A stretch of DNA of 64,000 nt from Embleya hyalina. Its GTDB lineage: Bacteria; Actinomycetota; Actinomycetes; Streptomycetales; Streptomycetaceae. The stretch is taken from NCBI RefSeq assembly GCF_003967355.1, contig NZ_BIFH01000031.1, forward strand, positions 62,001-126,000. Direction: 5' to 3'. Below the pieces are notes generated by a model, which was not told where the DNA came from, did not search any database, and was given only the letters and a program-made list of their open reading frames with translations. Shown here piece after piece: positions 1-64,000 of the stretch (position 1 is the first letter of the stretch; every line of letters begins with the position of its first letter). Made by a program: the position numbers and the translations under genes.

Positions 1-348
1 CAGCACCGCCGCCACCCGCAGCCCCACCGTCGACTCCGCGGCCCCGCCGGCCCGGGTGGCACCGGAACCCGGCAAACGGTGCACTCCGAATGGATCACCG
101 GTCCGCAGCACCGTCAGGAACGGCAGGAACGAGGGCAGCGTCACCTCGTCCCACGCCAGCCCGACCGCCTCCAGGTAGTCCCACCACGCGTTCAGCGACG
201 CGGCGTAGGAACGGAGGGTGTGAGGCGACGCGTCCCGGCCGATGCGCAAGAACTCCAGGAACTTCTCGACGGGCACGACCGGCAGGTAGTCGGAACCGAC
301 CACCGTCCACGTCCGCCCATCACCCAACTCGACTCTCTGTACTGGCAC
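1..348 (-). CDS. Tyrosine recombinase/integrase, N-terminal part (runs off the window)
   Basis: The 116 visible codons encode a SAM-like, core-binding N-terminal domain of a phage-type integrase. The segment EKFLEFLRIGRDASPHTLRS, followed by a YAASLNAWWDYLEAVG-type helix, is typical of these DNA-binding domains. The start is taken as the GTG at 346-348. The catalytic Arg-His-Arg-Tyr domain would lie beyond base 1 and cannot be checked, so whether the gene is intact is unknown. A second, different integrase remnant lies at 1467-2438, which fits a site used repeatedly by integrating elements. Confidence 0.75.
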   Translation of the reverse strand, partial: MPVQRVELGDGRTWTVVGSDYLPVVPVEKFLEFLRIGRDASPHTLRSYAASLNAWWDYLEAVGLAWDEVTLPSFLPFLTVLRTGDPFGVHRLPGSGATRAGGAAESTVGLRVAAVL

Positions 349-386
349 GAAGCCATGCTGCCGACGTCACCGACGCTGCGGGGCCA

Positions 387-475
387 CCCCGGATAGCAAA
401 ACGCCAACGACCACTACAACGAGTGAAGCCAACGCTGACTACGTTCCAGACGGGCACATACGAACCCCGGATAGC
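387..475. repeat. Short direct repeat flanking a junction
   Basis: CCCCGGATAGC occurs at 387-397 and again at 465-475, 78 bases apart. The second copy lies at the point where the IstB remnant begins. It may be a recombination scar. The repeat is short and chance cannot be excluded. Confidence 0.3.
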
Positions 476-890
476 TCGCCGACTTCGACTTCGCCGCCCA
501 GCCCGGGGTCGACGAGAAACTCATCCGTGACCTGGCCACCCTGCGGTTCCTCGACGACGCAAGCAATGTGCTGTTCGTCGGGCCGCCGGGGGTGGGCAAG
601 ACGATGCCGGCGACCGCGCCGGCGCGCGCGGCGGTGGACGGCGGCCACCGCGTCTACTTCACCACGGCCACCGACCTGGCCGCCAAGTGCCACAAGGCCG
701 CGCTGGAAGGCCGCTGGAAGACGGTGATGAACTTCTTCGCCGGTCCCAAGCTTCTGGTCATCGACGAACTCGGCTATCTGCCGCTGCCCGAGGACGGTGC
801 CTCCGCGTTGTTCCAGGTGATCAATCAGAGGTATCTGAAGTCGAGCACGATCCTGACGACCAACGTCCGCATCGCCAAAGCGCACATGTT
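475..890 (+). pseudogene. istB: IS21-family helper ATPase IstB, truncated at both ends
   Basis: The frame encodes DFDFAAQPGVDEKLIRDLAT, then a Walker A motif (GPPGVGKT) and a Walker B segment (LLVIDELGYLPL), as in the IS21 transposition helper IstB. A TAG at 472-474 sits directly upstream in frame, so the N-terminal helix is lost. Homology fades after the ILTTN sensor-like segment near 880, where IstB should continue with its C-terminal arginine-finger region. The partner transposase IstA is absent. Within the P-loop neighbourhood GKTMPA replaces the usual GKTHLA, a further sign of decay. Confidence 0.85.
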
Positions 891-922
891 CCGGCGAACC
901 CGTGCGAGGCGGCGCCGAAATC

Positions 923-1435
923 TCACGGGTTCACTGGTGCGTCAAGACTGTCGTCGACGGGCGGGACGTCGGCGAGAGGCAACGTGTCACGCCATGCGGT
1001 CCGCAGATCTTCCAGGTCGGTGCGTGGAAACGGTGACAGCCATCTCTTGCGGTAGGCCTCCTCACCCAGGTCCTGGGCGACGCGGTCGAAGCCGTCGATC
1101 ACCGCCCTGGCTATCGCATCCACTCCCTGGCGGCGTGACTCCCAGATGACCTGTCCCTCGCTGTCGGGACGTTGCCCGTCCTCCAGAAACAGCAGGTCGA
1201 TGTCCACGAAATCGCCGTACCGGTGGAAGACCCAGCGGTGAGCGCCTGGCTCGCCGTCGAATTGTGCCTTGACCATGCGGGCACCGAGAACGACTCTTGT
1301 CACCGCGTTGAGCAGGTCCTCGGGTGCGTTGCTGATGTAGGAGGCGTGGGCCCTGCCTTCTGACCGGCCATCGTTGATGGTGCAATCGGCCGAACCGGCC
1401 CAGCCAGGGGTCCAAGTGAATGTTATCGGCGTCAT
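923..1435 (-). CDS. Hypothetical protein, 170 aa
   Basis: An AGGAG ribosome binding site precedes the ATG at 1433-1435 with good spacing. The product is soluble and acidic, with many aromatic residues and no signal peptide or membrane segment. I do not recognise a named domain. The stretch HRWVFHRYGDFVDIDLLFLE has the alternating pattern of a beta sheet, and the C-terminal third is helical. It lies between an IstB remnant and a dead integrase, so it may be cargo of a decayed mobile element. Confidence 0.65.
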   Translation of the reverse strand: MTPITFTWTPGWAGSADCTINDGRSEGRAHASYISNAPEDLLNAVTRVVLGARMVKAQFDGEPGAHRWVFHRYGDFVDIDLLFLEDGQRPDSEGQVIWESRRQGVDAIARAVIDGFDRVAQDLGEEAYRKRWLSPFPRTDLEDLRTAWRDTLPLADVPPVDDSLDAPVNP

Positions 1436-1466
1436 CGAGGCTCCTGCGGTTGGAATTTGGGACTGT

Positions 1467-2438
1467 TCAAGGAATGGAAAGCCGACCGGCGTCGATGTGG
1501 TCGGCGAGGTAGATCATGACGCCTTCGGGGTCCATCCCGAGGGCTGCGGCGACGAGCTTGGGATCGAGTGTGTTCACCAGGTTGGCGAGCCGGGTGCTCC
1601 GCAGGGTTCACGGTGGGACACCGCAGGGGTCCAAAAGGTGGCTGACGTAAGCGGTCGAGGCCGGGGCCCGGCCGGTCTTGGTGATCTTGGTGACGATCAG
1701 GTGCGGGTTGTCGGTGTGTTGGTCCGCCCGGTGGGCCAGGCAGTGCTGGAGTGCCGACCAGCTGGGCGGGTCCATGGGCACTGGATGCGGGCGTTTGCCC
1801 AGGCGGACGGTGCGGTTGGTGGGGTCGAGGTCGTCCACGCGCAGGAGCCGGACCTCGCTGCTGGAGGCTGCGTGGAGGAGGGCCAGGATTCCGAGCAGTG
1901 CCTCGTGCGGGTGCGCGTCGGTGCCGCTGGTCCAGCGGCGGAACAGCTGTCGCTGCTGGTCGACGGCGATGGTGGTGCCGCTGAACCCGGACGGACCCTT
2001 GGCCTTCACTCCCTGTGTGGGGTCGATGAGCACGACCTTGCGGGAGCGGGCGAAGCGGAAGTACTGCCGCAGCACAGTCAGTCGGCGTTGCCGGGCCTTG
2101 GGCATGGTCGCCAGGAAGGCCTCGACGTCGTGGACGTCGGTCAGGGCCCAGCCCTGCTTGTTGCGCGTGCCCGTCAGGAAGCGGGCGAGGTCACGGACGG
2201 TGGCAAGGGCCGCTTCGATGGTGCTGTCCGTGCGAGGCAGGGTGCCGGCCTTGAGGGCGCGCTCGCGTGCTCGCAGCATGGACTCGGCGAACGCCTGGAC
2301 CTGCGGTCGGAGCGGGGGTGGGGTTGCGTCGATGCGGCGTCGGCGGCGTCCGGCGGCGAGCCGTTGCGCCTGGTCGGTGGGAAGGGCGAGGCCGCGCTGG
2401 GTGAAGAAGCCTTCGAGCGCGCGGGCGAGGGAGCCCAT
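1467..2438 (-). pseudogene. Tyrosine recombinase interrupted by an in-frame TGA
   Basis: From the ATG at 2436-2438 the frame encodes a core-binding domain and then the catalytic arginine region (SSSEVRLLRVDDLDPTNR), stopping at a TGA at 1608-1610 after 276 codons. The same frame resumes at once with TLRSTRLANLVNTLDPKLVA and ends in GVMIYLADHIDAGRLSIP before a TGA at 1467-1469. That tail holds the expected RxxR-like and Tyr motifs. A single CGA to TGA change would explain the break, so the intact protein was about 323 aa. Confidence 0.85.
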
Positions 2439-2439
2439 T

Positions 2440-2690
2440 GACCGGCCGGGCGGCGGGCGCGGTCCAGCAGGGCCTGGGGGTGGTTGGGCTGTTCTTCGAC
2501 TCCCGCGACCACGAGCACTCGCGGCCGATCGTCCGGCCACGACAACCCCGAGCGCTGCGGGCACTGTGAACGGAGCATCCGCCACCGCGCCGGGCCCCGA
2601 CCAACCCAGGACGACGTACACGCGACCTCCGCGACCCACTCCTCGCTCCACCGCTCCAGAAACGGCCGCCACGCCGTGCGCTCACCCATC
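2440..2690 (-). pseudogene. Possible SMI1/KNR4-like remnant
   Basis: The minus strand encodes GERTAWRPFLERWSEEWV near 2689, followed in another frame by a segment resembling the LGxxGA..ADA..TVxxxLG pattern of SMI1/KNR4 (SUKH) proteins. No frame is continuous and the sequence ends where the integrase begins. The call rests on short motifs only. Confidence 0.3.
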
Positions 2691-2767
2691 GTCCCGTCCT
2701 TTCTCACCGGCGGCCCGCCATCGCCACAACCACAGGGATACGGCAACCGCCTTTCGCGGATGTGTCC

Positions 2768-3643
2768 TCAGATGTCGAAGCACTCCCTGCTCGTATCGCC
2801 CGCCGGAATGAAGCACAGTCGTAGTCCGGTCCGGGCCGGGGCGCCGATCATCGGGGTGAAACGGTAGGCGTCGGTGTCGGTGGTGTGGGTGACGACGAAT
2901 CGCTGCGGACGGGTGCCGAGGGCGGAGATCTCGATCGTGTCCCCGACCTTCGAGTGCCAGATCCGGCCCCACGCGGCGGCACACACCGAGCTGTAGCGGA
3001 CCTCCACGCGGGTACCGGTCGCGGTGTGGTGCTGTGCTCCGAGCGAGTCGTCCCGGCCGGGCAACCCGCAGGACATCTCGTCGGGGTCCCTCCCGTCACA
3101 CGAGTCCGCACGGCATCCGGGAGCGGGGTCCAGCACGGGGGAGCGCAGGATCGGCGGCGGTCCCGCGTCGTGGCTCCGCGGGGCCGTCAGCACCGGGATC
3201 GAGGCGATGGCCGCTGCGGCCACGCCGGTGGCGACGAGGACGAACAACCACCCGCGCCGAGGCCGCCGTTGCACGCCCGAGGCGCCCGTGCTGCCCGTGC
3301 TGCCCGTGGCGACGGTGGGGACCGGTGCGGGTGTGGGCAGGGACGGCGACGGAGGCGAGGGCGCGGGTGGGCCGGAGGGACGGGCCTGGCGGGCGCGTCC
3401 GCTCCATTCGGCGTCCGCCAGTTCCCACAGCGCGAGCAGTCGTCCGGTGGGCTCGCCCGCGATCGCGCACAGTGCCTCGACGGCGTGGCGGGGTACCGGC
3501 GTCCTGCCGTTGAGACAGCGTTCCCACGACGACTTGCTGTACGCGGTGCGTTCGGCCAGCGCGGCCAGGCTCAGGCCCGTACGCGCCCTCAGCTCGCGGA
3601 GCCCTTCGGCCAGTGCCGCGCACTCCGGTGCGGGAGCACTCAT
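2768..3643 (-). CDS. XRE-family membrane-anchored regulator with DUF2690 domain
   Basis: The 291-aa product has an N-terminal helix-turn-helix (about residues 10-65, with LSLAALAERTAYSKSSWERC), a Pro/Ser-rich linker, one membrane segment (about 130-150, LFVLVATGVAAAAIASIPVL) and a C-terminal DUF2690-like domain with several cysteines and the motif DPDEMSC. The ATG overlaps the stop of the upstream gene (ATGA at 3640-3643), so the two are translationally coupled. The topology suggests a cytoplasmic DNA-binding head and an extracellular domain. The target and signal are unknown. Confidence 0.85.
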   Translation of the reverse strand: MSAPAPECAALAEGLRELRARTGLSLAALAERTAYSKSSWERCLNGRTPVPRHAVEALCAIAGEPTGRLLALWELADAEWSGRARQARPSGPPAPSPPSPSLPTPAPVPTVATGSTGSTGASGVQRRPRRGWLFVLVATGVAAAAIASIPVLTAPRSHDAGPPPILRSPVLDPAPGCRADSCDGRDPDEMSCGLPGRDDSLGAQHHTATGTRVEVRYSSVCAAAWGRIWHSKVGDTIEISALGTRPQRFVVTHTTDTDAYRFTPMIGAPARTGLRLCFIPAGDTSRECFDI

Positions 3644-4611
3644 CCGCGCAGCACCTGCCAGGTGTGGGGGCCCACGATGCCGTCCGCCGGTAATCCGGCC
3701 TCCTTCTGCATGCGTATCACGGCCGCGATGGTCTGTTGCCCGTACACTCCGTCCACGATGCCCGGATCCATCCGGTGATGGTCCAGCAGGCACTGGGCCT
3801 CCACCACGTCCCAGCCCGGTCCGGCGAGCTCGACGGTCCGGGAGGCGCTGTATCCGGCGGACAGCCCCCCGCCCACCGCGTCGGCCCTACGAACCTCGCA
3901 GGGGTAGGCCTTGCCCGGCTGGAAGCGGTAGCGGCCGGGCCCGCCGGCGGTGGTCGGAGGACCGTCGGTCGGGCGCGGGCCCGGCGTCCCCACCCCCGTC
4001 GTGACCCTGCGGCGCCCGTCGTCGTCGCCCCGGGGCCCGCCGATCAGCATGCCGACGCCCACCCCCACGAGCGCGGCGATCACGACGGCGGCGAGGACGA
4101 CGGGCCGGCGTACGCCCGGCGGTCGGGCCGTGCCGGGCGAGTCCTCCGAGGCGGCGGGCTCCTCCGAGGCGCCGGCTCGCTCCTTTGCCGGCGCGCGATC
4201 CTGCGCCGGCGCGGAGCCCTCGACCGCATCGGAGTGCTCTGCCGTACCGAAATCCTCGGCCGGACCGGGCCCTTCGGCCGCGGCCCCGCCACGTGCTCCC
4301 GGCGCGCCTTCGTCCCGCACGGCGGGCGCGGTCGGCGCCGTCGACTGCCGCCAGGCCTCCTCGGCCACCTCGTGCAGCACCAGCAGCCGGACCGGATCCG
4401 CGCCCACGATCCGCGCCAGCCCCTCCACCACGTGCCGCGGCGGCAGCGCCCTGCCGTTGAGGCAGCGCTCCCACGACGAGCGGCTGTACCCGGTCCTGGC
4501 CGCGAGCGAGACCAGGCTCAGCCCGCTGCGGTCCTTCAACCTCCGTAACTGCACCACGAGTTGCCGAACCCTCCGGTCCAGCGAATCCGGTAATTCCTGC
4601 CAACGCGACAT
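3640..4611 (-). CDS. XRE-family membrane-anchored regulator with peptidoglycan-binding domain
   Basis: The 323-aa product begins with a helix-turn-helix (LSLVSLAARTGYSRSSWERC) very like its neighbour, followed by a long Ala/Glu/Pro-rich linker, a membrane helix (VVLAAVVIAALVGVGVGML) and a C-terminal PG_binding_1 domain (DPGIVDGVYGQQTIAAVIRM...GIVGPHTWQ). It may sense the cell wall outside and bind DNA inside. It is the first gene of a two-gene operon with the DUF2690 regulator. The shared HTH suggests the two arose by duplication and exchange of the outer domain. Confidence 0.85.
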   Translation of the reverse strand: MSRWQELPDSLDRRVRQLVVQLRRLKDRSGLSLVSLAARTGYSRSSWERCLNGRALPPRHVVEGLARIVGADPVRLLVLHEVAEEAWRQSTAPTAPAVRDEGAPGARGGAAAEGPGPAEDFGTAEHSDAVEGSAPAQDRAPAKERAGASEEPAASEDSPGTARPPGVRRPVVLAAVVIAALVGVGVGMLIGGPRGDDDGRRRVTTGVGTPGPRPTDGPPTTAGGPGRYRFQPGKAYPCEVRRADAVGGGLSAGYSASRTVELAGPGWDVVEAQCLLDHHRMDPGIVDGVYGQQTIAAVIRMQKEAGLPADGIVGPHTWQVLRG

Positions 4612-5002
4612 GCTCCACCCCGTACGGCGTCAAGGATCCCCAAGGTCTTCACCCTCTTGTTCTCCGGTGGCACACCGTCTGCACACGCTACGGGCCCGGC
4701 CGAGACGCCGCGCCGTTTCCATCGCAAGGCCGCGCATCGGTACGGACGTCCCGGCGCTGCCGCGTTCCACCGGACGTCCCCGCAGGTCAGCGCCCCGAGC
4801 GTCCCACGGTGTCCCAACGGGCCGGACTTCGCCGATCCGGCTCCGGAATGGCCGGCAAGCTCGGTGGTGCGAGCCGGACGGCGCGATCCACCACACATCG
4901 TCTTCGCATCCCTCGACCGCGTGCCCCACGGGGGTGGGCGCGCGGACGCGGCGAGCAGGCGCGGCCCGGTCAACGCCCACCCACACGAAAACGGAGAGAC
5001 CG
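4612..5002. other. Divergent intergenic region
   Basis: It separates the XRE operon from the rightward small secreted genes and must hold both promoters. I see no convincing coding frame and no clear -10/-35 pair. Confidence 0.4.
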
Positions 5003-5150
5003 ATGCGTGTCATCACAAAGACCGTTCTTGGCGCGGCAATGGCCCTGGCAGGCCTGACGGGTAACGCCCTGCCGGCCGGCGCGCGGCCGGCTCGACCGCC
5101 ACCGCCGAGGAGTCCGTCTCCTCGGCCGCGGCGTGCAAGAAGTCCGTCAT
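5003..5150 (+). pseudogene. Small secreted protein, frameshifted after the signal peptide
   Basis: GGAGAG precedes ATG at 5003. The first codons give a signal peptide (MRVITKTVLGAAMALAGLTG, then NALPAGA). The frame then turns Pro/Arg-rich, while a second frame continues sensibly as GSTATAEESVSSAAACKKSV. A two-base insertion in the GCGCGCGG run near 5080 explains this. The part after the signal is not recognisable. Confidence 0.5.
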
Positions 5151-5173
5151 GTTCGGGACACGTCCCGAACATG
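5148..5173. promoter_or_regulatory. 26-bp palindrome, possible operator or hairpin
   Basis: Two 12-base arms (CATGTTCGGGAC and GTCCCGAACATG) flank a central AC. A second, weaker symmetric element, GGAACTGTTCC, follows at about 5197-5207, with a half-site TTTCGAAC between them. The cluster lies just upstream of the small secreted gene at 5288 and near two XRE regulators, so operator function is plausible. It could equally be a terminator for the broken upstream gene. Confidence 0.5.
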
Positions 5174-5287
5174 TTTCGAACAGGCCCGGAACTGTTCCCG
5201 GCCGGCCCGCTTGCCAGTCTGAGCGACGCCAACGGGTCGGCCCGACCACGGGACCGGACCCATTCGCGCCGAACGGATGGAGAGAAC

Positions 5288-5632
5288 ATGGAAGCCTGTC
5301 GAAGGATTCTCGCCGGCACGCTCGCCGGAGTCGCGACCACGGTCGCGCTTGCCTTCGTGGCTCCACCGGCGCAAGCCGAGTCGCAAAGCACTGCGGCGAC
5401 GACTCGGGTCCAACAGACCGACGGTCGCGTCGGGACCCTTGGCTTTGGCGAATGCGCAGACGTCCTCAGCGCAGCCGGCTACACCGTGTACTACGCGAGG
5501 GCGGCTGCCTGTTCCGTGGGAACGGGGGTGGGCACCGTAAGCGCGATCGCGGCATGTGGTGTCTCACTCACATCCACGTTCGTGATGCCGTTCGTCGCCG
5601 GAGCGGCCTGCGCCGCAGCAGCCCTTCCGTAG
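5288..5632 (+). CDS. Small secreted protein, 114 aa, unknown function
   Basis: GGAGAGAAC precedes the ATG. The N-terminus is a clear Sec signal peptide with an AxA site (VAPPAQA, about residues 24-30). The mature part contains four cysteines and a very hydrophobic, Gly/Ala-rich C-terminal half (CSVGTGVGTVSAIAACGVSL and onward). The end could insert in a membrane, as in some bacteriocin-like peptides. No named family is recognised. The palindrome cluster upstream and the XRE pair nearby suggest regulated expression. Confidence 0.7.
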   Translation: MEACRRILAGTLAGVATTVALAFVAPPAQAESQSTAATTRVQQTDGRVGTLGFGECADVLSAAGYTVYYARAAACSVGTGVGTVSAIAACGVSLTSTFVMPFVAGAACAAAALP

Positions 5633-6071
5633 CCCACGGCTGACCACCTCGAGACACCTTCCTCGGTGCGGTCGAGGGTGAACCGAAGCCGAAGCGTGGG
5701 AGAACTCCTGGCCGGCCCGGAAGAGAGTGGATCCGTGTCGACGGGAGATCCCCCGCCATCCCCCAACCAGCGAGACGGACATGGGGACGGTGGCCACCGG
5801 GATGTCCTCCGGTAGGTGCAAGGGGATGCGCGGATCGGCCGACGGGCAGCGGGCCCTGGTTGCGTCATGTCGTGACCCAGGGCTTGCGTGCGAGGCAGGA
5901 CCTGCGGCTGCCTCAGGCCGGTGCGCCGTCGACGCTCCCCGCGCACCACATGGCAACCCTGGAACTCCTGCTCTGCACCCACGACTCCGGATCGGCGCCG
6001 GCCGCTGGCGCCCGGCAGCGACACCCTCCTGGCGCGTTCGCGCCATCCATCTCCGGCCGAGAGGACCGATC
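5633..6071. other. Intergenic, nothing recognised
   Basis: No frame has coding character, and I find no strong hairpin or promoter-like pair. It separates the small secreted gene from the AraC-type regulator. Confidence 0.4.
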
Positions 6072-6986
6072 GTGCGCAATTCGGCATGCACTGACGGGAC
6101 ATGGCAAGTGGCATCCGCCTCACCTCATCCCAGGCTGCGCCCAGGTGTGAGCTGCTATCGGGGGTTCCGGCTCGGCCCGGACCGACTGCACAGGGCCAAG
6201 GAAGTGCCCATAGGTATGGCGGTGGCCCTGGTGATCCCCTTCGACGAGAAACTGCAACTCACCCCGTCGCAGTTACCTTCGGGGCCGGTGGACGCGAACG
6301 CCTCGACCTCCCCGATCGGCGGCCCGAAGACCAGCAGGACAGGCGAGGAGGACAATGGCTGCTGGTCCGAAGTGGAGGTGACCTTCGCCCCCTGGGCCGC
6401 TCTCACGATCTTCGGTACAACCCTGCAGCAGTTGGCGAACGTGGCCATCGAGCCTCGCGCATTGCTCGGCCCCCGCGCCGACGACCTCACTGAGGCGCTC
6501 GCGACCGCGGTGGGCTGGAAGGAACGTTTCGCTCTGCTCGACGTCGTGCTCACCGAATGGGCCCGGAGTGGCCCTGCGTCCTCGACGCGCGTGGCCTGGG
6601 CCTGGCAGGAACTCGCCCATAGGGCCGGCGCCGTTCCCATCCCGGTACTCGCCCGAAGGGTGGGATGGTCGCAGCGACAGCTGGAGAAACGATTTCGGGA
6701 ACAGATCGGCCTCACTCCCAAAGCCATCGCTCGCGTCTTTCGGCTTCAACGGGCACTCCAACTCCTCGACAGCGGGCTTCCCTCGGCCGAAGTGGCGACG
6801 CTGGCGGGCTACCACGATCAGGCCCACTTCGGCCATGACTGCAAGGCGATGACCGGTCATGCTCCAGGTCGCTTTATTGCCTGCCGGGTAGCCGGCAGTC
6901 CGGGCCCCTGGTCCGCGGACCGCGGCGAGGGGCAGGCCCCAGGCGTGCCGATGCCTGCCTCTATCCGGACCGCAACCTCCGTCTGA
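6072..6986 (+). CDS. AraC-family transcriptional regulator
   Basis: The 304-aa product has an N-terminal sensory domain (RLRPGVSCYRGFRLGPDRLH, then a beta-rich segment) and a C-terminal double helix-turn-helix, about residues 185-265, with VPVLARRVGWSQRQLEKRFR-like and AEVATLAGYHDQAHFGHDCK motifs. I chose the GTG at 6072 because GAGAGGA lies eight bases upstream; GTG at 6108 is the alternative. It lies directly upstream of the cysteine-rich peptide operon in the same direction, so control of that operon is a reasonable inference. Confidence 0.85.
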   Translation: MRNSACTDGTWQVASASPHPRLRPGVSCYRGFRLGPDRLHRAKEVPIGMAVALVIPFDEKLQLTPSQLPSGPVDANASTSPIGGPKTSRTGEEDNGCWSEVEVTFAPWAALTIFGTTLQQLANVAIEPRALLGPRADDLTEALATAVGWKERFALLDVVLTEWARSGPASSTRVAWAWQELAHRAGAVPIPVLARRVGWSQRQLEKRFREQIGLTPKAIARVFRLQRALQLLDSGLPSAEVATLAGYHDQAHFGHDCKAMTGHAPGRFIACRVAGSPGPWSADRGEGQAPGVPMPASIRTATSV

Positions 6987-7086
6987 CGAGAGTGCGGTTA
7001 ATTACAAGACGTCACCGGCCAGCTCGCGCGAGTCTCGTGCTGCGGGCGCTTCCGGCCCGGAACGAATCAAGCGAAGGAGTACGGAC

Positions 7087-7275
7087 GTGTTCAAGAAGCT
7101 TGGATCGATGGGGGACAGCCTCCTCGAACGATTCGCCCCCAAGGTTGACGCGGCGGCAGCAGTACGCCGGTGCTGGAGCTGGCCGGCCTGCTACCAGTGC
7201 CAGAACGAGTGCGGCTACCACGCCTCCTGCACACGCTGCGACAGCGCTCCCAACCTCTACATCTGCGACTGCTGA
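7087..7275 (+). CDS. Eight-cysteine precursor peptide, 62 aa
   Basis: GAAGGAG lies seven bases before the GTG start. Residues 1-25 form a charged, amphipathic leader (MFKKLGSMGDSLLERFAPKV, then DAAAA) without a Sec-type hydrophobic core. Residues 29-62 hold eight cysteines at 29, 35, 38, 42, 48, 51, 60 and 62, with many aromatic residues, ending ICDC. The Ala run at 22-25 resembles a signal peptidase site. Genes for a MauE-like protein, a MauD/TlpA-like thioredoxin, an ABC exporter and an S26 peptidase follow, so this is probably the substrate of that machinery, a disulfide-rich secreted peptide. Activity is unknown. Confidence 0.8.
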   Translation: MFKKLGSMGDSLLERFAPKVDAAAAVRRCWSWPACYQCQNECGYHASCTRCDSAPNLYICDC

Positions 7276-7339
7276 GCATTCGCCCTCGACGGGGGCGGCG
7301 GCGCACGTCAACGCAGGCGTAGAACCAAAGACAGGCGTA

Positions 7340-7379
7340 GGACCAGGGGCACCGGGTTGGGTCTCGGAGCCCCTGGTCC
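7340..7379 (+). terminator. Hairpin between precursor and processing genes
   Basis: A perfect 11-bp stem (GGACCAGGGGC at 7340-7350, GCCCCTGGTCC at 7369-7379) encloses an 18-base loop. There is no clean T-run, only a CT-rich tail. It fits a leaky terminator or RNA-stabilising element that makes the peptide mRNA more abundant than the downstream genes. Confidence 0.6.
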
Positions 7380-7432
7380 CCCTCTCCCAAGCCGTGGGAC
7401 GACGACACGGAAGACGACACGGAAGGTGTGCA

Positions 7433-7993
7433 GTGCACTATCTGGAGCTCGGGATCCGCTCCCTGATCGCAGTGGTGTTCCTGGCCTCGTCCGTCGGCAA
7501 GACGGCGGGGAGAGGCGCGTTCGGCGCGTTCGTAGCTTCGCTGCGTGGTCTGGAACTGCTGTCGGCGAAGGCATGCCGACCGGTGGCACTGCTCGTGGTT
7601 GTCGCCGAATACGCCGTGTGGTTGCTGCTGTTGCTGGGTTCGACGACGGTCGCTGCGACCGGATTTCTGGTTGCGGCAGGGTTGCTGGTGATGTTCGCGA
7701 CGGCGATCGCCCTCACGGCCCGTCGGGGCATCCGTCCACCGTGCCGGTGCTTCGGCGCCTCAACGACCCCACTCGGTGCCCGGCACATCGTGCGTAACGT
7801 CGTCCTCGCGGCCGTCGCGTGCCTCGGTGCGGTCACCGTACCGGCGACGAATACGTCTTCGGATCCCGGCGCACTTGTGGTGGCCATACTCGCTGGCCTG
7901 CTGTTGGGCGCGGTGGTTGCGCTGTTCGACGACATCCTCGAACTGTTCGAGCCCCTCGGCGACGGCCCGGGCGCTGCCCGGAGACGTCCATGA
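7433..7993 (+). CDS. MauE/DoxX-like membrane protein
   Basis: GGAAGG precedes the GTG by six bases. The 186-aa product has four to five membrane segments (about 11-22, 50-70, 74-94, 121-137, 147-166) and a PCRCFG motif at residues 103-108, as in the MauE family. In methylamine dehydrogenase maturation MauE works with MauD to form disulfide bonds in the small subunit. Here it precedes a MauD/TlpA-like gene by 18 bases, so it probably supplies redox equivalents for oxidative folding of the eight-cysteine peptide. Confidence 0.8.
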   Translation: MHYLELGIRSLIAVVFLASSVGKTAGRGAFGAFVASLRGLELLSAKACRPVALLVVVAEYAVWLLLLLGSTTVAATGFLVAAGLLVMFATAIALTARRGIRPPCRCFGASTTPLGARHIVRNVVLAAVACLGAVTVPATNTSSDPGALVVAILAGLLLGAVVALFDDILELFEPLGDGPGAARRRP

Positions 7994-8011
7994 CCCAGAA
8001 GGAGATTCACG

Positions 8012-8557
8012 ATGCCCTTGTTGATCGCGGCCCTGACGCTCGTGGGTTCGCTGTGCCTGCTCAACCTGATCCTGACGGTAGGAGTGATCAAGCGGCTGCG
8101 TGAGCACACGGAGATGCTGGCCAACGTGGGCGGTGCGGGCAACGGCCGGGCCTCGATCACGGTGGGGGAGGAGGTCGGTGATTTCACGGCCTCCACGGTG
8201 GACGGTGAACAACTCGCCCGTGACCTCCTGGTCGGTGAGACACTGGTGGCCTTCTTCTCGCCCACCTGTAAGCCCTGCAAGGAGAAGCTGCCGAAGTTCC
8301 TGGACTTCGCGGCGACGCTGCCCGGTGGGCGCGACCGGGTGTTGGCAACGGTGGTCGGCGACGCTGAAGCGTCCGCCGCGCTCGTCGCCGAGCTCACTCC
8401 GGTGGCGCGCGTGATCGTCGAGGAGTACGACGGGGCGCTGAGTGCCGCGTTCCAGGCCAAGGCGTACCCGACCTTGCTCATGGTCGCCCGGGACGGCGCC
8501 GGGCGGCTGGTCGTCACAGAGGACGAGGTCCGGCTGGGCCATCTCGCCATCGCATGA
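8012..8557 (+). CDS. MauD/TlpA-like membrane-anchored thioredoxin
   Basis: AAGGAG precedes the ATG. The 181-aa product has one N-terminal membrane anchor (residues 2-26) and a thioredoxin-fold domain with active site CKPC (Cys86, Cys89) in FFSPTCKPCKEKLPKF, plus a cis-Pro segment AYPTLLMV. The anchor and CxxC domain match MauD and TlpA/ResA-type proteins acting outside the membrane. Its stop overlaps the ATG of the ABC gene (ATGA at 8554-8557), so expression is coupled. It is the likely direct oxidase or isomerase for the peptide. Confidence 0.85.
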   Translation: MPLLIAALTLVGSLCLLNLILTVGVIKRLREHTEMLANVGGAGNGRASITVGEEVGDFTASTVDGEQLARDLLVGETLVAFFSPTCKPCKEKLPKFLDFAATLPGGRDRVLATVVGDAEASAALVAELTPVARVIVEEYDGALSAAFQAKAYPTLLMVARDGAGRLVVTEDEVRLGHLAIA

Positions 8558-10461
8558 CCGCCCTCGTGACCGAACAGCAGCCGCAGAAGCGGTCCGGCGC
8601 GGGGCGGCAGGCGGTCGCCGCGTTTTCGCTCGCCGTCCGGGCAGCTCCCGGCACACTCGCGCTGTACGCGGCGCTGGCACTGATCGTGGGTCTGCTTCCG
8701 GTGGTGGTCGCCTGGCTGACCAAGCTGGTGCTGGACCGCCTTGCCGCAGGTGCCGACGTCGGGGCCCTGACCGGGCTGGGAGTGGGACTCGCCCTGGCCG
8801 GACTGGTCACCGCGGTAGCTCCACAGGTGACCCGGTATCTGCGGGCGGGGATCGACCGGGAGGTGGGGATGGTCGCCCAGGACCGGTTGTTCACCGCTGT
8901 GGAGGGTTTCGTCGGACTGAGCCGGTTCGAGGACCCGCGTTTCCTCGACCGGCTGCGGTTGGCCCAGCAATCCGGCGGGACGGCCCCCACTCTGGTGGTG
9001 GACGGAGTCCTCGGCATGACCCGGGCGGCCCTCACCATCACCGGTTTCCTCGGCTCCTTGATTCTGCTCAGCCCGATGATGACCGTGCTGGTGCTCGCCT
9101 CGGGAGTGCCGACTCTGCTTGCGGAAATTGCGCTGTCGCGGAGGCGGGCGCGGATGTTCTGGGATGTCGGTCCCGTCGAGCGGCGGGAACTCTTCTACGG
9201 CCAGTTGCTGTCCAGTGTGGAAGCGGCCAAGGAGGTACGGCTGTTCGGCGCCGGTGCCTTTCTGCGGCACCGCATGCTGACCGAGCGCCGTACGGCCAAC
9301 GCCGCGAAGCGGGCCATGGACAGGCGCGAGGTCGTCGTCCAGGCCGGGTTGGGAGTACTTGCCGCCGTGGTGTCCGGCGGTGGGCTGCTGTGGGCAGTTG
9401 GCGCGGCGCGGACCGGGGCGTTATCCGTGGGAGGCATCACCATGTTCGTGGCAGCGGTCAGCGGAGTGCAGGGCGCGCTCGCCGCACTCGCCGGCGAGGT
9501 GGCCCGCTCTCACCAGGCGGTGCTGATGTTCCGACACTACGCGACGGTCACCACGGCCGGTCCGGAGCTGCCGGTGCCCGCCGCACCTCGCGCGCTGCCT
9601 GAGCTGCGCGACGCGATCGAGCTGCGTGACGTGTGGTTCCGCTACTCGGAGGAGCATCCCTGGGTGTTGCGCGGCGTCAGCCTGCGCATACCCCACGACC
9701 AAGCGGTGGCACTGGTCGGGCTGAATGGCGCCGGTAAGTCCACACTGGTCAAGCTCCTGTGCCGGTTCTATGACCCCACCCGGGGGGCGATTCTGTGGGA
9801 CGGCGTGGACTTGCGCGACACCGATCCGGTCGAACTGCGGCGGAGGATCGGCGCGGTGTTCCAGGACTACATGGAATACGACCTGACGGCGGCGGACAAC
9901 ATAGCCCTGGGCGGTCTGGGTTCCTCCGACAATCCGGACTCCCTCCCCGACGACCGTGTGCCGATTCAGGCCGCAGCGAAACGGGCGGGCATCCACCACA
10001 AGCTCGCAGGCCTGCCCCACGGCTACGACACGCTGCTGTCTCGCATGTTCTTCATGGAATCCGACAAGGACAATCCGGCCACCGGCGTGATGCTGTCGGG
10101 CGGCCAATGGCAACGGCTCGCCCTGGCTCGGGCTTTCCTGCGGGACGAGCAGGGCAAACGAGACCTGATGATCCTCGACGAACCCTCCGCCGGACTCGAC
10201 GCCGAGGCCGAGCACGAGATCCACGCCGAGCTGCGGCGGCACCGCACGGGGCGGACCAGCCTGCTGATCTCGCACCGACTCGGCGCCGTGCGCGAGGCCG
10301 ACCTTATCGTCGTGCTCTCCGAGGGATGTGTAGCCGAGCGGGGCGACCACGCCGCCCTCATGGCAACCGGTGGGGAGTATGCCCGATTGTTCACGCTTCA
10401 GGCAACCGGCTACCAGGACGACCCGGAAGCCGAATCAGTCTTCACTGGAGGAAACCGATGA
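8554..10461 (+). CDS. ABC transporter, fused permease and ATPase, peptide exporter type
   Basis: The 635-aa protein has an exporter-type membrane domain (about 30-320) and an ATPase domain with Walker A (GLNGAGKST, near 389-397), signature (LSGGQWQRLALARAF, near 515), Walker B (LMILDEPS) and H-loop (LLISHR). It has no N-terminal C39 peptidase domain, so it cannot cleave a leader itself. The next gene, a signal peptidase, could do that. It overlaps genes on both sides, indicating one transcript. The likely cargo is the cysteine-rich peptide. Confidence 0.9.
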   Translation: MTALVTEQQPQKRSGAGRQAVAAFSLAVRAAPGTLALYAALALIVGLLPVVVAWLTKLVLDRLAAGADVGALTGLGVGLALAGLVTAVAPQVTRYLRAGIDREVGMVAQDRLFTAVEGFVGLSRFEDPRFLDRLRLAQQSGGTAPTLVVDGVLGMTRAALTITGFLGSLILLSPMMTVLVLASGVPTLLAEIALSRRRARMFWDVGPVERRELFYGQLLSSVEAAKEVRLFGAGAFLRHRMLTERRTANAAKRAMDRREVVVQAGLGVLAAVVSGGGLLWAVGAARTGALSVGGITMFVAAVSGVQGALAALAGEVARSHQAVLMFRHYATVTTAGPELPVPAAPRALPELRDAIELRDVWFRYSEEHPWVLRGVSLRIPHDQAVALVGLNGAGKSTLVKLLCRFYDPTRGAILWDGVDLRDTDPVELRRRIGAVFQDYMEYDLTAADNIALGGLGSSDNPDSLPDDRVPIQAAAKRAGIHHKLAGLPHGYDTLLSRMFFMESDKDNPATGVMLSGGQWQRLALARAFLRDEQGKRDLMILDEPSAGLDAEAEHEIHAELRRHRTGRTSLLISHRLGAVREADLIVVLSEGCVAERGDHAALMATGGEYARLFTLQATGYQDDPEAESVFTGGNR

Positions 10462-10997
10462 TCCCCACGCGACCGCGCGACGGTACGCTGCGAGTCGCCG
10501 GAGTCACCAGGGTCGCGCTGCTTTGCGGAGCACCGGCAGCGCTTCTGGGCCTGGCGGGCCTGGTCGTCTCGGTACTGCAGGCGCGCAGGCTGGTCGTGGT
10601 AACCGTGCGTGGGGCGAGCATGGAACCGGCGTACCGCGATGGTGACCGGGTCCTCGTACGTCGTGACCTGGCCCCTTCGCCGGGGCAGGTGATCGTGATG
10701 GAACACCCCGGTGCCGGGATGGTTCCCGGCTCCGCCTGGTATGGCCCGCCTGTGGGGCGCACTGCACGGGCGCCCGCCATTACAGGGCGGCAGTGGTTGA
10801 TCAAGCGTGTGGCGGCCGCACCGGGCGACCCCGTACCGCGCGACCGGTTCCCCGCCCTGGCTGGAGTGCTCGAAACCCGGGTCCCCGTCAGCAGTTTGGT
10901 CCTGCTGGGCGACAACGAGGAGATCAGCTTCGACTCCCGGCAAGCCGGCTACTTTCCGGCGGAGCGCGTGCTGGGGACGGTGCTTCGCCACCTGTGA
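10458..10997 (+). CDS. S26-family signal peptidase
   Basis: GGAGG lies before the ATG, which overlaps the ABC gene stop. The 179-aa product has one membrane segment (about 17-40), the catalytic Ser in GASMEPAYRDGD (Ser54), the general-base Lys in WLIKRVAAAPGD (Lys116) and the C-terminal GDN...S.DSR box. It is last in the operon. A dedicated type I signal peptidase could remove the leader of the peptide after the Ala-rich stretch at residues 22-25. A role in general secretion is less likely given the context. Confidence 0.88.
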   Translation: MIPTRPRDGTLRVAGVTRVALLCGAPAALLGLAGLVVSVLQARRLVVVTVRGASMEPAYRDGDRVLVRRDLAPSPGQVIVMEHPGAGMVPGSAWYGPPVGRTARAPAITGRQWLIKRVAAAPGDPVPRDRFPALAGVLETRVPVSSLVLLGDNEEISFDSRQAGYFPAERVLGTVLRHL

Positions 10998-11192
10998 GTG
11001 TGCGTTGTGGTGGCGGTGGTTGGTCGTCAGTGGGGCGCGGGTGTCGTGTGGGTGTTTGTGTGCTGGTCGGGGTGTGGATGACCGTGATTGTTTCGACTGT
11101 CACGGGAGTGACCATCGACTGACGTCGGGTGCTTAACACAAGCGGGGGTGGATTCAACTGGTCGTCGCAACACTTGGATGTGGAGGTGTTGC

Positions 11193-12116
11193 ATGGGAAG
11201 ACCGGTCGGGTGGATTACGCCGTTCACCGGGCGTCCGGCGATGCGTTCGCCGGGTCGTCCGCCTCCCCGGCGGGAGGTGGAGCGGGCGTTCCGGGCGAGG
11301 GTCGCCGAGGGCTTGACGATCGAGGACGCCGCGGTCGCGTGCGGTGTGTCGGGCCCGGTCGGTTCGCGGTGGTTCCGCAAGGGTGGCGGCATGCCGCCGA
11401 TGCAGTCGGATCCGCCGTCGGGTGGATACCTGTCGTTCGCCGAGCGTGAGGAGATCGCGCTGCTCAAGGCCCAGGACGTGGGAGTCCGCGAGATTGCGCG
11501 CCGCCTGGGCGGGGGTCCCGCCACGGTCTCCCGGGAGCTGCGGCGCAACGCTGCCACGCGCGGCGGCCGGCTGGAGTACCGGGCGTCGACCGCGCAGTGG
11601 AAGGCCGAGTTGGCGGCGCGGCGGCCCAAGACCGCGAAGCCGGCGGGCGACGAGCGGCTGCGCACGTATGTGCAGGACCGCCTCGCGGGCGAAGTCCGGT
11701 TCCCGGACGGCACGCCCGCGGCAGGGCCGCAGGCGTCGCGGTGGAAGGGCCGGAACAAGCCCCGCCGTCGGGACCGTCGGTGGGCGACGTCGTGGAGCCC
11801 GGAGCGGATCTCCCGCCGACTCGGGACGGACTTCCCCGATGACGAGTCCATGCGGATCTCGCACGAGGCGATCCACCAGGCGCTGTTCGTCCAAGGACGT
11901 GGGGCACTCAAGCGTGAGCTGGTCGCCTGCCTGCGCACAGGACGGGCGTTGCGCGTCCCGAGGGAACGCGCACGCAACCGCGCTCGCGGTCATGTCACGC
12001 CGGATGTGGTGATCAGTGAGCGGCCCTCGGAGGCGGCCGACCGGGCGGTGCCCCCACTCGCCTGGTCGGCCTCGACCGCCTCACCGGCGGCCTGCACCCG
12101 GGACAACTCGTCGTGA
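11193..12116 (+). pseudogene. IS30-family transposase lacking its catalytic domain
   Basis: GGAGGTG precedes the ATG at 11193. The N-terminal two-thirds match IS30 transposases: a first HTH, then YLSFAEREEIALLKAQ and EIARRLGGGPATVSRELRRN, then SMRISHEAIHQALFVQGRGA. Homology stops near 12050 after SERPSEAADRAVP, where the GHWEGDL start of the DDE domain should follow. From there the DNA matches a DnaB-like helicase in another frame. The element is therefore dead and joined to foreign sequence. No right-end inverted repeat is seen. Confidence 0.88.
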
Positions 12117-12841
12117 TCGCCGCGCGGCCGGCCCACGGCAAGAGCACCCTGGCGATCAACCTCGCGCGGTCCTGTGCCGTTGCCGAGGGCCGCCCCGTGT
12201 TGCTGTTCTCTCCGCAGATGAGCCGTCTGGACATCCAGCGGCGCGTGATGTCCGCGGAGGGCCGCATCCCCCTGCACCACCTCACCCACCGGCGACCGAC
12301 CGGCGACGACTTGCAGGCCTTCACCGAAGCCATGCCCCGCGTTGCCAAGGCCGCGCTGACCGTCGACACGACGGCCCGACCCGATGTGGACGCGATCCGC
12401 TCCCAATGCCACCGGATGCGCACCCGCGGCGGCGTGGACCTGCTGATCGTCGACACCGTCCACGAACTCGCCCCCGCGCGCCGGTACGACAACCGGTACG
12501 GCGAACTCGAGGAGATCAGCCGCTCCCTCAAACGCGTCGCCCGAGAACTGGGCATCCCTGTGGTAGTCACCGCCCAGCTCAACCGTGATCCCGAGACTCG
12601 GCCGGCCCGGGAACCCAGGCCGAGCGATATCAGGGACTGCGGGGCTTTCGAGGAGGACGCGGACCTGGTCGTACTGATCAACCGCGACGACGTGCACGAT
12701 CCGCGATCCCCGCGCGCGGGTGAGGCCGACCTCATCGTGGCCAAACATCGCAACGGCCCCACCGGCCGCCTCACTGTCGCCTTCCAGGGACACCTGGCGC
12801 GCTTCATCGACCTCGCCGCCGACTACACGCCGCGTGTGTAG
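12050..12841 (+). pseudogene. DnaB-like helicase C-terminal (RecA-like) domain, no N-terminus
   Basis: The frame begins after a TGA at 12017-12019 and encodes RLVGLDRLTGGLHPGQLVVI, then Walker A (ARPAHGKST), Walker B (LLIVDTVHEL) and the VVVTAQLNRDPETR loop typical of DnaB. It ends at 12841. The N-terminal primase-binding domain is missing, and the 5' end coincides with the break in the IS30 transposase. A GTG at 12113 could start a shorter protein, but that would discard the strand before the P-loop. I treat it as a truncated replicative-helicase fragment, perhaps from a plasmid or phage. Confidence 0.7.
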
Positions 12842-12855
12842 GGTCTCGGATTTCA

Positions 12856-12950
12856 TGTCGGAATCTCAGAACTGATGTCGGATCAGAGTCGGATCCGACA
12901 CGGACTTGAGACTCGCAGATTGTCTCGTCTCGACTGGGTTGTCGGATTCT
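12856..12950. repeat. Cluster of TGTCGGA motifs in both orientations
   Basis: TGTCGGA occurs near 12856, 12876 and 12940, and TCCGACA at 12894-12900. TGTCGGATC (12876-12884) and GATCCGACA (12892-12900) form a 9-bp inverted repeat. The region is noncoding and lies between the helicase fragment and a broken gene. Operator function is possible. Confidence 0.35.
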
Positions 12951-13098
12951 CGCTGCGTCTCATAGCGAGGTGGCCGGTTCTCGCGTACCTGGCTGTTCTG
13001 GCGGTGTCCCGTCTCGGGCCATCCGGTCCGGTTCGCTCGGGGTTTTCGAAGATCCGGTCGGTTGGGCTGCTGTCGGTAGGGGATGGCAGGTTGCGTCG

Positions 13099-13456
13099 AT
13101 GAGCTACGACCTTGCTGTGGGAGGGCGAGCGGCCGGCAGACAATGCCGCTGCGGCCGAGTGCTTTGCCGATCTGTACGACCGGTACATGGACACGGAGGA
13201 GCCCGTGGTTCCCCCGGCGGATCGCATCACGGCCTTCGTCGCCGCGCTGTTGGAACGGTGGCCGGATCCCACGGAGAACGACGACGAGGACTCGCCCTGG
13301 TCGGCGGGGACGCTGATCGGCGCTGCCTGCGGCCCGCTGATCTACTTCTCCATGAGCTGGAGCATGGCCGAGGAGGCATCCGCCCACGCAGCGGAGGTTG
13401 CCTCGTCGCTGGGCCTCAACTGCTTCGACCCGCGGGCACGGCAACTCCGGCCCTGA
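13099..13456 (+). pseudogene. Conserved actinobacterial hypothetical, frameshifted at codon 8
   Basis: The ATG at 13099 encodes MSYDLAV, the start typical of a widespread Streptomyces family (MSYDLAVWEG...). The frame then breaks, and the neighbouring frame continues as WEGERPADNAAAAECFADLY to the stop at 13456. A two-base loss in the TGTGTGG run near 13116 restores the family sequence. Translation could restart at the TTG at 13112, so a nearly complete 114-aa product is still possible. Confidence 0.75.
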
Positions 13457-13725
13457 CAACGGCGCGGGAGCGATCGAACTTCGGCAGGCGGCGGGCCTGG
13501 CGGGCGCCCCCGGGTCAGGTGCCGGCTCGAAACACGGCCAACCCGATCATCCGTGGACGGAGGTCGAACCAGACGCCCGTCAATCTCCGAATCTACCCCA
13601 CCGCAGAGTCCGGCTTCGGCGCTCGAGCATTCCACCTGCCGACCGCAGCCAAACCGCGAGCCGTTTCGCGCGGCACTGCAGCAACCTCGGCACCCGCGAT
13701 TCGCTCTACCGCCGCTTCCGCAAAA

Positions 13726-13773
13726 GCCATGTCGTTTGCGAACAGCGGAACTCGTGTTCTCAAACGACATGGC
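13726..13773. repeat. Long inverted repeat, 19-bp arms
   Basis: Arm 13726-13744 (GCCATGTCGTTTGCGAACA) pairs with 13755-13773 with one mismatch, around a 10-base loop. It lies in a noncoding stretch (13457-13882). There is no T-run. It might be a terminator, a protein-binding site or the remnant of a small mobile element. Confidence 0.7.
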
Positions 13774-13882
13774 AACCGCCCAGCTCGTAGGTGTCTCAAT
13801 CGCCATCTGCACTGCGACGGAACACAGATCGTGCGAGGGGGCATGCAGCGCGAGCGCCGTCGTGTCGGTGGGTGCTGGTTAG

Positions 13883-14566
13883 GTGGTGGCTGTGGAGACC
13901 CCTGGTTCGCCGTTGCCGATTCGTGCGTGCTGGCTCTCGTGGATTGCCGTGTACGGGGCAGGCCAAGCCGAGTTGGCGGCGCTGCTCGGGCTCACGGGCG
14001 TCCGCGAGACGACATGGGCGGAGGGCGCGGATCTTGTCGACGACGTGGCGCACAGCGGTGAGGAGCGGTTCTCGACCGTTGTGATCCTTCCGCCGATCAA
14101 CGCGTGGACGCTGGTGATTGGGGCTTGGGTCGGGCTCCCGTACCTTGAGCGCACCGCGTATGTCACCGAGCTCTGCCGGCGGTTGAGTGCCGAGTTCGGG
14201 CGAGCCCATGCATACTTCCACAGCGAGCAGAACGACGGCGAGGCATGGCTGATCGCCGAAGGTGGCCGGGTGGTCAGGCGGTGGATTGCCGAGTATCCGG
14301 GACTCGCGCTCGGCGAACCGTTCGGTGTCGAGCGCCGACTGCTGGACGAGTTCGGGATCCCCGGCAGGCCCGAGGACCTCGACCCCGAAGATGACCGGGC
14401 GAGCAGTTGGGGTGCCAGTTGGGGCGAGTGCTGGGCGCCGGTCGTCGCGTCGGAGTCGAGCGTTGATCCGCGGCAGATCGGGCCTGAGACCCCGGCGCCC
14501 GGGGTGGTGCTCGTGGCCGACACGCCGCTGCCCGATGGGCAGTCCGAGAAATTGGCATCGTCCTGA
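13883..14566 (+). CDS. Hypothetical protein, 227 aa
   Basis: It starts with GTG at 13883; the site upstream is weak. The product is soluble with no signal peptide. Segments TTVVILPPINAWTLVIGAWV-like and LCRRLSAEFGRAHAYFHSEQ suggest an alternating alpha/beta fold resembling conserved Streptomyces hypotheticals often found near toxin or immunity genes. I cannot assign a function. Codon usage is normal for the window and the frame is intact. Confidence 0.65.
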   Translation: MVAVETPGSPLPIRACWLSWIAVYGAGQAELAALLGLTGVRETTWAEGADLVDDVAHSGEERFSTVVILPPINAWTLVIGAWVGLPYLERTAYVTELCRRLSAEFGRAHAYFHSEQNDGEAWLIAEGGRVVRRWIAEYPGLALGEPFGVERRLLDEFGIPGRPEDLDPEDDRASSWGASWGECWAPVVASESSVDPRQIGPETPAPGVVLVADTPLPDGQSEKLASS

Positions 14567-14642
14567 GACAGCCGCCGACTGACACGTCGTGAGGCAACTG
14601 GGGGACGTCTAGTTCACAGCCCTGGCATACGACACCGGGAGC

Positions 14643-14669
14643 GAGAACCTACAGCGTGTGTAGGTTCTC
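14643..14669. terminator. Perfect 11-bp hairpin downstream of the 227-aa gene
   Basis: GAGAACCTACA (14643-14653) pairs with TGTAGGTTCTC (14659-14669) around a 5-base loop. Its position 77 bases after the stop fits a terminator, although a T-run is missing. Confidence 0.6.
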
Positions 14670-14684
14670 AGGATCCGCACCGTA

Positions 14685-14730
14685 TTCTCAGCGCCGACGC
14701 CATGCCGCACATGTGGCGTCGGCGTGAGAA
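14685..14730. repeat. Second large hairpin, 17-bp stem with one bulge
   Basis: Arm 14685-14702 pairs with 14714-14730 around an 11-base loop, with one bulged G. Both this and the hairpin just before it contain GAGAA/TTCTC ends, so they may form one composite structure. Confidence 0.55.
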
Positions 14731-15362
14731 CGCGCTGGTCAGTACCCCAGGCCTTCCCGCGTCGCCCGCCGCCGGCCGGCCGAATCCGGGTGTCCGCGGG
14801 CCCGTGCCGGCCCTCCCGCACCCGCCGGGCCGACAGCGGTACCTTCCTCGCCGCGTGTTTCGCTACGGACAACCCCCGCCCTCGGTGAACACCACGCCGG
14901 GAGGATCCGGACCGCCGGCGGGCCTTGGGTGCCCCGCTCACGCCACGCGCGTCGATGTGAGGAAGCGCGCCGCATGCACCGGTCGGGCCGCCTCTTCCCC
15001 TGAGGCGGCGGCCGTCGCGTCGGTGACGGCGGCGTGACGCCGGGTCCGCGACGCGTTTCGCAACGGCCCCGGCGTGGGAAACCCCGCGAAAGGAGTGTGT
15101 GGACCGACACGGGACGGGCCTCGCCCGGCGGCCCCGCCCCGTCGCCGCGGCAAGTCCACGCGAAAGAGCGCCCGTTGCCGCCGGGCCGTCGCTGCGGCCG
15201 ATCCGATCCCACCCCGGACCGCACGCGGCGACCCGAGCGCAACCCCCGCCCCGACGGGCGACGTTGATCGGCGCATGGCCCGCCCACACACCCCCCGTCC
15301 GGCATCACACGGGGGCGGAGACAACAGCCACCGGGCTTGGCCACAGGGCAATAAATGCGGTT
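14731..15362. other. Long gap, no convincing gene
   Basis: Frames here are Pro/Arg-rich with no recognisable domain. A GAAAGGAG site precedes a short GTG frame starting near 15097, but its composition looks random. I annotate nothing. Confidence 0.4.
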
Positions 15363-16517
15363 TCAGGTGGATCCGGGCGAGGGGAGTCGGTGGCGGCGGC
15401 CGGTGTCGGGGTCGCCTTCCCACACGTACTGTTCGCGCTCGGTGAGGGTGATGCCGTGGTCCCAGCGGCTGACCTGCCAGTGTGCGGTCCACGCGTCCCA
15501 GGCAGTTTCGACCGCGTCGAACAGGCGGCGAGGTCCGCCTTGTTCGGTGCGGGCGCCGCCGTCGGGCTCGGTGGTGACGACGGCCCAGGAGGAGGTGCCG
15601 TCGTGGATCCAGGCGTTGACGCCGTCCCGGTCGGTGTCGGTGGCGTAGACGACGTCGGGCAGGGCCATGCGCAGCGCCCACAGCAGGTTCACGTCGGTGT
15701 GCAGGGGAGTGATGTCGCGGTCGACGCCCCGCTTGTCGTCGGGCGCGCGGCCGGCGCGGACCTGCGTATAGGAGCGGACGGTGGCGGCGGGCGCCGGTAT
15801 GTCGCGAGCGTTCATGAATTGAGCCAGGCCGTGCATCCAGCCCCGGGCGCTGCGGTGGTCGTCGGCGACGGTGACGGCGAAGTGGCCCATGCGCCCGAGG
15901 GGGAAGACCAGGTCGCCGCCGGGGACGGTCTGTGCGATCCAGGTCCAGGGGACGTGGTCGACGGCGTAGGTGGCGATCACCCGGTCGTGAGGGGCCGTTG
16001 CGGGCCGGCCGAGGTTGCCGTTGCCGACCGCGACGTCGACGCGGGCCCCGGCACGGTTCAGTGCGCGGGCGGCTGCGTCGGCGAGTCCCGTCGAAGCCTC
16101 CACGCTGGTGACTCGCCCGGAGGTGCCGACGCGGTGGGCGATCAGTGCCGCGTTCCAGCCGGTCCCGGTCCCCAACTCCAGCACGTGGTGGCCGGGGTGG
16201 ACGTCGAGGGAATCGAGCATGGTCGCCACGACCGCGGGCGCCGACAGCGATGACGAGGGGAGGCCGTCGGTGATCTCGGTGACGGCCGCGTCGTCGGGCC
16301 CGGCGTAGACGAGTTCGGCCCACCGGCCCGGGCTCGCGCTGCGGTCGACGGGCACGTAGGCGTTCCCGTCCCAGTCCCACAGGCGGTCGGGCGCGAACGC
16401 GTGGCGGGGCAGCGCGTCGAACGCGTCGCGCACCCACGGGGCGTCCTCGGGCCACGCGCCGCGCGTCCGCATCGCCTCGTCCAGGGCGCGGCGGCGTTCC
16501 TCCAGGACGTCGGTCAT
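15363..16517 (-). CDS. Protein-L-isoaspartate-type SAM methyltransferase
   Basis: The 384-aa product has the PCMT architecture: SLSAPAVVATMLDSLDVHPG, then motif I (VLELGTGTGWNAALIA) binding S-adenosylmethionine, then TSVEASTGLADAAA and the DRVIATYAVDHVPW region. The C-terminal 150 residues are the extension seen in actinobacterial PCMT relatives linked to ribosomal peptides (GPRRLFDAVETAWDAWTAHW). Such enzymes methylate Asp side chains in graspetide or FxLD clusters. No ATP-grasp or LanB gene is adjacent, so the substrate is unknown. The ATG directly follows a TAG of a possible small frame. Confidence 0.85.
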   Translation of the reverse strand: MTDVLEERRRALDEAMRTRGAWPEDAPWVRDAFDALPRHAFAPDRLWDWDGNAYVPVDRSASPGRWAELVYAGPDDAAVTEITDGLPSSSLSAPAVVATMLDSLDVHPGHHVLELGTGTGWNAALIAHRVGTSGRVTSVEASTGLADAAARALNRAGARVDVAVGNGNLGRPATAPHDRVIATYAVDHVPWTWIAQTVPGGDLVFPLGRMGHFAVTVADDHRSARGWMHGLAQFMNARDIPAPAATVRSYTQVRAGRAPDDKRGVDRDITPLHTDVNLLWALRMALPDVVYATDTDRDGVNAWIHDGTSSWAVVTTEPDGGARTEQGGPRRLFDAVETAWDAWTAHWQVSRWDHGITLTEREQYVWEGDPDTGRRHRLPSPGST

Positions 16518-16640
16518 CTACTTGGGGTCCTTCTTGTGGCGGCCGTCCGGGGTCGGTTCCGGGGTGGGCCGGCCGTCCTTGTTGCCCGGCGGGGGGTTGC
16601 CCTTGGACGGTCGGGGGCCGGTTTGCTGTGGTCGCCCATG
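16518..16640 (-). pseudogene. Possible small peptide gene upstream of the methyltransferase
   Basis: An ATG near 16638 begins MGDHSKPAPDRP, and a shifted frame continues as SKGNPPPGNKDGRPTPEPTP to a TAG touching the methyltransferase ATG. One base lost in the CCAAGG region would join them. A short hydrophilic, Pro/Gly-rich product is implied. This is tentative. Confidence 0.3.
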
Positions 16641-17029
16641 ATGGTGGTCGCCCCTTCTCGGGTCGTCACGGTCCGAAACCTCATGATGACGCAACCGGGG
16701 GGAGGGGGAACGGTTCACGACGACCGAAGCCGGCACGCGGCGGGACGCAGTGTCACGGCGCCTGTCCGTGCCGCCGCCGTCGAGGACCACCTCGCCGGGT
16801 CCGTACGCATGACCACCCGCGATGCGGTTCGCTCCGCCTTTCCCAGGACTCGAGGAGAAGAATTCAAACGCCCGGAGCGCCGGTGCCTTTCCGAGCCGAC
16901 GGTTGCACGGTCCGCACGACCGCGGTCGTGGGCTGCCGTGTGCGAGCCCACCGCCGCCCCAGTGGCAGGCGCGGTCGACGCGCGGAAAACGGGGTGAGCC
17001 GGCCGAGGCGGGAGTGAGACGATTCCGGG
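16641..17029. other. Intergenic, nothing firm
   Basis: It should contain the promoter of the leftward methyltransferase. A 16-bp perfect palindrome, CACGACCGCGGTCGTG, lies near 16915-16930. No coding frame is supported. Confidence 0.4.
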
Positions 17030-17502
17030 GTGGCTCGTGTTCCCCTGCTGGTGCACCCGGACGCGTACGTGCAGCGCGTGCGCGGGCACCCGCCCTCCTC
17101 CCTGCTCCCGCTGGTGGCCGCCGCGCATCCATGTGGAACGCTGCATCCGCCTCGGCTCGGACATTCCGGCCCTGATTCCCCAGGTGTATCTGCACTACGA
17201 CCCGTACACCCGCGCCCGCCACGCTCCCGCGGCCCCGCCTCTGGCCCGACAGCGCATGGACTTCCTTCTGCTGCTGCCGCAACGGGCCCGGATCGTGATC
17301 GAGTGCGACGGCCACCGGCACTACGCCGACCCCACGGGACGCGCGGACCCCTCCCGTACACCGAGATGGTCGCCGAGGACTGCGAACTGCGCCTGCGCGG
17401 CTACGAGGTCTACCGCTTCGGTGGCGCCGAACCGACCGACCCCCGGCCACCGGCCGCCGTCTCGCCGCGTTCCTCGATCGCCTCGCCGAGCGCCACGCCT
17501 GA
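17030..17502 (+). pseudogene. Endonuclease-fold protein with several frameshifts
   Basis: The GTG at 17030 starts a frame that breaks near 17130. A second frame carries IPQVYLHYDPYTRARHA and MDFLLLLPQRARIVIECDGH, the IECDGxxHY motif of restriction-endonuclease-like folds. The first frame resumes near 17355 (EMVAEDCELRLRGYEVYRFG) and a third ends as ATGRRLAAFLDRLAERHA at a TGA at 17500-17502. Reading across the breaks gives one plausible protein of about 157 aa. It resembles nuclease-like proteins tied to abortive infection, but is clearly inactive here. Confidence 0.7.
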
Positions 17503-18024
17503 CGGCCCACGAAGCCACTTCCGACCGATTCGGCAACGGAGCCATGCAGCGGTGTTGCGGCGCTTCGGGGCGCTCCCGACCGACCCGGGTCGTGTTTGGC
17601 AAGACCCAACGCCCGTCCCGTGGGGGTGTACGAGTCCGTTCCGGTCGAGGAGTGGCACGCCTGCCGAGTCCGACGGCCTTGCCGGCGCGCGAAGTGCCTG
17701 GGCCCTCTGCTCGTCGAGTCGAGCCGTGCCGGCGTATCCGAGGTCCCGGTCGGGGCGTTCGTCGCCACCGATACGCACCAGTCCGCAGTCCGGCAGCACG
17801 TTCGGCTGAATTGCGTCGTGCGCCCGGCGAACTGCCCCGAGGATGCTGAGAGTTGGCGGGCATCCGCTCGCCAGGTCGCGTGATTCGACCCGTGTTCGAG
17901 GCGGCGGGGACCGGCTCGGTTCCCGTCTCTTCGGCCGCCCATCGAGCGCGCGGCGCCGACGGACGGCGCGGTCGTGCCCCGGTTCTTTTCGGGCGCGCGG
18001 TCACGAACCGGGGAGGGTTCGCTC
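17503..18024. other. Intergenic, no gene recognised
   Basis: No frame has convincing coding character. The promoter of the secreted repeat protein at 18025 must lie here. GGGAGGG just before 18025 is its ribosome binding site. Confidence 0.4.
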
Positions 18025-18933
18025 ATGTCGATACGACGCAAGGTGGCGGGAACGGTGACGATGTCGCTGTTCACGATGGGAATGACGGGGGGCGTCGCGG
18101 TCGTGGCGGCGCCGCCGTCGGCTGTCATGGCGCCGCCCACGGCGGCATATGTCGACGGCGGGGTGCTGTACGTGACGTCGTTACCGGGTGCCGACAACGA
18201 CCTTTCGATCTACCCGCTGGGAGGCAGAACGCGGATCTGGGCACCACCCGGCAAGCCCGGCGTCATTTTCGGCGACGGCTGCGTGCGGGAGGACGGTAGC
18301 GGCGGTTGGTGCCAGGGCTACACGTCGGTGGTGGTGGACACCGGTGACGGGAACGACTGGGTGCACGTCGACGGCACCGGCAAGGACTGCCGGGTGAACA
18401 CGGGTTCGGGCAAGGACTTCCTGCTGATCGACGCCTGTCGCGCCGACGCGGGGGCGGACGCCGATCACATCGAGGTCCGGGCCGGTGCGACGGTCCTGGG
18501 GGGCGATGGCGACGATGACATCCTCGTCTCGGATCTGCCCGGTACGGCCCCGCGGGAGATCTTCGGTGGCGCGGGTACTGATCGCGTCGACTTCACCTAC
18601 GTCACGGCGCCGGTGTCGGTCACGTTGGACAACGTGCGGGACGACGGACCGCGAGGCAACACCACGATCAACGTGCACACCGACGTCGAACAGGTGGACG
18701 GCAGCCCGGGCGACGACGCCATCTCCGGCTCGGCGGTGGCCAACGTCCTGCGCGGCGGGGGCGGCAACGACCTGCTGATCGGGGGCGGAGGCAACGACAC
18801 GCTGGAGGGCGGGGACGGCAACGACCGCCTCAAGGGAGGAGCCGGTTTCGACACCCTGATCGGCGGAACCGGCGTCGACGAATGCGACGTCGGCGCGGAC
18901 GGCGGAACCGTCTCGGACGACTGCGAGGGATGA
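18025..18933 (+). CDS. Secreted calcium-binding (RTX-type) repeat protein, copy 1
   Basis: GGGAGGG precedes the ATG. The 302-aa product has a Sec signal peptide (MSIRRKVAGTVTMSLFTMGM...), a beta-rich N-terminal half with GDGNDWVHV and GSGKDFLLI units, and a C-terminal run of GGxGxDxLx nonapeptides (about 232-285, such as GGGGNDLLIGGGGNDTLEGG), which bind calcium in a parallel beta roll. Four cysteines in CVREDGSGGWC and CRVNT...C may form disulfides. It is paralogous to the next gene. The function is unknown; no protease or lipase domain is present. Confidence 0.88.
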   Translation: MSIRRKVAGTVTMSLFTMGMTGGVAVVAAPPSAVMAPPTAAYVDGGVLYVTSLPGADNDLSIYPLGGRTRIWAPPGKPGVIFGDGCVREDGSGGWCQGYTSVVVDTGDGNDWVHVDGTGKDCRVNTGSGKDFLLIDACRADAGADADHIEVRAGATVLGGDGDDDILVSDLPGTAPREIFGGAGTDRVDFTYVTAPVSVTLDNVRDDGPRGNTTINVHTDVEQVDGSPGDDAISGSAVANVLRGGGGNDLLIGGGGNDTLEGGDGNDRLKGGAGFDTLIGGTGVDECDVGADGGTVSDDCEG

Positions 18934-19204
18934 CGGCGAGCGCGACGCAGACGCCCGAGTCGAGCATCGGGCCACCGAATCCCGGCGCGGCCACGTGGCG
19001 GCGGATCGGCCGAAATGCGCGCTGTGCAAAGGGAGTTCGTAGAGGACGCTGGGACCCGGTGGGCGCCTGCCCGCTCCGCCGCGGTCCCTTCCTCGCACGC
19101 CGACCCGCAACGACCGGTGTGCGAGGACACGGCGCGTGGTGGCGATCGACGACGCCCGGTGTCCCGATCGGACACACATCATCACCACCAAGGGAGGATC
19201 GTGC

Positions 19205-20167
19205 ATGTTCGCTGGACGTCGATGGGCGTTGCCCGCGGCTCTACTGCTCGTCAGCGCGAGTACGACGGGTGCCGCGGCAGCGGGCGCGGCGGGTGCCGCG
19301 TCCGCGTACGTGGTGCCCACGGTGGTGTACGTGGAGGGCGGTGTCCTGCACGTGACGTCGTCCCCGGGTACCACGAGCAACATCTGGATGTACCGACGAG
19401 TCGGGCAGACCTGGGGAGTCCACGACAGCATCGCCGGCGTGGCCTTCGGCAAGGGCTGTGCGCCGTTCGACACCGACTGGGCGACCTGCGACGGGGTCTC
19501 CAGCGTCGTGGTCGACATCGGTGACGGGGACGACCGGGCGTACGTGTGGGGGTCGGCGCAGACGCCGTGCCGGCTGCTCGGCGGCACGGGCAACGACAAC
19601 CTCGAGGCGGAGTACTGCCGGATCGAGGGGGGAACGGGCAACGACACCATTCTTGTGAACGAGGGGGCGTCCGCCGACGGAGGCGACGGCGACGACTGGT
19701 TCGTGGCCCGGTATCTCACCACGACCGCGCCGCGCGACATCCGCGGCGGCCTCGGCGAGGACGGGGTCAGTTTCACCGAAAGCGCCACCGCCGCGCTGAC
19801 GGTCACCCTGGACGATGTGGCCGACGACGGGCAGGCCGGGGCCAAGGTGATCAACGTTCATGCCGACATCGAGCAGGTCAACGGCGGACCCGGCGCCGAC
19901 TCCATCGCCGGATACGCCGCCGCCAACCACATTCGCGGCTTCGGCGGCAACGACCGACTGTTCGGCGGCGGCGGGAACGACGTCATCGAGGGCGGCGACG
20001 GCGACGACGACCTGCGGGGAGGCGACGGCAACGACGTTCTCCAGGGCGGCGACGGCAATGACAACCTCAAGGGCGGGCCCGGCACGGACACGCTCTCCGG
20101 CGGACCCGGCGTCGACGACTGCGACCCCGGCTCCGACAGCGAACCCCTCCCACCCGACTGCGAGTAG
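19205..20167 (+). CDS. Secreted calcium-binding (RTX-type) repeat protein, copy 2
   Basis: GGGAGG lies before the ATG at 19205. The 320-aa product has a signal peptide ([20 protein letters not shown]...AAGAASA), the same layout as its neighbour ([20 protein letters not shown], then [11 protein letters not shown]) and a longer repeat block ([20 protein letters not shown]). It ends in a DDCDPGSD tail matching DECDVGAD in copy 1. The two lie 271 bases apart in the same direction and arose by tandem duplication. Unlike classic RTX toxins they have N-terminal signal peptides, so Sec export rather than type I secretion is expected. Confidence 0.88.
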
Positions 20168-20700
20168 GCGCGACCACACGACGGGCGGCCCGAGGGCCCG
20201 CAGGGCTCCACCCGCCCGTCGTCGTGCCGCGTCGTGCGCGGGGCCGGGAGTACGAAGTCCTCGCACCGACACGGACGCACCGGCGCGCGCCGAGTTCCGC
20301 CGGCAGCCGTTCGTGCTCCGATCGACAGCGAATCACACCGGGCATGTCGGTTGTCGATCGTCCGACCGGTGCCACCGCGATGGCCGCGCGTGCGCAGGCC
20401 CGGCGTATCCGACATGATCCGGGATGCCGTCCGTGCCTCGGCCGGCGACGCGGTGTCGAATTCGGCGCCGATGGCGTCGCCCGCTGCGCGGTGTGTGGTC
20501 GTGGTGGAGTCATTTGGGTCGGGGGTGGTAACAGGACCGCGAGCAACCGCTGGGCGGGCGGGTCGGGTTCGTGCCGGCCGTTCTCCCACGTGGACACAGT
20601 GCGTGTGGTGGTGGCGATGTTCACGCCCGCGCGGCCCCGAGCGCGCACGGCCGGTCGGCGAGGCCATGTTGGGACCAGCTGCTCCGTCCCGGCTGTTTTG
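20168..20700. other. Intergenic with decayed sequence
   Basis: An inverted repeat around 20176-20226 (CGACGGGCGG...CCGCCCGTCG) follows the repeat-protein gene and may terminate it. Apart from the helix-turn-helix remnant listed separately, I see no gene. Confidence 0.4.
20519..20624 (-). pseudogene. Possible XRE helix-turn-helix remnant
   Basis: The minus strand encodes TTTRTVSTWENGRHEPDPPA followed by QRLLAVLL, the recognition-helix pattern of XRE proteins. The frame loses this character on both sides. It is only about 35 codons, so the call is tentative. Confidence 0.35.
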
Positions 20701-21230
20701 AAGCATCTTGTCGGTCGATTATGCGCTGACCAGTGGACTTGCAGGATCTGGGACTTCGGATCTTGGTGTGTGACCTGTGGTTTTGGTGGCTTGTTCTGCT
20801 TTGTCCGGCCTGTGGTCTGTGGTTTTGCGGGATCTGGGCAGGATCGTCGGTTTCGTTGGGAAAACCGGTGAGCGGAGGAGCCGCCCTGGTCTGGAACGCC
20901 CGGTCGGCGGCTCTTGGGTTCGAGTTGGTGCCGAACGGTTGTCGCGGGCGCGGTGGTTCGTGTCTCTCGTTTGTTTTCCTGTCTGGTCTTCCTGTCGTAT
21001 TTCCTTGCGACTTTCGGGTTGGTTGTTCGGGTGTGGCGGAGCGTTTCAGTGGTGGGGTGGGTTGATGGCTGGTCTGGGGTTTCGTGTATTAATTGAGAAT
21101 CCAGCGGGTGGGTTGGTGGTCCCGGGTTGTGGTGGCGGGGGTTTCGCGGGGCGGGTCCGGTGGTGGTGGCCTGGGGTCTCGTAGTTTCGTGAGAACGGTT
21201 TCGGTTTTCTCGGTGATGTATTGATGCGTC
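20700..21230. other. Lower-GC, G/T-rich noncoding stretch
   Basis: The plus strand is rich in TGTGG, GGTTTTGG and TTCG-type words and poor in A and C. No frame resembles a protein. Composition differs sharply from the neighbours, suggesting a distinct origin or a structured transcript. Confidence 0.45.
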
Positions 21231-21326
21231 GTGAAGTAGCCGCAGGTTTTCGCGGGGGTTTCGGGGTGTCGGTGTGGGTGGCCCGAGTTGGGTGTCGGCT
21301 CTTATCGGGAGGCGGGTCGTTGCCGG

Positions 21327-22150
21327 TCAGGCCGAGCCGTGGTGGTGGAGCCGCGCCCACAGGAGGTCGTCGGGCGGGACCACCAGGCGGGGGAGTTCGA
21401 GGTGTTCGGCGATGTGTTCCAGGGCCCGTGCGTGTCGATACGCCGCCGGCACGCAGGGGGTCCGGGAGACGGCCCGGGGGAGTGTGACCAACGCGCGGGC
21501 GAGGGCGACGGTTTCGGGATGGGTGACCACGGTACGTGCAAGGAGAGCGGCCGAGACGCTGCCGGTCGCGGTCAGGGTGGGGTTGCCCACGGTGAGCCGC
21601 CCAGCCGCCCCTGCCGGCGCTGCGCCATGTGGCGTCCGCGGTCGTTGCCGGCGGGTGATGACCGCCGCCGCCCAGATATGCGCGGCCACGCCGTCGCCGC
21701 CTCGTGCGAGGCGCTGGCGGACCCGGTATGCGCGGCCGATCTCGGGGAGCCCACCCGTGTCGAGGGGACTCGACAGGCGGACCTCGCTCGCCCAATACCG
21801 GCGACGGGGGCACCACATGCGGTCCGCAGGCGGATACGTCCACGCCACATCGGTTGCCCCGCGGGTCCGGCGTCGTGGGCCAGGCCTCGGCGGTCGAGGC
21901 GGGTGATGGTGTCGGCGTGGGTGGTGGTGCTGAGCGGGAGCATCGCGACCTTCGGGTGGTTCGGGCCCGAGTTCGACCTCTTCGGCGAGCAGGGTTCGCA
22001 TCAGGTGGCCGACGGAGGCCGAGGGCAGGTCCTCGTCGACGGCGATGTGCAGCATCAGGTGTTCCTCGTGGCCGGTGTGCCATCGGACCTGCGCTACCCA
22101 TGCCGACCGGACGGTGGGGAACTGTGCGTGCGCACCGACAAAAATTGTGT
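21327..22150 (-). pseudogene. Unidentified degenerate coding region
   Basis: A minus-strand frame shows protein-like stretches such as HEEHLMLHIAVDEDLPSASV, GHLMRTLLAEEVELGPEPPE and, near its end, HARALEHIAEHLELPRLVVP, separated by His/Arg/Pro-rich low-quality sequence. It looks like one or more genes damaged by indels. I do not recognise the family. Confidence 0.35.
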
Positions 22151-22204
22151 CGCCCGTATCGACACCGTTCGTTTCCCACCGGCAAGGGCATCCTGGTCCA
22201 CGGC

Positions 22205-22400
22205 AGCGGCATGTGTCGCGCCACGACTTGACGCAGCGACAGTCCCGGAACGAACGCGTGTGCCACCCAAGGGATTTGCCCGTCCGTATCTGCCGCCACC
22301 ACCGGGGCGACAAAGGAGCCGGCAGGCACCGCTGCGCGGCAGCGACCTCGGCCCGCAATCGTTCCCTGAACCCGGCCGATCGAAAGCCCATGTGCAACAC
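22205..22400 (-). pseudogene. Serine/threonine protein kinase fragment
   Basis: The minus strand encodes FRERLRAEVAAAQR, then after a one-base shift PAGSFVAPVVAADTDGQIPW and VAHAFVPGLSLRQVVARHMP. These match the N-lobe to hinge region of actinobacterial Pkn-type kinases. One missing G near 22325 accounts for the shift. The ATP-binding loop and catalytic loop are absent. Confidence 0.7.
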
Positions 22401-22952
22401 GTGCTGACAGCCATCGCCGTCAACATCGAAGCCTCAGCGGCCGCCCCGAGGAATCCTCTCCGTCGAGACTGCCGACCGCCTTCCAGACCTATCCGGACCA
22501 GAACGACACCCCCCGGCCGAAGTCCTGCCGAACGCTTGGCAGTCGAGTCCCATCTATCAAGATCACCGACAGAGTCAAGCTATGTGACCCCGATGACGTA
22601 CGTACGTCACGACCACGCCGCCGTCCCGGCCGGGCCCGGTCGACCCGCCGGGCCGATGCCTCCGGTGGTGTCGAGCATCGGCGCGGTCAACGCCTCGGCG
22701 ACCGTGGCGAGTCCGGGTAGGAGCGCGGTTCGCCCGGTCGCGTCGTCCGCAGCACCGAGGACCGGGCGGTGCGCGGCGGCCAGGCGGCGGCCGTCGGGTA
22801 CGCGGTGGCTCCATCGACGTCCGGCGCGGCCGCGACGTCGGGACGTCGTGCGGGTGGTCGTGGTACCGATGCGATTTCGGATGGGCCTGCGCGTCGGTTT
22901 CGCCCGGTGGTTTGATTGTTCCTGTCGGCGGCGGCTGGGGACGGGGACGGTC
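22401..22952. other. Intergenic, decayed
   Basis: The minus strand has a short protein-like stretch (LGAADDATGRTALLPGLATV) ending near 22607 that I cannot place. A 16-bp palindrome lies at 22594-22609. No gene is annotated. Confidence 0.35.
22594..22609. promoter_or_regulatory. Perfect 16-bp palindrome TGACGTACGTACGTCA
   Basis: The sequence is fully self-complementary and sits in noncoding DNA 340 bases upstream of the membrane protein gene at 22953. It has the size of a dimeric repressor site, such as TetR or GntR family operators. No regulator gene lies next to it. Confidence 0.4.
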
Positions 22953-23516
22953 GTGTGGAAGGACGTGATGCCGATCGTGGTCGGCTTCCTGCTGACCACG
23001 GTGCTGGGCGGGCTGCTGGGGGTTCTCTTCCAGCGACAGAGCTGGGCGCACCAGTATCGCGTCCAACTCGCCGACCAGGAATTGCAGCTCGCGTTGCGGA
23101 TCTTCGAGGAGATCAGCCGACTCCTGGACAGGCGGCTGTACCGGCTCCGGCTCCTTGCCGGCGAGGCCACCCCACCCAACACAGGAGCCCGCAGCGCGCT
23201 CGCCGAGTCCCACATGGACGCGTACCGGGCGGTGCTGTTCGAGTGGAACGACGGCATCAACCGGAACCTCGCCCTGGTTCAGCGCTACTACGGCGCCGAA
23301 ATGCGCGATCGGCTCGACAACACGATCGGCGCCGCCTTCGTGGACCTCGGACGTGAGGTGGAAGCCCTGTGGAAAGGAGCAGGGCAGCTGCGCCCGGACC
23401 TCGAAACCCGTCTGCGACAACTCGGCGGTTTGGTCTACCACTTCAATCTGGAGATGATCCGGGCCGTTCAACAGCGTGACGTGGGCTTGCTGGGACGAGC
23501 AAGGCCAACAGCCTGA
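22953..23516 (+). CDS. Membrane-anchored hypothetical protein, 187 aa
   Basis: The GTG start (MWKDVMPIVVGFLLTTVLGG) leads into one N-terminal membrane helix (residues 6-24), followed by a helical, coiled-coil-like cytoplasmic domain (QRQSWAHQYRVQLADQELQL, EEISRLLDRRLYRLRLL, NDGINRNLALVQRYYGAEMR). An ATG at 22968 with GGAAGGA just upstream is an equally good start. The layout recalls small anchored helical proteins of defence or signalling loci, but no family is assigned. The frame is intact. Confidence 0.75.
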   Translation: MWKDVMPIVVGFLLTTVLGGLLGVLFQRQSWAHQYRVQLADQELQLALRIFEEISRLLDRRLYRLRLLAGEATPPNTGARSALAESHMDAYRAVLFEWNDGINRNLALVQRYYGAEMRDRLDNTIGAAFVDLGREVEALWKGAGQLRPDLETRLRQLGGLVYHFNLEMIRAVQQRDVGLLGRARPTA

Positions 23517-23872
23517 CCAGTGCCGAACGGCGGCACCCGTGCCCCGTGAAGGCGCCCGGTCGGATGTACCGCCCGCCCGCACCGCTCGCCATCCGGGTCC
23601 ACCGGCTCCGGCGGACACCTCGGTGACCTGCGCAGATCCCAAGTCCGGTGTCACAGGCCAGGTTTGCCCGATTCGCCACGGCGCCGTCGTTCGCGACCGG
23701 CGTCGGCGTCACGAACAGACGTCACGCGGTGACCTCTGTCTGCGGCTCGAAATTCGGCCTGTCGGGTGAAAGCACCCTTACTCCGTCGTGCCGGCATGAT
23801 CGGGTCTTCGACATCCCGCGAGCCCTCGCCGTGTCCCCGCGACCTCGTGGAGCGTAGGGAAGGCACGCGACG
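23517..23872. other. Intergenic, nothing recognised
   Basis: No coding frame, strong hairpin or repeat was found. The promoter of the DUF4365 gene should be here. Confidence 0.4.
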
Positions 23873-24259
23873 ATGAGGGTCGACTCCAACCACGAAACCG
23901 ACCGACGAGGTGTCAACCTGGTCGGTTTGCGCGCGAGCGAGATGGGGTGGCTCTTTCGGGAACAGACCGTGAGCGACTTCGGAATCGACGCACATTTCGA
24001 AGTCGTCGACGACGACGTCGACGAAACCGGCACGCGCGACGTCACCGGCCGGTTGTTGGCCGTGCAGATCAAGTCCGGACCCAGCTTCTTCGAACGTCCG
24101 ACGAACACCGGCTGGTGGTTTCCCTGCAAGACCCACCACGTGGACTACTGGCGCGACCATTCGCTGCCCGTGGTGATCGCGCTCGTCGACCTCAGGAAGC
24201 AACTCGTCTACTGGCAACACGTTAACGACACGACCCTTGAGCTGACCCGAGTTTTATAG
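23873..24259 (+). pseudogene. DUF4365 protein cut by IS3 insertion
   Basis: GGGAAGG precedes the ATG. The product starts NLVGLRASEMGWLFREQTVSDFGIDAHFEV in two parts and continues with LLAVQIKSGPSFFERP, the D...E-x-K nuclease-like core of DUF4365. Genuine coding ends at about 24241 (VYWQHVNDTTLE), where the IS3 left end begins; the last few codons and the stop come from the element. The rest of the gene is not found on the far side at 25543, so the insertion was followed by deletion, or the flank was already lost. Confidence 0.85.
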
Positions 24260-24276
24260 AGTCCGTTTGCGGTTGT

Positions 24277-25161
24277 TCACGCCGACTGCGTGGTTTGCTC
24301 CTGTTCGGCCCAATGTTGCTGCTCGTACTCGACCGGTGGCATGTAGTCGATTGCGGAGTGCAGGCGTTCGTCGTTGTACCAGGTCACCCACTCGGACACG
24401 GCACGCTCCACCTGAGCGAAGTCCCGCCAGGGCCCCTGCATTTCGATGAGCTCGGCCTTGAACGTGCCGTTGAGCGCCTCGGCCATCGCGTTGTCGTACG
24501 AGTCCGCCGCCGAGCCGACCGAGGCGGCCGCGCCGACGTCGGCGAGCCGTTCGGTGTACCGAATGGATACGTATTGCGACCCGCGGTTGCTGTGGTGGAC
24601 CAAGCCGGAGTCCTTCTTTATGCGGCGGCGCCACAGCGCCATCTCCAAGGCGTCCAGCGGCAGTTCGGTGAGCGGAGGCTCGGCGATCTGCCGGCCGACG
24701 ATCATCCGGGAGTACACGTCCAGGACGAACGCGGCATATGCCCGGCCGGACCACGTCCGCACATACGTCGGATCGGCGACCCACAGCCGGTCCGGGCCGT
24801 CGGCGGCGAAAACTCGGTCGACCAGGTCCGGCGGACGAGGCGCGGCAGGCTCGGGGACCGTGGTGCGACGGCGCCGGCCGCGGATGACACCCTCGATGCC
24901 CGGCTCGCGCATCAGCCGCTCGACAGTGCACCGCGCGATCGAGTGGCCCTTGCGAGCCGGGGCGCGAGTGATCCGCCGGGCGCCACAAGTACCGCCGGAG
25001 TCGGTGTGCTCACGCTCGATCGGCGCAACGAGCTGCTCGTCGCGCAGTTGTCGAGCGGACTTCGGGCGCTTCCTGCGCGCGAAGTACGTCGACGGCGACA
25101 GGTCGAGCACCCGGCATACGGGATCGACCCCGAGGCCTTTGTCACGCAGGTGGTCGATCAC
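24277..25161 (-). pseudogene. IS3 transposase OrfB with a mutated catalytic Asp
   Basis: The frame encodes the HTH_21-type start (VIDHLRDKGLGVDPVCRVLD) and an integrase core: first Asp in WVADPTYVRTW, the second catalytic site as HHSNRGSQYVS and the Glu in NAMAEALNGTFKAEL. The second position should be Asp (HHSDRG), but the codon at 24586-24588 (minus strand AAC) gives Asn. The reading frame is open to its stop at 24277. The DDE triad is therefore broken although the protein looks complete. Confidence 0.85.
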
Positions 25162-25470
25162 CTGCTCGGCCTCGTCCGGGGACGGTCGATCTCCTGGGCA
25201 AAAAACACCGAGGCGGCCTTGAGGATCTCGTTCGCCCGCCGCAACTCGGCGACTTCCCTGCGGAGTTGCTTCAGCTCGTCCTGTTCGCCGGTCGTCATCC
25301 GCTCGTCGCGTTCGCCCGCGTCCGCCTCGGCCTGGCGGACCCGGTTCCGCAGGGCCTCCTTGTGGATGCCCAGGGTCCCGGGCGACATGCGCGACCGGAC
25401 GCCCGGAGGTGCGTACCTCCCGGATCGCCCGTTTTCGCAGCTCATCAGGGTATTTGCGTGGTGCCGGCAC
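25158..25470 (-). pseudogene. IS3 OrfA, frameshifted
   Basis: AAAGGAG precedes the GTG at 25470. Translation begins PAPRKYPDELRKRAIREVRT, then an extra C in GACCCTGGGC (25373-25375 on the plus strand) shifts the frame. The proper continuation, LGIHKEALRNRVRQAEADAG and the leucine zipper LKQLRREVAELRRANEILKA, lies one frame over and ends at 25158. IS3 elements normally use -1 frameshifting only between orfA and orfB, so this break inside orfA is a mutation. Confidence 0.8.
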
Positions 25471-25689
25471 AGCTTGTGGTGCTCCTTTACGCCGGGCACC
25501 ACAACCCGGCTTGAAGGACTCCACAAAACTCAGAGCAGCTCAGGGTTCGGTATTGGACGGGTGATGTCGCGCACTGTCCTCCAGCACCCGGGAGCGGCTC
25601 CCTGCCCGCCGACCCGCCGACGTTGGCGTGCCGGGAGAGAAACCGGCGTTGGGCCGCCTTCACCCGCCGCGCTCTGGCATAGTCGGGCC

Positions 25690-26148
25690 ATGGATCCTGA
25701 ACTGGTCGCCTTAGCCTCGGCGGGTGGAACAGCACTGGTCGGCGTGATGGCCACCGACTCCTGGAATGCGGCACGGCGGATGGTGACGCGGCTATTCTCG
25801 CGCCAGGGTCAAGACCGTGAGGCTGCGATCGAATCGCAACTCGATGGCAATCAGGCATTGATCCTTGGCGCCGAAGACCCGGACCAGACCCGCACCTACC
25901 TGGCCCCGTTGTGGGAGAGGGAGTTCTCCACCCTGCTCACGGCCCACCCGGATGCCGAGGCCGATCTGCGTCGCCTGGTGGATCAACTACAGGCCGCTTC
26001 GAAGAACCGCCCGGCGTGGACGCAGATCAACACCGCCCGCGACAATTCCCGGGTATTCGCCGCGCAGGGCGGCAACGTGGTGGTACACGGAACCGAGCCG
26101 TCGCAGCACGAGCGATCGTCAACCGACGAGCCGGACGCCGGGCGGTGA
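25690..26148 (+). CDS. Small partner protein of the NTPase, 152 aa
   Basis: The ATG at 25690 begins MDPELVALASAGGTALVGVM, a short hydrophobic segment, then an amphipathic helical region (AARRMVTRLFSRQGQDREAA) and a C-terminal NTARDNSRVFAAQGGNVVVHG-like beta tail. Short proteins with this layout commonly precede large STAND-type NTPases in Streptomyces. Its stop overlaps the GTG of the next gene (GTGA at 26145-26148), so the two are made together. It may recruit or regulate the NTPase. No enzymatic motif is visible. Confidence 0.75.
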   Translation: MDPELVALASAGGTALVGVMATDSWNAARRMVTRLFSRQGQDREAAIESQLDGNQALILGAEDPDQTRTYLAPLWEREFSTLLTAHPDAEADLRRLVDQLQAASKNRPAWTQINTARDNSRVFAAQGGNVVVHGTEPSQHERSSTDEPDAGR

Positions 26149-29100
26149 GCGGTCCCGGGGAGGCGCCCGGGCCGCGACAGGAAGTGCACGCCGTGGACGG
26201 ATTCGCTTACGGCGTCATCGGCGCGGACCTGCACGTGCTCCCGGATCGCGGGCCGGTCTACCTGCTGCACCGGCACCGCCCGGCATCCCGGACGTCCGAC
26301 CCCGCGTGGCTGATGCTTCAGCCCAGCCGACTGCTCGACGCCCGGCACACGGTGGTCGGCTTCACCGGCCGACAACGCGAACTCGATGAACTGTGCGGGT
26401 GGCGGGACGGTGCGTCCACCCGGATCTCCGCCTGTTGGCTACACGCGCCGGGCGGGCAGGGCAAGACCCGGCTGGCGGAGGAGTTCGCCCGCCTCAGCGG
26501 CGAGGCCGGCTGGCGGGTGGTCACGGCGACGCAGGGCCTCGGCATCGTGCACCCTCGGCCGGGCAGTCAGGATCTCCGCCCGGACGGCTCGTCGGGTGTC
26601 CTCCTGGTGGTGGACTATGCCGACCGATGGCCGGTCTCGCACCTGACCTGGTTGTTCAGCAACGCCCTGCTCCACCACGAGATACCGACCCGAGTGCTGT
26701 TGATCGCGCGCTCCGCACATGGCTGGCCTGCGGTTCGCGCTGCGCTCGCCGCGGTCGGGGCGGAACTCGGCGATCGGCACCTGGCTCCCTTGCCGGACGA
26801 TCCAGCCGCCCGGCACCACATGTTCCGGGCCGCCCGAGACGCCTTCGCCGAACGCTACGGCGTCGACCCCGACGGGGTACCGTACCCGGATCGGCTGGAC
26901 GGATCGGACTTCGGCCTGACCCTGGCGCTGCACATGGCGGCCCTGGTGGCGGTGGACGCCGTGGTATCCGATGCCCGCCCGCCCGAGGACCTGGCAGGCC
27001 TGTCCGCGTATCTGCTCGATCGCGAACTCGCGCACTGGCGCGCGATGTACGAGAAGCGCGTGGAAGGGATGGACTTCGCCACGTCGCCCACCGAACTGGC
27101 CCGCACCGTGTTCACCGCCACCCTCACCGGCCCGGTCAGCCACTCCGACGGTGTGACCGCGGTGATCGCGCTCGCCGCGAGCGAACATCCGCAGCGAGCC
27201 CTGGCCGACCACGCAATCTGCTACCCGAGCGCCGATCCGGGCCGCGGCGAGGTCCTCGAACCGCTCTATCCCGACCGGATCGCCGAGGATTTCCTGGCGC
27301 TGACCCTGCCCGGACACGATCTGACCGCCTACCCGTCCGATCCATGGTGTGTGGAGGCGCCCGCCCGGCTGTTGGCGGCCCAACCGCGCCACACGCCTCG
27401 CGCGGTCACCTTCCTCACCGCTGCGGCAGCGCGGTGGCCACACCTCGCGCGCCGGCACTTGTACCCGTTGCTGCGCAGCGATCCCACGCTCGGTGTCCGG
27501 GCGGGCAACGCCGCCCTGTCCGCCCTGGCGCAGCTGCCCGACGTCCCAGTCGACGTGCTCACCGCGGTGATGGAACGATTCCCGGAAGGTCGGGACATCG
27601 ACCTCGATTCCGGGATCGCCTCGGTCACCGAACGCCTGATCGCCTACCGGCTCGCCGAGACGGACGACCCGGCGCAGACCGCAGAACTGCGCAATCTCCT
27701 CGCCCGGCGACTCGCTTACGCCGGCCGCGACGACGAGGCCGTCACCGCGGCCCGGAAGGCCGTCGAGGACTGCCGACGGCTTCCCAGGACGGTCCCGGAC
27801 TCTGTGATCCCCCTCGCAGTCTCCCTCACCAATCTCGCGTCACACCTCGGCCACAGCAACCTGCCATCCCCTGAGGCCGTCGAGCGAGCAGAGGAGGCGG
27901 TGATACTGCTGGAGCGCTTGGTCACGGTCAGGCCGGGAACTCTGCTGAAGGAACTCACCACCGCCCGCGCCGTGTTGAGCGTGGCATACCAGGCCATGGG
28001 ACGGCACGACAGCAACGTCCGCGCCCTGTCGAAACAAACGATCAGTGCATATCGGGCACTGGCCGCAATCGACTCGCGACAATACGAGCCGTACCTCATG
28101 CACGCCCTGCACAACGCCGCCGTGCACTATCGCGAAGACGGCCGGATCGCGGATGCGCTCGCATGCAGCGGTGAAGCGCTGGAGATCGCCGGCCGACTGT
28201 CCGCCGCCGCTCCGGCTACCCACCTGCCGAGCCGCGCGCAGGAACTTTTCATCCACGGCAACCTGTTGATGGAGAGCGGTCGGGCCGACCTCGCCCTGCC
28301 CGTCGCCACCAAGGCCGTCGAGGTGATTCGGAGGATGCAGCGCAGCGACGTGCGCGCCCACGAGCCCGACCTGGCCCGAGCGCTCGACCTGCTCGGCAAC
28401 TGTCGGCAGCTGGTGGGACAGGTCGACGACGCCATCGAAGCGACGGAGGAGGCTGTTCGGATCGGCCGGCGGCTCGTGAGACGCGATGCCCGCGCGCACG
28501 AATGGTTTCTGGCCATGGTCCTGGACAACCTCGGCACCCGGCAGGCGGCCCACTCCATGTTGCGTCAGGAGGCGGGGTCGCCGGAGTCGATGAAGCACAG
28601 CGCGGAGTCAGCCACCATCCTGCGCCAATTGGCCGACGAGACTCCGGAACGATTCGATCCCGAACTCGCCCGTGTGCTCAGCAATCTCGCCGTCCGGCAG
28701 ATGGAGAACGGCCGGATGGACGACGCACTCGAGACCATGCACGAAGCCTTGGCGCTGCGAGAGCGGCTGGTCGAGCGGAATCCGGCGGCCCACCGATTCC
28801 GACAGGGCTGGGACCTGGGGAACCTCGCACAGATCCTGCTCGAGAGCGGCGCGCCCGCGAACGAGTCGGCACACGCGGCCGAGCGCGCGGTCACCATCTT
28901 TCGGGAAGCCGCACGGACGAATCCGCGCGAGTACGAGTTGCAGCTCGCGAAAGTCCTCATGTTCCTGGCCTGCGCCAGGGCGCAACTCCCTGACGAAACG
29001 GACCACGCCAGGCAGCACGCGGCCGAGGCCATCGAGATCTGCCGCCACCACCTGCCCCGTCTTCCGGGATTCGTACAGCCCTTCCTGGACGAAGCACTGG

Positions 29101-29609
29101 CACTGCATAGGCAACTGGGTGGAGCAAGCGGGCACGGCGAAACCGCCCCAGTGAGTGTGTCGCTGGAACAGGCGGCCATGAGAGGCGTCGTATCGGTCAC
29201 GCAGCCCGGTACCGGCCGCGAGATACGCATGCGGCTGCCGGCCGGTATCCGTTCCGGACAGCGGGTCAGAGTCGACTGCCTGGAACTCACGGTCACGGTA
29301 CGCCCGCATCCCACGTTCCGGCGCGACGGCGACGATCTCCGACTCGGCATACCCGTGACCTGGGCCGAGAGAGCAGCCGGCCTCGTGCTGCGGGTACCGC
29401 TATTGGAAGGAGGCTTGGTTAAGGTGCGTTTGCCGCCGGCCGCTCCCGTCGACCGTCTGCTGCGGATTCCCGGCCGCGGATGCCTACGCGCCGACGGGAC
29501 CCGCGGCGACATGCTGATCTCCTTGGACACCACCCCCGGCAACGTCGACGCCTCCACCCTTCGCGACTCGCTGCTGGCACCGGATTCGTCAGGCGGATCG
29601 ACGGAATGA
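26145..29609 (+). CDS. P-loop NTPase with TPR-like repeats and a DnaJ C-terminal domain, 1154 aa
   Basis: Residues 1-65 form a small N-terminal domain. Residues 70-330 are an NTPase with Walker A (APGGQGKTRLAEEFA, 101-115) and Walker B (VLLVVDYAD, 152-160), as in STAND proteins. From about 540 to 990 helical repeats of the TPR type follow (for example LSNLAVRQMENGRMDDALET). Residues about 1002-1125 match the substrate-binding C-terminal domain of DnaJ/CbpA (RMRLPAGIRSGQRVRVD, VRPHPTFRRDGDDLRLGIPV, RLLRIPGRGC...GDMLISLD), but there is no J domain or zinc finger. The parts suggest ligand-sensing, oligomerising machinery with a chaperone-like client arm. A hairpin follows. Confidence 0.88.
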   Translation: MSGPGEAPGPRQEVHAVDGFAYGVIGADLHVLPDRGPVYLLHRHRPASRTSDPAWLMLQPSRLLDARHTVVGFTGRQRELDELCGWRDGASTRISACWLHAPGGQGKTRLAEEFARLSGEAGWRVVTATQGLGIVHPRPGSQDLRPDGSSGVLLVVDYADRWPVSHLTWLFSNALLHHEIPTRVLLIARSAHGWPAVRAALAAVGAELGDRHLAPLPDDPAARHHMFRAARDAFAERYGVDPDGVPYPDRLDGSDFGLTLALHMAALVAVDAVVSDARPPEDLAGLSAYLLDRELAHWRAMYEKRVEGMDFATSPTELARTVFTATLTGPVSHSDGVTAVIALAASEHPQRALADHAICYPSADPGRGEVLEPLYPDRIAEDFLALTLPGHDLTAYPSDPWCVEAPARLLAAQPRHTPRAVTFLTAAAARWPHLARRHLYPLLRSDPTLGVRAGNAALSALAQLPDVPVDVLTAVMERFPEGRDIDLDSGIASVTERLIAYRLAETDDPAQTAELRNLLARRLAYAGRDDEAVTAARKAVEDCRRLPRTVPDSVIPLAVSLTNLASHLGHSNLPSPEAVERAEEAVILLERLVTVRPGTLLKELTTARAVLSVAYQAMGRHDSNVRALSKQTISAYRALAAIDSRQYEPYLMHALHNAAVHYREDGRIADALACSGEALEIAGRLSAAAPATHLPSRAQELFIHGNLLMESGRADLALPVATKAVEVIRRMQRSDVRAHEPDLARALDLLGNCRQLVGQVDDAIEATEEAVRIGRRLVRRDARAHEWFLAMVLDNLGTRQAAHSMLRQEAGSPESMKHSAESATILRQLADETPERFDPELARVLSNLAVRQMENGRMDDALETMHEALALRERLVERNPAAHRFRQGWDLGNLAQILLESGAPANESAHAAERAVTIFREAARTNPREYELQLAKVLMFLACARAQLPDETDHARQHAAEAIEICRHHLPRLPGFVQPFLDEALALHRQLGGASGHGETAPVSVSLEQAAMRGVVSVTQPGTGREIRMRLPAGIRSGQRVRVDCLELTVTVRPHPTFRRDGDDLRLGIPVTWAERAAGLVLRVPLLEGGLVKVRLPPAAPVDRLLRIPGRGCLRADGTRGDMLISLDTTPGNVDASTLRDSLLAPDSSGGSTE

Positions 29610-29639
29610 CACTGATCGTCGTGTACACGCCAGGCACGT

Positions 29640-29665
29640 CAATGCCCCCTACAGCGTAGGCATTG
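29640..29665 (+). terminator. Probable terminator after the NTPase gene
   Basis: CAATGCC (29640-29646) pairs with GGCATTG (29659-29665) around a 12-base loop, followed by GGGGCTTGTT. It lies 31 bases after the stop. Confidence 0.5.
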
Positions 29666-30201
29666 GGGCTTGTTCGGCCCGGCCGATGATCGACCCGGTG
29701 ACGACGACGTGATGCCGCATTGCGAGCGGAAGCATCACCCATCTGCGAGGTTTTCCCGCAGGCGGTGGCAGAGTGCGGACCAACCAGCGTTGACGGCTGA
29801 CCGAGGGTGAGCGGCGGGAGGCGGCCGTCTGTGCGATGGAGTCCTCGTGGTCAGTGTCGAGCAGGCGGGGATGGCGTCCCACCCACAGGGTTTCGGGCCA
29901 GCAATGCCCGCCTGCGTGAAGCTGTGGACCGCGTCGCAGACGGTGCCTCCGTCCGCACGGACCAGCGCGCGATCACCGGACGGCGCTCTCCGCGGCGGAG
30001 GCATCGCTCTGCGGAACCGTGTCGCGCTGGCCGACTCACGACGCGCGATGCTTTTGAGGTTTTGTCCTTGCTTGGCCTGCGGACTATGACCTGCTCCGCC
30101 AGCAAAACTCCAACGCCGATTGGATGTTGAAGACATCCAATCGGCGTTCGGCATCGAAGTCACTCCGCCAAACCGGTGAGCGCTTCCGGTCACGTTCCTC
30201 G
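29666..30201. other. Intergenic; no clear gene
   Basis: Minus-strand frames have short protein-like stretches (RRWVMLPLAMRHHVVVTGSI) without a recognisable family. A strong hairpin at 30112-30148 is listed separately. Confidence 0.35.
30112..30148. terminator. Perfect 16-bp hairpin, 5-base loop
   Basis: AACGCCGATTGGATGT (30112-30127) pairs exactly with ACATCCAATCGGCGTT (30133-30148) around TGAAG. It is AT-richer than its surroundings and sits 53 bases before the IS701 left end. It could be a bidirectional terminator or a relic of another element. Confidence 0.6.
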
Positions 30202-30253
30202 TAGGACTTCGTTAGGTCTCGCCTGACTTGTCGGTTGGGAGCATGTTGTTTGT

Positions 30254-31531
30254 GTGGACATGCGGCAGGCTCGGGGCCTGCGGGCGGGGTTGGCGGAGTT
30301 CGTGGCGGATGTGTTCGGATCGTTGCCGCGGCGGGATCAGCGGGAGAAGGGCGATTGCTACCTGCGTGGGTTGATGCTGGAGGGCCGTCGGAAGTCGATC
30401 GACGCGATGGCGTCGCGGTTGCCGGACGGGAACACGCAGAACCTGCAGCAGTTCGTGAGTGCGTCGACGTGGGATCCGGTGCCGGTGCGGCGGCGGATCG
30501 CCGAGCGGTTGCTCCCCCTGGTGCGTGCGGACGCGTGGGCGATCGACGACGTGTCCTTTCCCAAGGACGGGCGCATGTCCGTGGGGGTCGCGCCGCAGTA
30601 CTGCGGCGCGTTGGGCAAGCAGGCGAACTGCCAGGTCGCGGTGAGCGTGCACGCGGTCTCCGACACCGCGTCGTGTCCGCTGCAGTGGCGACTGTTCCTG
30701 CCCCCCGAGTGGGACGCGGACACGGAACGCCGCCTGCGGACGGGGGTCCCGGACGCGGTGCGACACGTGGAGAAGTGGCAGCTCGCGCTGGACGCCCTGG
30801 ACGAGGCCGCCGCCTGGGGGATGCATCCGCCGGTGGTCGTGGCGGACGCCGCCTACGGGCAGAACGCTTTGTCCCGGGCGGGGTTGACGGAACGCGGGCT
30901 CGACCACGTGGTCGCGATCCGCGCCGACGCCGTCGTCCACCCCGCCTGCGCGATCCCCGCGACGCTCGCGTGGACGGGGACGGGCCGCCCGTCGGTGGCG
31001 CGGTATCGCGAGGCGGCCGTGAGCGTGGCCGCGCTCGCCGCGGCGCGCGGCCGTGACGCCTTCGCCGACGTCACCTGGCGCTGCGGCTCGCGCGGTCCGA
31101 TGCGCTCGCGGTTCCTGCGGCTGCGGGTGCGACCGGCCGGCAGGACGGTGGGCCACCTCGCCCGCGAGGCTGCCGGGGCCGACGGCCGGGCGTGGGACGG
31201 TGCCATGCCCGAGGCGGGCCTGTTGGTCCAGTGGCCCGACGGGGCGGAACACCCCACCGATTACTGGTTGTTCGATCTGCCGGAGGAGACGTCGACGGCG
31301 GAGGTGGTGCGGTTGGCGAAGATCCGGTGGCGGATCGAGCACGACCACCGCGAGATGAAACACGGCCTGGGACTGGACCACTTCGAGGGCCGCTCCTGGA
31401 CCGGATGGCACCACCACGTCACCCTGGTCACCGCCGCCCACGCCTTCCTCACCGAACGACGGCTCTCCCCAAAAGCACCCACGAGGGCCTCACCCTCTAC
31501 CAGGTCGTCGACGCGATCCAATCCCTCCTGA
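30254..31531 (+). CDS. IS701 transposase with probable -1 frameshift extension
   Basis: The GTG at 30254 starts a frame with the DDE residues in AIDDVSFPKDG, VVVADAAYGQ and RWRIEHDHREMKHGLGLDHF. After HAFLTERRLSPK the zero frame degenerates and stops at 31531. The -1 frame, entered at CCCAAAA (31468-31474), continues as STHEGLTLYQVVDAIQSLLN and CWTGTCTTCHRPLP, stopping at 31627-31629. The divergent copy at 46.7 kb shows the same break and a similar tail, so the extended protein (about 458 aa) is probably the functional one. Confidence 0.85.
   Translation: MDMRQARGLRAGLAEFVADVFGSLPRRDQREKGDCYLRGLMLEGRRKSIDAMASRLPDGNTQNLQQFVSASTWDPVPVRRRIAERLLPLVRADAWAIDDVSFPKDGRMSVGVAPQYCGALGKQANCQVAVSVHAVSDTASCPLQWRLFLPPEWDADTERRLRTGVPDAVRHVEKWQLALDALDEAAAWGMHPPVVVADAAYGQNALSRAGLTERGLDHVVAIRADAVVHPACAIPATLAWTGTGRPSVARYREAAVSVAALAAARGRDAFADVTWRCGSRGPMRSRFLRLRVRPAGRTVGHLAREAAGADGRAWDGAMPEAGLLVQWPDGAEHPTDYWLFDLPEETSTAEVVRLAKIRWRIEHDHREMKHGLGLDHFEGRSWTGWHHHVTLVTAAHAFLTERRLSPKAPTRASPSTRSSTRSNPS
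31468..31474 (+). promoter_or_regulatory. Slippery heptamer C CCA AAA, copy 1
   Basis: The seven bases follow the X XXY YYZ rule for tandem -1 slippage, and their phase relative to the transposase frame (C, then codons CCA AAA) is exactly right. The -1 frame downstream is conserved in the second element. Confidence 0.65.
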
Positions 31532-31664
31532 ACTGCTGGACCGGAACCTGCACCACCTGCCACCGACCACTTCCAACCAACACCCGAAGATACCCAAAAA
31601 CCCATCCAAACCTAACGAAGTCCTACTAGAGCGCGTCCGGAAGCCCACGCACACCCGGGTCGGG

Positions 31665-34600
31665 TCACAGTTCCACGGCGTCCGCGTAGACCAGGTTCCC
31701 CACCGTCGGGCCGAACTCGTCGACGGCGAAGTCGGAGCGCATCACCGCCATTTCGGTGATCATCAGGCGGCAGGGTTGGTCCGGGCGGGGATCGGGGAGC
31801 GGGACTTCGGCGGAGTAGGTGGGGAAGAGGCTGGTGTCGTCGTCGGCGAAGAGGTCGGTGACGGTCTCGCCGAGCTCGAACCAACCGAGGACCGGGTCGG
31901 GGACGTCGGGGTCGCGCTGCTCGATGGCGGCCGTCACCGAGGGCGGACCGTTGTCGTCGTGGTAGGCGGGCCCGGTGAGCTGCACGTTCAGCGAGTCGGT
32001 GCCGGACAGGGTGAGGGTGCGTTCGGGCAACAGCCGCAAGGTGTCGGCGAGGACGATCGGGGACAGGTGACAGGTCTCCATCGAGCGCGGTTGCAGACGG
32101 GCGAGCGCGGGCCGCAGGAAGGGGAAGTAGGCGCCGCCGGTATCGACGTCGATGTCGCAGTACCACCGGCCGGACGGTCTGTCGAAGATGGGCTCGAAGC
32201 CGGCCGCGGTGACGGTGAATCCGTCGAAGACCTCGGGCAGTGCCAGGTCCAGCGTGATCGTCGCGCCGGGGAAGTTGCTCGCGGACGGGAGGAACACCGG
32301 TGCCGCGCTGCGGATCGGATCGCGTCCCATGAGGGTGATGAACGGGTGTGCCTGGGGCGGCTGTTCGTCGCCCTCCACGCCCAACACCACGGCCAACAGC
32401 TCACCGTCTCCCGACGAGAACCACGGCCGAGACAGATAGACCCGAAAACCCCCGCCGCGGCGCCGCCTGACCAGTTCGTTCGGCAGGCTTCCGGAGGTCT
32501 CGAACCCGAGGGTGAGGAAGCTGCCCAACACCCGCGGCGCCGCCGGTTTGGCGCTGCTGAGCACGGTGTGCTCGACGGGACCGCCGTGCACGCTCAGGAG
32601 TTCCCGTTCGGTGTCCTGGGTGAACTCCGGCGGGAAACAGTCGCCGAACCGGCTGGTCGCCACGGGGGTGAAGGTCACGTCGCGGCGTTTGGTGTCACCG
32701 AACTCGCACTTGGCCGGCACCGGTGTCGCCGGTGGACGGCCCGGTTCCACCGCGGAGGCGAGTTCCTCGGCCACGACTGTGTTGAACGTCAGGGTGTCAC
32801 CGTCGAGGGTGCTGGGTGGGGCCTCGCTCGCGACCGGATCCAGCGGGACGGCGGCGGCCAGCGGCAGCCGGAACACCGGAGTGGTGACGTCGAGGACGCT
32901 CGGGCTCGGCATGGTGAGGTCGTCCACGTTCTCGCTCCACGACGCGATCATGTCGATGCGTTCGGTGCTCGCCGCGCTCAACTCCAGCGAGCCGACGAGG
33001 TGTTCGCCGGTCGCCCCGAGCAGCCGGTCGGTCCCGTCGTCGAGCGTCAACAGCGGTGCGACCAACGGACGTTGCACGGCATGGACGAGCGTCACGTCGT
33101 ACCACGGGGTCAGCATCCAGTGCCGGTTGGCCCGGGCGGCGGCCATCACGCTTTCGAACTGGTCGGGTTGGAGCGCGTCCCGGCACCACTTGAGCATGCC
33201 CATGGTCTTCTCGTTGACCTTGACCCGCGAGCACACCCGCACGGTCGCCACCGTCGCCTTCGGCAGCAGCACGGTCAGCACCCGGGTCGAGGTGTCGAAG
33301 ACGGGCGGTCCGCTGCCCTCCCGGATGCGCAGGAGGATCGATTTCGGCGCATGCCAGGCCGACGCGTCCCACGGCAGCGTGAACCCCTGGCCCGCCGGCA
33401 CGCCCGGGAGTTCGTGGAAGACCACGCCCTCGGCGAGCGGGTCGGGCAGATACGGCAGTTCGACCGTCTCGCCCGTGTACAGCACGTAGTGGCCCTCCGC
33501 CGTGTCGGGGGTCGCCGACGGGTACGTCACGGACGCCGTGCCGGGCCGGGACGCGTCGTCGAGCGACCCGCTCTCCCGCGACGCGATCGTGTACACCCGT
33601 TCGCGTGCGTCGGCGTCGCCCGAGCCGATGGCCTCGTCGAGTTTGCCGTGCCGTTCGGCGCATTGCAGCGACGTCTTGGGCGCGACCACGTGCCGCTCGT
33701 CGACCTCCCGGTACGGCGCGTGGGTGCCGCCGGAGACCGGCGGCGAGGCGTTGAAGGTCTCGGCGTACTGTGCCGGGGTCAGTTCGGCGGTGCTGCGGAT
33801 CACCAGTCGGTGCGCCGAGGTCCCTTCGGTGAACGCGACGCGCGGCAGCAGCAGCGGCGGGGGGATCGCCTCGAACCTGCGGAAGACCGGCCCGCCCGCA
33901 GCCGGCAGCACCAGGACGTCCTGGTCGAGGAGTCCGTCGGCCTCCGCCGCCGTCGGCCCGTTGCCCGCGAGGTCCACGGTGCGGACCCGGATCCGGTAGG
34001 AGTTCCCGAACCTCAGGCGCGGCAGCGAGCCGGGCCGGGCGCGGGTTTCGATCTCCAACGGCATTGTCGTGGCCGCCGTGTTGGAGATGCGCTCGGGGCT
34101 GTCCCCCTTCGCCACGGCCATCCCCGGGTGCGGTGCGGACAACGCCCACCCGTCCCAGGTGACCAGGTGTTCGTGCACGTGGACGCGCTGCGCGGCGCCC
34201 GGCGCGGTGACCGGGGTGGCCAGGCTGAGCTGGAAGAATCCCTCGTCGGACGCGGTGTCCAGGTGGTCGCCGGGGCTGCCCGCCCGGTCGTAGGCGATCT
34301 CACGCTCGTGCAGCGAGAACCACTTCTGCCGGGTCTCGTCGAAGATGTCCAGGCGGTGTCCGCGCACGAGGTCCTCGGCACTGAGGACCACCGTGGTGTC
34401 CTCGTCGGCGAGCGCGTCCTGCCGGTCGGCGGCCCGCTGGAAGTTCTCGTGCAGGTGCCGCGTGCGGTCGCCGAGCACGAGCGAGAGCCCCTTGGTGCGG
34501 ACCGTCGGCGGTGCGGCCTCGGCGTCCCCGTCGGTGGCGGTCGCCACGGCGGCGGTCATCAGTTTGAGCGTGACGCCGTCGATGTCGGCCTGCTCGATGG

Positions 34601-35582
34601 TGTACTCGTCCTCCGGCAGGGCCAGCAGCCCGCGCGCGGGCGGCCCGAACGCGTCGTTGCCGTCCGCGGCGGCGCAGAAGCCCTGGCCCGGAGCGAGAGC
34701 GTAGCGCGTCGCGGCGGGGTGGTCGTGCGACGCGTCCCGGCCCAGCAGCGGCTCCCAGGTGGGCACCAGGACGATGGTCCGCTCCCCGCTCGCGCCCGGC
34801 AGCTTGTCGACCGGAAGCACGAAGTCCAGCACCAGCCCCAGGCGTCGGAGCAGCTTGGGGTGGTCGCCGAGCGAGGACAACAACTGGTGGAAGTCGACCC
34901 GCGGCACCTCCGGTGGCGGTGCGATGTGCGGGCCGCCGTCCGCGACCAGGCCGGCGACCTGCGGTTGCGGTTCGTGGAAGGCGAGGAACGCCTCCTGCGG
35001 GCTCAGTTGCGGCCGGACCAGTTCGCCCGACCGGTTGGCGACGAGTTCGTCGGCGGCGGCGAGTTGCGTGACGATGTTCTCGCGCATGCCCTGCATGGTG
35101 CCCTGCATGTCGGTGGCCGCGGCGAACCCGGCGAGGGTGCTCATGGCCTGGCTCGGGGGCATGCTGTCGGGTGACTCGGCCGCGGTGCTCGCGAAGGATT
35201 GGCGGGTGGTGTCGGCGAGGTCGCGCGCCGGGTAGCTCACCATGGTGTTCTGCCGGTGGTCGTCGAACTCGAACGCCTCCACCGGGGTGCCCTCGGGGAA
35301 GAACAGCTGCCACAGCGCGGAATCGCTCGGCTGCCCGGTGCGGGTCAGCGGCACGACCGCGGCTCCGCCGTCGAGGACACCGGACTCGTCCCCGAGGGCG
35401 AGTGCGAACGTCGCGCCGGCCACCCGGGCTGGCCAGTCCCGGAAGTCCGGGAACGCCGCGAGAGTGCCGGGGCCGTCGCTCATCAGCCGAGGTGCCACGA
35501 ACACGGACAGGCGCGCCTGCGTCCCGTCGGGGGACAGACCGGCCGGCAGGGCGATCCACTGGATGTTCTGTGCGGTCGTCAT
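31665..35582 (-). CDS. Giant protein of unknown function, 1305 aa
   Basis: The start is the ATG at 35580-35582. There is no signal peptide. The N-terminus (IQWIALPAGLSPDGTQARLS, VFVAPRLMSDGPGTLAAFPD) is followed by long beta-rich segments; one, GNSYRIRVRTVDLAGNGPTA, resembles a fibronectin type III strand pair. No enzyme motif is visible. It lies 65 bases after the 936-aa gene in the same direction, so they form an operon. The length, beta content and partner suggest a structural or extracellular assembly component, but this is inference only. Confidence 0.88.
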   Translation of the reverse strand: MTTAQNIQWIALPAGLSPDGTQARLSVFVAPRLMSDGPGTLAAFPDFRDWPARVAGATFALALGDESGVLDGGAAVVPLTRTGQPSDSALWQLFFPEGTPVEAFEFDDHRQNTMVSYPARDLADTTRQSFASTAAESPDSMPPSQAMSTLAGFAAATDMQGTMQGMRENIVTQLAAADELVANRSGELVRPQLSPQEAFLAFHEPQPQVAGLVADGGPHIAPPPEVPRVDFHQLLSSLGDHPKLLRRLGLVLDFVLPVDKLPGASGERTIVLVPTWEPLLGRDASHDHPAATRYALAPGQGFCAAADGNDAFGPPARGLLALPEDEYTIEQADIDGVTLKLMTAAVATATDGDAEAAPPTVRTKGLSLVLGDRTRHLHENFQRAADRQDALADEDTTVVLSAEDLVRGHRLDIFDETRQKWFSLHEREIAYDRAGSPGDHLDTASDEGFFQLSLATPVTAPGAAQRVHVHEHLVTWDGWALSAPHPGMAVAKGDSPERISNTAATTMPLEIETRARPGSLPRLRFGNSYRIRVRTVDLAGNGPTAAEADGLLDQDVLVLPAAGGPVFRRFEAIPPPLLLPRVAFTEGTSAHRLVIRSTAELTPAQYAETFNASPPVSGGTHAPYREVDERHVVAPKTSLQCAERHGKLDEAIGSGDADARERVYTIASRESGSLDDASRPGTASVTYPSATPDTAEGHYVLYTGETVELPYLPDPLAEGVVFHELPGVPAGQGFTLPWDASAWHAPKSILLRIREGSGPPVFDTSTRVLTVLLPKATVATVRVCSRVKVNEKTMGMLKWCRDALQPDQFESVMAAARANRHWMLTPWYDVTLVHAVQRPLVAPLLTLDDGTDRLLGATGEHLVGSLELSAASTERIDMIASWSENVDDLTMPSPSVLDVTTPVFRLPLAAAVPLDPVASEAPPSTLDGDTLTFNTVVAEELASAVEPGRPPATPVPAKCEFGDTKRRDVTFTPVATSRFGDCFPPEFTQDTERELLSVHGGPVEHTVLSSAKPAAPRVLGSFLTLGFETSGSLPNELVRRRRGGGFRVYLSRPWFSSGDGELLAVVLGVEGDEQPPQAHPFITLMGRDPIRSAAPVFLPSASNFPGATITLDLALPEVFDGFTVTAAGFEPIFDRPSGRWYCDIDVDTGGAYFPFLRPALARLQPRSMETCHLSPIVLADTLRLLPERTLTLSGTDSLNVQLTGPAYHDDNGPPSVTAAIEQRDPDVPDPVLGWFELGETVTDLFADDDTSLFPTYSAEVPLPDPRPDQPCRLMITEMAVMRSDFAVDEFGPTVGNLVYADAVEL

Positions 35583-35647
35583 GGGGGGAGCCTTCCAGCC
35601 GGGGTCACCCGGGATGGACCTCGGATCGGGGTGGCCGTGGCGCGGGT

Positions 35648-38458
35648 TCACTCGGCGAAGTCCTGGCAGTACTCGTGCCAGTGCTCGAGTTTCATGGTGT
35701 CCGTGAACGACGGGTCGGCTGCCGAACCGGTGAACCGGCGCTCCAGCGCGAGGCTCACGGATTTGCTGAAGAACGCGACGCGGACGCTGACGGTGACGCT
35801 GCCCTGGCCGATCACCTCGGAGATGCCGTTGTCCTTGTGGTAGGTGAGGGCCAGGTAGAACTCGACGGTGATGCTGACGATGCCGAGCACGGACAGGTAG
35901 CCGCCGCAGCGCAGGTATCCGGTCAGCGTGACCGAGTCGCCGGCCATCTGGAACGCGATGCCCGCCATCAGGTGCACGCCGCCGCTGGCCACACCCAGGT
36001 CGAGCGATGCGTTGCCGCCGAACTCCAGGGATCCTTCGATCTGTTCGATGCCGCGGGTGCTCACTTCGAGGGCGAAGAAGCCGCCGCCGCCGAACAGCGA
36101 CACGCTGACGCAGAACGGGTTGTGCCGTTCGGAGACGGCGAAACGGAACCGTGCCGGCTTGTCGTCGAAGGGGATGGTCAGGCGCGCGGCCAGGGCGACG
36201 TTGCTCAGGTTGAACATGCCCAGGGAGAGCGTCGGCAGGGTCAGCGAATAACCGGCGGTGATCCCGGAGGTGTTCACGTCGACGAATGAGCCGGGCCCGA
36301 ACACGTCCGAGGGCAGCGCCTCGCGGAGCTGGTTGACGAACTCGAGGCTCTCCTCGAAGGTGAGCGCGACACCCGCGGCGCTGACGTCCGGTGCGCTGCC
36401 GGGGCGCGCGGTGAACGTCAGGCGTTCGAAGTCGCCCCGCACGATGTCCGCGAACACGAATGCGAAGTGCTTGAGTTCGCCGCGCACGCTGGACTTGCTC
36501 AGGGCGTCCGGCGAGCGCACGGTGGTCGCTTCGAGGACGAGGGCGGCGCCGTCCAGATCCAGCAGCGGCAGGTCGTTCTTCAGCGCGGGCTTCCATACGT
36601 ATCGCAGTTCGGAGCCGGATCCGTCCAAGAGATCGCCGAACCGCATCAGTGGTACCGGCAGCAGTTCCTGGGAGACACCGTCGAGCCGGCGGCGGATCTC
36701 GTCCTCGCCGAGGTCCCGCAACTCCGCGACGGATGTCGCCGGGACGTCCGCGAGCAGGTCGGCCAGATCGATGGGGCCCAGCAGTTTCGTACCGCCGAAG
36801 ATCTGCGCCAGCGACGCGGAGTCGACACCCACCGCGTCGCCCGCCGCGCCGAGGAACTTCGGTGCGAGCAACCCCGCTCGGGTGGTGACGGCCTGGACGG
36901 CCATGCTGGGTTTGGCCAGGCCGCCCGCCTTCTCGGCGGAGAGGTTCATCGGCAGCGCGTCGACCAGATGCAGGAACGCGCCGGTGGGTTGGCCGTCCAA
37001 GCCCTGTTCGAGGTAGGCGTTGTGCAGCCGTACGGCGGTTTCGGTGGCCAGTCCGGTGAGTTGTTCGACCGCGGGCACCCGCGCCACCGCGTCGACCATG
37101 GCGGGAAGCACCCCGGCCGGGTTCCCGGAGGCCGGTGCCAGGGTGAAGCGCGCCGAGGTCACCGGCATGCCGGTGCTGCCGTCCCCGCTCGGGTTCTCGG
37201 CCAGGGCGACGGTCTGTCCGCCCAGCCCCACGTTCGCGCGGTCGGCGGTGGCGGGGTCGTTGTAGACCGCCGCCATGCGGTCGAGGGCGTCCGAGGAGGC
37301 GAACACGAGCGGCAGGTCCAGGCTGACGTGCCGGCCCTCGGCATCGGTCGCGGTGGCGTGGAACCGGTACGGCTCGCCGCCCACGGTCACCCAGAACGCG
37401 CCCTCCCCGGGACCGATCACGGGGGTGACCAGGTCGGTGAGCCGCAGCGATCGGAACGGCATCTGCCGTCCCTGATGCCGGTCGTAGCCCGCGTTCGCAC
37501 CGTAGGCGACCTCGACCTGGTCCACCACGATGTGCCTTTCCTTGTGCAGGTAGGCGACCGAGGTGAGGTCGCCCGGGTCGTCGTAGGTCCGCCTGGTGAT
37601 GTCGACGAGGGACGCCCGATGGCCGCTGCTGAGGAAGCCCTGGCGCACGGTGTGCACGAACTCGTCGCGCCCGAGCGACGCGATGTGCTCGTAGCCGGTC
37701 AGACTCAGCCCGAGGAAGTCCGGCGCGGTGGGCCAGGAGCCGCTGATGCGCACCGTCGCGCCCAGCGGCGTGAGCATGAACCGGTCGGCCAGTAGGGGCC
37801 GTCGCAGCGAAGTCCCGTCCACGTCGATGAACTGGTCGAGGCTGGTGCGGACGAGCAGCTCGCCGGGCACGAACCGGTCCAGCGGCATCCCGGTGCGCTC
37901 GGGGCCGGCCTTGACGGAGAACACCTTCAGGTGCACGGGCGCGCCGTTCTCGCCCGACAGTTCGGCGTGCCACAGTTCGGCCCGACCGTCGAGCACGACT
38001 GGTTCGGCCAGGTGCGCCGACCACTCGAACGCCGAACCGTCGTGGTCGTGGCCCAGTAGCACGCGGGTGGGGAACTCGATGGCGGTGCGCGGGAGTCCGC
38101 CGACCACGGTCGGTTCGTCCGGGGTGTCCAGTGGCTGGTTGGCCGGGGCGATCGTGGGGGTCAGTCCGTTCCAGTCCATCAGCGCGTCGACGGTCAGGTC
38201 GATGCCGTCCTGCCCGTCCGGGAGCAGGAACACCAGTGTGCTCGACCCCGCTGCGAAGGCGGGTACGGTCTCCGGGAACCGGCCGCCGGGCAGCACGCTT
38301 TCGTTCACGTGTTGGGAGGGCAGCTGAAGCAGCACCAGCGCCGGTGCGGCGGGATCCTCCCGAACCAGACGCGCGCCCTCGCGTCGGAGGTTGACCACCT
38401 CGACGCGCAGGAAGAGCATGTCCTCGATGCGGAGGATGCTGAACGGGTCGGCAGTCAT
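35648..38458 (-). CDS. Large beta-rich protein of unknown function, 936 aa
   Basis: The ATG at 38456-38458 begins MTADPFSILRIEDMLFLRVE. There is no signal peptide. The first 450 residues are mixed alpha/beta. The last 250 are strongly amphipathic beta strands (FCVSVSLFGGGGFFALEVST, NASLDLGVASGGVHLMAGIA, GQGSVTVSVRVAFFSKSVSL), ending MKLEHWHEYCQDFAE. Such a strand array could form a barrel or a shell. It precedes the 1305-aa gene and probably shares its transcript. I know no characterised homologue. Confidence 0.88.
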   Translation of the reverse strand: MTADPFSILRIEDMLFLRVEVVNLRREGARLVREDPAAPALVLLQLPSQHVNESVLPGGRFPETVPAFAAGSSTLVFLLPDGQDGIDLTVDALMDWNGLTPTIAPANQPLDTPDEPTVVGGLPRTAIEFPTRVLLGHDHDGSAFEWSAHLAEPVVLDGRAELWHAELSGENGAPVHLKVFSVKAGPERTGMPLDRFVPGELLVRTSLDQFIDVDGTSLRRPLLADRFMLTPLGATVRISGSWPTAPDFLGLSLTGYEHIASLGRDEFVHTVRQGFLSSGHRASLVDITRRTYDDPGDLTSVAYLHKERHIVVDQVEVAYGANAGYDRHQGRQMPFRSLRLTDLVTPVIGPGEGAFWVTVGGEPYRFHATATDAEGRHVSLDLPLVFASSDALDRMAAVYNDPATADRANVGLGGQTVALAENPSGDGSTGMPVTSARFTLAPASGNPAGVLPAMVDAVARVPAVEQLTGLATETAVRLHNAYLEQGLDGQPTGAFLHLVDALPMNLSAEKAGGLAKPSMAVQAVTTRAGLLAPKFLGAAGDAVGVDSASLAQIFGGTKLLGPIDLADLLADVPATSVAELRDLGEDEIRRRLDGVSQELLPVPLMRFGDLLDGSGSELRYVWKPALKNDLPLLDLDGAALVLEATTVRSPDALSKSSVRGELKHFAFVFADIVRGDFERLTFTARPGSAPDVSAAGVALTFEESLEFVNQLREALPSDVFGPGSFVDVNTSGITAGYSLTLPTLSLGMFNLSNVALAARLTIPFDDKPARFRFAVSERHNPFCVSVSLFGGGGFFALEVSTRGIEQIEGSLEFGGNASLDLGVASGGVHLMAGIAFQMAGDSVTLTGYLRCGGYLSVLGIVSITVEFYLALTYHKDNGISEVIGQGSVTVSVRVAFFSKSVSLALERRFTGSAADPSFTDTMKLEHWHEYCQDFAE

Positions 38459-38778
38459 GACTGCCCGCCTTCCGATCGACCGGCCGGGGGACGCACCTCG
38501 CCGACCGTCGGGCCACGGCGGGGCACGCGACCTGTCTCCAGCGTGACAAACGCGGCCCCGGCACGCACCTTTTGGGCCGGACGGCCGGCGGGGTCCGCCG
38601 GGCCTGCGGCGGAGGGGCGACGTGCATCGCGCCGCCCCTCCGCACGTGCCGATCGCATCCACACGTGCATCCGCGCGTACGGATCAGAGCATGTATCGAT
38701 CAGAACACGTACCGGTACGACATGCCCCGGTATGACAAATATTGATACAACACATACCTCTAATACGACGCGTACCGC
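38459..38778 (-). promoter_or_regulatory. Low-GC promoter-like region of the giant-protein operon
   Basis: Bases 38685-38770 are much AT-richer than the surroundings and contain repeated GTAC/GTATC words (for example ACGTACCGGTACGACAT and CAAATATTGATACAACACAT). It sits between the stop of the DUF2278 gene and the start of the 936-aa gene, all leftward. A promoter with operator repeats is likely; I cannot fix the -10 and -35. Confidence 0.5.
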
Positions 38779-39783
38779 TCAGAAGACGATCGTCCAACCC
38801 TCGCGACGCCCCTGGTCCGCGGTGTACGTGACACCGTGCACCTTGAGTCCGGCCGGGTCGAGCAGGGTGATCGCGCCGCCGCGGTTGCCGAGTTGGAATG
38901 ACGGGCTTCCGGGCACCTCCAGGACGGCGCCGGGCGCCAGCGTCGTCGCGGGGAGCAGCAGCGCGGTCTTGTTGCGGTCCACGAGCCGCCAGCCGTCGAG
39001 CACGATCGGTGCGGGGGAGGCGTTGAGCAGGGTGACGGTCTCCGCCTCGGGTGCCGGTCCGGGCGGGTTGACCAGCGCCCCGACGATCCGCATTCGCTCC
39101 TCGCCGGTGCCCGGGAGGGTCGGCGCGGTGTCGAGGGCGTGACCGGTGGTGTCGTCGGTGTGCCAGGACTGGGACTGGAAGGCCAGGAAGACGGCCACCC
39201 AGCGGCCGTCCGGCAGGTGGATGAGCAGGCCGCCGTCCTGCCAGACCCCGTCGTCCCGGCGGAAATCCTCGCTGTTGCCCTGATTCATGTGCACGTCGTG
39301 CACGCCGTTGCCGGGCAGGAAGCCGAACACCTTGTCCGGCTTGTCGGGTTCGGGGCCGAAGCGCTCGCCGAACACGTAAACCGCGGCCGCCGCGTCGCCG
39401 ATCGCGCGCTGCACGTAGTGGTCGAGCAGATCGGCCAGGTCGTTGTCCTCGCCGGGTACGTCCGGGGGCAGCGGCCGTACGGTCGTCGGGTCGAACAGGT
39501 TGGCGCGGATGTAGTCGAGCGCGGCGTGGCCGGGCTGCGACGCGAGCGGCGTCCACCCGCTGCCCGCGGCGGGCAGCGAGTCGGTCAGCGGGTGGCGGAA
39601 GTCCTCCACCAGCACGAACAGCAGCTCGGACGGCGCTTCCTTGGACAGCACGTTGATCGCCGCACGGTACGCGGTGCCCGCGTCGTCGGCCAGATGGATC
39701 TGGTAGTGCGGCGTGCCGGAGGCGCCTTCGCGTACGCGCGCCACCGCCCGCGCGGCCAGAACTCCGTAGCTCCTCAGCGGCAT
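38779..39783 (-). CDS. DUF2278 (YukJ-like) protein with C-terminal lamin-tail domain
   Basis: GAAGGG lies before two in-frame ATGs; I use the second (39781-39783, MPLRSYGVLAARAVARVREG). Residues 1-215 match DUF2278, with HYQIHLADDAGTAYRAAINV, RRDDGVWQDGGLLIHLPDGR and WVAVFLAFQSQSWHTDD. Residues 235-334 form an LTD-type beta sandwich (VTLLNASPAPIVLDGWRLVD, GGAITLLDPAGLKVHGVTYT). LTD domains occur in secreted nucleases and surface proteins. Function is unknown. It is divergent from the subtilase gene and upstream of the giant-protein operon. Confidence 0.85.
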   Translation of the reverse strand: MPLRSYGVLAARAVARVREGASGTPHYQIHLADDAGTAYRAAINVLSKEAPSELLFVLVEDFRHPLTDSLPAAGSGWTPLASQPGHAALDYIRANLFDPTTVRPLPPDVPGEDNDLADLLDHYVQRAIGDAAAAVYVFGERFGPEPDKPDKVFGFLPGNGVHDVHMNQGNSEDFRRDDGVWQDGGLLIHLPDGRWVAVFLAFQSQSWHTDDTTGHALDTAPTLPGTGEERMRIVGALVNPPGPAPEAETVTLLNASPAPIVLDGWRLVDRNKTALLLPATTLAPGAVLEVPGSPSFQLGNRGGAITLLDPAGLKVHGVTYTADQGRREGWTIVF

Positions 39784-40159
39784 GGGCATCCCTTCCCACC
39801 GGGCCCGGACCCCGCCGGGCGGACCTGGCCATCGTGGCGGGCGTACCCCCCGGAATCGGGCTCGACACACCGGGCGCCGGCGACCCGCACCCGATCGCCG
39901 GGCCGAAATCCCTCGGCGGTGCACGACAGTTGCCGGCTGCGGGCCGACTCCGACCCACCGCCGGGCCACGACACGATGCGCCGCAGGGACACCCACGCGA
40001 ACCGCCGCCCGGGTCACCCACGCGGCGCGGCAACGGACCGCACCCGGCGCCGACCGGTCCGACGCGACCGCGCCGGCACTCTGGCCTAGGCTGGAAGAGC
40101 GGCACCCCGTCCCAGGGTCGAGCGCGGGGATCCGCTCACCCATTCATTCTGGAGGGGCC
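39784..40159. other. Divergent promoter region
   Basis: It separates the leftward DUF2278 gene and the rightward protease gene and must hold both promoters. GGAGGGG before 40160 is the protease ribosome binding site. No gene is seen. Confidence 0.45.
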
Positions 40160-41920
40160 ATGTCGCCCATCGACGAGAAACACGATTCCCTCATCTCCAA
40201 CGGCATACTGAACCTGGGCGATCCGGTCGGGGAAGAGGAAGAACTCTACGACGGCGGCTCCTGCCGGGCCTATACATTCGGACGAATCTACTTCCATCCG
40301 CGCGTGGGCGAGGCGTTCGAGCTGCACGGACTGATCATGGACAACTATCTCGGGCTGGGCGCGGAGACCGGCGGACTGGGCTATCCGATCACCGACGAGG
40401 TGGACAACCCGGACGTCCTCGGCGGGCGGATGAACCGCTTCGAACTCGGCGACATCACTTTCGACCCGGCCTTCGGCATCAACGTGCGGACGACCGATCC
40501 CCAGATCGCCCCGCAGGTGATCGTCAAGATCGCCGACAGTGTCTTCGTGCCACTCGGCCAGGGCGGCAGTCTCGACCTGGACCGGTTCGCCGCCGATGTC
40601 CTGGGCCCGGGCAGCGGGTTCGCCGTCGAGGCGGTGCGCGCGCTGCTGCCCGACCTCACGTTGCACCGCGTCTTCGACGGACTGTCCGCAGAGCAGATCC
40701 AGGTGCTGGTCGATCAGGCCGTCCAGGAGGAACCCGACTACGAGCGGACGAACTTCGAGAACTACCTCGAGATCGACTGCCCCGCCGGATTCGACACCGA
40801 GGCGCTCGCGGCCTCCATGGCCGCGTTCGGGGGGTCTGTGGAATTCGCCTACAGCATGCCGCTTGCCTCGGATCCGGTGGTCGGCACCGGCAACGCGCTG
40901 TTCTTCCGACAGGGTTACCTGGACCCGGCACAGGACGGCATCGGCGTGCAAGCGGCGTGGGCCAAGGGCGCGGGCGGCGACGGCACCCAGTTCATCGACC
41001 TCGAACAGGGCTGGTTCGTCGGCCACGAAGACCTTCCCCCGGGGCTGCGCCTGATCGACGGCGTCAACACCCGGCTGAGCTTCGCGCACGGCACCGCCGT
41101 CGTGGGCTCGATCGTCGGTGTCGACAACACCCGGGGCATCTGTGGCATCGCACCGAACGCGTCGGCACGGATGATCTCCTACTTCCACTCGAAGGAGGCC
41201 TTCAACTCGCCGGCGGACCGGCAACGCGTCGCCAACGCCATCATGCGGGCACAGTCGGAGCTCTCCGCCGGCGACGTGCTGCTGCTGGAAGTCCAGTTCG
41301 CGGCGCAGTTCAACGGCGTGCTCCGGTTCGTGCCGGCGGAGACCGACCCGGGCTGCTTCGCCGCGATCGCGCTGGCCACCGCCCGCGGCGTGATCGTCGT
41401 GGAGGCGGCGGGGAACAAGAATGCCAACCTCGACGAATTCCGCGACCCCGTCACGAATCGGCGCGTGCTCAACCGCAACGAGCCGGGCGAGTTCCGTGAG
41501 TCGCGGGCCATCATGGTGGGGTCCGGCACGTCCGTGCAGCCGCACGGCCGGATCGCGGTGGAGAACCTGGCCACCGGCTCCTCGCAGAGCAGCTTCGGCA
41601 GTCGCATCGACTGCTTCACCTGGGGCGAGAACATCGTCACCACCGGCAATCCGAACACGCCCACGAAACGCGACGCCTACTGGACCGGCCCGTTCTTCGG
41701 CGGCACCTCGGGCGCGGCCGCGATCATCGCCGGCGTGTGCCTGCTGGTGCAGGACCTGTTCACCAGGCTGAACCCGGGCGTCGGCGCCCCGGGCAAACTG
41801 CGCCCGAAGCGTATGCGCACGGTGTTGACCACCCCCGGCAACAGCACGGCAGGCGCTCCCGGCGCGTCCATCGGGGTGATGCCGGACCTGAAGAAGCTGA
41901 TCGCGCGGGAATTCGTCTGA
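40160..41920 (+). CDS. S8 (subtilisin-like) serine peptidase with LGFP-like N-terminus
   Basis: The ATG follows GGAGGGGCC. The 586-aa protein has no signal peptide. Residues about 40-115 resemble LGFP repeats (YLGLGAETGGLGYPITDEVD, MNRFELGDITFDPAFGI). The catalytic triad is Asp280 (FIDLEQGW), His310 (SFAHGTAVVGSIVG) and Ser517 (FFGGTSGAAAIIAG), with the oxyanion Asn probably in VVEAAGNKNAN. The intact triad implies activity. Absence of a secretion signal and of an obvious propeptide is odd for a subtilase, and points to a cytoplasmic role or export by another route together with its neighbours. Confidence 0.9.
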   Translation: MSPIDEKHDSLISNGILNLGDPVGEEEELYDGGSCRAYTFGRIYFHPRVGEAFELHGLIMDNYLGLGAETGGLGYPITDEVDNPDVLGGRMNRFELGDITFDPAFGINVRTTDPQIAPQVIVKIADSVFVPLGQGGSLDLDRFAADVLGPGSGFAVEAVRALLPDLTLHRVFDGLSAEQIQVLVDQAVQEEPDYERTNFENYLEIDCPAGFDTEALAASMAAFGGSVEFAYSMPLASDPVVGTGNALFFRQGYLDPAQDGIGVQAAWAKGAGGDGTQFIDLEQGWFVGHEDLPPGLRLIDGVNTRLSFAHGTAVVGSIVGVDNTRGICGIAPNASARMISYFHSKEAFNSPADRQRVANAIMRAQSELSAGDVLLLEVQFAAQFNGVLRFVPAETDPGCFAAIALATARGVIVVEAAGNKNANLDEFRDPVTNRRVLNRNEPGEFRESRAIMVGSGTSVQPHGRIAVENLATGSSQSSFGSRIDCFTWGENIVTTGNPNTPTKRDAYWTGPFFGGTSGAAAIIAGVCLLVQDLFTRLNPGVGAPGKLRPKRMRTVLTTPGNSTAGAPGASIGVMPDLKKLIAREFV

Positions 41921-41942
41921 CTCGTCGTTCATAGTCGAATAC

Positions 41943-43100
41943 ATGGAGTCAAAGTCGACACCCTCGGAGCCACCCCCGCCGCCGCCCGCCGACACCTCCC
42001 GTCGAAACGGGCGTTCGGAGGCTCGGAACCTTCGACGGCACGAACGCGGACAGTGGGAGTTGCGCGAAGGACTGCGCTCTCGCGTCATCGAACTCGAGGC
42101 ACTCCTCAAGAGCAAGACCGCGCCGGGCCCGCTCGCCGCGTGCGATCAGGTTCTGGCCGACCAGGCCCTCGAGTCGCTCGAGGAGGCGAAGGAGGCCCTG
42201 GGGCACGAACACGGCCGACCGGCCGCGCACATCGCGGTCGCCCAGACGCAACTGGACGTCGCCTACATCTTCCTGCTTCGGCTGCTGACGCTGGAGGACA
42301 TCACCGCACACCTGCCCGGCATCGTGGCCTTCATCAAGGAGCACCTGCCGCTCGGCGACGAACGCCGCGCCCACGTGGACGAAATCGCGCTGTCCGTCCG
42401 CACCGGTGACACGCTGACCGAAAACCAGCGCGAAGTCCTGGTCGACGCCTCGACGGTGGCACACCAAGTGCACCTGAAGGAGAAGCTCAGGGTCCGCAGC
42501 TTCGCGCACATCGTCCTCGGCGTCACCGCGGCGCTCGCGATCATCGCCGCCCTGATCGCGATGGCCGGCGCCGCCTCGCCCGGGACGGTGCCGTTGTGCT
42601 TCAACCCCACGGGCATCGGCATCGTCTGTGCCATGGCCACCGCCCCCGCCCCCGCCGGTGCCGCGGCGAACGGCGAGCGGGTCGACGAGCGAAGCCTGGA
42701 CCAGATGTACGCCGACGTCGCCTCCCAGTGGGACTACCCGGTGGTCGAACTGGTCGGCCTGGTCGCCGCCGCCGTGGCCGCGGCCGCGTCGCTGCGCCGG
42801 ATCCACGGCACCTCGACGCCGTACAACGTGCCCGTGGCGCTGGCCCTGCTCAAGCTCCCCACCGGCGCGCTCACCGCGCTCCTGGGGCTGTTGCTCATGC
42901 GCGGCGACTTCATTCCCGGCCTGAGCGCGCTCGACTCGTCCGCGCAGATCATCGCCTGGGCGGTCATCTTCGGCTACGCGCAGCAGTTGTTCACCCGCTT
43001 CGTGGACAACCAGGCCCAGCTGGTCCTCAACTCCGTCGGCGGCCCGACGACGCGCAACCCCGGCAAGACGATGCGCGGTTCACCGGGCCAACCGAGCTGA
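41943..43100 (+). CDS. Multi-pass membrane protein, 385 aa
   Basis: The ATG lies 22 bases after the protease stop, with only a weak ribosome binding site, suggesting translational coupling. A helical cytoplasmic N-terminal domain (residues 30-180, with heptad-like leucines) is followed by about four membrane segments (HIVLGVTAALAIIAALIAMA, VVELVGLVAAAVAAAASL, VALALLKLPTGALTALLGLL, IIAWAVIFGYAQQLFTRFVD). A Pro-rich start precedes it. It may anchor or guide the protease. No family is assigned. Confidence 0.8.
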   Translation: MESKSTPSEPPPPPPADTSRRNGRSEARNLRRHERGQWELREGLRSRVIELEALLKSKTAPGPLAACDQVLADQALESLEEAKEALGHEHGRPAAHIAVAQTQLDVAYIFLLRLLTLEDITAHLPGIVAFIKEHLPLGDERRAHVDEIALSVRTGDTLTENQREVLVDASTVAHQVHLKEKLRVRSFAHIVLGVTAALAIIAALIAMAGAASPGTVPLCFNPTGIGIVCAMATAPAPAGAAANGERVDERSLDQMYADVASQWDYPVVELVGLVAAAVAAAASLRRIHGTSTPYNVPVALALLKLPTGALTALLGLLLMRGDFIPGLSALDSSAQIIAWAVIFGYAQQLFTRFVDNQAQLVLNSVGGPTTRNPGKTMRGSPGQPS

Positions 43101-43169
43101 GCCCGCCGCGGGCAGCGCGGCGGCGCCGTCGCGCACGCGCCACGTCGAGGCCCCGCCGAGGACCTCGCG

Positions 43170-43969
43170 TCACCGCCCGTCGTGGGCCAACGCGGGCAGC
43201 GCGGCGGTGGGATCGCCCGGCAGCACCAGGCTCTGGCGGTCGAGCGCCGACACACGCAGCCGGGTCAACGTCTCGCGGACCGACGTGTCGCCGCCCGCCG
43301 AGGATTCCCGCAGTCGGGCCCAGCGGGTGTGCAACTCGCCCACGTAGGGCCGGTATTCGGCCAAGGCCGAGCCCAGCGGTTCGCCCGTGTACAGATGCGT
43401 GGACAGCGCGGAGACCAGCCGCCCGCCGAGCCCCTGCCCGGTGTCGTCGACCTGCGGGGTCCAGCTGAAGGTGGGTTCGACGTGTCCGGGCACGGCCCGC
43501 ACCGGACTCTCCCGACCGAGCAATTCCAGGGGCGCGGGCACCACCATCGTGCCCAGGCCGTCGACGGCCTCGACCGTGCCGAAGGCGGAGCTGCCGACCG
43601 GCAGCAGCCCGGCGTGGAAGCTCTCCCCGGCGGCGCCGGCCGAGCGGCACGCCTGGGCGTACCGGATGCAGCCACTCGGCATGGCGTCGCACAGCTTGCC
43701 CAGCGGCACGGTGGCGTGCGTGCCGTCGACCGGAAGGCGAGCGCGGCGCGCATCTCGGCGGGGTTGCCCAGCGGTCCGGTGCGGCCGTGGCCGGAGGCCG
43801 CGAGCAGTCCGGGGCGGATCTCGGCCAGAGCGCTCGGCAGCGCCGCGCCGGTGGCCTCGGGCGCCGCGACATCGCGGAACTGCGCGAGCGGGGCGGCGTG
43901 AGCCGATCGGCCGGCGGCGCGGCGCGACCTCTCCATCCGCGCGACCTTGTTGAACTGGTTGGCTTCCAC
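43170..43969 (-). pseudogene. Caspase-like (CHAT-type) protease remnant
   Basis: Two minus-strand frames combine: one gives LAEIRPGLLAASGHGRTGPL (catalytic His in SGHG) and the other, from about 43733, PLGKLCDAMPSGCIRYAQAC followed by RSAG (catalytic Cys), then STHLYTGEPLGSALAEYRPY and RVSALDRQSLVLPGDP to the stop at 43170. A one-base indel separates them. The N-terminal part of a full CHAT protein is missing, and the 5' end overlaps a HEAT-like frame on the other strand. Confidence 0.65.
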
Positions 43970-44414
43970 GGCCTACGACGCCTCCGACGAGATTGTCGAC
44001 CGCGTCGAGCAGTACCTCCCCGGCTTCCGCGCCCACGACACCACGCCGGCAGCCTTCCGGAACCTGCGCCCGATACGCTTTCGAGCCGTCGTGCCCTACC
44101 TGCACGACAGTCACGAGGACGTGCGCGAAGCCGCCGGCCTCGCCGCGCTCGTCCTCGCCGAACACCCCACGCTTGCCCGACACCACGATCACTTCGCCGT
44201 GCACGCGCGCCACATCCTGGACGCCGGCAGCAACGGCCCCAACCGGCGCACTGGCCGGAAGGCCCTCGAAACATGGGGCCACGACGTCGCCGACATCGAA
44301 CCGCTCCAGGAGGAGCCCTCGAACTGCGGGCCACACAGCGACGGCCGCGGCGATCTCGAACCTCCCTTCTCACTGACCAGGGGTTCTCAGGCAACACTTC
44401 CGGTACTTGGCTGA
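43947..44414 (+). CDS. HEAT-repeat-like fragment, 155 aa
   Basis: A TTG start gives LLNWLASTAYDASDEIVDRV, then PYLHDSHEDVREAAGLAALV and TGRKALETWGHDVADIEPLQ, the paired-helix pattern of HEAT repeats. The last 35 residues look non-homologous. The start overlaps the caspase-like remnant on the opposite strand, so this is probably the surviving C-terminal part of a larger HEAT protein rather than an intact gene. Confidence 0.45.
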   Translation: MLNWLASTAYDASDEIVDRVEQYLPGFRAHDTTPAAFRNLRPIRFRAVVPYLHDSHEDVREAAGLAALVLAEHPTLARHHDHFAVHARHILDAGSNGPNRRTGRKALETWGHDVADIEPLQEEPSNCGPHSDGRGDLEPPFSLTRGSQATLPVLG

Positions 44415-44599
44415 GCGCCATGTCGACCTCCACCAAGGAAAGCACTGCACTGGCCGAGCTATTCAGAGGGTTCGAACGTGCGACTGCGCCGACGTGGTGG
44501 TACCGGCCCTCGGGCGGGTGGTCGAATCCGGCCCGGGCGTACGGGTGCCGGCGGCGTCGGATCGGCCTGCCGGCCGGACCGTCGTCGCACGACGGGCGA

Positions 44600-45450
44600 C
44601 TTTGCCGGCCCCCGCTCCCGGGTGGTGGCCGAATTTCGTTCGGATGTCGGCGACATGGTGGCCCGACACCGTGCGCGCGGTCGGTCGGTCGACGTGCTGC
44701 ACGGCGTGAGCCTGGCGGTGGCGGGGGGGCGAATGCCTGGCGCTGGTGGGGCGTTCCGGTAGCGGCAAGATCACCGTGGGGCGGTGCGTGGCCGGGCCGC
44801 ACAGTGATCACGACGGCCGGATCCTGCTCGACGGCGTGCCGCTGCGGCGCTCGCTGCGCGCCCGCGATCGTGCCGAACCGGCGGGCGTACAGTACGTGTT
44901 CCAGGACGCGCGGGCCGCATTCGACGAGTATCGCCGGGTGATCGAGCAGGTGGTCCGGACCGCGGTCCGGCTGCGCGGCGTCGAGCCGGGCGCGGCCGTG
45001 TGCTGGCGCTGTGCACGCCGGCCGAACTCGGCCTCCCGGCCGAGACGTCCGGACGCCGTCCCGGCGCATTGTCCGGAGGCGAGATGCAGCGCGCCGCGCC
45101 GGCCCGGGCACTGCTTGCCCGACCTCGGGTGCTGGTGTGCGACGAGATCACCTCCGGCCTGGACGCGTCCGACCCGACAGGGGATCCTGGACGTCCTTGC
45201 GGGATGGTGCGAACGCCTCCAGCCGAGCCTGGCGTTCATCACCCACGATTTGGCGGCGGCGGGTCGGCTCGCCGATCGGATCGCCGTCCCGGACGGCGGG
45301 CGGGTGGTCGAACAGGGCCCGGCGCGGCGCATCCTGACCGAGGCTGGGCCCCCGTTCACCAGGATGCTGGTGGGTGCCTCGGGCGCGGAGGACGGGGGTG
45401 AGGGGCCGAGGGGCCGAGGGGCCCTGGAGGTTGCCCCCATGGAGGGCGAA
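44600..45450 (+). pseudogene. Oligopeptide-type ABC ATPase, multiply broken
   Basis: Fragments in several frames read GVSLAVAGG..., GRSGSGKITVGRCVAG (Walker A with Thr changed to Ile), [18 protein letters not shown] (Q-loop region), [20 protein letters not shown] (signature) and [20 protein letters not shown] (H-loop). At least three frameshifts are needed to join them. The order matches DppF/OppF-type ATPases. The last frame runs open into the LysM gene at 45523, but that junction is not a real fusion. Confidence 0.75.
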
Positions 45451-45522
45451 CGACACAACGGCACCGACGCGCGTGCGCGCTCCTCCGCGCGATGGCGGGA
45501 TGTCTGGGTTACCGTGACCATT

Positions 45523-45867
45523 ATGTCCACGAAAACAATGCATTTCACCCATTACACGGTCCAGTCCGGTGACACGCTCACAGTCATCGCGAACATGTTC
45601 GGGACGACCATCGATCAACTGGCCAAGTGGAACAACATTTCCAACCCGGATCTGATCAATATCGGTCAGAAACTCATCGTCAACAAGTCCGACGCACCGC
45701 ACGACACCTTCTACACGGTGAAATCCGGTGACACGCTCACGGCGATCGCCCACAGGTTCGGCACGACGATCGATCAACTCGTCACGTGGAATGGAATTCC
45801 CGACCCGGACGTGATCCAGGTCGCGCAGCGGCTGATCGTCGCCAAGTCGGTACCGGTGCAGGCCTGA
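45523..45867 (+). CDS. Small protein with two LysM domains, 114 aa
   Basis: The ATG at 45523 begins MSTKTMHFTHYTVQSGDTLT. Two LysM repeats follow, residues 10-55 (YTVQSGDTLTVIANMFGTTI...) and 64-109 (YTVKSGDTLTAIAHRFGTTI...). LysM domains bind GlcNAc-containing peptidoglycan or chitin. No signal peptide or catalytic domain is present and the ribosome binding site is poor. It converges on a small peptidoglycan-binding gene across a shared terminator, which suggests a functional pair at the cell wall. Confidence 0.85.
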   Translation: MSTKTMHFTHYTVQSGDTLTVIANMFGTTIDQLAKWNNISNPDLINIGQKLIVNKSDAPHDTFYTVKSGDTLTAIAHRFGTTIDQLVTWNGIPDPDVIQVAQRLIVAKSVPVQA

Positions 45868-45876
45868 GGACAGCAC

Positions 45877-45914
45877 GGGTGAACGGCGGTTGGCATACCA
45901 ACCGCCGTTCACCC
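45877..45914. terminator. Strong bidirectional terminator
   Basis: A perfect 17-bp stem (GGGTGAACGGCGGTTGG at 45877-45893 with its complement at 45898-45914) closes on a CATA loop. It lies exactly between convergent genes ending at 45867 and 45943. Confidence 0.85.
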
Positions 45915-45942
45915 GCAGCCGTTCGACGTGTATGCCAGGGGT

Positions 45943-46218
45943 TCAGCAGACGAAGTCCGCCGAGTTGGCCCAGAACGTAAGGAACGACCAGGTCTGCGGG
46001 CCGCAGATACCGTCGATGGTGATTTTCGCGCAGGTTTGAAATCTGCGCGTGGCGGCGTCGGTCACCGGACCGAAGATTCCGTCCTCCAGGAGTTTGGTCC
46101 CGGTCAACGAGTTGTTGAGGTAACACTGCTCCTGTTTGACCGCGTCCCCCGTGGCGCCACGCTTGATCGTGGGCCTGGCGTCGGTGAAATTGCAGGGCTG
46201 AGTGATGTCGCCGGGCAT
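45943..46218 (-). CDS. Small peptidoglycan-binding-like protein, 91 aa
   Basis: AAGGAG precedes the ATG at 46216-46218. The protein is one PG_binding_1-type domain: RPTIKRGATGDAVKQEQCYL, then LLEDGIFGPVTDAATRRFQT and GICGPQTWSFLTFW. Five cysteines suggest disulfides, although no signal peptide is seen. Its C-terminus resembles that of the regulator at 3640-4611 only in fold. Like the convergent LysM protein it lacks a catalytic domain and a visible secretion signal. Confidence 0.82.
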   Translation of the reverse strand: MPGDITQPCNFTDARPTIKRGATGDAVKQEQCYLNNSLTGTKLLEDGIFGPVTDAATRRFQTCAKITIDGICGPQTWSFLTFWANSADFVC

Positions 46219-46590
46219 CTTCGGCTCCTTCGCGTGGCGCGGTTTGTCAGTCGCTCGGCGCGACAAAGGGCGTCGCGCGTTCGGTTCGGTCGCGATCGCT
46301 CGCGCCCATCCCAGCGGAACACAGGGCGGCACGAACCGCATGTCAACGGTACGCCACGAGGAGTGACCAACAAGGGGGCGATCCGGCGATTCGGCGAGCG
46401 TCTCGGGCGCCACACCATGTGCCGACGCATGCTTGCGCATTCCGTACATTGCGCCACTCGTGGTATGAACCCAAGCCCAGGCCGCGTGGTTCTACCTTCC
46501 GGCCGAGACGAGGCCGACCCGCCGATCCGCTGTGAACTCCAGGAGCACGGTTCCCAGCGGCAGCCGGTGGGAACCATTTGCGAAGCTCGC
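46219..46590. other. Intergenic, nothing recognised
   Basis: No convincing frame or repeat. It holds the promoter of the small peptidoglycan-binding gene and then meets the flavohaemoprotein fragment. Confidence 0.4.
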
Positions 46591-46735
46591 CTACTGTTGT
46601 CCGAGCCACAGGTCGGGGCCGAAAACCTCGTATTGGATCGCCGCAGCGGGCAAACCGCGGCGCAGCAGATCACCGCGAACGGCGCGCATAAGGGGCACCG
46701 GACCGCACAGGTAGGCGGTCAGGCCATCCGAACGC
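46591..46735 (-). pseudogene. C-terminal fragment of a flavohaemoprotein or related NAD-binding reductase
   Basis: The minus strand reads DGLTAYLCGPVPLMRAVRGD, then LLRRGLPAAAIQYEVFGPDL and WLGQQ before a TAG at 46591-46593. The CGP...M motif and the YEVFGPD end are typical of Hmp-type nitric oxide dioxygenases and ferredoxin-reductase-like domains. The upstream part is missing where the second IS701 copy begins, so the insertion or a later deletion removed it. Confidence 0.7.
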
Positions 46736-46771
46736 CCACTTCGCAGAGCACACCACGGCATCCATGCGAGG

Positions 46772-48134
46772 GTGGATCTCGGGGATGTGGAGCGTCTGCG
46801 GGAGGAACTCGCGGCGTTCGTGGGTGAGATGTTCGGGTCGCTGTCGAGGGTGGATCAGCGGCGTCAGGGCGATTGTTATGTGCGTGGGTTGATGGTGGAC
46901 GGTCGGCGGAAGTCGATCGTGCCGATGGCGGAGCGGCTTCCGGACGGGAACGCGCAGGCGTTGCAGCAGTTCGTGGTGGACTCGCCGTGGGATCACCAAC
47001 GGGTGTTGCGGCGGGTCGCGGAGCGGATGTGCGCGGCGATCGACCCGCGGGTGTGGGTGGTGGACGACACCTCGTTCCCCAAGTGCGGGAGGGCGTCGGT
47101 CGGGGTCGCCCGGCAGTACTGCGGTGCGTTGGGCCAACGGGCGAACTGCCAGGTGGGGGTGAGTGTGCACGCGGCGACGGACGCGATGTCGTGTCCGTTG
47201 CAGTGGCGGTTGTTCCTGCCCGAGGAGTGGGCGCAGGACCCGGCGCGACGGGCGCGGGCCGGGGTTCCCGACGACGTCGGGCACGTCGAGAAGTGGCGCC
47301 TGGCCCTGGACGCGATCGACACCCTCGCCGGGTGGGGACTGGCCCCGCCGGTGGTCGTCGCGGACGCCGGATACGGGCAGATCGGCGAGTTCCGGCACGA
47401 ACTCGGCGCGCGGGGACTCGACTTCGTGGTCGCGGTGCGCGGCGACGAGATCGCCCACGCCGGTGACGCCGTCCCGTCGACGATCGCGTACTCGGGCCTG
47501 GGACCGCGTCCGCTGCCCCGATACCGGCAACGGGCCCGTTCCCTGGTGAAGCACGCGGTCGCCGCAGGCCGGGGGCGTTCGTCGAGGTCGTGTGGCGGCA
47601 GGGCTCGCGCGGCGCGATGCGCTCGCGATTCGCCACGACCGCGGTGCGACCGGCGGGAAAGGTCCCGGCGCGGCTCGCCCGGGCCGCCGCGGGGGATGCC
47701 GACGTCGCCTGGGACGGGGTGCTGCCGGTGTTCACCCTGCTCACCGAGTGGCCGGCCGAGGCCGAGGAGCCGACCGACCACTGGTTGACGAACCTGCCCC
47801 CGGACACGCGCGTCGCGGAAGTGGTGCGGCTCGCGAAGATGCGATGGCGCGTCGAGCACGACTACCGCGAGCTGAAACACGGTCTCGGGTTGGATCACTA
47901 CGAGGGCCGGACCTGGCGCGGATGGCACCACCACGTCACCCTGGTCACCGCCGCCCACGCGTTCCTCACGCTCCACCGGACCGACCCAAAAGCCCTCACA
48001 CCGGCCTGACACTCTACCGGGTCCTCGACACCCTCCAGGACCTCCTCGGCTGTTGGCCCGGAACCTGCCCCACCTGCCACCGAACCCTGCCCCACCAACG
48101 CCGACCACGAAGACCAAAACCAACACCGACCTGA
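46772..48134 (+). pseudogene. IS701 transposase, copy 2, frameshifted
   Basis: A GTG at 46772 opens VERLREELAAFVGEMFGSLS, with DDE residues in VVDDTSFPKCG, VVVADAGYGQ and RWRVEHDYRELKHGLGLDHY. One G is missing from the run at 47571-47575, so the middle and end lie in another frame (EVVWRQGSRGAMRSRF onward), which stops at 48009. A -1 shift at CCCAAAA (47985-47991) would add SPHTGLTLYRVLDTLQDLLG and CWPGTCPTCHRTLP, ending at 48134. The G deletion inactivates this copy, but the conserved tail supports frameshifting in the family. Confidence 0.82.
47985..47991 (+). promoter_or_regulatory. Slippery heptamer C CCA AAA, copy 2
   Basis: The same seven bases, in the same codon phase and at the same place in the protein as in copy 1, although the surrounding DNA has diverged. 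Confidence 0.6.
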
Positions 48135-48149
48135 CAAAGCACTACTAGA

Positions 48150-48560
48150 CGGTCCAGCAGCTCGCCGGACAGCGGCCCCGTCCTCGTCGGTGAGGCCGAT
48201 CGTGCAGTCCCGGCTGACGTACGACACCTCCTCTCCGGTCACCGGATGCGCGAGCACCGCGGACTGGACCACCGCGGGCGTCTCCCGGTCGACCTCCTCG
48301 ACCGGGTCGTGGATCGGGCGGTACACATCACTCGGCCGGATCTTGAAGTACCGGTTGGCGCTGTGCCGCGCCCGGATCCCCCGCAGCTCTTCGCGTAGGC
48401 CCGGGTCGAGGGACCGGTAAGGCGGCGGCCATGTCGATGAACAGCGCCCCGCGCGTCCGCGCCGGAACCACCCGCGGGTACACGAGCGTCAGCGCGAACG
48501 GCTCGGCCGTGAACTGGTAGTCCGCGTGCCAGAACTGCCCGGTCTTGGGGCACCCCAACC
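48150..48560 (-). pseudogene. TauD/TfdA dioxygenase fragment
   Basis: Frames on the minus strand give [20 protein letters not shown] (the His-x-Asp iron ligands in WHADYQF), then after a shift [40 protein letters not shown] and VAHPVTG-type sequence ending in TIGLTDEDG. At least two frameshifts are present. The C-terminus, with the second His and the 2-oxoglutarate Arg, is cut off by the IS701 right end. Confidence 0.75.
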
Positions 48561-48733
48561 TGCCCGCCGTCGCTCGGCACGTTCGACCCGAGGCCCCTCG
48601 GACCTGTCGCTCGGGGCCGAGTGGAACGTCTGGCGCAAGGTCTCCGCTTCTGCCCCGGATCACCTTCTGTGGAATCTTCGCCCGCCGGATGGCGGGGAAA
48701 CACCGAAGCACGGGACGGCGCGGCCCGACGAGG

Positions 48734-49186
48734 TCAGGGGGAGCCCTGCGACACTCCGATCTCGCACCAGACCCTCTTCCCCTGCGGGAAGAGATCCTGG
48801 CCCCACCTGTCCGCGAGTGCCTCCACCAGGGCCAGACCTCGTCCGTGTTCCTCGTGCCCGGCCGCTTGACGACGCCGAACACGTTCGCAGGAAGCGTCCG
48901 TCACCTCGACTCGCAGAACAGAAGAGCCGGTGGCGTTCTTCTCGCCGCAGGAGAGCGAGAAGCCGACCGGGCCTTTGCCGTGGGCCACTGCGTTGGTCAC
49001 CAGTTCGCTCACCACGAGCAGCATCGTCTCCACGGAATCACCGGGGACCAACCACCGGACCAGCGCACTCTCCACGATGCGGCGTGCGGCGCCCGGCGAT
49101 TCGGTCGTTGCGGGCAACCCGAGGGAGATCCTGCCCGGATTCGCGGTTGCAGTCGTCGTGACGAGGGTCTGCATGATCGTGCCCAT
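48734..49186 (-). CDS. RsbW-like anti-sigma serine kinase (HATPase)
   Basis: The product of about 150 aa has the GHKL ATPase fold: N-box [17 protein letters not shown], a G1-like VEVTDAS segment and G2 [16 protein letters not shown]. Such small proteins are abundant in Streptomyces, where they bind anti-anti-sigma partners or regulate sigma-B-type factors. I use the ATG at 49186; ATG at 49174 or TTG at 49210 are alternatives. The region upstream is unusually AT-rich and probably holds its promoter. No partner gene is adjacent. Confidence 0.85.
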
Positions 49187-49539
49187 CAGCGATCGAGGCG
49201 TGCGGTTCAACCCGAAACCGATCTCCGCGGTGCGGACCCGACATCCGATTGATCCTGCTTGGTATTTACGACGCTATAGGCCAAATCGTGTCCAATCACG
49301 GTGCACCTTCACCATCGAAGGCGCCCAATATGCACACAATGCACAATGCATTGATCAGTGGAGCACTCTGATAGCAATCGAACATTTGGGAATCACGCAT
49401 CGACGATGCCCTGCCGCTCATCGACGTGAACGGCAGGGCCATGAGGTCCACGGCCGCGCGCGTGCCCCGTGACCCGCGCGGTCCGGGCCCTCGTGCACGT
49501 GCACGGGTCGCGATGTCGGGACACGGGTGCACGCTCCTG
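49187..49539. promoter_or_regulatory. AT-rich intergenic region with short symmetric motifs
   Basis: Bases 49250-49400 are clearly less GC-rich than the window. They contain AATATGCACACAATGCACAA and TGCATTG, with repeated TGCAC/AATGCA words, and ATCAG...CTGAT (near 49353-49370). It probably drives the leftward HATPase gene. Confidence 0.45.
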
Positions 49540-49923
49540 TCAGACCTCGTGCGGAACACCTTCCGAGATATGGCAGTGCGCGACCTTCCAGCCGTCGCCG
49601 GCCCGGAGGAGGACCATGGTCAGTCGAACGTCCAGAAAGCCGTCCTCGAGCATGTCCACCCGTCCCGTGCCGCAGAGCCAGGCGACACCGTCGTGCGCCC
49701 AGCCGTCCAGGTCCAGGTCGACGACCTCGCGCGGGGGGAAGTCGGCGAGGTGTCCGAGGAGAGCGGCCAGGCTGAGGCTCGAGTCCGGGCCGGAGGCGAT
49801 CGTGTGCACGGCCGCGTCGTCGGCGCTGTACGACGCCTTCTCGATGAAGTCGACGTCGCGGGCGTGGGCCCTGACGATCCACTGCCCGGCGAATGCGACG
49901 AGATCTGCTGATGCCTTGTCCAT
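49540..49923 (-). CDS. SnoaL/NTF2-like protein, 127 aa
   Basis: The ATG at 49921-49923 starts MDKASADLVAFAGQWIVRAH. The pattern of an N-terminal helix, a DFIEKASYSADDAAVHTIAS loop and a C-terminal four-strand sheet (VAWLCGTGRVDMLEDGFLDV, LTMVLLRAGDGWKVAHCHIS) fits the SnoaL/ketosteroid-isomerase fold. Catalytic residues cannot be assigned. It is divergent from the NCS1 transporter gene, separated by 146 bases, so it may belong to the same catabolic locus. Confidence 0.75.
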   Translation of the reverse strand: MDKASADLVAFAGQWIVRAHARDVDFIEKASYSADDAAVHTIASGPDSSLSLAALLGHLADFPPREVVDLDLDGWAHDGVAWLCGTGRVDMLEDGFLDVRLTMVLLRAGDGWKVAHCHISEGVPHEV

Positions 49924-50069
49924 GAGCCCCGATGGTAGGAGTGACGCCGCCTGCCGCGAGTGGGCGGTCACGCCAACACCGTCGCCCTGGTTGTGCGATC
50001 CGTCCATCTCCCAGGTCATCGTCCGCCCCTTAGCTTCCTCCTTCAAAGACGCCGACGAGGAAAGCGAAC

Positions 50070-51404
50070 ATGACACTCAACGGAAATGACGATTACGCCT
50101 TGAGCAGGGTGCCGACATCGGCCCGGCGGTCGTGGTTCGGTCTGGCGGTGCAGCGGTTCGGGCAGCTCTCGGCACTCGTCCAGTTCCTGGTCGGGGCCGC
50201 CCTGGGCTTCGGGATGAACTTCTGGGACGCGTTCCTGGCCCTGACGCTCGGCTCGGTGATCCTCGAGTTGGTAGCGATCGCCATCGGGGTGATCGGTGTC
50301 CGTGAGGGGCTGTCCACGACGGTGCTCGCGCGGTGGACCGGCTTCGGCCAGGGCGGCAGCGCCCTCCTGGGGCTGCTCATCGGGCTGAGCGTCACGGTCG
50401 CCTTCGGTATCCAGTCCGCAGTGTCCGCCGAAGGGCTGGTCGCGCTCTTCGGTGGTCTGCCCTCCTGGGCCTGGTCGCTGGTCTTCGGACTGTCGGTGAC
50501 CGCGATCGTGGTGATGGGCATCCGCTCCATGGCGTGGACGGCCTATCTGACGGTCCCGGTCTTCCTCGCGCTGGTCGCCTGGTCGGTCGGGCGTGCCCTG
50601 ACGTCGCACTCCATCGGCGACCTCATCCCCGGCTCGCCGCCCGGGCCGCCCATGACCCTGGTGCAGGGCACCACGATGGTGGCGGGGAGCTTCATCGTCG
50701 GTGCGGTCATCACCGCGGACATGACCCGGTTCAACCGCTCGGTGAAGGACGTGGTCAAGCAGACCCTGGTCGGTGTGACGCTGGGGGAATACGTGATCGG
50801 ATTGGCCGGCGTACTGCTGGCGCACGCCTCGAGGTCGAGCGATGTGATCGCGATCGTCGTCTCCAACGTCGGGTGGGTGGGAGCGCTGATCATCGTGGGT
50901 GCCACCCTGAAGATCAACGACTGGAATCTGTACAGCGCGAGCCTGGGCACCGTCGGTTTCCTCGAGGCGATCACCGGCAGACGGATGCACCGCGGTGTGG
51001 TGACCGTGGTCCTGGGTGTGACCGGCAGCGCGCTGGCCGCCGCCGGGGTGCTGACACAGTTCGCCACGGTGCTCGGCGTGCTGGGCTACGTGTTCCCACC
51101 CGTCGCCGGCGTGATGCTGGCCGAGTACTTCGTGGTCCGGCGCTGGCGGCCGGAACTGGATGCGAGCCGAGCGTCGGGCACCCTGCCGGACACAGCCCCG
51201 CAGTGGGTGCCCGCGACACTCGTGGTGTGGGCGGCGTCGGCGACCGTCGGCGGAACGGTGTCCTTCGGGTTCCCCAGCATCAACGCGCTCGTGTGCGCGT
51301 TCGTGCTGTACACCGTCGCGGGCAAGGCCGGGCTCGTACACGCATTCGGTGCGACGCGCAGGAACCCCGCGGTCACGGCGGACGGGGCAGTCCTCGATGC
51401 ATGA
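50070..51404 (+). CDS. NCS1-family transporter (cytosine/purine/hydantoin permease type)
   Basis: The 444-aa product has about twelve membrane segments. Motifs ALGFGMNFWDAFLALTLGSV near the start, VVAGSFIVGAVITADMTRFN-like TM6 and INDWNLYSASLG resemble CodB/PucI transporters, which carry nucleobases or hydantoins with a cation. It overlaps the amidohydrolase gene by eight bases. Together with HyuA, DUF917 and PucR nearby, it probably imports a cyclic ureide or related N-compound. Confidence 0.88.
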   Translation: MTLNGNDDYALSRVPTSARRSWFGLAVQRFGQLSALVQFLVGAALGFGMNFWDAFLALTLGSVILELVAIAIGVIGVREGLSTTVLARWTGFGQGGSALLGLLIGLSVTVAFGIQSAVSAEGLVALFGGLPSWAWSLVFGLSVTAIVVMGIRSMAWTAYLTVPVFLALVAWSVGRALTSHSIGDLIPGSPPGPPMTLVQGTTMVAGSFIVGAVITADMTRFNRSVKDVVKQTLVGVTLGEYVIGLAGVLLAHASRSSDVIAIVVSNVGWVGALIIVGATLKINDWNLYSASLGTVGFLEAITGRRMHRGVVTVVLGVTGSALAAAGVLTQFATVLGVLGYVFPPVAGVMLAEYFVVRRWRPELDASRASGTLPDTAPQWVPATLVVWAASATVGGTVSFGFPSINALVCAFVLYTVAGKAGLVHAFGATRRNPAVTADGAVLDA

Positions 51405-52944
51405 TCTGGTACTCGGCGGCGGCACGGTCTACGACGGCCGGGGCGCACGCGGGGTGTCCGCGGATGTGGCCGTCGTAGACGGCCGCATCCGTGCGGTGGG
51501 CCGGGGACTCGGTGCCGCCCGTCGGGTGATCGACGTCGGCGGGCTCGCGGTCGCCCCGGGTTTCGTCGACGCGCACACACACTCCGATCTCATGCCGCTG
51601 ACCGGGCCGGCGCAGCCGTTCAAACTGCTTCAGGGAGTGACGACCGAAGTCGTGGGGAACTGCGGGATCTCTTTCGCCCCCGTCGACACCGAGGCCGCCG
51701 AGACCCTCCAGAGCATCTACGGGGACCTGGCCTGCGGAACGGAGCTGCGGGCGCGGAGCTTCGGCGAATACCTGGACGAGGTGCAGGCCGCCGGTCCGAT
51801 GACCAACATCGCGGCACTCGTCGGGCACGGCACCCTCAGGGTCGTCGCCAACGGTATGCGGGAAAGACTGCGCGAGGGTGCGTTGGGCCGGATGCGGGCG
51901 CTCCTCGGCGAAGCCCTGGCCGCAGGTGCCTTCGGGCTCTCATCGGGTCTGATCTATCCCCCCGGCAGCTACGCCGACACCGCCGAGCTGGTCGCGCTGG
52001 CCGAAGTCCTCCGCCCGTGGGGCCGCGTGTACGCGACCCATCTGCGGGACGAGGGGGATCGGCTGCTGCCGGCGCTGGACGAGGCGATCGAGGTCGCGGA
52101 AGGTGCCGGCGTGCGGCTGCAGGTCTCCCACTGCAAGGTGACCGGGCGCCGCAACCACGGCTCGGCCCCGGCGCTGCTCGATCGCCTGAGGGCGGCCCGG
52201 GAGCGGGGCGTCGACGTCCGGGGGGACGCGTACCCCTATACGTCCGGGGCGACGGTACTGGTCGCGTTGCTGCCGCCGGCGGCTGCCGCCGGCGGCAGCA
52301 ACGCGTTGGCCGGGCGTCTGGCCGATGCCGGCGAGCGGGAGGCGCTGAGGGCGTCGGCCTCGGCCGGCCGGGGGCTCTGGAGCGCGGTGACTCCGGCCGA
52401 TGTCCTGGTGTCCCGGCACGCGGACGGCGCGGTCGTCGGTCGCACGCTCGCCGATCTTTCGCGTGGGCAGGACCCGTGGCTGGTCCTGTGCCGGATCATC
52501 GCGTCGGATCCGGCGGCGACGGCCGTCCTCACCGCGATGGATCTCGGTGACGTCTGCACGATCCTGGCCGATCCGCTCATCGGGATCGGCTCGGACAGCA
52601 TCCCCTCGGCCGGTCCGGGACATCCGCGAAGCTACGGCTGTTTCCCCGAGTTCCTCGGCCGCTACGTCCGCGAACTGGGCGTGGTCGACCTGCCGGTGGC
52701 CGTACGGAAGCTGACCTTCGACAACGCCGCCCGCTTCGGTCTGGCCGACCGCGGCCGGCTCGAGGCCGGGGTGGTCGCCGACGTCTGTGTCTTCGACCCG
52801 GAGGTGATCGCGCACCCGGGCGGGTACGCCGATCCGCGCCGAGCGCCGGTGGGAGTCGAACACGTTCTCCTCGCCGGGCAGCCGGTCGTCGTGGGCGGCG
52901 AGTTCTCGGGGGATCGGGTCGGACAGGTGCTCCGGGCGAGGTGA
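51397..52944 (+). CDS. N-acyl-D-amino-acid deacylase family amidohydrolase
   Basis: The 515-aa protein starts MHDLVLGGGTVYDGRGARGV. Metal ligands are visible in GFVDAHTHSDLM (HxH, about 60-62), a GNCGIS segment, THLRDEGD, LQVSHCKVTGRRNHG and the late GIGSDS Asp. This layout is that of D-aminoacylase/dihydroorotase-like enzymes that hydrolyse N-acyl or N-carbamoyl amino acids. The start overlaps the transporter's stop. A 43-bp palindrome lies inside the gene. The stop lies seven bases from the convergent PucR gene. Confidence 0.88.
   Translation: MHDLVLGGGTVYDGRGARGVSADVAVVDGRIRAVGRGLGAARRVIDVGGLAVAPGFVDAHTHSDLMPLTGPAQPFKLLQGVTTEVVGNCGISFAPVDTEAAETLQSIYGDLACGTELRARSFGEYLDEVQAAGPMTNIAALVGHGTLRVVANGMRERLREGALGRMRALLGEALAAGAFGLSSGLIYPPGSYADTAELVALAEVLRPWGRVYATHLRDEGDRLLPALDEAIEVAEGAGVRLQVSHCKVTGRRNHGSAPALLDRLRAARERGVDVRGDAYPYTSGATVLVALLPPAAAAGGSNALAGRLADAGEREALRASASAGRGLWSAVTPADVLVSRHADGAVVGRTLADLSRGQDPWLVLCRIIASDPAATAVLTAMDLGDVCTILADPLIGIGSDSIPSAGPGHPRSYGCFPEFLGRYVRELGVVDLPVAVRKLTFDNAARFGLADRGRLEAGVVADVCVFDPEVIAHPGGYADPRRAPVGVEHVLLAGQPVVVGGEFSGDRVGQVLRAR
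52263..52305. repeat. 43-bp perfect palindrome inside the amidohydrolase gene
   Basis: Arms of 21 bases (52263-52283 and 52285-52305) are exactly complementary around a single T. It encodes ALLPPAAAAGGSNA. GC content is near total, so an RNA hairpin would be very stable. Confidence 0.85.
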
Positions 52945-52951
52945 CGCGGGG

Positions 52952-54538
52952 TCAGGGTTCCTTGATCTCCAGCTGCCCGGCGCGGGTGGCCAGATGCGCG
53001 GCCAAGCGGTCGTTGGGGTCCGAGAGGTCGATACCGAGTGCCGTGCGGATGCGGCTGAGCCGGTGCAGCACCGTGTTGCGGTGGATCCCCAGTACTGCCG
53101 CGGTCGTGGCCAGCGACGACTCGTGGTCCAGGTAGCAGGCCAGCGTGCGGCCGAGCTGGCCCGTGGGGTCCACCGCGCGCAACGGCGCCAGGACCTCCAC
53201 GGCCAGCTCCTGGGTCGGCGCATAGGCGTACCACGCGTCGAGCAGACGGCGCAGGCCGCCCGGGTCGGTGAGTTCCACTGCGCCGTCCACCTCCCTCGCC
53301 CGCGCGATCATGCACGCACGGCGCGATTCCTCCAGCGAGGCACCGATCCCGGCTGTTCCGGAGTGGGCCAGGCCGATGCCCGCGCACAGGCTCCCGAGTT
53401 GTCCCTGTGAAGCGACATCGAGGATTGCCGTGCGCACGGACCGGGCCAGTTCCCCGACCGCGGCGGCGTCGGGCGGGGCGTCGTCCGTCACCCAGAACAT
53501 CCAGCCGTCGGGGCGGTCGACCAGCGTCACGGTACGGCCGGCCCGTGTGAGGGCCGCTTCGAGCAGGCCGATGGCACCGACCGGACGCACACCGGAACCG
53601 CGGGTGGAGACCGCCAGGTGCACGACGGTGTGCCAGCCGGACAGCCGCCATCCCAGGACCGCGGCCCGCTCGACCGTGTCGCGCGCCGGTACGGGCGCCG
53701 TTTCGAGGATCTCCGTCAGCAGCAGGGTCCGCTCACGGCCTTCCTGCGCCCGGGCCAGTGAGCGCCCGGCGACGTGGGCGGTGAAAGCGAGGGCGGCGAT
53801 CGCCAGGCAGTCCCGGGCCGATTCGGGCGCGGTGGCCATGTCGGGACCGACGAGCGTCGCGAACCACAGTCCGGCCCGGCTGCTCGGGGGCAGGACGACG
53901 GGGTGCAGCAGCACCTCGTTGTCGTCCCGGGCGCCGAGGTTCCGGGGAGCGGGGTGGTCGGCGTCCAGTCGCATGCGGGTCGCCCCGATGAGGCCCGGCC
54001 AGTCCACGGTCGCGTCGCCCTCTACGGGTCGGCCCTCGCCGTCCAGCAGGGCGACCGGCAGGTGCAGGATGCCGCCGAGGGTCCGGACGATGTCCGCCGC
54101 GTCGGAGTGGGGGCCGATCGCCCGCACGACGGAGCCGACGAGGTGGGCACCGGCGACCTCGGGCGCCCGGACCTCGCTCTCGAGCACGGTGACGGCCGTG
54201 GTCGGGTCGAGCGAGTCGACGACGATGAGCGGGACGGCGTGTTTGTCGGCCAGCCGGAGCGTCGACAGCGCGACCGCGGCGGACGGACGCCGCGTGAGGA
54301 TGCCGGCGATCCGCGCGCCGACCCCGAACCGGATCGCGAGGTCGGCGTCCAACTCCTCGAGTCGGAGGCCGTCCCCCGCGAAGACGACCAGGCTTGCGGG
54401 CGCGACGTCGGCGAGGTCCCGGGGCAGGGTGCCGGCCACCACGGTGCGGACAGCGTTCGACAGCCCGGACGCGCCGGCCAGGACCGTATGTCCGTGCAGG
54501 ACCTCGGAGGTGAGCAGGCGCCGCAGCCTGATCGTCAT
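52952..54538 (-). CDS. PucR-family transcriptional regulator
   Basis: The 528-aa product has an N-terminal PucR domain (MTIRLRRLLTSEVLHGHTVL), a central GGDEF-like segment (SLCAGIGLAHSGTAGIGASL) and a C-terminal HTH (SLATTAAVLGIHRNTVLHRL SRI in two parts, about 475-497). PucR proteins control purine and allantoin catabolism. It lies 18 bases after hyuA and so is part of the leftward operon DUF917-HyuA-PucR. It could control both strands of the locus. Confidence 0.9.
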   Translation of the reverse strand: MTIRLRRLLTSEVLHGHTVLAGASGLSNAVRTVVAGTLPRDLADVAPASLVVFAGDGLRLEELDADLAIRFGVGARIAGILTRRPSAAVALSTLRLADKHAVPLIVVDSLDPTTAVTVLESEVRAPEVAGAHLVGSVVRAIGPHSDAADIVRTLGGILHLPVALLDGEGRPVEGDATVDWPGLIGATRMRLDADHPAPRNLGARDDNEVLLHPVVLPPSSRAGLWFATLVGPDMATAPESARDCLAIAALAFTAHVAGRSLARAQEGRERTLLLTEILETAPVPARDTVERAAVLGWRLSGWHTVVHLAVSTRGSGVRPVGAIGLLEAALTRAGRTVTLVDRPDGWMFWVTDDAPPDAAAVGELARSVRTAILDVASQGQLGSLCAGIGLAHSGTAGIGASLEESRRACMIARAREVDGAVELTDPGGLRRLLDAWYAYAPTQELAVEVLAPLRAVDPTGQLGRTLACYLDHESSLATTAAVLGIHRNTVLHRLSRIRTALGIDLSDPNDRLAAHLATRAGQLEIKEP

Positions 54539-54556
54539 CGGCGATACCTTTCCCGC

Positions 54557-56137
54557 TCAGCCGTGACCGGCGTCGCGGCTCGGCGGCAGAAGGGGGCCGA
54601 CTGCCTTGGCCTGGACCCGGACGCTGGTTCCCGGCATGTAGCTCATCGGGACTTCGGTCAGTGCCGTGATCCGGACCCGGACCGGGTCGGCCCCGGCACG
54701 GACCGCCTGTTCCACGGCCAGTTCACGGGCCTGCTCCAGGCAGTACGCCCGGCCGCCCTCGTCGTAGGAGAACGTGCGGTCGACCGATCCGGACGCCTCG
54801 GCGATCGCCGCGCCGATGGCGTTCGCGACGTCGGCGTGCTCGTGTCGGTGCACCATGTCGATCCCCTCGATGCGGTCGGGGACGAGGTGGGCGCCGCCGC
54901 CGACGGCGACGAGGGGCTGTGGGCCGCGCGAGGCCTTGATCCGGTCAGCGAGGGCGGCGAAGCGACCGTCGATCGACTCGAGCGCGCGACGTACGAGACC
55001 GCGGTCGAGCCTGGAGAGGTACTCTCGTTCGCCGATTGTACTGCGGCCCGCCGCGACACTCACGTCACTCAGGGTCAGGGTGCTCCCACCGAACACGATC
55101 GCCTCGCCGGCGAGCCGGTAGCCGACGCTGTCCGGTCCGATCCTCATACCGTTTTCGTCGGTGACGATGGTGCCGCCGCCGAGCCCGACGGCGATGAGGT
55201 CGGGCATGCGGTAGTTCGTGCGGACCCCGCCGATCTCGACGGCCAGGGCGGACTCGCGGGGGAAGCCGTTGACGAGCAGGCCGACGTCGGTGGAGGTCCC
55301 GCCGACGTCCATCACGACCGCGTCGGTGAGCCCGGTGAGGTAGGCGGCCCCGCGCATGGAGTTCGTCGGTCCGGAGCCGATGGTCAGCACCGGTCGGCGG
55401 ATCGCCTCCTCCACGGTCAGAAGGGTTCCGTCGTTCTGGGTGAGGTAGACGTCGGGGGTCATCTCGTGGTGGGCCAGCGCCTGCAGCAGGCTTTCGACGA
55501 CGTGCCGGCCGACACCGACGAGCGCGCTGTTGAGGATCGCCGAGTTCTCCCGCTCCAGCAGGCCGATCCCTCCGACGTCGCGGCTCTCGGTCACGGCGAT
55601 GTCCCGGCCCAGCACCTCACGCAGGAGTTCCGCGGCGCGACGCTCGTGCGCCGGGTTGATGGGCGAGCTCATCGCCGTCACCGCGATGGCGTCGACCGCC
55701 CCCTCGCACTGCTTGGCGAAGTCGAGGATCGCGGCCTCGTCCAGCGGCCCGCACTCCACGCCGCTGTACTCGTGGCCGCCCCGCACGATGGCGGCAGGGC
55801 CGCGGAGCGCCGCGACCAGGTCGTTGGGCCATCCCGCGAGCGGGGGAACCGACAGCGTCGCGGGGGCACCTATCCGCAGCACGCCGACGCGCCCCAGGCC
55901 GGAGCGGCGGATGATCGCGTTGAGTGGGTGGGTGGTCCCCAGCATCACCTGCCCGATGGCGCTCCCGTCCACCGCGGACAGCACCGCCTCCAATGCCGCA
56001 CGGACCCCGTCGAAGACGGCCGGTGTGGTCGGTGCCTTGTGACGGGCTCGCACCGTACCGGAGGAGTCGACTACGACCGCGTCGGTGTTGGTGCCACCGA
56101 CATCGATCCCGATTCGAAGATTCGGCTTCGTGGTCAC
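54557..56137 (-). CDS. Hydantoinase/oxoprolinase HyuA-type subunit
   Basis: The 526-aa product begins TKPNLRIGIDVGGTNTDAVV, the phosphate-binding motif of the ASKHA fold, and carries the second motif MDVGGTSTDVGLL and LIAVGLGGGTIVTDENG. These are features of HyuA/5-oxoprolinase, which hydrolyses cyclic amides using ATP. Its ATG overlaps the stop of the DUF917 gene (ATGA at 56134-56137). HyuB is absent, and a DUF917 partner takes its place, as in many bacterial loci. The substrate is unknown. Confidence 0.9.
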   Translation of the reverse strand: MTTKPNLRIGIDVGGTNTDAVVVDSSGTVRARHKAPTTPAVFDGVRAALEAVLSAVDGSAIGQVMLGTTHPLNAIIRRSGLGRVGVLRIGAPATLSVPPLAGWPNDLVAALRGPAAIVRGGHEYSGVECGPLDEAAILDFAKQCEGAVDAIAVTAMSSPINPAHERRAAELLREVLGRDIAVTESRDVGGIGLLERENSAILNSALVGVGRHVVESLLQALAHHEMTPDVYLTQNDGTLLTVEEAIRRPVLTIGSGPTNSMRGAAYLTGLTDAVVMDVGGTSTDVGLLVNGFPRESALAVEIGGVRTNYRMPDLIAVGLGGGTIVTDENGMRIGPDSVGYRLAGEAIVFGGSTLTLSDVSVAAGRSTIGEREYLSRLDRGLVRRALESIDGRFAALADRIKASRGPQPLVAVGGGAHLVPDRIEGIDMVHRHEHADVANAIGAAIAEASGSVDRTFSYDEGGRAYCLEQARELAVEQAVRAGADPVRVRITALTEVPMSYMPGTSVRVQAKAVGPLLPPSRDAGHG

Positions 56138-57206
56138 CGGGCGCCTCCGAAGGGAACGTAGTCGATGTCGTAGCCGAACGAACGCGGCCCGGCCAGGGCG
56201 ATGCCGTCGGGCTCGTGCCAGCGCGAGTGGGCCGGGCAGGCCAGGACATGGAGCCGCTGCCCGTAGGCGAGGGTCTCCGTCGTCAGCGGTGTGCCGGTCT
56301 CGACATCGAGCATGGTGATCAGATCCGGCACCGTGACGAACGGGACCCCGTCCTCGGTGGCGATCAGGTTCTCGTTCTGGAAGTCGACCCGCAGTGCTCG
56401 GTCCGAGTCGTCCAGGTTCTCGAGGGTGACCGTGCCGCGTGCCCAGCCGCCCGACGTCCGGCGGTCGAGGTCCACGATCTTGCCGGTGAACACGAGGCGG
56501 CCGTCGGTGAAATCCAGGAGATCCGGTACGCGTCGGGTTCGCCGTCCTGGATCGCCCGGATCCGGCGGCCGATTTCGACGCAGTACGTCAGCGACCCGTG
56601 GATGGCGAATTCGTCGGCTTGGCGTGCCGTCACCGGATAGAGCGCGCCGACGGCGATCATCCCCATCTCGGTCGTCGCCGCTCGTGCCAGCCGCTCGGCC
56701 ATCACGTTGTCCGTGGCCTGAACGACCACGGTGTTGCCAGCCGGGTCGACCAGCACGATCGGCGAGGCCGGGATTCCGGCGAGGTTGAACTGGGTGAGTT
56801 CCCCCCGGGGAAACGCCCGCCGCATCGTGTCGGCGTCGACGATGGGCAGGCCCAGTTCGGCTGCCGCGGCGACCGGCAACAGGGTGCTTCCGCCGCCGAC
56901 CTCCACCGGCATCACCCCGACGCCCTTCCGCCCCAGCTGCCGTTCCAGTGCCCGCAGCGCGATCAGTGCCTCACTCCCGTTGAAGAACTTCTCGGCGAAC
57001 GCCGTGGGCGCCCCGAAGACGGCCAGAGGGAGCAGCAGGCCCTCCGGATCGAGTTCCCCGGGCCGGACGACGGGTACCGGCCCATGGCGGCGCAGTGCCT
57101 CCTCGACCATCAACCGCGGCACGAACGGCTCGCCACCACCACCGGTCGCCAGCACGCCGGCCCCCAGCGTCAGATCAAGGACGTCCTCAAGAGTGATCTC
57201 GTCCAT
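56134..57206 (-). pseudogene. DUF917-family protein with a single frameshift
   Basis: AGGAGGTGAC precedes the ATG. The first frame (MDEITLEDVLDLTLGAGVLA, GVMPVEVGGGSTLLPVAAAA, GNTVVVQATDNVMAERLARA) is a DUF917 protein to about codon 229. After GEPDAYRI it breaks, and the adjacent frame continues LLDFTDGRLVFTGKIVDLDR to the stop at 56134. One G missing at 56520/56521 (plus strand) explains it. The rest is well preserved, so the loss is recent or a sequencing error. DUF917 enzymes include an S-methyl thiohydantoin desulfurase. Confidence 0.85.
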
Positions 57207-57272
57207 GTCACCTCCTAGTCACGGACAGAAAACCAGCTCGCCCCTGTTGCTTCACTGGGCCGTTCGCCCAAC

Positions 57273-57295
57273 AGTCAACGGTATGTTGTGATACC
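57273..57295 (-). promoter_or_regulatory. Candidate promoter and operator of the DUF917-HyuA-PucR operon
   Basis: GGTATGTTGTGATACC at 57280-57295 is an inverted repeat with 5-bp arms. On the minus strand TTGACT at 57273-57278 resembles a -35 box immediately after it. The site lies 74 bases upstream of the operon's first ATG. PucR binding is an inference. Confidence 0.45.
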
Positions 57296-57299
57296 TGCC

Positions 57300-58545
57300 C
57301 ATGCCTGGCGCGACGCCCGGTGAAGGTGCGCTGCCCCAGCGGTTTGGGCAAGGTGTCGCAGGAGTCCTGGGAGGTTGGCAGCGCACCCGACTGCGTCGGG
57401 TGCAGCTTGCCGAGGAGTTCCGCGCAGCGACTCCCGCATCGGGCACGCAGTTTGAGTCGTTCGCAACCGCGCACCCGGTCAGGCAGTTCGCCGGGCACGG
57501 AGGAACAGCTGACCTACCTTGCCGGCCGCATCGACCCCGACCGGCGCACAGACGAATGGAATCCGGATCCATTGTTTTCACCGGTGACCTGGACAACCTG
57601 CGCACCGTTTCCCGCATCCGCCGGACCTGCGCGTCTGCTCGGGCCCGGCGGACAGGAGCGATATCGACCGCAACCCGGGGATGTCGTGGTCGTACCGGTT
57701 CGCTGTGTCCGAACCCCTGGCCACCATTCCCGGCGGCGGCCGGCCGGCGGCCGAAGTGATCCTCGCGGAGACCGGCGGGACATGGCCCGGTATCCACGCC
57801 ACCATGACCGACCTCGGCCCGGCGGTGTGCGAGCCGCCCGCAGCGCTCTGATCGAAGTGGCCAAAGCGGTGGCACGACAAGGGACCTTCGGCCTCCGCGC
57901 TCGCTCAGACCGCGAAGGACCCGGGGGACAGCCGACTCACCGATCCCTTGCTCTCTTCCGGGACGCTCGCGAGCGAACTCGACGCCTCGTACGCGCACTG
58001 CAGCGGTCCTTCGGCGCAGGGGAGAATCGGTGACCGCCCACATCCGCTACAGGCGGCCGGCGCGGCCCGCCTCACCGCACAGGTCGGCTGAGCGTCTCGG
58101 AACTCGCCGCCCACCGGCAGTGACCGATATGTGCCGCGCAGATCGCGATCGGCTCGCCGCCGGAGGAGCGGCGCTGCCGCAACGGGTACCAAAACTGCAC
58201 TCGTTCACCCGCCGAACGTCGCCCGGCACCGCATCCGCAATGACCTGCACGTCCTATCGGGTGAACGCACGATCCGGCTCCGGCAAGGTACGCCCGGCGG
58301 CCACCGGACGTCGGGAGAGCCGTCGCCCTCGTTCCGGATCGACATGCGCCGATCAGCCACCCCAGCGTACGAAGCCGGTCGACAACGACGAGCCCGGGAC
58401 ACGGAGACAGGTTCGCCGCCGCACGAGCGCGCGAACCGCCTGTGCCCGAGGGGACCCGGACCCCCGAAGACAGCCCAGGGGAAACACCACACGCAGGCCC
58501 TCCTCTGCCTCGCCCGGCGAAGAGCCGACGTCCTCTTCGCCATGC
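57300..58545. other. Long gap with fragmentary frames
   Basis: A plus-strand frame near 57680-57851 (SYRFAVSEPLATIPGGGRPA, then EVILAETGGTWPGIHATMTD) ends in a TGA and looks protein-like, but I do not recognise it. Another stretch near 57875-58090 (DSRLTDPLLSSGTLASELDA) has similar quality. Neither has a good start. The region seems to hold decayed genes. Confidence 0.35.
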
Positions 58546-59070
58546 TCAGAGACGGCACCTTCCACGAGCCCCGGCCGGCGGCGGGTACCTGAGCGGCGGC
58601 TGGATCAGGAGGACGACCCGGTCGGCCTCGACCTCGAATCCGAGCACCGCATGGCCGTGATCGCCCTCCGGGTCCATGAGCACGGGCTTGCCCACACTCC
58701 GCCCGATCTCCCGCAGGAATTCGCAGAACGCATCGAGTCGCTCCTGGCCCTGCAACTCCCGCAGGTCGACGTCGAAGTCGATTTCGTCGTGGTCGCGGAA
58801 ACGGAAGATCGCCAACACACCGGCCGTCGGCCGGACCCGCAGGTTCGGACACTCGGCGCCCCGCGGGCGGGACAGCACGGCCTTCGCGCGGGGCACCGGA
58901 AGCACCGTCTCGCCTTCGGAGTACCGGCACTTCCAGCCTCTCGCCTCGACAAGATCAAGGACCGTCTGCCAGTCCTCCACCGAGGCGTCGGGGACACGCA
59001 CATCGGGAAGCGACCCCATCAGGTCGGGGTCGAAGAAGCACTTCACGTCATCCCACAGCAGATCGGGCAC
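58546..59070 (-). CDS. Conserved hypothetical protein, 174 aa
   Basis: I use the GTG at 59070 (MPDLLWDDVKCFFDPDLMGS), with GGGGA upstream; an ATG at 59130 would add 20 residues. Segments VPDASVEDWQTVLDLVEARG, LRVRPTAGVLAIFRFRDHDE and IDFDVDLRELQGQERLDAFC give a compact alpha/beta protein of a family common in Streptomyces, often in multiple copies near recombination hot spots. Function is unknown; an immunity-protein role has not been shown. The frame is intact. Confidence 0.75.
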   Translation of the reverse strand: MPDLLWDDVKCFFDPDLMGSLPDVRVPDASVEDWQTVLDLVEARGWKCRYSEGETVLPVPRAKAVLSRPRGAECPNLRVRPTAGVLAIFRFRDHDEIDFDVDLRELQGQERLDAFCEFLREIGRSVGKPVLMDPEGDHGHAVLGFEVEADRVVLLIQPPLRYPPPAGARGRCRL

Positions 59071-59655
59071 ATCCCCATGTTCCCCGGCTCCCACCCCGAA
59101 CGCAGCCCGACTTCCCTTGACGAAACCCATAGGGGCACCCCCCGGGGGTCGCGGACCCGCGGCCTGGCCGGACCGCCCCGACGGCACGGCGAATCCGCGC
59201 GGCTTGACGGACGGGTTCGTCGCAGCCCGAGCGCGCGACGCCACCACCGAGCTGTGCGAACGCTGCGGGCCTTCGCGTTTGTCATCCCGCGCGGGTAACG
59301 CACCTGCGGATATGGGGAGTTGCGGGCGGAGCGGGCATCCACGCGGGGACGACTCCGGACAGCGACACGGCACCGATGAGCGAGCTCGTGCCCGCTCCGG
59401 GCGTCACCCGCTCTTCCGAGGCTCATCCGCGTGGTTGACCCTTTCGCGCGATCCCGCGGTTCGGACGACATCAGCCCGCCACTGTCGGTAGGGACATCTA
59501 CGCTCCGCGTGATGGCATCGAGCCCGTACCTCCCCGCGCGGCGATCCGAACCATCCAAGCCGGCTGCCTCCACAGCGAGTTCGGCCGGACCCGACAGCGA
59601 ACACACGCCCCCGTCCGTACAGAAGGGGAGTCGAGTGCGAGATGTGTGGGTCCGT
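59071..59655. other. Intergenic, nothing recognised
   Basis: Frames here lack recognisable domains. It should contain the promoter of the leftward 174-aa gene. Confidence 0.4.
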
Positions 59656-60855
59656 TCAGTCGCGGCCGGCGTGTAGGAGGTGTTCCGCTGCGCGGCGGGT
59701 GAGTCGGTCCGAGGTGGTGGGGTCGAGGCCGGCGTCGGCGGGGAGCGTGACGGTGGCGAGGTTGGGCCCGATGCGGACGAGGATCGAGTCGACGGTCCTG
59801 GCGGTGCCGCTCTGGTCGGTGACGATGCGCATGCCGAGTGTTTCGTCCCCGACGGTGGGGGAGGCGACGGCACGAAAACGTGCGGTGGCACCCGCCCACG
59901 GCACCGGCAGATCCGCACAGCCGGTCAACATGGCGCGGGTCTTGGCCAACTGAAGCGCGGCGCCGTTGCCTTCGTATGCCTGGACGGTGGCGACCAGTCG
60001 GGTACCGGCCGCGTTCTCGAACGTTCGCTGTGCGCCGAGGAGGACGACGATCGGCCCGGTCGGGGCGCCCGCCAGGGCGCGGTCGCACCCGGCGTCACCG
60101 CTGACGCCCGAGTACGGCGCGGCGGCCGGCTTGGGCCCGGTGTCGGCCAGGGCGCCCGCGGTCCAGCCGGTGCCGACGTCGTCCACGGTCAACACGGCGC
60201 GCCCGGCCTGCTCCGGGGTCAGCGCGGCCGTGGCGGTGACCGGGGCAGTGGCGGGCGGGCCGGAGGCGGTGTGCTTCATGGTCGAGGCAACTCCCGGGCG
60301 TCCCTCGAACGCGGAGGCCACCGCCGTGATGGTGCCGGGGTCCTTGAGCTTGACGCGGAAGGACTCCGGGAGTTGCTCTGCCGTCACGGCGTCGAGAAGG
60401 AGGGGGTTGGCGGCGTTCTGCGCGCGAAACAACTCCCAGGCCTGTCTCCGGTCCTCGAAGTACACGTGCTTGACCTGCGGCATGGCCTTGAGGGCGGCGA
60501 GGATCTCCTCGCGTTGGGCGTTGGTGACGGCGCCGTTCGAGCAGCCGCCCGTCTTCGGGTCGGAGGCCTGGCACAGGAACACCGCCAGGTCCACCTTCCC
60601 GGCCCAGAAGTCGACGCCCGGCGGCAGGTTGTCCGTGCTCCAGGCGGGAGCCTCCTCGTTCGCGTCGTCGGAGCCGGGCCCGGCGGACCCCGGTGCCCCC
60701 GCAGCCGCCGAAGGGGCCGCCTTCGGTTGCTGCGGATGTGCCTTGTCGCCGTCGCCGTCGCCGTCGGAGCAGGCGCCGGCCGTCGTGATCGCCAGGATCA
60801 CGGCCGCGCACCGGACGGCGATCCCGCCCGTGCGGGACGTGTCTCGCTTGCCCAT
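59656..60855 (-). CDS. Lipoprotein with FtsX-ectodomain-like region, 399 aa
   Basis: GGGGGATGAG precedes the ATG. The N-terminus is a signal peptide with a weak lipobox ending at Cys29 (ITTAGAC). After an Ala/Pro linker, residues about 85-175 match the extracellular domain of FtsX: VDLAVFLCQ, EILAALKAMPQVKHVYFEDR, QAWELFRAQNAANPLLLDAV and LPESFRVKLKDPGTITAVAS. Residues 205-399 form a second domain resembling PknH-type sensor domains (LLTVDDVGTGWTAG-like). FtsX ectodomains activate peptidoglycan hydrolases; here it is free of the permease, which is unusual. Confidence 0.85.
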   Translation of the reverse strand: MGKRDTSRTGGIAVRCAAVILAITTAGACSDGDGDGDKAHPQQPKAAPSAAAGAPGSAGPGSDDANEEAPAWSTDNLPPGVDFWAGKVDLAVFLCQASDPKTGGCSNGAVTNAQREEILAALKAMPQVKHVYFEDRRQAWELFRAQNAANPLLLDAVTAEQLPESFRVKLKDPGTITAVASAFEGRPGVASTMKHTASGPPATAPVTATAALTPEQAGRAVLTVDDVGTGWTAGALADTGPKPAAAPYSGVSGDAGCDRALAGAPTGPIVVLLGAQRTFENAAGTRLVATVQAYEGNGAALQLAKTRAMLTGCADLPVPWAGATARFRAVASPTVGDETLGMRIVTDQSGTARTVDSILVRIGPNLATVTLPADAGLDPTTSDRLTRRAAEHLLHAGRD

Positions 60856-61100
60856 CTCATCCCCCCGATGTGAACGTGTCTGGTACCGAGCGTAGTTGCC
60901 GGGTCTCTCACGGGATCCGACCCGCCCTCGTGGGTGTCCGACGGGCCGAGCGTCCGCCGCGACCGCCCGTCGTTCCGGCTGACCCTGCGTCGTGTTCGGA
61001 GGCACGGGCGACCAGGCCGGATCATGGCCGGGATCGATCGGTCCGGCCTATTCCTTTCGGAAGGTCCGAGGTCTACCGTTTACGGCCCGGGAGAGGTTCG

Positions 61101-61280
61101 TGTGCCGAGGCACGCTGGTTGTCACATCGGCACGGTTGTTGTCACCGGGGTCGTCGGCGCGTGGATCTCTGCTCGGAGGGACACGTTTTTGGGCAGGTCG
61201 GGGAGTGGTCGGAGCGATCCGGCCGGTGACAACACGTGTGCCTTGTCGGTCGTTGGTGACAACCAGCGTGCTTCGGCACA
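61101..61280. mobile_element. 180-bp MITE-like element with 25-bp terminal inverted repeats
   Basis: Bases 61101-61125 and 61256-61280 are inverted repeats matching at 24 of 25 positions (TGTGCCGAGGCACGCTGGTT and onward). GTTGTCAC or its complement appears four times (61118, 61138, 61226, 61256), as if for transposase binding. The interior has no gene. Target duplications are not evident. It lies against the 5' side of a methyltransferase remnant. Confidence 0.7.
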
Positions 61281-61648
61281 GCGGCCTGGGGCTGCACGTT
61301 CCCGACTGCCTCGCCCAACGCGTCCCGGACGGACACGGCAGCGGAACCCTGTGGCTGCACGCCCCCGAAACCGGCCCGGGGCACTCGATCGCCGCCGCCG
61401 GATTCGCCCCCGGACACACCCCGAACATCCTGCGGAACGGACCGCGAGGCCTGTGGGAAGAGGTGGAGGCTGCGTGGCGCTGGTGGGACGGGCAAGGACG
61501 CCCCACCGTGCACGACTTCGGCCTCGCCGCCACCGTCACCACGACCGCCGACGCGGCCGTCGTCGAGCAACTCGCCTGGTACCGCGCCCGCGACCACCCG
61601 CTCACCCCGGCGGTACACGACCGACACCCCGCCCGGACGGCACGCTGA
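61281..61648 (+). pseudogene. C-terminal fragment of a PCMT-type methyltransferase
   Basis: The frame encodes GLGLHVPDCLAQRVPDGHGS, then WLHAPETGPGHSIAAAGFAP and GPRGLWEEVEAAWRWWDGQG, the C-terminal extension also present in the methyltransferase at 15363-16517 (GPRRLFDAVETAWDAW). The SAM-binding domain is absent; upstream DNA is the MITE-like element. It is a relict of a second such enzyme. Confidence 0.65.
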
Positions 61649-61763
61649 ACACCCGCACGCGGGGCGCAGCGATCGGAAGCCGTTTCCGTCGCCGGTCGGG
61701 GTCGGCCGGCCTCGGAGGGCGCGGGTGTGTGCCGGCCGGTTCCCGGTCGTCTCGGCCCGGGGT

Positions 61764-62612
61764 TCAGGCCGTGGAATGCCCGCTGCCCGGGTACTCCTCG
61801 GAGGGTATCGAGTGCCACTCGGTGTTCGCGCCCTCGCGGGTCACCATGAACAACGGGCGCGATCGCAGGACCTGCCCGACCGTCTGCCCGCACAACACGA
61901 TCCCGGAGTCGTCCGGTCCCGCGAAACCCTCGAGCGAGTAGCGAAGGTACACGCCCCTCGCCTCGGCATACGCGATCGCGTCGCTCTCCAACTCCTCCCG
62001 GTCCCTGCCGACCAGGGCGAGTTGATCGTGGGCGACCCGGGGACCGTGCACGGCGTCGACGGCCACGCAGAACAGCCCCGCGTCCCGGCTCACATAGGCC
62101 GTGACCGCAGGCGGTGAGGGAGCCGGCTCGTGACGGCGGACCTCGATCCACCACGTCGGCGAGAACGCCGCGTGGCCGCGCACGCACTCGCCGACCCCCG
62201 TCCTGCCGAGCATCCCGGCCGCCGCCTCGACCACCTCCTCGACCGTCATACCGAACCGCAGCGGCCCGACACCGACATCCGGCACGTAGAACCACTCGTC
62301 CCACTCGGCAACCCCGGTCCCGGGCACCGCGGTCGCCCCCCATGCCTGCCTCCGCCTCGCGATCGGGGCGTCGTCCGGCATCGGGAACGGCGGACGCGGC
62401 GGGCGGTCGGCGAGAACCTCCTCCAAGTGTTCGCGCTCGTAGCACTCGATCGCGTACGCCAACGCCCCGTACGCGTCGACGTCCAACCGGGGCACCCACC
62501 CCATGTAGCGGGCGTGGTCCGCCGCGAAGACCGCGTCGACGGCCCGCATGTACGCGTCGAAATCGGCGAGAACGGCGCCGGGCACCGGAACATCGGTCAC
62601 GGGAACGATCAT
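61764..62612 (-). CDS. Hypothetical protein, 282 aa
   Basis: The ATG at 62610-62612 begins MIVPVTDVPVPGAVLADFDA. The product is soluble with no signal. It has a helical first half (FDAYMRAVDAVFAADHARYM) and a later segment VGPLRFGMTVEEVVEAAAGM that resembles the G-x-x-F-G-M-T...V pattern of small SmpA/OmlA-like or Streptomyces hypotheticals. No function can be assigned. The frame is open and codon use is normal. Confidence 0.65.
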   Translation of the reverse strand: MIVPVTDVPVPGAVLADFDAYMRAVDAVFAADHARYMGWVPRLDVDAYGALAYAIECYEREHLEEVLADRPPRPPFPMPDDAPIARRRQAWGATAVPGTGVAEWDEWFYVPDVGVGPLRFGMTVEEVVEAAAGMLGRTGVGECVRGHAAFSPTWWIEVRRHEPAPSPPAVTAYVSRDAGLFCVAVDAVHGPRVAHDQLALVGRDREELESDAIAYAEARGVYLRYSLEGFAGPDDSGIVLCGQTVGQVLRSRPLFMVTREGANTEWHSIPSEEYPGSGHSTA

Positions 62613-63358
62613 CACCGGCGGCACCGACACACCGGGCGCGGCACCGCGTCGTCCACACAGGGACCGGCACCGTCGGCGGCGCACCCGGGAACGGGAACGG
62701 TGCCGCATACGGTCCGAGTCCGCCTCCGGGACGGCGCGCCCAGGGGGTTGCGCGGTTGCGGTTCGCGCGCGCCCGGTCCGCAGGATCGGTCCTGTGCGCC
62801 GCCCGCACCGCGTCGGCCTCCAGGTGCCGGTGAGGGTGCGGGGCCGGCCACCGGCAGTGACTCGCCACCACCTTCGTCACGTCGCGGCAGCCGATCGGTC
62901 GGGTACGTCGGCCGCCGAAGGGCGGGTCCGACGCCCGCGAGCAGGGTCGACACGGAGAACACGGCGCAGCGACGGGACCCGGACGACCGGACGGGCCCAC
63001 TCCCGGCCCGCCGCAAGTGGTCGGGATACTCGGGCAGGAATCCCTGGCGGGTCAGGTCGACCATGCGCCCCTCCGCAGGCAGCGACCGGCATTCCGCGCT
63101 GCGGACCCGAACAACGTCGCGCACCGACCAACGGGCGAAGGGAATTCTCAAACGCGTTGCCCATCCCTCTCGAACCCCGCGGCACCGCAGGTCATCCCAC
63201 GCCTCCACGAAGGACACACTCGCCCCACGCACCGAAACCCCAGGCCACGAAACACATGCCGACCTTCTCAAACCGTGCCGCGCCCCGGGTCGGGCCACCA
63301 CACCCGCTCCACCCCGCTGAGACGACACAGCCACCCCATCCCACCCCGGCCACCGACG
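62613..63358. other. Long gap, no gene supported
   Basis: A minus-strand stretch (RMVDLTRQGFLPEYPDHLRR, near 63010-63070) looks protein-like but has no clear start or family. The rest is Arg/Pro-rich noise. Confidence 0.35.
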
Positions 63359-63670
63359 GTGCGGCAGGTCACCGGCCGGCTCACCCGCCACCCCGAGAGT
63401 CTGAGCGAGGACGAACGCGCTGATCCGAAAGAGGTCCTGGCCCGCTGTCCCGAACCGGATGCGGCCGCCGAACACGTCCGCGACTTCGGTGAGATACCCG
63501 GTCGCCGCTCCGGAGCCAGGCTTCCCACCTGGATCGAGGCCGTCGACGCCGGCCGGCTCCCTGGCCTCACCGGCTTCGCACTGCACCTCCTCCGGGACTT
63601 CGACGCCGTGACGGCCGCGCCGACCCTGGAGTGGAACTCCGGCAGTGTCGAAGGCGCCGTGAACCGCATC
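63359..63670 (+). pseudogene. ISL3-family transposase, C-terminal fragment
   Basis: The frame reads RQVTGRLTRHPESLSEDERA, LARCPEPDAAAEHVRDFGEI, LPTWIEAVDAGRLPGLTGFA and TLEWNSGSVEGAVNRI, the C-terminal helical region of IS204/IS1096/IS1165 (ISL3) transposases. It stops matching at 63670, exactly where the next gene's stop codon lies on the other strand. The N-terminal and catalytic parts are missing. Confidence 0.8.
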
Positions 63671-64000
63671 ATTCTGTGGAATCAGAATTGTCAAGATCAT
63701 CGGCAGTGCCAGCGGCTGCCGGCCCGCAGTCGGACGGAAGGTGGGCGAGGACCAGGGCGACAGCGTCACGCGGGTTGTCGGTCTCTCCGATGTCCGCCGG
63801 CCCCTGTGGCGAGCGGGTTTTCCACCAGGTGACGCGGTATTTCCCGTCCGCGGGGGTAATCACTGGGACATCGTGGGTGTAGGGGAATCCGGTGCAGCGG
63901 CTGAAGTTCAGCGACCTGTGGCTGTGGAAGGGGAACAGGGCTCGCAACTGCGGTTCAGCGTAGGCGGCCTCAATGAGGTCGTGGTCGACGTGACCGGCAG
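63669..64000 (-). CDS. DUF6193-type protein, C-terminal part (runs off the window)
   Basis: The frame is open from the window edge to a TGA at 63669-63671. It encodes VDHDLIEAAYAEPQLRALFP, then FHSHRSLNFSRCTGFPYTHD, GKYRVTWWKTRSPQGPADIG and DAVALVLAHLPSDCGPAAAG. This matches the end of DUF6193 proteins, found in Streptomyces near natural-product and RiPP loci. The N-terminus is outside, so completeness is unknown. The 3' end abuts an ISL3 transposase remnant. Confidence 0.75.
   Translation of the reverse strand, partial: AGHVDHDLIEAAYAEPQLRALFPFHSHRSLNFSRCTGFPYTHDVPVITPADGKYRVTWWKTRSPQGPADIGETDNPRDAVALVLAHLPSDCGPAAAGTADDLDNSDSTE

What the first reader, a model, noticed from the sequence alone, without database searches (positions are those of the whole stretch)
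7087..10997. Compact operon for an oxidatively folded, ABC-exported, eight-cysteine peptide
Seen: a 62-residue peptide with eight cysteines in its last 34 residues, followed without real gaps by MauE-like, MauD/TlpA-like (CKPC), ABC exporter and S26 peptidase genes. Known: MauD and MauE are needed to form the disulfides of the methylamine dehydrogenase small subunit. Inferred: this is a self-contained system that exports, cleaves and cross-links a four-disulfide peptide, with no lanthionine, thiazole or radical SAM enzyme. I do not know a named class for it.
Basis: partly seen in the sequence, partly recalled or inferred. Interest (0 to 1): 0.88.

Follow-up and report, generated by a model that had tools for sequence, protein, structure and literature searches.

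The report
Disulfide peptide with own export machine
A soil bacterium carries a small cysteine-rich peptide gene next to its own export, cutting and sulfur-chemistry genes, and the same set recurs in many actinobacteria with one conserved leader and very many different cysteine patterns, rather like cone-snail toxins, although no product has been isolated here.

Summary
In detail: a 62-aa peptide with 8 Cys (7087-7275), then MauE, a TlpA-like thioredoxin protein, an ABC exporter and an S26 peptidase. The set recurs in Streptomycetaceae, Streptosporangiaceae, Micromonosporaceae, Nocardia and one Corallococcus. Of 145 loci with TlpA and ABC (window and repeat contigs included), 137 carry a peptide found by a leader-only model. 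The leader is conserved and ends in an AxA site in 126 of 150 peptides; cores are hypervariable (94 exact Cys spacings in 150 peptides), yet the Cys number is even in 145 of 150. Best reading: secreted, disulfide-crosslinked peptides with a dedicated redox, export and cleavage set. The idea is partly in print: decRiPPter (PMC7794033) listed three Streptomyces mauE candidate families whose precursors have at least 8 Cys. New here: the leader family, its breadth, the Cys parity, a stem-loop after the precursor, and charge patterns that would place MauE's CxC and TlpA's thioredoxin domain in the cytoplasm. Redox direction, cleavage site, export and activity are untested; in class I lasso peptides a similar protein pair is dispensable for the disulfides (PMC9266682).

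The parts
7087..7275 (+). precursor peptide, 62 aa; leader about 1-25 (MFKKLGSMGDSLLERFAPKVDAAAA), core about 26-62 with 8 Cys; the cleavage point is inferred
   Evidence: leader model hit E 7.5e-11 (the model includes this leader)
7340..7379 (+). stem-loop between precursor and MauE: 11-bp perfect stem 7340-7350 / 7369-7379; may favour precursor over machinery (inferred)
   Evidence: fold z -1.84 for the window gap, 52 of 77 relatives' gaps z below -2; no T tract and no terminator match there
7433..7993 (+). MauE/DoxX-type membrane protein, 186 aa, 5 long helices, invariant C104xC106FG, K23, E59
   Evidence: PF07291 E 6.8e-21; 39 of 39; AlphaFold2 pLDDT 91.2
8012..8557 (+). TlpA/ResA-like membrane-anchored thioredoxin-fold protein, C86KPC89
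   Evidence: CxxC 41 of 41
8554..10461 (+). ABC exporter, TM domain fused to ATPase, no C39 peptidase domain seen
   Evidence: PF00005 E 8.8e-28
10458..10997 (+). S26 (signal-peptidase-type) peptidase with the Ser and Lys expected of the catalytic pair
   Evidence: PF10502 E 1.3e-16; Ser and Lys 41 of 41, printed as S53 and K115 on a model one residue short; start
6216..6986 (+). AraC-type regulator just upstream; start uncertain; membership of the system inferred from position only
   Evidence: PF12833 E 1.6e-20

Best explanation
This is one member of a large family of ribosomal peptides made by a five-part set. A conserved amphipathic leader brings the peptide to the membrane machinery. The ABC protein exports it. 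The S26 peptidase removes the leader at the AxA site. The MauE/TlpA pair carries out thiol chemistry on the core so that the released product holds all its cysteines in disulfides (four in the window peptide; mature form about VRR...CDC, 37 aa). Shown: anatomy, recurrence, conserved leader, conserved redox and catalytic residues, near-universal even Cys count. Inferred: export, cleavage, disulfide formation, and release as an interbacterial or signalling peptide. My preferred site for the thiol step is the cytoplasmic face of the membrane before export, because both redox parts carry charge patterns that would place them inside.
For: TlpA hits in 42 of 297 genomes of the family, precursor model in 43 of 297; comparing the listings, 40 genomes are in both. 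A leader-only model built on 32 leaders of the window's family finds a Cys-rich peptide in 35 of 40 loci of another family, at E 0.05. 137 of 145 TlpA+ABC loci have a peptide at E 0.01; 148 of 151 peptides lie within 1 kb of one of the four genes. Even Cys in 145 of 150 distinct peptides, 89 of 94 after thinning to 60% core identity, against 69% even in control frames (P 8e-10). Last small-x-Ala tripeptide before the first core Cys is AxA in 126 of 150 and another [VSGT]xA in 24 (no chance control for Ala-rich leaders). Leader hydropathy is low (best 10 residues: median 0.84, range 0.10-2.03, n 103). MauE CxC, TlpA CxxC and the S26 Ser and Lys are invariant in the first 40 loci plus window; CxxC in 154 of 154 TlpA hits, CxCFG in 151 of 153 MauE hits. 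Commonest flanking family: BTAD/SARP regulators, 56 of 135 loci. Leader pN/pS 0.22, core 0.66 over 124 pairs (pairs chosen for similar leaders, which biases the first figure down).
Against: No product, expression or mass data. A DoxX/thioredoxin pair is dispensable for disulfides in sviceucin and MS-271 (PMC9266682, passages). 5 of 150 peptides have odd Cys counts. Two of the 145 loci (L099, L116) show no peptide; L099 also lacks MauE and S26 hits. Leader distance tracks ABC distance no better than core distance does (r 0.48 versus 0.49), so coevolution gives no support for leader recognition by the exporter. S26 charge topology is mixed.
Confidence: 0.74

Rival explanations
1. Same system, but folding and cleavage take place outside the cell: the ABC exports the reduced precursor, then TlpA and MauE oxidise it and S26 cuts it on the outer face, as housekeeping TlpA/ResA and signal peptidases would.
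For: Known location of housekeeping relatives (recalled). Three housekeeping S26 proteins of this genome have 4-6 K/R before and 0-1 after the TM helix; the window's own S26 is equivocal (4 versus 3), and 18 of 87 relatives have more before. The TlpA stretch before the helix is only a few residues long, so a count of zero there is partly expected.
Against: TlpA: 0 K/R before and 3.55 after the helix on average, 139 of 139, while 4 of 6 control TlpA/ResA proteins show more before, one fewer, one equal. MauE: more K/R on the CxC side in 38 of 38 rows, though the loops on that side are longer.
Confidence: 0.38
2. Disulfides form without help; MauE/TlpA serve export, proofreading (isomerisation or reduction) or quality control.
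For: Loss of SviF in sviceucin left the peptide made but only in the mycelium; mslE and mslF knockouts still made MS-271 with lower yield (PMC9266682, passages). TlpA proteins are often named disulfide reductases (for example hit H4).
Against: MauE CxC and TlpA CxxC are conserved across the family, and up to five disulfides in a short peptide would need shuffling (inference).
Confidence: 0.22
3. A metal-binding peptide kept reduced, like the captophorin/bufferin copper peptides whose clusters often hold DoxX.
For: Cys-rich peptide with a DoxX relative (PMC12668002, passages).
Against: No MNIO enzyme among the 8 window proteins or the 20 flank representatives scanned; even Cys parity; a dedicated exporter and a CxxC protein are present.
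Confidence: 0.08
4. The window peptide is a bacterial CS-alpha-beta defensin.
For: It matches the published cis-defensin cysteine pattern (pattern in PMC11561630, passages), and the low-confidence model has a helix then strands in the core.
Against: Only 4 of 103 family cores match, 2.3 expected in shuffles; model pLDDT 60.5 and no PDB match at E 0.001.
Confidence: 0.07

Closest known systems
decRiPPter mauE candidate families (PMC7794033)
   Same: Streptomyces clusters with mauE, one family also with mauD, selected for transporter, peptidase and regulator, with precursors of at least 8 Cys (section 7 read)
   Different: Candidates only in the section read: no leader family, spread or mechanism. 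Identity with this family is likely but untested, since the supplement could not be opened
Class I lasso peptides (sviceucin, MS-271, humidimycin)
   Same: DoxX protein plus CXXC thioredoxin protein and export genes in Streptomyces (passages)
   Different: Lasso cyclase and B proteins not found among the proteins scanned here; transporters in several genes
Glycocins / sublancin
   Same: Peptide with disulfides and dedicated thiol oxidoreductases (PMC9266682, passages)
   Different: No glycosyltransferase among the proteins scanned here; other leader (recalled)
TMcins (PMC13252029)
   Same: Dedicated oxidoreductase, leader protease and ABC exporter at the membrane (section 4, part 1 of 2)
   Different: Transmembrane precursor with one disulfide, DsbA-type CPHC, S2P-clan protease
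Actifensin and bacterial defensins
   Same: Cys-rich peptides in actinobacteria with ABC transporter genes and sometimes several copies in one locus (PMC6989792, passages)
   Different: Other operon (separate ABC genes, subtilisin-like protease; no MauE or TlpA in the passages seen); fixed Cys pattern
Conopeptides
   Same: One conserved leader with variable Cys frameworks (general knowledge, recalled)
   Different: Animal secretory pathway; no homology claimed

Membership tests
RiPP-type peptide system | genetically encoded precursor with conserved leader and variable core | tested here: met
RiPP-type peptide system | post-translational modification of the core | not testable with these tools
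   indirect only: even Cys parity
decRiPPter mauE families | same precursors as the listed clusters | not tested
Glycocin | glycosyltransferase in the cluster | tested here: not met
   8 window proteins and 20 flank family representatives scanned; other neighbours not scanned
Class I lasso peptide | lasso cyclase and leader peptidase (C and B proteins) | tested here: not met
   same scope:
CS-alpha-beta defensin | Cys pattern | tested here: inconclusive
   window matches; family 4 of 103 versus 2.3 by chance
CS-alpha-beta defensin | fold | tested here: inconclusive
   model pLDDT 60.5, no PDB match at E 0.001
MauE (PF07291) | Pfam score over cut-off | tested here: met
   75.3 bits, cut-off 27
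MauD | match to a MauD model | tested here: inconclusive
   six NCBIfam hits at E 0.1, none named MauD and all below cut-off; that the library holds a MauD model is recalled
Type I signal peptidase | S26 domain and Ser/Lys pair | tested here: met
   TIGR02227 55.8 bits, cut-off 47; Ser and Lys 41 of 41
Captophorin | MNIO enzyme | tested here: not met
   same scope:

The most novel reading that the evidence does not exclude
A bacterial counterpart of the conotoxin strategy: one leader family and one small machine process very many cysteine frameworks, and the disulfides are made on the cytoplasmic face of the membrane by a MauE/TlpA pair before export, in a compartment normally thought to be reducing.
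Probability: 0.35. Interest if true: 0.9.

Novelty: new variant of a known kind. Interest (0 to 1): 0.75.

Why it matters
It turns a short published candidate list into a defined family with a leader signature that can be searched for directly, many cysteine frameworks (94 exact spacings, 69 when each gap may differ by 2, 19 by the pattern of neighbouring Cys, among 150 peptides), and an accessible host: a Streptomyces clavuligerus plasmid with two precursors now labelled hypothetical protein. It makes the unsettled role of MauE/DoxX with a thioredoxin partner testable in a small system, and points to a natural library of disulfide-rich peptides that one type of export and folding set may accept.

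Tried and rejected
Defensin reading of the family: Cys pattern near chance. Fold of the precursor: low confidence, no PDB match at E 0.001. MauE fold against PDB: 207 matches up to E 10, none at E 0.001, so no link to DsbB or VKOR was found. Leader-exporter coevolution: leader no better than core. Close relatives of the window peptide in genome contigs: none. Promoter scan of 6900-11200: no site; three terminator-like sites, none at the stem-loop. Phylum-wide TlpA search: 2 of 296 genomes, one of them the window's own and the other of its family. MauD as topology control: no record so named in the plasmid searches, so six other TlpA/ResA proteins were used.
Full report
What is there. The 62-residue peptide at 7087-7275 has eight cysteines, all in residues 29-62. 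It is followed by MauE (PF07291, E 6.8e-21), a TlpA/ResA-like protein with CKPC, an ABC exporter without a C39 peptidase domain among its hits, and an S26 peptidase. The S26 gene starts at 10458, overlapping the ABC stop. Peptide and MauE are 157 bases apart, and that gap holds an 11-bp perfect stem (7340-7350 with 7369-7379). An AraC-type regulator lies upstream. The window genus appears to be Embleya: a locus of a same-genus genome (L062, G001) shares its contig with Embleya scabrispora DSM 41855 (L201).

It recurs. The TlpA protein hits 42 of 297 genomes drawn from the window's family, own genome included. A precursor model hits 43 of 297 (its 25 rows came from loci of this sample). Comparing the two listings, 40 genomes are in both, 2 (G011, G201) have TlpA only and 3 (G086, G142, G237) the precursor only; a leader model later found a peptide at the G011 locus (L129). 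In the class 28 of 394 genomes have the TlpA model at E 1e-20, and in the phylum sample 2 of 296, the window's own genome and one of its family. A search by MauE gave 67 named loci. Those that also have TlpA and ABC hits include Streptomyces, Embleya, Micromonospora, Dactylosporangium, Actinoplanes, Nonomuraea, Microbispora, Streptosporangium, Actinomadura and Nocardia, and the myxobacterium Corallococcus sicarius. The Corallococcus locus has all four genes and, by eye, a 61-aa, 8-Cys peptide upstream of MauE that the leader model missed.

The peptide goes with the set. To avoid selecting on cysteines I built a model of leaders only. Built on 32 distinct leaders of the window's family, it found a Cys-rich peptide, at E 0.05, in 35 of 40 loci fetched from another family, Streptosporangiaceae by its named members (misses L099, L108, L116, L118, L120). 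A second model from 97 leaders, run on all 168 loci, gave a peptide at E 0.01 in 137 of 145 loci with TlpA and ABC; many of those loci had supplied leaders. Of the 8 misses, L069, L082, L108, L118, L135 and L207 show a candidate at weaker score or by eye and L099 and L116 none. Of 9 loci with TlpA but no strong ABC hit, 6 have a peptide. Of 14 without a TlpA hit, 4 have one (L134, L142, L143, L200); the 10 without came in by MauE alone. 148 of 151 peptides lie within 1 kb of one of the four genes; the commonest order, in 54 distinct loci, is peptide-MauE-TlpA-ABC-S26.

The leader and the core. The leader reads roughly LxDRLLxxLVPxxxAxA and mostly lacks a Sec-type hydrophobic stretch (best 10-residue hydropathy: median 0.84, range 0.10-2.03, n 103). 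The last small-x-Ala tripeptide before the first core Cys is AxA in 126 of 150 and another [VSGT]xA in 24, which suits an S26 peptidase; I ran no chance control for such Ala-rich leaders. Cores show 94 exact Cys spacings in 150 peptides, 69 groups if each gap may differ by 2, and 19 patterns if only neighbouring Cys pairs are told apart. Cysteine number is even in 145 of 150 distinct peptides; after thinning to 60% core identity, 89 of 94. Control frames of like length from the same loci are even in 69%, a figure dominated by 4-Cys frames (P 8e-10). Among 47 peptides seen only in the named loci, 43 are even. pN/pS is 0.22 in leaders and 0.66 in cores over 124 non-independent pairs chosen for similar leaders, which biases the first figure down. 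Of 25 precursors scanned, none has an NCBIfam match and one a weak Pfam match (CBM_14, E 0.0021), at E 0.01; their alignment has no PDB sequence match at E 1.

The enzymes. In the first 40 loci plus window, MauE keeps CxCFG, K23 and E59 in 39 of 39 (two loci have no MauE nearby), TlpA keeps CxxC in 41 of 41, S26 keeps its Ser and Lys in 41 of 41. Over all loci CxxC is present in 154 of 154 TlpA hits and CxCFG in 151 of 153 MauE hits. I called and clustered flanking genes in 135 loci. The caller is incomplete: it found MauE in 79 and S26 in 49 of the 135. Of 26 families in at least 4 loci, 20 are neither the four genes nor relatives of ABC or MauE; I scanned one representative of each. BTAD/SARP regulators are the commonest (56 loci), a family of AraC regulators follows in 8 loci, and the rest are regulators, transporters, dehydrogenases and the like, one without a Pfam hit; no radical SAM, YcaO, lanthionine or glycosyltransferase domain appeared. 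The precursor-MauE gap folds more strongly than shuffles (z below -2) in 52 of 77 gaps; the window gap has z -1.84. Other intergenic gaps were not used as a control. I infer a partial terminator or mRNA-stabilising stem that raises precursor over machinery.

Where the chemistry happens. TlpA has no K/R before its TM helix and 3.55 on average after it, in 139 of 139 loci (146 distinct loci tried, 7 dropped for weak hit, no start or no clear helix); the stretch before the helix is only a few residues. Of six control TlpA/ResA proteins, four have more K/R before than after, one fewer and one equal. The MauE model (pLDDT 91.2) has five long helices; K/R lie on the CxC side in 38 of 38 rows, though loops on that side are longer. 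By the positive-inside rule both redox parts face the cytoplasm. S26 is mixed: 87 of 113 with more K/R after the helix, 11 before, 15 equal in one count; 63 of 87, 18 and 6 in a second with ribosome-site-supported starts, some of them plainly too long; window 4 versus 3. Three housekeeping S26 proteins of the same genome have 4-6 before and 0-1 after. So I lean to a thiol step at the inner face, with leader removal on either side. This rests on charge statistics, not experiment.

What is known. decRiPPter (PMC7794033, section 7 read) listed three Streptomyces candidate families with mauE, one also with mauD, each with a precursor of at least 8 Cys. I used nine of ten paper searches and saw in their listings no paper that characterises such a cluster; only open-licence papers are held. 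The caution is from lasso peptides: a DoxX/thioredoxin pair there is dispensable for the disulfides and matters for export or yield (PMC9266682, passages). TMcins show a proven oxidoreductase, protease and ABC set of other families (PMC13252029, section 4, part 1 of 2).

A handle for experiment. TlpA hits occur in 28 plasmid records at E 1e-10; 16 S. clavuligerus records are in the listing. In the one S. clavuligerus region that I opened (pF1D18A) the whole set lies beside two tandem precursors annotated hypothetical protein (WP_003953191.1, WP_009999284.1) and genes named 'MauE/DoxX family' and 'S26 family signal peptidase'; both precursors have six Cys.

Noticed in passing
L143 (own genome, C19:163500-177500), 6922-7083, minus strand: A fourth precursor of the family in the window's own genome with none of the four machinery genes found in the 14 kb fetched around it; TlpA hits mark three sets elsewhere in the genome.
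   Followed up: partly
L207:7430-7615: A related peptide and the four-gene set in Corallococcus sicarius, a myxobacterium, suggesting transfer between phyla.
   Followed up: partly
L157:2810: A Pseudonocardiales MAG with MauE and TlpA hits and, some kilobases away, a small frame (MSQILDFQKMDVELAIGDP...) that looks like a lanthipeptide-type precursor rather than this family (resemblance recalled).
   Followed up: no
window 5288-5632, +: A 114-aa frame, inside a longer listed frame, with what looks like a Sec-type signal peptide and an Ala- and Cys-containing mature part, upstream of the regulator.
   Followed up: no
window 11148-12841, +: An IS30-like transposase fragment whose frame overlaps a DnaB C-terminal helicase fragment just downstream of the operon, perhaps a scar of a mobile element.
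   Followed up: partly
window 17974-18933, +: Protein with RTX-type calcium-binding repeats (PF00353).
   Followed up: partly
window 3640-4611, -: Protein with a helix-turn-helix domain and a peptidoglycan-binding domain.
   Followed up: partly
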